Virus record (IMG/VR): IMGVR_UViG_3300006802_000698
Location: 1 to 21,468 of that record
DNA: 21,468 bases
Strand: one strand, 5' to 3'
Source: a virus
Made by a program: the position numbers and the translations under genes. Under the pieces are notes generated by a model, which ran no database searches, had not been told where the DNA came from, and was given only the letters and a program-made list of their open reading frames with translations. Below, in pieces: positions 1-21,468 of the stretch; positions within the stretch are counted from its first letter, which is position 1, and every line of letters begins with the position of its first letter.

Positions 1-242
1 AAATCTCCCGGCATCCATTTAGATGTAACACATTGCTGCCAACATGATACAGCCCGTTCATAGGGATTACGTATTGAATAAAATAAGAAATGATTATTCT
101 TAAAATGATAATTTAACTTATCTAGGTTTTCTTTCTCGTCGAGATAAACTGTATTTTTTGTATAAGGGATATCAAATTCTTTACACCAATGTGCAATAGT
201 ACTACTCCCCGTTTTCGCCGTCCTCAAATAAAGTGCTTTCAT
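1..242 (-). CDS. Sulfotransferase-like protein, N-terminal part (runs off left edge)
   Basis: An ATG at 242-240 opens a frame that stays open for 80 codons to the window edge, so the C-terminal part is missing. The translation begins MKALYLRTAKTGSSTIAHWC. The segment T-A-K-T-G-S-S-T (residues 8-15) matches the loop that binds the 5'-phosphosulfate of PAPS in sulfotransferases. F-Y-S-I-R-N-P-Y-E-R-A-V-S (residues 54-66) matches the second, 3'-phosphate-binding motif (typically V-R-N-P-Y-E-R-x-V-S). The spacing, about 45 residues, is short but possible for a compact enzyme. The expected role is transfer of sulfate from PAPS to a hydroxyl group, probably on a glycan. The gene starts inside the preceding 67-aa gene, overlapping it by 41 bases in another frame. 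The upstream Shine-Dalgarno is weak (AGAAAG). Both motifs in order make the family assignment fairly good; the substrate is unknown. Confidence 0.68.
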   Translation of the reverse strand, partial: MKALYLRTAKTGSSTIAHWCKEFDIPYTKNTVYLDEKENLDKLNYHFKNNHFLFYSIRNPYERAVSCWQQCVTSKWMPGD

Positions 243-405
243 GATTACTTTCTATATCTTCTTTCAATGTCATTATTTCTAAATTAATTCTTCTCAAGTC
301 ATTGACAAATTCCATTTTACTAGAATCCCCTTGATATTTTTTTCGGATGTTTTTAACCACTCGGTATAAAACTTTTAGTTGTCTTAGATATAATTCTTCT
401 CGCAT
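202..405 (-). CDS. Hypothetical 67-aa protein
   Basis: Small charged protein, rich in Lys, Arg, Glu and Leu, probably all helical (a heptad-like pattern over residues 5-55), ending in an acidic tail. I do not recognise a family. It looks real because its ATG overlaps the stop codon of the DUF3310 gene as TAATG and a GGAG-type Shine-Dalgarno lies seven bases upstream, as with other genes of this operon. Its 3' end overlaps the start of the sulfotransferase-like gene by 41 bases. It could be an accessory or DNA/RNA-binding factor, but nothing in the sequence fixes that. Confidence 0.55.
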   Translation of the reverse strand: MREELYLRQLKVLYRVVKNIRKKYQGDSSKMEFVNDLRRINLEIMTLKEDIESNHESTLFEDGENGE

Positions 406-626
406 TAGGATACTCCGTCTACGGATAATATTTTTTCTAGTTTAGTTAAATACCATTGTGCCTTTTTTATATCTTCGAGTCCATTCTTTTCTCGATGTCT
501 TGCTAGATATTTCCATACCTGGCCTTTTAAATAACCAATGAATTCATCTTTGGTTAATTGAGATTCAATCGCGTCGATTGTTTCTATGGCTTTATCTTTG
601 TAATAATTAGGATTGATCTTGTCCAT
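405..626 (-). CDS. DUF3310 family small phage protein
   Basis: The 73-aa product has the signature of DUF3310: an N-terminal N-P-x-Y-Y (residues 6-9), then A-I-E-T-I-D-A-I-E (13-21), and a C-terminal half W-K-Y-L-A-R-H-R-E-K-N-G-L-E-D-I-K-K-A followed by W-Y-L-T-K-L. It is essentially only this domain. The family is widespread in phage replication regions and is often loosely labelled a nucleotide kinase, but no Walker motif is visible here and its role is not established. Start: ATG with a strong GAGGAGAAG Shine-Dalgarno. It overlaps the end of the upstream zinc-ribbon gene by 20 bases and is coupled to the downstream gene by TAATG, so it belongs to the polymerase operon. Confidence 0.82.
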   Translation of the reverse strand: MDKINPNYYKDKAIETIDAIESQLTKDEFIGYLKGQVWKYLARHREKNGLEDIKKAQWYLTKLEKILSVDGVS

Positions 627-771
627 TTTTCTTCTCCTCGGGTAAATATACTTCTACAAATGCATCACAGTTAGGGCATGTTAAATAGGTTACCATAACA
701 TAATCCTCATGATCTTCTAAATCATGATCTGCATTCCATATTAATTGTGTATGACAATGCCAACAGTTCAT
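607..771 (-). CDS. Small zinc-ribbon (CxxC) protein
   Basis: A 54-aa protein starting MNCWHCHTQL. Two metal-binding pairs are visible: C-W-H-C (residues 3-6) and C-P-N-C (about residues 32-35), the usual layout of a zinc ribbon; an acidic H/D-rich loop lies between them. The longer frame beginning at 789 is less likely, because the ATG at 771 overlaps the polymerase stop codon as TAATG and has a GGGAGG Shine-Dalgarno at ideal distance. Function unknown. Given its position between the DNA polymerase and DUF3310 it might bind nucleic acid or a replication protein. The family cannot be named from sequence alone. Confidence 0.68.
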   Translation of the reverse strand: MNCWHCHTQLIWNADHDLEDHEDYVMVTYLTCPNCDAFVEVYLPEEKKNGQDQS

Positions 772-2633
772 TATTTTGCCTCCCCCCAATTGGGTCCTTT
801 TTCATAATCGACTTTGTTAGGAACTTCTAATTGAACAGCTTCTTCCATTATTTTAATAATCTTTTCTGCTTGCTCTGGACTCTCTACCGATACATCTAGT
901 TCGTCATGAATTTGAATCATCGGAAGAATTCCTTCACGATATAATTTCACCATAGCAATCTTAGTCATATCCGCAGCAGAACCTTGGATTAATTTATTAA
1001 GAGCTTTGTACGTAAAGGCTCTTTTTATTCCGGGTCCATATTCTGCCCTTGCTTCTGTATGCGGTAAGGGTTTATGAACACCAAAAGTTGTTGGCTCCCA
1101 CAAATCAAAGTGACAAACACGTCCACCAAGGGTGCGAATACGTCCACGTTCCTGTGCTCTTCGTGATACAGCATTAATTAAGTCTTTAACAAACGGTGCT
1201 CTTTCATGATACTTCTTTAGAAGTTTCTCTGCTTGTTCTACTAATAAACCTAACTCAGCCATGAGTTTATTCTTACCCATACCATACATCAAACCTAAGT
1301 TAATTGTCTTTGCATCTTTACGATCAATGTCAGCCATCTCTGCTACTGCTTGGTGGAAGTCTGCATCACCGGCTCTATACTCATCCACGATCCGCGATAC
1401 ACCACCCAATTGCGAGAGAGATGCATAATGTACAACGAGTCTAGGTTCTTGTTGAGAATAGTCAAAGGCTCCCCATACACATTTCTCTTCCGGTAAAAAT
1501 AAACTTCGGATCAATGGACCAATCTTTTTATTCCTCGCCGGAATCTGTTGTAGATTAGGGTTCGAATAACTAAATCGTCCGGTCACCGTTCCACCGTCAT
1601 CGGATCGTATTTGATTGATGTCAGCATGAATACGGCCTTTGTGTTCATGTTCTAAGATTGTATCAATAAAAGTTGTATGCGCTTTATTAATCTCTCTTGC
1701 TTGAACAATTGATTGTGCTACTTCATGCGGATGTTCCGCTAAAAAGTTTTTAGTAAAACTAGGATTACCTTTCTCTGTTCGATCATAAGCTAAACCTAAC
1801 TTATCAAATATCTTTGCGATCGATGCAGCGGCCCAGATTTCTACATCCATACCGGAAATATCTTTTACCTTCTTTAGATATTGCTTTTCTTCTTTAATTA
1901 AATCTTTTTTAATTCTTGCAGCTTTTTCTAAATCAACACGGACACCTTTAAATTTCATGTCTACAAGACAAGGAAATAATTCTGTTTCAGTATTAAAGAT
2001 TTCCCAAAGGTCTTGAGAAGTTAATTCTTGTTGCATACGTTCCCATAACTTTAATGTAGCGACTGCATCTTGTTCTGCATATTCACCGACATACATCGCC
2101 GGTAATTTCCACATCTCTTTTTTAGGATTGATACCCCATTCTTTAGCAGCTTCATATAAAGCAGATTCATTCTTTCCCATACCCACATATTCTTTTGCAA
2201 GAGAGTCTAAATTATATCTAAGTCTATTTTCATTTACTAAAGATGCAGCGATCATTGTATCAACAATCTGTCCTTGTATTTTTAATCCTGATGCACGAAT
2301 CCAACAAACGTCATACATAGCATTATGAAATATTTTTGTACCGGGAGTATTTAAAACTTCTTTTTGAAACCATTCTAAAACAAGTTTCTTATCAAGATTT
2401 CCTCCACCACCATGACCAATAGGAAAGTATCCTTGCCAACCATCTACAGCAACAGCAATACCAATAATTTCGCCATCCCCTCTGATAGCGCCGGAACCTA
2501 ATGTGGTTAATCCTTCGTCTTTTGTTTCTAAGTCAATAGCTATTTGTTTAGCCTCAGATAAATTTTTTAATTCTTCTGGTGGACTCCACTCTGTTTTGGG
2601 TTTGTATTTCTTTTCAATTTTTTCTTCGCTCAT
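771..2633 (-). CDS. polA: Family A DNA polymerase with 3'-5' exonuclease domain (Leu762 type)
   Basis: The 620-aa replicative polymerase has an intact proofreading domain: Exo I D-L-E-T (residues 34-37), Exo II H-N-A-M-Y-D (103-108) and Exo III Y-A-E-Q-D (185-189). It also has a full polymerase domain: T-G-R-F-S (351-355), motif A D-Y-S-Q-Q-E (391-396), motif B R-x3-K-x3-L-G-x2-Y-G (438-451) and motif C H-D-E (576-578). There is no 5'-3' exonuclease domain, as usual in phages. In motif B the residue equal to E. coli Pol I Phe762 is Leu446. This variant is known from marine viromes and is thought to affect nucleotide selection and speed. The ATG overlaps the stop of the upstream 61-aa gene (ATGA), with AAAGGA upstream. 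The downstream CxxC gene is coupled by TAATG. All catalytic residues are present, so the enzyme should be active. Confidence 0.97.
   Translation of the reverse strand: MSEEKIEKKYKPKTEWSPPEELKNLSEAKQIAIDLETKDEGLTTLGSGAIRGDGEIIGIAVAVDGWQGYFPIGHGGGGNLDKKLVLEWFQKEVLNTPGTKIFHNAMYDVCWIRASGLKIQGQIVDTMIAASLVNENRLRYNLDSLAKEYVGMGKNESALYEAAKEWGINPKKEMWKLPAMYVGEYAEQDAVATLKLWERMQQELTSQDLWEIFNTETELFPCLVDMKFKGVRVDLEKAARIKKDLIKEEKQYLKKVKDISGMDVEIWAAASIAKIFDKLGLAYDRTEKGNPSFTKNFLAEHPHEVAQSIVQAREINKAHTTFIDTILEHEHKGRIHADINQIRSDDGGTVTGRFSYSNPNLQQIPARNKKIGPLIRSLFLPEEKCVWGAFDYSQQEPRLVVHYASLSQLGGVSRIVDEYRAGDADFHQAVAEMADIDRKDAKTINLGLMYGMGKNKLMAELGLLVEQAEKLLKKYHERAPFVKDLINAVSRRAQERGRIRTLGGRVCHFDLWEPTTFGVHKPLPHTEARAEYGPGIKRAFTYKALNKLIQGSAADMTKIAMVKLYREGILPMIQIHDELDVSVESPEQAEKIIKIMEEAVQLEVPNKVDYEKGPNWGEAK
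779..784 (-). promoter_or_regulatory. Shine-Dalgarno that fixes the start of the CxxC protein
   Basis: GGGAGG on the minus strand, inside the last codons of the polymerase gene, seven bases before the ATG at 771. It supports the internal start over the longer frame beginning at 789. Confidence 0.65.
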
Positions 2634-2815
2634 CTGTTTTTTCCTTTCATTGTTCTTTGGTGTTCTCTAATCATTTCTGGAATTTCTTCGGTCCATATTT
2701 TCATGTCGACTGTACGACAATCTTCTCTAAAGTTTTTATATTCGCTTTTAGTCAATTCAATAATAGAATTATTAAAAGTGATTGTTATTTTACCTTTTTC
2801 ATATTTTATTATCAT
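2630..2815 (-). CDS. Hypothetical 61-aa protein between helicase and polymerase
   Basis: A short basic protein with a beta-prone N-terminus (K-I-T-I-T-F-N-N) and a helical, charged C-terminal half. I see no known motif. Evidence that it is translated: its ATG overlaps the helicase stop codon by four bases (ATGA), its own stop overlaps the polymerase start the same way, and a GAAAGG sequence precedes it. It is therefore a translational bridge between helicase and polymerase. It could be a small replisome accessory protein, but that is only inference from position. Confidence 0.6.
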   Translation of the reverse strand: MIIKYEKGKITITFNNSIIELTKSEYKNFREDCRTVDMKIWTEEIPEMIREHQRTMKGKNR

Positions 2816-4320
2816 ATGATGTATGACCTTTCATAATTCTTAGGACTTACTATATGTAATGATTTCTTTGCTCTTGTTGTTGCTACATAAAATAATCGAT
2901 GTAACTCATCGGGACTTTTATCACTTTGTTCTAACGCAGCTTTCGTTAGATCCGGCAAGACTAATACATGATCCGCTTCCCCGCCTTTAGCTCCATGTAT
3001 TGTTGATAATAAAATCCTAGGATTCTTATTTATCTTCTCACCTTTTGCTCTCATATTTCTTATATAGTTTTCTGTGATTGTATCTAATTTCTCAAACGAT
3101 TCAAACCATACTTTATCAGTAAGCAAACCATGTTCTTCTTGACACTGTTTCAAAAGATACTTTGTATTGGAATGAAGTGTTTTACCATCTCGATAACCAG
3201 GAGAAACATTTGCACCTAAATAAGAATAGATATTTTTTATTTCTAAATTTGTTAGCATATCACCTTTTCGAAAAGCTTCCCAATTAGAAATAGCTAGAAG
3301 TAATTCTAATGAAATAGAATTTTTATTTCTATGTTGATAATACCAACCTTGTAATTCACATAATTCTTTTACATCATCTAAAAAATAATGTGCAGTTGAT
3401 AAGACAAGCCATTGTCCTTCACTCATATCAACTTGAGTAATGTCTTCGTAGTATTTTAAAACACCTATTTCATCCCTGGGTTTGTAAACTTTATCATAAC
3501 GATTAGCTACATTTGCAATGATACGTTGTGATAATTCATGAATAGGTCCACCAGGAATACGATAGGACTGTTCTAAAACTTTTATTTCATCTACTTCATC
3601 TTTCAATGCAATGAAATGGTCTATATCTGCACCGGCCCACTGGAAGATAGCCTGATCATCATCACCCGCGATGTATGTTTTTTTAGACTTCTTCCACATG
3701 GTCCGGACCATTTGCCATTGGAGATGAGACAAATCTTGCGCTTCATCGATAAATAAAACATCAAATTCTGGAGACATATCTTTTTCAATAAACTCCAATA
3801 ATAAATCGGTGAAGTCTTTCATGTTTCTTTCTTTTTTGTATCGGCTTAATTCTTTATCAATCAGATATAAAGTATCTCTTTCCATATCTAAAAGATGTTC
3901 GTTTAAATCATACTGTTCTAATACAGAAATCCCTCTAACCTTAGCTTTTTCAATAGTTTTTAAGTATTCATTATCAGAATTAAATACTCCATCATCATCA
4001 GAATAAGCGGCTGTTTTAATAGGAATACCACACTTTAAACCAAAATCTCTGTAGTCTTGTGGCCTCATCATTGCTTCTTTGGTTGCTCCTAAAAATCTAA
4101 ACGCAAAAGAATGGAGTGTTCTAAAATAAACTAAATCTTCTTTCTCATCTAAATTAAATTTATCAATGGCTCTTTGTTTAGCTTCATTGGCAGCTTTCTT
4201 GGTAAAAGAAAAGTATCCTATCTTTTTTGGTTTAACACCTTGTTGGATAAACTGATCCACCAAGTTTAACAATGTAGTTGTCTTACCTGTCCCTGGTGGT
4301 CCCAGTATGATCGTCTTCAT
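2812..4320 (-). CDS. UvrD/Rep-like superfamily 1A DNA helicase
   Basis: ATP-driven 3'-5' type DNA helicase, probably the main unwinding enzyme here. Numbered from the ATG at 4320 (502 aa): Walker A G-P-P-G-T-G-K-T (7-14), motif Ia S-F-T-K-K-A-A (38-44), T-L-H-S-F-A-F-R (68-75), Walker B D-E-A-Q-D (192-196), motif III G-D-D-D-Q-A-I-F-Q-W-A-G (219-230), motif IV Q-S-Y-R (251-254), motif V T-I-H-G-A-K-G-G-E (440-448) and motif VI Y-V-A-T-T-R-A-K (478-485). It is shorter than bacterial UvrD (about 720 aa), so the 1B/2B insertions are reduced. A longer frame begins at 4392, but AAGGAG lies just before the ATG at 4320, which is also right before the first beta strand. It starts inside the upstream zinc-ribbon gene (38-base overlap). 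Confidence 0.93.
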   Translation of the reverse strand: MKTIILGPPGTGKTTTLLNLVDQFIQQGVKPKKIGYFSFTKKAANEAKQRAIDKFNLDEKEDLVYFRTLHSFAFRFLGATKEAMMRPQDYRDFGLKCGIPIKTAAYSDDDGVFNSDNEYLKTIEKAKVRGISVLEQYDLNEHLLDMERDTLYLIDKELSRYKKERNMKDFTDLLLEFIEKDMSPEFDVLFIDEAQDLSHLQWQMVRTMWKKSKKTYIAGDDDQAIFQWAGADIDHFIALKDEVDEIKVLEQSYRIPGGPIHELSQRIIANVANRYDKVYKPRDEIGVLKYYEDITQVDMSEGQWLVLSTAHYFLDDVKELCELQGWYYQHRNKNSISLELLLAISNWEAFRKGDMLTNLEIKNIYSYLGANVSPGYRDGKTLHSNTKYLLKQCQEEHGLLTDKVWFESFEKLDTITENYIRNMRAKGEKINKNPRILLSTIHGAKGGEADHVLVLPDLTKAALEQSDKSPDELHRLFYVATTRAKKSLHIVSPKNYERSYII

Positions 4321-4465
4321 AGTGCTCCTTGTTGTAACATTTAATGCAATAGTGTTCGTCTGCTTTTGTCTTTCGACCAGGTTGTAAAACATTCTCGATA
4401 GTAATAGTCATTGCTTTAGAATATTTTCTACCACAATCAATACACTTAATAATGGTCGTCGGCAT
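4283..4465 (-). CDS. Small zinc-finger protein between primase and helicase
   Basis: A 60-aa product with C-I-D-C (residues 8-11) and C-I-K-C (about 40-43), a four-cysteine zinc-binding layout, followed by a His/Asp/Glu-rich stretch H-Y-E-D-D-H. It has one of the best Shine-Dalgarno sequences of the window (GGAGGTGA, four bases before the ATG). It overlaps the end of the primase gene by 20 bases and the start of the helicase gene by 38 bases, so all three should be translated from one message. Function unknown; a nucleic-acid-binding or primase/helicase-assisting role is plausible from context only. Confidence 0.65.
   Translation of the reverse strand: MPTTIIKCIDCGRKYSKAMTITIENVLQPGRKTKADEHYCIKCYNKEHYEDDHTGTTRDR
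4325..4330 (-). promoter_or_regulatory. Shine-Dalgarno that fixes the helicase start
   Basis: AAGGAG on the minus strand, four bases before the ATG at 4320. It decides for the internal start rather than the longer frame from 4392, which would add 24 residues with no known helicase element. Confidence 0.65.
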
Positions 4466-5966
4466 ATTTCACCTCCGATATACTAGGATCTGTTTTCTTC
4501 ATTGCTTGAATTTTTATAATCCTAGGTGTTTGATTCTTTAGGTTCATTCTGATTTCACCTTCAAATATATTAGATTGTTTAATCATGTTACCTGTTTTTG
4601 TTTTATCTATTTCCCAATTGTTTCTTCTTGCAAAATTATAAAAGTCTTCTATTCGGAAATAACTAAAGCCATCCTCGGTCCACGACATTTTATTCAACAT
4701 ATCTTCTTTCGTTCTTGCTTGTGCTCTATTCACGGTAAAGTCATACAATAAATTTTCTAATTGATTGTCATGATTTAAAGATTCTAAAGGCTTAATCTCT
4801 TGTAGATTTTCTAATAGTTCTTTCAGTATTACTTGTCGCCAATCCCGTGGTGCCACATTCGGCACCACTAGATTAGCTTGATCAAGACAACACAAAGCAA
4901 ACATATTAGGACTATGTAATTCTTCTGATTTTAATTTAATCACTTTACCTTCTACTTCTAAAAACCATTCCGGCGGAGTAGAAGTTATCTTAGTTAAATT
5001 TCTTAGTTCCGGTAATTGTTCATCTTCAAAACCAACACCATGTTTTTTAGTTTTGCATATCCCTGCACTACAAACAGAATTAATGGGTGCATCTTTACAT
5101 CTGTATTTATCATAATCTTTTTTCTCTAAAGATTTAATGACACCTAAAACTTCTGCTGCTTTTAGTTGAGGGTTCATATATTTTTGATTAGCTTCTTCGA
5201 CTAAATCCTTCCAATTGTCCGGATCAATTTTTCTACAAAAGACTCCAATATTGAATAAAGCATTGTTTCTACTACCTTCTCCAAAGCCTTCTTCTGCTAA
5301 TTTATTTAAACAAGGTGGTCCATCTACAAAAGCTTCTTTTGTTTTTGGTTTAACTATTTTTAGTTCATCTAGTTGAACCTCGGTCAGCGATACACGATCA
5401 TATAGTTCAAGAAACTCTTCTAGTTGTAATGCATCACCATTTTCATTTAGAGCATAACGCATACTCTTAATACCACCATGGTAAGGTAGATTTAAGAAAC
5501 TACCTAAGTGTCCTTCTTTAACTAATACTTCATCTTGTTTAGGAAATATTTCAGAGGATTGATACCCCAACAAATCTGCTATGGCTTTTAATTTTATTCT
5601 CATCAGCTTGGCTGATACAAATTGTTGAACAAATAAAAAGACGTGTGCTCCGCCCGATTTAGAGCGGAACACAACTAGAGGCAGATTGTTCTTGCGAACC
5701 TTTTCAATTAATTTTTTGTGGTCTAAGTTGTAGATATCAATATCAATACAACCCCACTTACATTGATTATTTTCATTAATAGGTATGATACCTAGAGCCG
5801 GAAGTTCACCGTCTATATGACGTTGCCATAATTCATCTGTAACAGATTTTCTTTCAAATCCGGATTTAACTTTTTCTTTACCACGATCATCACGTTCACC
5901 TGTTTTATAAGTATATCCGTGAGCATCATTAAAACCTTCAAATATATTTTTAAATCTTTCTATCAT
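4446..5966 (-). CDS. Archaeo-eukaryotic-type (AEP) primase with zinc-binding C-terminal part
   Basis: A 506-aa protein matching the AEP primases found in phages and in TOTE-type systems, not DnaG. The catalytic core shows D-I-D at residues 75-77 (metal ligands), then S-K-S-G-G-A-H (102-108), the nucleotide-binding S-x-S-G-G-x-H motif, and F-P-K-Q-D-E-V with G-S-F-L-N-L-P-Y (141-162). A helical part after residue 230 (G-S-R-N-N-A-L) looks like a primase C-terminal domain. It ends in a C-x8-C-x4-C-x4-H cluster (290-309) typical of these primases. The last 190 residues are not recognised. It would synthesise primers for the family A polymerase encoded downstream. Start: ATG with GGAG upstream. 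A cUUCGg hairpin precedes it, separating it from the SSB-like gene. Confidence 0.85.
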   Translation of the reverse strand: MIERFKNIFEGFNDAHGYTYKTGERDDRGKEKVKSGFERKSVTDELWQRHIDGELPALGIIPINENNQCKWGCIDIDIYNLDHKKLIEKVRKNNLPLVVFRSKSGGAHVFLFVQQFVSAKLMRIKLKAIADLLGYQSSEIFPKQDEVLVKEGHLGSFLNLPYHGGIKSMRYALNENGDALQLEEFLELYDRVSLTEVQLDELKIVKPKTKEAFVDGPPCLNKLAEEGFGEGSRNNALFNIGVFCRKIDPDNWKDLVEEANQKYMNPQLKAAEVLGVIKSLEKKDYDKYRCKDAPINSVCSAGICKTKKHGVGFEDEQLPELRNLTKITSTPPEWFLEVEGKVIKLKSEELHSPNMFALCCLDQANLVVPNVAPRDWRQVILKELLENLQEIKPLESLNHDNQLENLLYDFTVNRAQARTKEDMLNKMSWTEDGFSYFRIEDFYNFARRNNWEIDKTKTGNMIKQSNIFEGEIRMNLKNQTPRIIKIQAMKKTDPSISEVKYADDHY

Positions 5967-5986
5967 CCTATCTCCAATGTTTTAAA

Positions 5987-6006
5987 GTGGGGCCCGAAGA
6001 CCCCAC
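5987..6006 (-). terminator. cUUCGg stem-loop between SSB-like and primase genes
   Basis: On the minus strand GTGGGGTC-TTCG-GGCCCCAC forms an 8-bp GC-rich stem (one T-G wobble) closed by the very stable C(UUCG)G tetraloop, in an otherwise AT-rich sequence. Only three T's follow the stem directly, so termination would be partial. It may attenuate transcription so that the SSB-like protein is made in excess over the primase and polymerase, or protect the upstream mRNA's 3' end. It is the only strong hairpin I found between genes in the window. Confidence 0.6.
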
Positions 6007-6019
6007 CCCATGAGCAACC

Positions 6020-6811
6020 CTAAAAGGGAACTTTATCTAAATGCTCTTCTTCATTACTATGCTTTGCTGAAACATCTCCTTTGGAAACACTATCAGCAAA
6101 TTTCTTTGCTTGCTCGTACAATCCTCTATCCTGTATAGGTCCAACCTTAGCTAAAGACCATGTATTCCATGTTCCTTTGTTGTTTGACATCTCTACAGTT
6201 TTAAGATGATAGATATGACTAAACATTGGTGGTGTGAATTTTCCATTCTTACCGTCTAGTTTAATGCTACTCATCATAGAGTTCCATTGTCTACTTGTTT
6301 TTAAACCGGTAGACTTCATAGTAATTAAAGCAGTTTCTGCTGCTGATCCATCAGCACCTAAATTAATCACATAATAAGAGGCAGTATTTTCTAGGTAATT
6401 ACCATTTGGTAATCTGTCTTTACCCATACCATCTCTTTGTGTATCATTTATAATGCCGGAACTTGCAGGGTGAACTGCTATTGGAGCACCTGGACCTTCA
6501 CCTCGATCAGACCATTCCACATACTCTCTTTTGTAATAACAAGGAATAACTTGTATTCCTGCTTCACCGTCATAGAGTTGTTTAGATACTGTATTAAACA
6601 GCATTCCTGGTCTAGCTCCTTCTATATATTCCGCCTTAGATTTTTTTACCTGCGGAGATAAATCACCTAAGATTCGTATAAAAGGCAGTGCTAAATCATC
6701 AGCACTGATATGTTCCATACCTTTATGAGCATCTTCTTCGAACATACTCAAAGACGGTAGGTTGTCTTTCTTTACGTCTACGCTATTCGCGGTTCTCGTT
6801 TCTTTATTCAT
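6020..6811 (-). CDS. Putative single-stranded DNA-binding protein
   Basis: A 263-aa protein with a region rich in beta strands (about residues 40-225) and a C-terminal tail E-E-E-H-L-D-K-V-P-F. An acidic tail ending in Pro-Phe is the hallmark of SSB proteins, where it docks polymerase, helicase and primase. The body resembles a conserved phage protein (A-L-P-F-I-R-I-L near residue 42; G-I-Q-V-I-P near 85) whose role is not firmly known; I infer an OB-like fold but cannot show it. Position supports the call: it precedes primase, helicase and polymerase, and a strong hairpin after its stop could give it higher expression, as expected for a stoichiometric SSB. Start: ATG with AAAGGA upstream. 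The alternative is an unrelated phage protein that evolved a similar tail. Confidence 0.55.
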   Translation of the reverse strand: MNKETRTANSVDVKKDNLPSLSMFEEDAHKGMEHISADDLALPFIRILGDLSPQVKKSKAEYIEGARPGMLFNTVSKQLYDGEAGIQVIPCYYKREYVEWSDRGEGPGAPIAVHPASSGIINDTQRDGMGKDRLPNGNYLENTASYYVINLGADGSAAETALITMKSTGLKTSRQWNSMMSSIKLDGKNGKFTPPMFSHIYHLKTVEMSNNKGTWNTWSLAKVGPIQDRGLYEQAKKFADSVSKGDVSAKHSNEEEHLDKVPF

Positions 6812-6824
6812 GTTTAACGTTCCT

Positions 6825-7391
6825 TTATTTTTTACGGGTTATTTTAGTTTCGTCTTTAATAAATAAATTAAAGACTTCAGAGGGCATGTCCAACCCGTTT
6901 TGGACACGCTCTCTGAATAACGCTCTCAAAGTAGATGGTTCAACCTTTTCAGATTGTTCGGGTTCATATCCACTTGATGCGGCAAGGCTAAAAAATTCTT
7001 CAGCCTTGGTATCCTCGCCAGTGCCGAAACTTACGCTGACATTGTTTTTAATAATGTCCCCTAAGTTATTCTCGCGAAGCCATTGATGCGCCTTTTCTTT
7101 AAGTGCAGGATCTGCTTTCATGGTGCAGCTGTACTTCTTAGAAACTTCGACGGTACTTCCGTCTATAAGTTTCAATGACGCTAAACCTTGTTCTGACAAT
7201 AAATTTGGAATTACTTCAGAGCTTATGACATCTCTTCTTTGTTGTAAGTCCTTTAAATGTCTTTCTTGAACTGCTATTTGATCATCTAAGTCTAACATTT
7301 CTTGACACTTAGAAGCCAATTGTTGAATATTAGTTGATTTAGAAGCAAAACTTTCTTGGTCTTGTTCCATATCCGTTATTAGATTGCTCAT
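6825..7391 (-). CDS. Conserved-looking hypothetical phage protein, 188 aa, coiled-coil N-terminus
   Basis: Residues 25-65 form a predicted coiled coil (L-D-L-D-D-Q-I-A-V-Q-E-R-H-L-K-D-L-Q-Q). They are followed by a small beta region around G-S-T-V-E-V, then a helical part with H-Q-W-L-R-E-N-N-L-G-D-I-I-K. The composition suits a soluble, oligomeric protein. I do not recognise a named family. The frame extends to a TTG at 7418, but the ATG at 7391 has AAAGGA seven bases upstream, overlapping the stop of the preceding gene, and is the better start. It lies directly before the SSB-like gene (13-base gap), so a DNA-metabolism or early regulatory role is likely but unproven. Confidence 0.7.
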   Translation of the reverse strand: MSNLITDMEQDQESFASKSTNIQQLASKCQEMLDLDDQIAVQERHLKDLQQRRDVISSEVIPNLLSEQGLASLKLIDGSTVEVSKKYSCTMKADPALKEKAHQWLRENNLGDIIKNNVSVSFGTGEDTKAEEFFSLAASSGYEPEQSEKVEPSTLRALFRERVQNGLDMPSEVFNLFIKDETKITRKK

Positions 7392-7395
7392 ATCT

Positions 7396-7794
7396 TTATC
7401 CTTTCTTGTATAAGTCAATACTTAATGGGTAATATTTAAACTCTCTTTTATCCCATTTCAAGAGGTTAAATCTACCTGTGGTAATATCGCTCACAATAGC
7501 TGTGGATAAGCCAATGACAGCTGGATCACCTGTACACAAAATATAATCTTGTGCCCTAAAGTCCTGTAAGTTTTTTCTCATTTTAAAAACAAAAGGACCA
7601 GTACTAAAAACTATCTGCGACAATTGGGGTAAACAAATAACCAGATAGCCGAAGTTAGATGCCGATAAAATATTAATATTTTCCGGCGGATGCTGAAGAA
7701 CATATACAAAAGTTTCTTCAGGGTTTTCTTCTTTAAATGTTAAAAACTCTTGTAAGCTTTTGTCTTTATAGAGTTCAAATATTTTATTCTTCAT
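7396..7794 (-). CDS. Hypothetical 132-aa protein, first gene of the replication operon
   Basis: First minus-strand gene after the divergent promoter region. The product has a helical, charged N-terminus (residues 1-25), a central strand-rich hydrophobic stretch (G-Y-L-V-I-C-L-P) and a beta-prone C-terminus with D-I-T-T-G-R. No signal peptide or catalytic motif is seen and I do not recognise it. A TTG at 7815 also opens the frame, but it would lie at or upstream of the predicted transcription start. The ATG at 7794 has AAGGA eight bases before it and is preferred. As the promoter-proximal gene it may be an early protein. Confidence 0.65.
   Translation of the reverse strand: MKNKIFELYKDKSLQEFLTFKEENPEETFVYVLQHPPENINILSASNFGYLVICLPQLSQIVFSTGPFVFKMRKNLQDFRAQDYILCTGDPAVIGLSTAIVSDITTGRFNLLKWDKREFKYYPLSIDLYKKG
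7399..7404 (-). promoter_or_regulatory. Shine-Dalgarno fixing the ATG start of the 188-aa gene
   Basis: AAAGGA on the minus strand, seven bases before the ATG at 7391, inside the final codons of the preceding gene. It favours the ATG over the TTG at 7418. Confidence 0.6.
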
Positions 7795-7802
7795 TTTATT
7801 CT

Positions 7803-7807
7803 TCCTT
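7803..7807 (-). promoter_or_regulatory. Shine-Dalgarno of the 132-aa gene
   Basis: AAGGA on the minus strand (7807 to 7803), eight bases before the ATG at 7794, supporting that start over the upstream TTG. It overlaps the left arm of the inverted repeat by two bases. Confidence 0.55.
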
Positions 7808-7808
7808 C

Positions 7809-7837
7809 TTGACAAGTAAGATAGTGATGTTTATATT
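7809..7837 (+). promoter_or_regulatory. Sigma70-like promoter for the SNF2-like helicase gene
   Basis: A perfect -35 TTGACA (7809-7814) and a -10 TATATT (7832-7837; five of six) separated by exactly 17 bp. Start of transcription is expected near 7844, giving a leader of about 15 bases before the ATG at 7859. It is the best promoter match I found in the window. Confidence 0.75.
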
Positions 7838-7845
7838 TTTGTCAA
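7818..7845 (-). promoter_or_regulatory. Sigma70-like promoter for the replication operon
   Basis: On the minus strand a perfect -35 TTGACA (7845-7840) is followed after 16 bp by TATCTT (7823-7818; four of six). Transcription would begin near 7811, about 17 bases before the ATG at 7794. It lies on the same DNA as the plus-strand promoter, face to face, so both cannot be occupied at once. Confidence 0.65.
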
Positions 7846-7858
7846 GAAAGAAATTAAC

Positions 7859-9307
7859 ATGATTGAACATTATAAATTTAAGACAAAGCCATACGAGCAT
7901 CAATTAAAAGCTCTAAAAAATTCCTGGGACAAAGAAACATTTGCATTATTCATGGAAATGGGCACGGGAAAATCAAAAGTATTAATAGATAATATTGCAC
8001 TTTTATATGACAAAGGTGATATACAAAACGTATTAATTATTGCACCCAAAGGTGTTTATAGAAACTGGTATGAAATAGAAGTACCAACACATTTACCGGA
8101 ACATATAGAACACACAACAGTTTTATGGGATCCTAATTTAACTCAGACAAAATTAAATGAGTTGGATAGTTTATCACAGAACGATGCGAAGTTGAAGATA
8201 TTTATTATGAATGTTGAAGCCTTTTCTACAAATAAAGGAGTTGACTTTGCAGAGAAATTTTTAAACACTACTGTTGGGCGATCACTTATAGGAATTGATG
8301 AGTCTACGACAATCAAAAATCCGACAGCCAAGAGAACTAAAAATATTTTAAAACTTAGGGATTTTGCAAAGTATCGTAGGATTCTAACTGGATCGCCTGT
8401 AACTAAATCACCACTTGATTTATATTCTCAGTGTTATTTTTTAGATGAATGGCATCTTGGTTTTACATCTTACTATGCATTCCGTTCACGATACGCGCAT
8501 ATGATTGAGCGAAACTTTGGTGGCCGTCGTGTACAAATAGTTGGTTCTTATCGAAGACTCGATGAACTATCTGAAACCCTAGACAAGTTTTCTTATCGTG
8601 TATTAAAGAAAGATTGTTTGGATTTACCGGAAAAAACTTTTGTTCGAAGAACAGTTGAACTAACAGATGAACAACTAAAACTTTATGTATCAATGAAGAA
8701 AGCAGCAATAGCTGAACTTAAAGGTAAACAAATGACAACCATGAATGTCATTACACAAATGATGCGACTTCATCAAATCACTTGTGGTCATTTTAAAGCA
8801 GATGACGGTACAGTGACAGAGGTTAAAAGCAATCGTATGGATGAATTGCTCTCAATTCTAGAAGAAGTTGAGGGTAAAGTGATTATTTGGGCAAATTACG
8901 TTCATGACATAGAAAAGATAGTCGAAGTCTTGAAAAAAACCTACGGAGAGGACTCTACAGTGGCCTATTACGGTGCAATTGATGCAAACACACGTCAGAA
9001 AAATATTGCTCTGTATCAGGCTGAAAACGGAAAAACAAGGTATTTTGTTGGAAACACTCAAACTGGAGGCTATGGAATCACCTTAACCGCCGCAAATACA
9101 GTAATTTACTATTCTAACAACTATGATTTAGAAAAACGACTACAATCCGAAGATAGAGCGCATAGAATTGGTCAAAAGAATATCGTCACTTATATAGATT
9201 TGATTGCAGAAAAAACAGTTGATGAAAAAATTGTTAAAGCATTACGAAATAAGATTGATATTGCCAATGAGATTATGGGTGAAGAACTAATCGACTGGAT
9301 TAAATAG
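7859..9307 (+). CDS. SNF2-like superfamily 2 helicase/ATPase
   Basis: A 482-aa two-domain SF2 ATPase and the only plus-strand gene here. Motifs: Q-like Y-E-H-Q (12-15), Walker A G-T-G-K-S (35-39), motif Ia A-P-K-G-V-Y-R-N-W (62-70), Walker B D-E-S-T (147-150, instead of the usual DEAH), motif III T-G-S-P (177-180), and motif VI Q-S-E-D-R-A-H-R-I-G-Q (429-439), preceded by G-G-Y-G-I-T-L-T-A-A. This is the SNF2/Rad54-like arrangement seen in many phages: it should translocate on double-stranded DNA and could remodel or clear protein-DNA complexes or forks. No extra nuclease or methylase domain is attached. It has its own promoter and a weak Shine-Dalgarno (AAGAAAG). Its stop overlaps the endolysin stop tail to tail (8 bases), with no terminator between. 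Confidence 0.93.
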   Translation: MIEHYKFKTKPYEHQLKALKNSWDKETFALFMEMGTGKSKVLIDNIALLYDKGDIQNVLIIAPKGVYRNWYEIEVPTHLPEHIEHTTVLWDPNLTQTKLNELDSLSQNDAKLKIFIMNVEAFSTNKGVDFAEKFLNTTVGRSLIGIDESTTIKNPTAKRTKNILKLRDFAKYRRILTGSPVTKSPLDLYSQCYFLDEWHLGFTSYYAFRSRYAHMIERNFGGRRVQIVGSYRRLDELSETLDKFSYRVLKKDCLDLPEKTFVRRTVELTDEQLKLYVSMKKAAIAELKGKQMTTMNVITQMMRLHQITCGHFKADDGTVTEVKSNRMDELLSILEEVEGKVIIWANYVHDIEKIVEVLKKTYGEDSTVAYYGAIDANTRQKNIALYQAENGKTRYFVGNTQTGGYGITLTAANTVIYYSNNYDLEKRLQSEDRAHRIGQKNIVTYIDLIAEKTVDEKIVKALRNKIDIANEIMGEELIDWIK

Positions 9308-9761
9308 CCGGAGAATATTCTGTCATCCCTATTTTATTTTTAGTAGCTATTAAATAATCTTTTCTATTGTTGCTACCTTTATGGGAACAATGAATCCAAC
9401 CACTGTTTGGATCTTTGGGATTATAAAACTCTAATATTAATTGATCATAATATAAATATTCATTTATCCAATCTGCTACTTCTTTATTAGGTACCCCTGC
9501 TATTTCAAAGTCAGCCGCTTCTCCTTTAGCATGTTGTGAGTTTTTAGATGAACCAATAGCAACACATAGTTCAGGACTTCTAAAGCCTGATGTAATAATT
9601 ACTGGTTTTCCGAATTCTGCTCTGACAGGTTCTAGAATATTTAAACAAAGCATTTTCATATTATATAACTGAGCATCATCCGGTTCATTACTGATACCCA
9701 TTCGCAGAGCTGTTTGTGATTTAATAAGTTCTTGATATGTAAAGTGCGGTGATAAGTTCAT
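9300..9761 (-). CDS. M15-family zinc peptidase (endolysin or virion lysin)
   Basis: A 153-aa single-domain peptidase of the M15_3 / D-Ala-D-Ala carboxypeptidase type. Zinc ligands are visible as H77 and D84 in S-Q-H-x-x-G-E-A-A-D, and H124 in W-I-H-C-S-H; the catalytic base is probably E111 in D-Q-L-I-L-E. It would cleave peptide cross-links of peptidoglycan. There is no signal peptide, so release at lysis would need a holin, and none is recognisable in the window. Start: ATG coupled to the stop of the 1389-aa gene (TAATG), with AGGAGA upstream. It is the last gene of the leftward virion block. This position fits either a lysis enzyme or a lysin packaged for entry. Confidence 0.9.
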   Translation of the reverse strand: MNLSPHFTYQELIKSQTALRMGISNEPDDAQLYNMKMLCLNILEPVRAEFGKPVIITSGFRSPELCVAIGSSKNSQHAKGEAADFEIAGVPNKEVADWINEYLYYDQLILEFYNPKDPNSGWIHCSHKGSNNRKDYLIATKNKIGMTEYSPAI

Positions 9762-12700
9762 TATACAATTCTCCTATTTGATTTCTGAGCGATTGCTTGC
9801 TCACTGGGTGATAATAAAGCAGTTTGTGTTCTCGTCAATCCATTTAATGGATTAACAACATTAGTATTAGTGATGCCCCCGGTCGGCGATGCTTGAGCCA
9901 CGACAGGCGAAGGTGTTGCCGGTAAAGGAGGTGTTTGTGGTTCTGTTACCTGAGATGTTGTTAAATCAGGTGTCACTGTTACAGGAGTAGGCCCACCACT
10001 TGTTGCTTTTTCTTCTGGTGGTTTTTCTGCTTCTAACCTTTTACCAAAAAAACTATTTTTAACCTCAAGCAATTTATCAATAGGATAGTAATATAAATAA
10101 TCACGCTCTGGTGTAAATATATCTAAACCTCTTCTTTTTTCTCTATCTTGTAAATCTTTAATCTTTTTTTCAAATAATCCTTTTGAATAACTAACCGGAC
10201 TAAATATTCCAGCCAACAAATTAACTGCTTTTTTAGTAGATATTTTTCTATCTTTCATAATCTTTAATATATCGCCATCACTTAAACCAAACTTTTTAGC
10301 TGTTTCTATGGCTTGATATATTTTAACTTGTTCTTTATATGCTTCATTTTGTATTTGCTCAAAGTCTTTAGCAATCTCTTCTGGTCCTCTTGTATTCCAA
10401 TCATCTGCTGTATAAAAGTTTTCTGTTTCAAAAACATCTTTTTGAATTCTATTAAAATCAGTCAAAACATAGTTTAGTGTTTTAGATATATCCGCCTCAT
10501 TCACTCTAATTCCACTAAATAAGTTTAATAATTCTTTATAAGGGTCTACATCTTTTGATCCGGTAAAACCTTGACCAATACGTCTAAATGTTTTTGTACC
10601 ACCAGGTTCTATTCCTTTGACAAGATGAATAAGTGACTTAACTATCACATCTCCTGCATCATCACTGTCAGAATAAACTTTAGATCCTGTTTTTGTAACA
10701 CCTCCTCTTCCCCCCATTAATACACCAGCAGGTAGAACGTCAGTTAATCTTTCTAAACCAATAGCCTCTGCCACAAAGGGTGAAATAAGTTGCCATACAG
10801 GTCCTTTTAGCATTTCACCTACAATGTTATTTTTAAGTTCATCAGGAGTTGTTTGTCTTTCTTTAAATAATCTCATTAAAGAACGAACAGGAGCTGTTAC
10901 AACATCATAGGGACTGAAATAAGAAAAGTTAATAAAATTAAATTTACCTTTTTCTGGTTTTGTAATTGGATATATTTGTGCTTCTTTTTCCCAAGAAGCA
11001 CCATAATCTCTTTTATAATTATCAATCATTTCTTTTGTAATACCAGTTAAATTAAGAGCTATTTCTGTCATCGCTGCACCAGCACCACCTAATACAGTCG
11101 TTGCTCCAATTAATCTTCGATAACCCATTTGTCTTATAGCAGCATTATTAGAAGTTATTTCTTTCCCGGCAAGATTTAAAATATTTGTTGTGGTTCTCAT
11201 CATTTCCGCCGGAAATGAAATAAAGTTACCAAAAGGTAGTTTTCTTAAACTTTGAATAACTGGTGGAACTTTACTATAAGTAGGGTAAGTATTTTTAATA
11301 TACCAGGCAGCTGTTTCTTCAATAGCTTCTTCTAATAACTTAGGTTGTCCAGGATTAATTTTACTAATATTACCTATTTCTTCCCCTGCAACTTGTTTAT
11401 ACCATTGTGCTACTTCATCAAAATTTTTAAAGACATTTTTCAATTGTGATTTCATATACTCATGCCCATACCATTTCCAAAGGTTATCACCCCCTGCATA
11501 TATTCTTGTAGGAACTTTTAACCATTTAGCATTAGTAATTACATTTAATAATCTATTTGAGTTAACTAAAACATCTTTTTTAATATCCTCTAATACTGCT
11601 TTTAATTCTGATGTAACAATATTTTCATCCAGTACACCTAGATCTATTTTTCTCCCAATGTTTTCTATAAAGTCATTCTCATTAACAATTTTCCCGGCAC
11701 CAAAAATATCGTCCATAACCATTTTTAATGAATTAGTAACAGAAGCATTTCCACCAATATGACCATTCATTAAAGGAAAGAAAGAAGCAGAACCTACGTT
11801 ACGAACTTGTGTTGCTGGAGATAAAACTGTTTTGCCAAATTGTACTCCTGTTTTTAATTGCATCATAAAAGCATAAAAACCATTTTGCATTAAACTATCT
11901 AGCTTTCCACTACTCTTATTAATTGCTTGAGCAATATCAGGAGCAGCATAATAATCACTTAAAGTACTTGTTACATTTTTTAAACCATGTATTCGTCCTA
12001 TTTTTTGTGTTCTTGAAACACCTTTCCCAATAGCTTCTGCTGAATCTTTAAATAACCACCCTTCTTTAAGTCCTATCTCAACCATAGAATCGTACATTTT
12101 CTTTCTAGCTGTATCAGTAATCATTGAACTAACAGTAGTTAAAACTGAACCTTTAAGATTATTTTCTTGACCTAATAGTCTTCTAATAACATCAGGTAAT
12201 TCTTCACCAGTCTTTATAAATTCATCTGATCTTAATAAGTTTTTTGAAATATAATTTAAAATATCTAAAGGATCTTTAGCATCTACTTTACCATTTTGTA
12301 AAACAGATTTTATAAGATTCTTAGCATAGGATTCTGTATTACCCGCAGCTGCTTCTAACATATCTTTATTTTTTTTAACTACATTTTCTTCTACCCATTT
12401 AGTTGCTTCTTCAAATAATTTTGGTTTTAAGCGTTCCGGATTATAGTAGTTAGATGTAAACATAGAAAAGGATTGTTTCATGTATTTATCAAAAGTAGAT
12501 GTTATAGCCTGTTTTAATTCACCTTCCGGTAAAATATCTCCAAATTCTTTTTTAACATTATCCAATAATTTTTTTAAACCTTTTGCTGAATTTAATAACT
12601 CATTAGGTAAAGGCGAAAACTCTCCTTTTAAATAAGATAATACAGCGTCTAAATAATACTCTTGCTGGCCCATAGAAGAAGTTTTACCATCATATGTTTT

Positions 12701-13930
12701 CTGAAACTCACGAGCTAGTGTGTAAGCTTGCTTCTCTATAGATTCTAAATATTTATCTATTCTTCTTGCTCTACCTTTAATTAAATTACCTGCGTCTTCT
12801 TGTAATTTACCTAAGCCTGGAGTTAGTTTTCCCATAGACCTAAAAGGAGCTAAAAAGTTATCAACTCTTTTTAAATTTCTTTCTATAGCATTACCAGAAA
12901 ATACAGAAAACATTCTCCATTTCTCAAATGGGGGTAATTTTGTAAATGGTTTTTGAAAAGATAAAGAATTGATAGCTGGTGTGAATAAAGCATTTAAAGT
13001 TGCTTGAGGTACTTTTTGAACTATTTTAGCAACAGTAGGTAACAGAATAGGGTCTTTTGCAAGTAGGTAAGTAATAGGTTTCACAACAGCCTTATCTCCC
13101 GCTTTAAGTCCTAATCCTGCTACAAACGCTCCACCTTTAGCAACTGGTTTTAATGCTGCTCCAACTAAAGGAAAACCACCACCTATAATGGCTCCTTCTA
13201 CTCCATACAATAATCTATTTTTAAAATCAGCAATTACTTTTTCTCTTCCAGTTAAATTTTCTGTATCAATGAATTTATTTTTATTCCAGGGAACAATTGA
13301 ATCTGGGTTGTATGCAATAAAATCTGTAGCTCCTACAACACTAGCACCATACCCAACTCTTGAGGCGATTGATGTAGCTTTATTTTTAGATATATATTTT
13401 GTTAATGGTTTAAAAAAAGGTTTAAGTATTTTATTTGCTCTACCTACTATTTTAGAAGCAATACCCCCAGGAAGAGCATATTCAGAAATAAGACTTACTA
13501 ATTCTCCGGAAATTGTTTCTGGTTGTTCTGGTCTATATTTTTCGTATAGATTATCTATTTTTGTAACAAAGTTAGAATCAAAACCATAATCTATACCCGA
13601 TAATAAAAATCTAGAAAGACCATAAACACCTCTTACTTGCCCTGCATCAACGGCTTTTTCATAATCTTTAAAAAGTTCAGTAATAGTTCCTTCTTTAGGT
13701 TCTTGCTTTTCTATTCCCCAAAGTTTTTCATAAACTTTAAATCTATTAGCAAAAGGATTGAGTGGATTATATCCACCATTTTCCTTATAGTTATTAAAAA
13801 AATCATCCCAGCTAAATGTTTTTTTCTCTTCTTGTTTTGGGTTAAATTTATCTTTGACTAATTGTTCTAGGTTTTCTTTCTTTAATTTTTCTTCTCTAGC
13901 CTCGTCACCTATACGTTGAAAGATGGGCAT
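9761..13930 (-). CDS. Very large putative internal virion / DNA-ejection protein (1389 aa)
   Basis: The size, Lys/Asn-rich helical composition and position before the lysin fit the large internal or ejection proteins of short-tailed phages, which leave the capsid and cross the cell envelope. Hydrophobic, glycine-rich segments that could insert into membranes lie near residues 244-285 (G-A-I-I-G-G-G-F-P-L-V-G-A-A-L) and 940-963 (T-T-V-L-G-G-A-G-A-A-M). A segment around residue 910 (F-I-S-F-P-A-E-M-M-R) recalls domains described in large polyvalent phage proteins, but I cannot confirm the family. The last ~90 residues are rich in Pro, Thr and Ser and probably unstructured. I see no lytic transglycosylase motif. 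Start: ATG with AGGAGG upstream, one base after the stop of the preceding gene. Confidence 0.68.
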   Translation of the reverse strand: MPIFQRIGDEAREEKLKKENLEQLVKDKFNPKQEEKKTFSWDDFFNNYKENGGYNPLNPFANRFKVYEKLWGIEKQEPKEGTITELFKDYEKAVDAGQVRGVYGLSRFLLSGIDYGFDSNFVTKIDNLYEKYRPEQPETISGELVSLISEYALPGGIASKIVGRANKILKPFFKPLTKYISKNKATSIASRVGYGASVVGATDFIAYNPDSIVPWNKNKFIDTENLTGREKVIADFKNRLLYGVEGAIIGGGFPLVGAALKPVAKGGAFVAGLGLKAGDKAVVKPITYLLAKDPILLPTVAKIVQKVPQATLNALFTPAINSLSFQKPFTKLPPFEKWRMFSVFSGNAIERNLKRVDNFLAPFRSMGKLTPGLGKLQEDAGNLIKGRARRIDKYLESIEKQAYTLAREFQKTYDGKTSSMGQQEYYLDAVLSYLKGEFSPLPNELLNSAKGLKKLLDNVKKEFGDILPEGELKQAITSTFDKYMKQSFSMFTSNYYNPERLKPKLFEEATKWVEENVVKKNKDMLEAAAGNTESYAKNLIKSVLQNGKVDAKDPLDILNYISKNLLRSDEFIKTGEELPDVIRRLLGQENNLKGSVLTTVSSMITDTARKKMYDSMVEIGLKEGWLFKDSAEAIGKGVSRTQKIGRIHGLKNVTSTLSDYYAAPDIAQAINKSSGKLDSLMQNGFYAFMMQLKTGVQFGKTVLSPATQVRNVGSASFFPLMNGHIGGNASVTNSLKMVMDDIFGAGKIVNENDFIENIGRKIDLGVLDENIVTSELKAVLEDIKKDVLVNSNRLLNVITNAKWLKVPTRIYAGGDNLWKWYGHEYMKSQLKNVFKNFDEVAQWYKQVAGEEIGNISKINPGQPKLLEEAIEETAAWYIKNTYPTYSKVPPVIQSLRKLPFGNFISFPAEMMRTTTNILNLAGKEITSNNAAIRQMGYRRLIGATTVLGGAGAAMTEIALNLTGITKEMIDNYKRDYGASWEKEAQIYPITKPEKGKFNFINFSYFSPYDVVTAPVRSLMRLFKERQTTPDELKNNIVGEMLKGPVWQLISPFVAEAIGLERLTDVLPAGVLMGGRGGVTKTGSKVYSDSDDAGDVIVKSLIHLVKGIEPGGTKTFRRIGQGFTGSKDVDPYKELLNLFSGIRVNEADISKTLNYVLTDFNRIQKDVFETENFYTADDWNTRGPEEIAKDFEQIQNEAYKEQVKIYQAIETAKKFGLSDGDILKIMKDRKISTKKAVNLLAGIFSPVSYSKGLFEKKIKDLQDREKRRGLDIFTPERDYLYYYPIDKLLEVKNSFFGKRLEAEKPPEEKATSGGPTPVTVTPDLTTSQVTEPQTPPLPATPSPVVAQASPTGGITNTNVVNPLNGLTRTQTALLSPSEQAIAQKSNRRIV

Positions 13931-13931
13931 G

Positions 13932-15149
13932 TTAAGCCTCCTGTGGTAATGCTAAAGTAACGCCGTATTTTCTGTTAAAAGTGTCAACATCTGATTGTGT
14001 TTGTATTTGTGCAAAATCAGATAAAGCTTGAGGACTCATAGATAATAGTCTCACTATCTCATCATTGATTTCTCTTGGTAAACGAGCTCTCAATTCGTCA
14101 TATCCCATTGAATTAACTTCTTCTTGTGTTGCCGCGGTTGTCGGTTGAGCCACAGCGGACATCCCTACTTCACCACCAGTTTGATAACCAACACGTCCAC
14201 CACTGGCATATCCAGCACCCAATTCTTCTTTAGCCATTTGGAAAACTTTTTGATAATATCCTGGATCTGTTTTTTTCCAAAATTCTCCTGTAGCAGGATT
14301 AACTGTCTCTTCTAATGCTGATCCTATTTGAACATAATACATTTGACCTATATCAGAATCTAAGAAAGACTGTACTACAGGATCTAACTCTTCTAATTCT
14401 TTTAATTTTCTCTCAGCAATATTTTTCTTTAATTCTAATTGTTGTCTTTCGTTTGGATCAAGATCAGTAGATTCTAAAGCTTTATCTACTTCAGAAATTA
14501 CTTTAATATTTTTTTCTAATTGATCTAATTTATATCCAAGAGCATATGATTTTTCATCACCTAGTTTCATTTTCTCAAGTTCACCCTTTAAATCATACTC
14601 TTTAATCAAACGATCCATTTCGTCTTCACCTAGTGATTTTCTAAGTTTTTCTTCAAGATCATATTTTTCAGCTTGAATGTCTTTTTCAGCTTGTATCTTT
14701 TTCTCTAACTCGCCAGCAGCTTGAATGTCTTTATAAGCAGTTTCAAACACACCTGCTTTTGCAGCGCGTTCTGCTTCATCTAATTGTTCTTCTCTTAGCT
14801 TTTTCTTTTCCATTGATGTAGCAATATCACCTAAGAAAGGAACACCTTGCTCTGCTAAAACTTCTGCAATAGACCTACCACCAGGAGCTCCTGCTATACC
14901 TAAACCTAATTGTGCTAGTCGTAAAAATTCAGGAGTACCAAACGCTGGTGCTCTTTGTGGTCTTTTATATGCTATACCAAATTGTTCTTGTAGCTGTTGT
15001 AAATCACTCATCTTTTGTCCCAGTTGAGTTGGATCTACAAAACCAGCGTCTGCATATTCTTTTCTATCTAATCCTGATGTGATACCTGTACCTTTAGAAT
15101 TAGCACTTCCGCCCATTCTAAACATCGGTCTTCTTAATACTCTACTCAT
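13932..15149 (-). CDS. Coiled-coil virion-associated protein with one GG-R-V-G-Y decapeptide (405 aa)
   Basis: The N-terminus (L-R-R-P-M-F-R-M-G-G) resembles openings common in marine phage proteins of this neighbourhood. Residues about 130-270 are strongly charged, Lys/Glu/Leu-rich and predicted to form long coiled coils, including a short internal duplication (I-Q-A-E-K-D-I-Q-A-E-K). At residues 317-326 stands GGRVGYQTGG, the same decapeptide class as in the 570-aa protein upstream. The C-terminal 80 residues are a separate helical part. No catalytic motif. The gene is coupled to its upstream neighbour by TAATG and followed one base later by the 1389-aa gene, so a virion or assembly role is likely. 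I cannot name the family. Confidence 0.65.
   Translation of the reverse strand: MSRVLRRPMFRMGGSANSKGTGITSGLDRKEYADAGFVDPTQLGQKMSDLQQLQEQFGIAYKRPQRAPAFGTPEFLRLAQLGLGIAGAPGGRSIAEVLAEQGVPFLGDIATSMEKKKLREEQLDEAERAAKAGVFETAYKDIQAAGELEKKIQAEKDIQAEKYDLEEKLRKSLGEDEMDRLIKEYDLKGELEKMKLGDEKSYALGYKLDQLEKNIKVISEVDKALESTDLDPNERQQLELKKNIAERKLKELEELDPVVQSFLDSDIGQMYYVQIGSALEETVNPATGEFWKKTDPGYYQKVFQMAKEELGAGYASGGRVGYQTGGEVGMSAVAQPTTAATQEEVNSMGYDELRARLPREINDEIVRLLSMSPQALSDFAQIQTQSDVDTFNRKYGVTLALPQEA
14172..14201 (-). repeat. GGRxGY-type decapeptide in the coiled-coil protein
   Basis: Codes for GGRVGYQTGG, which follows the pattern GG-R-V-G-Y-x-x-GG found in the 570-aa protein. Unlike those copies it has no lysine directly before the first glycine (A-S-G-G). 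Confidence 0.7.
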
Positions 15150-15901
15150 TATCCAAATATTCCTTGTTGACCACCTAAAGCGCCTAAAATACCAGCACCT
15201 GCTGTTGCTACACCAAGAGCTGTTTGTAATGGGCTAGGGGGTGGTGTTGCTGTAGTTTGATATCCGGCTTGTGCTGGATATCCACCCATAATTCCGGTTA
15301 ATTGTTGACCCACAAAACCTAATCGTTGTTGTGGTTCGTAAGCTGCTTCTCTTTCTGCTTGTGCGGCAGCATCAAGAATAGCTTGTTGTTGTGCTTGTTG
15401 TTGTAAACCTAATTGTTGTTGATATTGACCTAAACCTTGAGCCGCTTGTAATTGGGCTAAAGCTTGTTGTTGAGCAGATTGAAATCCTTGTTGTCTTAAA
15501 TTAGCTAAAGTTTGTGCTGCTCCAACATCTTGTGCTGCTAGATATTCTGCTTGTTGAATGCCGGCTCTTGCACTACCAAAAGCATCTGCCCCTACTTGCT
15601 GTGCGGATAGTTGTTGTAATGATTTTTGTTTTTGTCTTTCTAAATCAGCTTGTGTAGCATTAATAACTTCTTGCTGATAAGGAGACATAAATTGTTGATA
15701 CGCATTGGGACCTAATAACGAACCAAGGCCCGCGGCTTGTTGGTAAGCTCCTGTTTGTAATTGTGTTTCAGCTGCTACAGAAGGAGCAAACTTAGATGTA
15801 TCAATAGGTTGACCTAATAAAGGTAATAATTTTTCTGTTAACGTAGTACCCGCTGCTTCTATAAAGGGAGCAGGTCTACTAATTGTTGTTGTTTCAGCCA
15901 T
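15149..15901 (-). CDS. Gln/Ala-rich putative virion protein (250 aa)
   Basis: Residues about 85-190 are dominated by Gln, Ala and Leu (for example Q-Q-A-L-A-Q-L-Q-A-A-Q), with long helical, probably coiled-coil, character. The last 30 residues are Gly/Ala-rich and hydrophobic (A-L-G-V-A-T-A-G-A-G-I-L-G-A-L-G-G) and could contact a membrane. Pattern and place resemble the small internal virion proteins that accompany large ejection proteins in short-tailed phages, but sequence identity cannot be claimed. No enzyme motif. Coupled on both sides by TAATG overlaps, with GGAGG upstream, so it is likely made together with the 570-aa and 405-aa proteins. Confidence 0.62.
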   Translation of the reverse strand: MAETTTISRPAPFIEAAGTTLTEKLLPLLGQPIDTSKFAPSVAAETQLQTGAYQQAAGLGSLLGPNAYQQFMSPYQQEVINATQADLERQKQKSLQQLSAQQVGADAFGSARAGIQQAEYLAAQDVGAAQTLANLRQQGFQSAQQQALAQLQAAQGLGQYQQQLGLQQQAQQQAILDAAAQAEREAAYEPQQRLGFVGQQLTGIMGGYPAQAGYQTTATPPPSPLQTALGVATAGAGILGALGGQQGIFG

Positions 15902-17613
15902 TAAACTCTAGCCTCCAAGCTATGCATTAAATCATACATTTTTTGTGCACCTTTGTTAACACTTCCACCACCAGCGGCTCTCACTGCATCAGCGGTCATG
16001 ACAAATTCATTTTTAGATAATCTTGCCGGAACATCATCTGCTTTTTCTTTTACACCAATCGGTACAAAACCACCGGGTCTTAAATCCATTTCAGCAGGCA
16101 TACCACCCATTTTTAAGTTCATGATACCGCCTTCTGCTTTAGTATCATATAAGTCAATTCCATAAACATTTAATAATTCCGCCATGGCTTCAGATACATT
16201 AACACCATCTTCTATTTGTTGAAATAACTGAGATACTCTTCCGGTGTTTTGTTTTTTAACCATTTTACCGCCAGCATATCCAGCACGTCCACCTTTTTTA
16301 TATTTTTCTGAATTACCTAAATCTGATTGAAGTTCTAACCATGTATCTGTGAATTCTTCAAAGCTCATTGGATCACCTGACAAACCTAATTCATCTGCTT
16401 GTCTTAAATAATCTTTATATGCAAAAGCTAAGCCACCGATAGATTTTTTAATTCGACCACCTTTTGCTTCTTGTACACGACCTTTTTTTCTAGGTTCCAT
16501 AATTTGTTCAATAACACTAGAGCCTACAGTTCCTTCTGGTGGATTATCCATGTTCATACCTAAACTCATTTTATACTCTTCTAATTCTTTCATTGCTTTT
16601 TTTGTAGCTATAGCATCTGCTTCTTCCATTTGTTTCATTGAATAAGAAGTTTGTGGTTTTTCAGGATCAAACATAGAATTGAAGATTTCTTTTTTACGTT
16701 CTTCAAACATCTTATTTAAAACTTCGTCACTAGGCTCTGCTCCTAATAATTTAGCTATAAATGTCTTAACAGGACCACCGATTCTATATCCAATACGTCC
16801 GCCATTTGCTTTACTAGTAGCTTCTTCGTATAGTTTTTTAATCTCTTCATCAGTCATAGTTTCTAAATCTTTTCCACCAAAACCACCATAACCTAAATCT
16901 ATTAATTTTATCTCTAAGGCAAGACGATTCATGTCGGATGCTTTATCATATAAACTACTACCACCATTAGCATAACCTACACGTCCACCTTTTTTATATC
17001 CATACTTAGATAAGGCACTATCAATTTCTTCTTGATTAAATCCAGCTAAGTTCATGTATTTTGTAATGTAATCTTTTCGTGCCTGTGTATCCGCAGCTTC
17101 GGTCATACCTTGTTTTTCCATCATTCTATTATATTCATCATTAGCTTTTTCTGCTGCGTCCATTGCGGCCAAAGTTCCACCTGCTCCCGCAGCTAAAGAT
17201 GCGGACATTCCAACATCACCTAATGTTGCTGTTGCTAAATCAGGAGACATTAATTGTCCTGCGCTCTCTGAAATATTATAAAGATTAGATTTTAAAGCTG
17301 TGGGAGGACCTGCTTGTAATCCTCTTGCAGGTATACCTTTTAAATAAGTTCCACCGCCGGAGAAAATTCCAGAAAGAAGAGCGGATCGCGGATCAATCTT
17401 CTGACCCATCAATGCTTGAGTAGCAACGTTAGTTCCTGCTCCTATTAAACCTGTTCTTAAAGCTTGCCCTATAGGAGAAGCAAATATACCGGATGCAGCG
17501 CCTGGTAACATAGTACCAAGAAGAGGTGCACCAAACATCGATGCCGCAATTGGCACGATTGGTTTAATCTCATTGGGGATTATTCTATCAAATGTTTTAG
17601 CGACTGCGCCCAT
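15901..17613 (-). CDS. Gly-rich repeat protein with five GG-x(5-6)-GG motifs (570 aa), probable virion protein
   Basis: The N-terminal ~170 residues are hydrophobic and Gly/Ala-rich (I-P-I-A-A-S-M-F-G-A-P-L-L-G and S-L-A-A-G-A-G-G-T-L-A-A-M), with possible membrane segments. The rest carries five related Gly-Gly bounded motifs: GGRVGYANGG (209-218), GGRIGYRIGG (271-280), GGRIKKSIGG (385-394), GGRAGYAGGK (441-450) and GGIMNLKMGG (495-504), linked by helical segments of varying sequence. A conserved-looking C-terminal part follows (P-G-G-F-V-P-I-G-V-K-E-K, then R-L-S-K-N-E-F-V-M-T-A-D-A-V-R), which I associate with marine phage genomes without a known function. Lysines flank most motifs. Start: ATG with AAGGAG four bases away. 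It overlaps the end of the HlyC-like gene by 17 bases. Possible roles are ejection, tail or envelope contact. Confidence 0.68.
   Translation of the reverse strand: MGAVAKTFDRIIPNEIKPIVPIAASMFGAPLLGTMLPGAASGIFASPIGQALRTGLIGAGTNVATQALMGQKIDPRSALLSGIFSGGGTYLKGIPARGLQAGPPTALKSNLYNISESAGQLMSPDLATATLGDVGMSASLAAGAGGTLAAMDAAEKANDEYNRMMEKQGMTEAADTQARKDYITKYMNLAGFNQEEIDSALSKYGYKKGGRVGYANGGSSLYDKASDMNRLALEIKLIDLGYGGFGGKDLETMTDEEIKKLYEEATSKANGGRIGYRIGGPVKTFIAKLLGAEPSDEVLNKMFEERKKEIFNSMFDPEKPQTSYSMKQMEEADAIATKKAMKELEEYKMSLGMNMDNPPEGTVGSSVIEQIMEPRKKGRVQEAKGGRIKKSIGGLAFAYKDYLRQADELGLSGDPMSFEEFTDTWLELQSDLGNSEKYKKGGRAGYAGGKMVKKQNTGRVSQLFQQIEDGVNVSEAMAELLNVYGIDLYDTKAEGGIMNLKMGGMPAEMDLRPGGFVPIGVKEKADDVPARLSKNEFVMTADAVRAAGGGSVNKGAQKMYDLMHSLEARV
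16264..16989 (-). repeat. Cluster of four GG-R-x-GG decapeptide motifs
   Basis: Protein-level degenerate repeats at 16960-16989, 16774-16803, 16432-16461 and 16264-16293, coding GGR(V/I/A)xxxxGG-type decapeptides. A fifth, related motif, GGIMNLKMGG, lies at 16102-16131. Intervals between motif starts are 62, 114, 56 and 54 residues, and the intervening sequence is not repeated, so this is a dispersed short motif and not a tandem duplication. Three of the four are preceded by Lys within two residues (K-K-GG, K-A-N-GG, A-K-GG, K-K-GG). Confidence 0.75.
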
Positions 17614-18037
17614 AGTGCTCCTTTGTATATCTTACAGCGGCTCTTGTGATAGTACCATCATCAGATACCCTAAGCCATTTTACAGGTTTATTATAACCTA
17701 AAAGGTTTGTAAAGTATTCTTTTGTCCATTTCATAACGGATTTTATGTTACCTGTGCAGATAGTTTCTATATGCCAGGGAATGTTTCCGCTATTGTAATC
17801 TTCAGGGTTAAGTTCCGCTGTCGTCATAAATCTTTTTTCCGCATCCTCACTTAAAAATGCCCAGTTGGTAAATGCATGAGGTATTCCGTTTTCATAATGA
17901 ATCTTGTATTGATTCAATTCAACAGATGGAGCGATATGGTCTAGCACGTCCTCGAACGTGTGCGGTTGATAGCGAGGAAAAGACTTATATAGTCCAAAAG
18001 CTACGGTAATATCATAGAGTTTACCAGCATCTATCAC
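17597..18037 (-). CDS. HlyC-like (RTX toxin lysine-acyltransferase family) protein
   Basis: The 146-aa product aligns with HlyC of E. coli from memory: L-N-Q-Y (41-44) with A-N-Q-Y; N-W-A-F-L-S (58-63) with S-W-A-N-L-S; E-D-Y-N-S-G-N-I-P-W (79-88) with E-D-W-T-S-G-D-R-K-W; and L-R-V-S-D-D-G-T-I (122-130) with I-R-V-D-P-K-T-H-V. HlyC enzymes move a fatty acyl group from acyl-ACP to lysines of RTX toxins. The catalytic pair of HlyC is His23 and Asp92. Here Asp92 aligns with Glu91, and no His falls at the His23 position (Tyr23 or Arg22; His26 is near). So activity may be altered. The start is a GTG without a good Shine-Dalgarno, eight bases after the GT2 gene. The gene overlaps the start of the Gly-rich 570-aa gene, a candidate partner. 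Confidence 0.68.
   Translation of the reverse strand: MIDAGKLYDITVAFGLYKSFPRYQPHTFEDVLDHIAPSVELNQYKIHYENGIPHAFTNWAFLSEDAEKRFMTTAELNPEDYNSGNIPWHIETICTGNIKSVMKWTKEYFTNLLGYNKPVKWLRVSDDGTITRAAVRYTKEHYGRSR
17618..17623 (-). promoter_or_regulatory. Shine-Dalgarno of the 570-aa repeat-protein gene
   Basis: AAGGAG on the minus strand, four bases before the ATG at 17613, inside the last codons of the HlyC-like gene. It confirms that the 17-base gene overlap is real. Confidence 0.6.
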
Positions 18038-18045
18038 AGATAAAT

Positions 18046-18789
18046 TTACTTGTTTTCTTCGGTTTCGTCAACTTCTAAAGGTGTAAAGATTTGATCTAAA
18101 CTACCTTTATAAGCATGGCCTCCGTAGTGTGTTAAAGAAGTCTTAGCATCTGCGTAGATTTTACCCCCTATTTTGGTCCATAGATTACAGAAAGCAATAT
18201 CTTCCCCTAAATATCCATGTTCCGGGTGTACATCTGTTTCAAAGAAAGTATACCAACCTTCATCTAATTTTTGTACGCTATCAGCTACCATTTGACTATT
18301 CACTGTTTTCTTTTCCGGATACTCTTCTGCTAGTTTCTTAAAGACATTTCGATGAATCATCATAAACCCTGTTGGTCCGGCTGTAATCTCTACAAAGCCT
18401 TCATCATCCATATTAACTTTATCTCTGTTAGGGAAGTGGACAATAAACTGTAAACCACCTTCTTTGCTGTATCCTTTGACAGGATAAGGTGTTAGCATTA
18501 ATTCTTCCCCTCTACGAAGTAATCTTGCTACGGACTCCGGTTCAAATCCTATATCGGAATCAATAAATAATAAGTAATCACAATCACTATTTAAGAAAGA
18601 TGCTACACAGTTATTTCTAGCCTGGGTAACTAAAGCCATTCCTGATTGTAAATGAACCATACTAGTAATCTTCATGTCATCAAAATTGGTTGCAATCAAT
18701 CGCATGACACTATTCATGTAGGTTGTAGTAACTTGATGTCCATACGCAGGTGTAGCGATGAATATCTTATGGTGGGGTTTTTCTGACAT
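18046..18789 (-). CDS. GT-A fold glycosyltransferase (GT2-like)
   Basis: A 247-aa soluble enzyme with a GT-A type nucleotide-sugar site: I-A-T-P-A-Y-G (11-17) at the first strand, Q-A-R-N-N (56-60), the metal-binding D-S-D in L-F-I-D-S-D-I-G-F (74-82), G-P-T-G-F-M-M-I (138-145), and a late acidic motif G-E-D-I-A-F-C (195-201). No signal peptide or membrane segment. It should transfer a sugar to a glycan or protein in the cytoplasm; donor and acceptor are unknown. ATG with AAAGGAG upstream, directly after the GT4-type gene. With that gene and the methyltransferase it forms a three-gene sugar-modification cluster within virion genes, so the target may be a virion protein or host surface glycan. 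Confidence 0.85.
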   Translation of the reverse strand: MSEKPHHKIFIATPAYGHQVTTTYMNSVMRLIATNFDDMKITSMVHLQSGMALVTQARNNCVASFLNSDCDYLLFIDSDIGFEPESVARLLRRGEELMLTPYPVKGYSKEGGLQFIVHFPNRDKVNMDDEGFVEITAGPTGFMMIHRNVFKKLAEEYPEKKTVNSQMVADSVQKLDEGWYTFFETDVHPEHGYLGEDIAFCNLWTKIGGKIYADAKTSLTHYGGHAYKGSLDQIFTPLEVDETEENK

Positions 18790-19713
18790 TTATTTCTCCT
18801 TTATGTTATCTAAAAAGTCAAACCATTCGTATTTACGCATATCCCAAGTCCAATATTTTTTATAATGTTGGTGTTGCGTTAAGTAGTCGTGATCGTCGAA
18901 TAATACACTATCCATTGCACTATTCAATGATTTAGCATATTTCTGTGCTAATTCTTCTTGGTTAGGTTCGTATTCAATATACTCTGCAAAATCATTACAA
19001 GTCTCGGGCAACGCTCCGTGGTTCGTTGTAACTACTTTACACCCCGCATATAATGCTTCGAGGGCTGATAGGCAAGACGTTTCTTCAAAGATTGAAGGGT
19101 ATGCCAAAATGTGAGACTTAGATACTGCTGCTCTAACTTCTTCATTCGGTGCGTATCCCAAATAATTAATATTAGGTGTTTGCCTACATAATTCAAAAAG
19201 TGATTGAAATTTTTCATCTTCTGTTTGTTGGAACTCCGTACCATAAATTTTAGTGGAAGAGTAGATATCACATTCAAAATCATCTCGCAAGTCATTTAGT
19301 ATTTGGATAGCGCGGACCAATACAGAAAGTCCGCGCCAAGGGGTTGAGGTGTAAGTAAGCTTTATTTTTTGGATATTATTCCAATGGTCCACGTTCCACG
19401 GTCCATCTTCAATCGCATTACGAATAACGACTGATTTATACTCGGGTATTTGAAATCGTTCTCTAAATCGCTGAAATTGCCAATGACTGACATAGACAAA
19501 ATAATCTACAGAATCCACAAATCGTCGATCATACATATATTGAACATTGGGTTGGTCATAACTTAAATGTTGCCAAATGACATTAATCTTGTCTTTTTGG
19601 ATCATATTCGGATGACATACCGAAGGAATAAGATTAACGCCTTCTAAGTAATGATCAGCTAGTCTTGACAGCAAACTGTCGCGTAGTATTTCTGTTCCGC
19701 CTTGGGGATTCAT
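18790..19713 (-). CDS. GT4-like (GT-B fold) glycosyltransferase
   Basis: A 307-aa protein with the C-terminal signature of GT4 enzymes: L-A-Y-P-S-I-F-E-E-T-S-C-L-S-A-L-E-A (203-220), containing the E-x7-E motif (E211, E219), then G-C-K-V-V-T-T. The N-terminus has N-P-Q-G-G-T-E (2-8), like the G-G-x-E loop that contacts the nucleotide-sugar. It is shorter than most GT4 enzymes (about 350-400 aa) because the usual first beta strand before the G-G loop is missing; I see no better start upstream in the same frame. ATG with GGAG seven bases away. Its first 59 bases overlap the end of the methyltransferase gene, so expression is coupled. The acceptor is unknown. Confidence 0.83.
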   Translation of the reverse strand: MNPQGGTEILRDSLLSRLADHYLEGVNLIPSVCHPNMIQKDKINVIWQHLSYDQPNVQYMYDRRFVDSVDYFVYVSHWQFQRFRERFQIPEYKSVVIRNAIEDGPWNVDHWNNIQKIKLTYTSTPWRGLSVLVRAIQILNDLRDDFECDIYSSTKIYGTEFQQTEDEKFQSLFELCRQTPNINYLGYAPNEEVRAAVSKSHILAYPSIFEETSCLSALEALYAGCKVVTTNHGALPETCNDFAEYIEYEPNQEELAQKYAKSLNSAMDSVLFDDHDYLTQHQHYKKYWTWDMRKYEWFDFLDNIKEK

Positions 19714-20320
19714 TTATTTCTCCATTTCTAAATAGGGCATCCATTTGGATGAGTTTTCCGGTTGATTCATACATTAAATCAAACACGTCGCACAACATAA
19801 AGTTGTGTTGTTGTAGATAGCTAATAACATCCGAAGCCATGGGTGCTCCAATATTATAATCTACTGTTTGCATCTCTAATAAGAGATATTCTGCCTTTTT
19901 AATCGTATTCATTCCGCCTTTAATAATATCGAGTTCAGAACCTTGAACATCCATTTTAATAAAGTCGTAATCTTTTGTGACGAAGTTATCGAGGGTTTTA
20001 CAGAACCGTACTTCCGGTTCAAATTTATATTCGGTATTTTCTTTATAGACACTGTTCCCGGTGGGGATACCATTCTTACATTTGTAATAGAGTATTTGAT
20101 CACCATCCGTCTTGCCGAGGACCGCGATCCGCGTCTCGCCAATCTCTTCTAATGTTTTAACTTTATCTGTATTGGCTTCAATCATGGTCACGTTGGCACT
20201 GGCGAAAATATCCTTAACCATTAAAGTCCAGGCACCTTCATAGGCACCAATATCTAAAATGTTTTGGGGATTGAAACCTTGGTTCTTGTAGTAGATTAGT
20301 CTTTTTTTGTGATTATCCAT
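19655..20320 (-). CDS. FkbM-family SAM-dependent methyltransferase
   Basis: Numbered from the ATG at 20320 (221 aa). SAM-binding motif I is I-L-D-I-G-A-Y-E-G (21-29), an acidic strand end M-I-E-A follows, and the FkbM-typical F-I-K-M-D-V-Q-G-S-E-L-D-I-I-K-G-G segment lies near residues 125-141, followed by L-L-L-E-M-Q. FkbM enzymes O-methylate sugars and related hydroxyls. An upstream TTG at 20341 would add seven residues; neither start has a clear Shine-Dalgarno, and the ATG is preferred. It overlaps the 85-aa gene by eight bases and the GT4-like gene by 59. The cluster suggests that a glycan is first built and then methyl-capped, perhaps to escape host recognition. Confidence 0.87.
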   Translation of the reverse strand: MDNHKKRLIYYKNQGFNPQNILDIGAYEGAWTLMVKDIFASANVTMIEANTDKVKTLEEIGETRIAVLGKTDGDQILYYKCKNGIPTGNSVYKENTEYKFEPEVRFCKTLDNFVTKDYDFIKMDVQGSELDIIKGGMNTIKKAEYLLLEMQTVDYNIGAPMASDVISYLQQHNFMLCDVFDLMYESTGKLIQMDALFRNGEINESPRRNRNTTRQFAVKTS

Positions 20321-20570
20321 CAGTTCTGCCAGACAATCCAATAATGTCCACTAACTTCGCAACTTTGATTTTAACGTTTTTTTGAACGTCAGCATGAGTT
20401 GTTTCAGTATTAGGATCTGCAATATCGGCGTCCGCAGCTTCTTCTGATTCGTATTCGGTATTAGTGCGTAGATTCTTTACAACGATTTCTGTCGGCACAG
20501 ATACAATGGGTACTTCGACACCATTGATTGTTGTTGAACCGATAACACCACCTTCTTGTTTAATAGGCAT
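20313..20570 (-). CDS. Hypothetical 85-aa acidic protein
   Basis: N-terminal half beta-prone with G-G-V-I-G-S-T-T-I-N-G-V-E-V-P (7-21); the middle is acidic (E-E-A-A-D-A-D-I-A-D) and probably flexible; the C-terminal 25 residues are basic and helical. The family is not recognised. It sits between two beta-rich virion genes and the sugar-modification cluster, with a 14-base gap before it and an eight-base overlap after it, and has AAGGA at a somewhat long distance upstream. A small structural or assembly protein is a reasonable guess from context only. Confidence 0.62.
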   Translation of the reverse strand: MPIKQEGGVIGSTTINGVEVPIVSVPTEIVVKNLRTNTEYESEEAADADIADPNTETTHADVQKNVKIKVAKLVDIIGLSGRTDG

Positions 20571-20584
20571 TCGTATTTATATCC

Positions 20585-20911
20585 TTAATCTCGATTAACT
20601 TCAAGTAGAGAAATAACACCATATACACTACTGGTAACAGTGGTATCTATTAATATTGCATCATTTTCTTCTAAGATAATAGGTCCTTTTGCAAGATTAC
20701 AAATAGTAGGCCCGGAAATAGAAGCAAAAGCAATTGTATTTGTACTCGATGTAGAACTGTCATAAATGTAAACTTTTAGGTTTTTGCTACCTGCTTCATT
20801 GGTTATCTGAATATTCTGAATAACAGCTCTGGCTGTAGCATTACAAGTATAAACAGTAGTTTGTGCTGTTGTACTAGGTGCGTAAAAGCTGTTTTTATAA
20901 ATGTTGGCCAT
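20585..20911 (-). CDS. Small beta-rich virion protein (108 aa)
   Basis: The product is rich in Thr, Ser, Ile and Val in alternating patterns (T-T-V-Y-T-C-N-A-T-A; V-Y-I-Y-D-S-S-T-S-S), a beta-sandwich-like composition common in phage head-decoration, fibre or adaptor proteins. The second half contains L-E-E-N-D-A-I-L-I-D, a turn frequently seen in such folds. No signal or membrane segment. It is coupled to the upstream virion gene by TAATG with AGGA upstream. I cannot tell whether it belongs to head, neck or fibre. Confidence 0.65.
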   Translation of the reverse strand: MANIYKNSFYAPSTTAQTTVYTCNATARAVIQNIQITNEAGSKNLKVYIYDSSTSSTNTIAFASISGPTICNLAKGPIILEENDAILIDTTVTSSVYGVISLLEVNRD

Positions 20912-21468
20912 TAATATCCATCCTGTACTAATAATAAATCAAAAGATGCAGAAGCAGAAGAGGTAGAACTTGCTAATGCTGAAACATAAATATCTGACTT
21001 TTGAGGTATTACACTAATTGCATTAAAGATAACATTTGTCTGTCCACCTCTAACATTTAAAAATTGTTTTGTTTGAAATGCTGCGTTAGCAATACTGTTA
21101 ACTCGTTGTATAAATTTAAAATCCATTTCTTGGTCTTTACCAGATGATACATCTATTGATAGTAAATAACCAGTATACCCTGCGGGTATGGTATATAAGC
21201 ACATTAAAGTTTGACCATTACCGGGGGATATAGTTGCTGCTACATCAGAACCACCTGTGTACGTTACAGTAATTGTTCCTTCATTATTTCCAAAAGACCC
21301 TGCTGTTTCAACAGACATTCTAAAAACTCTTAAAAATTGTTGTGTTGTAGTAACTGTGTTTGTACCATCTAAATCGACAGTCTCTTCTACTAAAGCATAA
21401 GAAGAATCAAGTCCTTGTATTCTTAAAGTTCTTGCAGCTGTTCCTGCTACATCATCATTAGCATTATC
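20911..21468 (-). CDS. Beta-rich virion protein, N-terminus cut by right edge
   Basis: The frame ends at 20911 and stays open through base 21468, so at least 185 residues are present and the start lies outside. An internal ATG at 21318 is not the start: the 50 codons before it continue the same kind of protein, including A-R-T-L-R-I-Q-G-L-D-S-S-Y and E-E-T-V-D-L-D-G-T-N-T-V-T-T. Such G-L-D...E-T-V-x-L-x-G-T strings are typical of repeated beta-strand proteins in marine phage virions. The C-terminal half continues the pattern (G-T-I-T-V-T-Y-T-G-G). The likely role is a head, neck or fibre component. Its last codon is coupled to the 108-aa gene by TAATG. Confidence 0.72.
   Translation of the reverse strand, partial: DNANDDVAGTAARTLRIQGLDSSYALVEETVDLDGTNTVTTTQQFLRVFRMSVETAGSFGNNEGTITVTYTGGSDVAATISPGNGQTLMCLYTIPAGYTGYLLSIDVSSGKDQEMDFKFIQRVNSIANAAFQTKQFLNVRGGQTNVIFNAISVIPQKSDIYVSALASSTSSASASFDLLLVQDGY

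Follow-up and report, generated by a model that had tools for sequence, protein, structure and literature searches.

An overlapping pair of divergent promoters, conserved among relatives of a pelagiphage-type virus, is predicted between a helicase gene and the replication operon

Divergent promoters with overlapping cores are known from tetA/tetR, where, unlike at the locus described here, there is a known regulator at the site. In the prokaryotic bidirectional promoters described by Warman, Grainger et al., one short stretch of DNA likewise binds polymerase in both orientations and gives rise to two divergent mRNAs; in the strict class, distances of 10, 18 and 23 bp between the two starts are the most frequent (PMC12825309). 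Five natural bidirectional promoters of E. coli showed no competition between directions at basal strength, and strong competition appeared in E. coli bidirectional promoters after improvement of the -35 box, so that competition there is confined to high activity (Warman et al. 2026, PMC12825309). Overlapping divergent promoters occur in bacteria, plasmids and phages; in the conjugation control region of pLS20 (PMC4207663), for example, the cores likewise overlap and fire in opposite directions, with a regulator known at the site; none is known for the present pair. HTVC023P-type pelagiphages have been described as occurring widely and as ranking with the most abundant SAR11 phages (PMC9599517, PMC12753301). 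HTVC027P lacks an RNA polymerase gene and uses the host enzyme throughout infection (PMC12753301). In the literature searched we found no reports on promoters of HTVC023P-type pelagiphages.

The DNA analyzed here is a 21.5-kb virus fragment of HTVC027P/023Pt-like (pelagiphage) type, positions 1 to 21,468, referred to as the window. Its closest named relatives at the DNA level are phage 023Pt_psg01 and Pelagibacter phage HTVC027P, and its hosts are probably SAR11 ocean bacteria. An SNF2-like superfamily II helicase (7859 to 9307, plus strand) is the only plus-strand gene in the window, all other long open reading frames being on the minus strand; its 3' end meets minus-strand endolysin and structural genes tail to tail near position 9300. 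The leftward operon begins with a gene of the Pam3 gp32-like family (PF23992, no assigned function; 7396 to 7794, minus strand), whose true start is the ATG at 7794 and which is preceded by a probable ribosome-binding sequence, AAGGAAG (7801 to 7807, minus strand). The remainder of the operon (771 to 7391, minus strand) encodes Pam3 gp33-like and gp34-like proteins, a TOTE-type primase, a UvrD-like helicase and DNA polymerase A. Within the primase reading frame, at 5644 to 5673 on the minus strand, a T-rich tail follows a strong hairpin (TGTGTTCCGCTC...GGGCGGAGCACA), an arrangement that resembles a terminator. The gp32-like gene is divergent from the helicase in every relative in which both were found, including all those with a short gap. 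In the window the gap between them (7795 to 7858) is the sole divergent intergenic gap; the original prediction that this is the window's only transcription divide holds. In the genomes of relatives it is not the only one: 023Pt_psg01 has a second divide (MW574966.1, 16853 to 17094), which carries back-to-back, non-overlapping promoter-like sites.

Two opposed sets of promoter boxes interlock within 37 bp of the gap (7809 to 7845). On the plus strand, a -35 box TTGACA (7809 to 7814) and a -10 box TATATT (7832 to 7837), separated by a 17-bp spacer, predict an RNA start near 7844, from which the SNF2-like helicase would be transcribed rightward. On the minus strand, TTGACA (7840 to 7845) and TATCTT (7818 to 7823), with a 16-bp spacer, predict a start near 7811, from which the gp32-like/primase/UvrD/PolA operon would be transcribed leftward. 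The genes on both sides begin just downstream and point away, with predicted 5' leaders of ∼15 to 17 nt. The two -10 boxes do not overlap, being separated by 8 bp, the predicted starts are ∼33 bp apart, and neither -10 box of the window is directly preceded by the TGn of an extended -10. The plus promoter scored 11/12, the top value among 61 promoter-like matches in a scan of the window, and the minus promoter scored 10/12, its -10 box matching 4/6. Because the total of 61 falls below the 77 expected from shuffles, most other matches are noise. Both -35 boxes lie inside the arms of an inverted repeat, TTCTTGACAA-N23-TTGTCAAGAA (7806 to 7848), whose arms (7806 to 7815 and 7839 to 7848) are perfectly complementary over 10 bp, have centers 33 bp apart and, with their flanks, reach 14 nt at 93%; there is no second copy in the window. 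The arrangement TTGACA-N24..26-TGTCAA is expected 0.01 times in dinucleotide shuffles of the window, and an overlapping opposed pair this strong arose in 2 of 400 Markov shuffles. The two promoters sharing the same 37 bp and the perfect repeat enclosing their -35 boxes, both of which had been proposed from an initial inspection, were confirmed at these coordinates, the promoter pair at a level above chance.

Conservation in close relatives had been set beforehand as a test of this proposal, and the pair was retained in 75 distinct cores. Loci were gathered through the helicase (80) and through the left, gp32-like gene (80). The pair lies directly at the divide in 139 helicase-encoding loci, which reduce to the 75 distinct cores after two weak variants were added and chance matches removed; as the sequences are related, core counts are not independent. 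It is kept upstream of the helicase in all divergent short-gap loci down to ∼59% helicase identity, and GenBank phage 023Pt_psg01 is among its carriers. The search filter demanded TTG and AA ends. Apart from HTVC027P, set aside because its geometry is different, the only short-gap loci to fail it were L055 and L059, both with TATAAT on each strand. Nearly all relatives retain TTGAC of the plus -35 box, and both -35 boxes are consensus in 47 of the 75 cores. Among the 37 distinct cores whose arms are separated by 25 bp, information peaks at both -35 boxes, at TTATAT on the plus strand and at the minus -10 region, and is mostly below 0.7 bits between boxes; TATA is found at spacer 17 of the plus promoter in 32 of these cores and TATN at spacer 16 of the minus promoter in 27. 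Some -10-like matches are to be expected from the high AT content of the interiors; with shuffled interiors, 36% of cores (standard deviation, 5.5%) have both -10 boxes matching at least 4/6, and the observed share is 71%. A weaker -35 box goes with a stronger -10 box (Spearman -0.28, among related sequences); in the clade L053 to L065, several members combine weak -35 boxes with TATAAT on both strands. In L056 to L058 the interior upstream of the helicase, ATTATATCATATGATATAAT, is a perfect 20-bp palindrome with TATAAT on both strands.

We conclude that the conserved overlapping pair is almost certainly real. From sequence comparison we assign a probability of roughly 0.87 to its being a compact bidirectional element, in which two promoters of the host housekeeping-sigma type overlap and fire divergently, both of which host RNA polymerase would serve in this phage.

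An alternative explanation could be that the inverted repeat is an operator and that a dimeric regulator bound to both arms represses or switches both promoters. The perfect 10-bp arms of the window, 33 bp from center to center, would suit such a regulator, as would the nearly palindromic interiors of L053 to L065 and the separate palindrome-like element that a sister clade has between its divergent genes. However, the spacing of the half-sites is not fixed: in relatives the arms lie 21, 24, 25 or 26 bp apart, a difference of up to 5 bp or half a helical turn, while the -35/-10 spacers stay at 16 to 18 bp. These gap changes were many, the 25-bp label requiring 12 on the helicase tree, at least nine of them forced by well-supported branches; in the class with a 21-bp gap, each -10 box overlaps the opposite -35 box by two bases. 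Nor do the half-sites change together. Co-variation of the arms in related phages had been put forward as a check, and the arms change independently: a -35 box departs from consensus in 28 cores, and in 21 of these only one side is altered (Fisher P = 0.10). Outside the -35 hexamers the arms are poorly kept, and the window's single copy of the repeat likewise speaks against an operator. The repeat needs no regulator because each arm combines one -35 box with the bases at which the opposite transcript is predicted to start and to bind the ribosome, and it would then be a by-product of promoter layout. The drifting gap and single-arm changes rule against the dimer operator, which we consider quite unlikely. 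The position of the pair is informative as well. In six loci a small gene separates the left gene from the helicase, on the minus strand in L100, L101, L105, L132 and L137 and on the plus strand in L140, and in all six the pair is found at the new junction, 12 to 22 nt from both start codons. Tracking of the new divergence point is required of a promoter pair and not of a gene-specific operator, which favors promoters. The inserted genes are unrelated, encode 48 to 64 amino acids and occupy the promoter-proximal slot of either operon; judged by their placement, genes seem to be gained at the first-transcribed slot beside the promoter core.

Two further readings were considered. Only the leftward promoter might be functional in part of the group, the left arm being kept for another reason. 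This could apply to the clade L106 to L146, in which the plus -10 box is TATTTA (3/6) and the minus promoter reads TTGACA or TTGACT, a 17-bp spacer and TATATG or TATATA. Nevertheless, this clade retains an intact plus TTGACA, and the plus promoter of the window scores 11/12; we consider this reading quite unlikely. The AT-rich stretch, situated at a switch in gene orientation, could also be a replication origin signal or an RNA hairpin, and when read as a single RNA it folds stably (z = -3.8). GC skew, however, merely tracks the coding strand, which rules against an origin signal, and a hairpin is opposed both by the predicted starts, which fall within the arms so that neither promoter's transcript holds the whole structure, and by the one-sided arm changes, which disrupt pairing. 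We regard an origin or hairpin as very unlikely indeed. The promoter pair is the reading we retain.

Some relatives have other layouts. In the sister clade L061 to L079, the same two genes are divergent across gaps of 214 to 330 nt, and the overlapping promoter pair is absent from these gaps. A single conserved palindrome-like sequence, AGATATTNNAATATACNATATCT, precedes the helicase ATG by ∼105 to 135 nt (in L074, for example, at 3872 to 3894); 31 viral stretches carry it, each in one copy. Lying between two separate promoter-like sites, it is a candidate for an operator or an origin element. In L061, L069 and L074, the outward promoter-like sites resemble each other, with GCTATTATAAAAAGT near the helicase and, in reverse complement, CTATATATAAAAGTG near the left gene; this may reflect a clade-specific promoter motif. 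The 49-nt gap of HTVC027P has TTGACT-17-TATATA rightward and an overlapping leftward TATAAT with a poor -35 box; its -10 boxes overlap (TATTATATA) and its predicted starts are ∼21 bp apart, which brings it close to the class with a shared -10. We recognized no such overlapping pair in HTVC023P.

RNA polymerase holoenzyme bound at either promoter also covers its partner. The earlier claim that polymerase cannot occupy both promoters at once is borne out to this extent, steric exclusion following from the overlap as is expected for the promoters of Warman, Grainger et al.; its importance would depend on how heavily the promoters are occupied. Competition between the opposed promoters is plausible on this analysis and is made more likely by the consensus -35 boxes on both sides. 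Polymerases would then compete, occupancy of one side lowering output of the other and setting the transcript ratio, and it is plausible from the layout that transcription of the helicase and of the replication operon would exclude each other. The text of the HTVC027P transcriptome paper gives neither starts nor helicase timing and does not name the helicase (PMC12753301). The overlap may result merely from a short intergenic gap, with exclusion playing no regulatory role and both promoters firing together early, a reading to which we give somewhat under an even chance. It is consistent with the sister clade, where 214- to 330-nt gaps separate the same divergent genes and lack an overlapping pair, so exclusion is not required for this gene pair; with the second divide of 023Pt_psg01, where promoter-like sites stand apart in 241 nt; and with the E. 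coli bidirectional promoters that were tested, whose two directions did not compete at basal strength (PMC12825309). On the other hand, the two consensus -35 boxes favor competition, and the overlap has persisted through many indels and through the insertion of genes beside the pair. That the overlap was selected as a ratio or exclusion device, in which polymerase must choose between helicase and replication operon with no regulator involved, is possible but doubtful; if true, such a device would set the balance, or lower noise, in pelagiphage-type viruses lacking a phage repressor.

The pair described here provides a conserved, testable promoter arrangement for the replication genes of HTVC023P-type pelagiphages, and its many natural variants in spacing and box strength should be useful for asking when overlapping promoters truly compete. 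With opposed -35/-10 sets, spacers of 16 to 18 bp and overlapping cores, it belongs with the overlapping divergent promoters of sigma70 type. It differs from the sister clade's control region, whose same two genes are served across a longer gap with a palindrome-like element and no overlap. Strictly defined bidirectional promoters have a shared or overlapping -10 and starts 10 to 23 bp apart, whereas in the window the -10 boxes (7818 to 7823 and 7832 to 7837) are separate. Overlapping divergent promoters are thus already known, and the geometry here is somewhat unusual in combining separate -10 boxes, starts ∼33 bp apart and two consensus -35 boxes.
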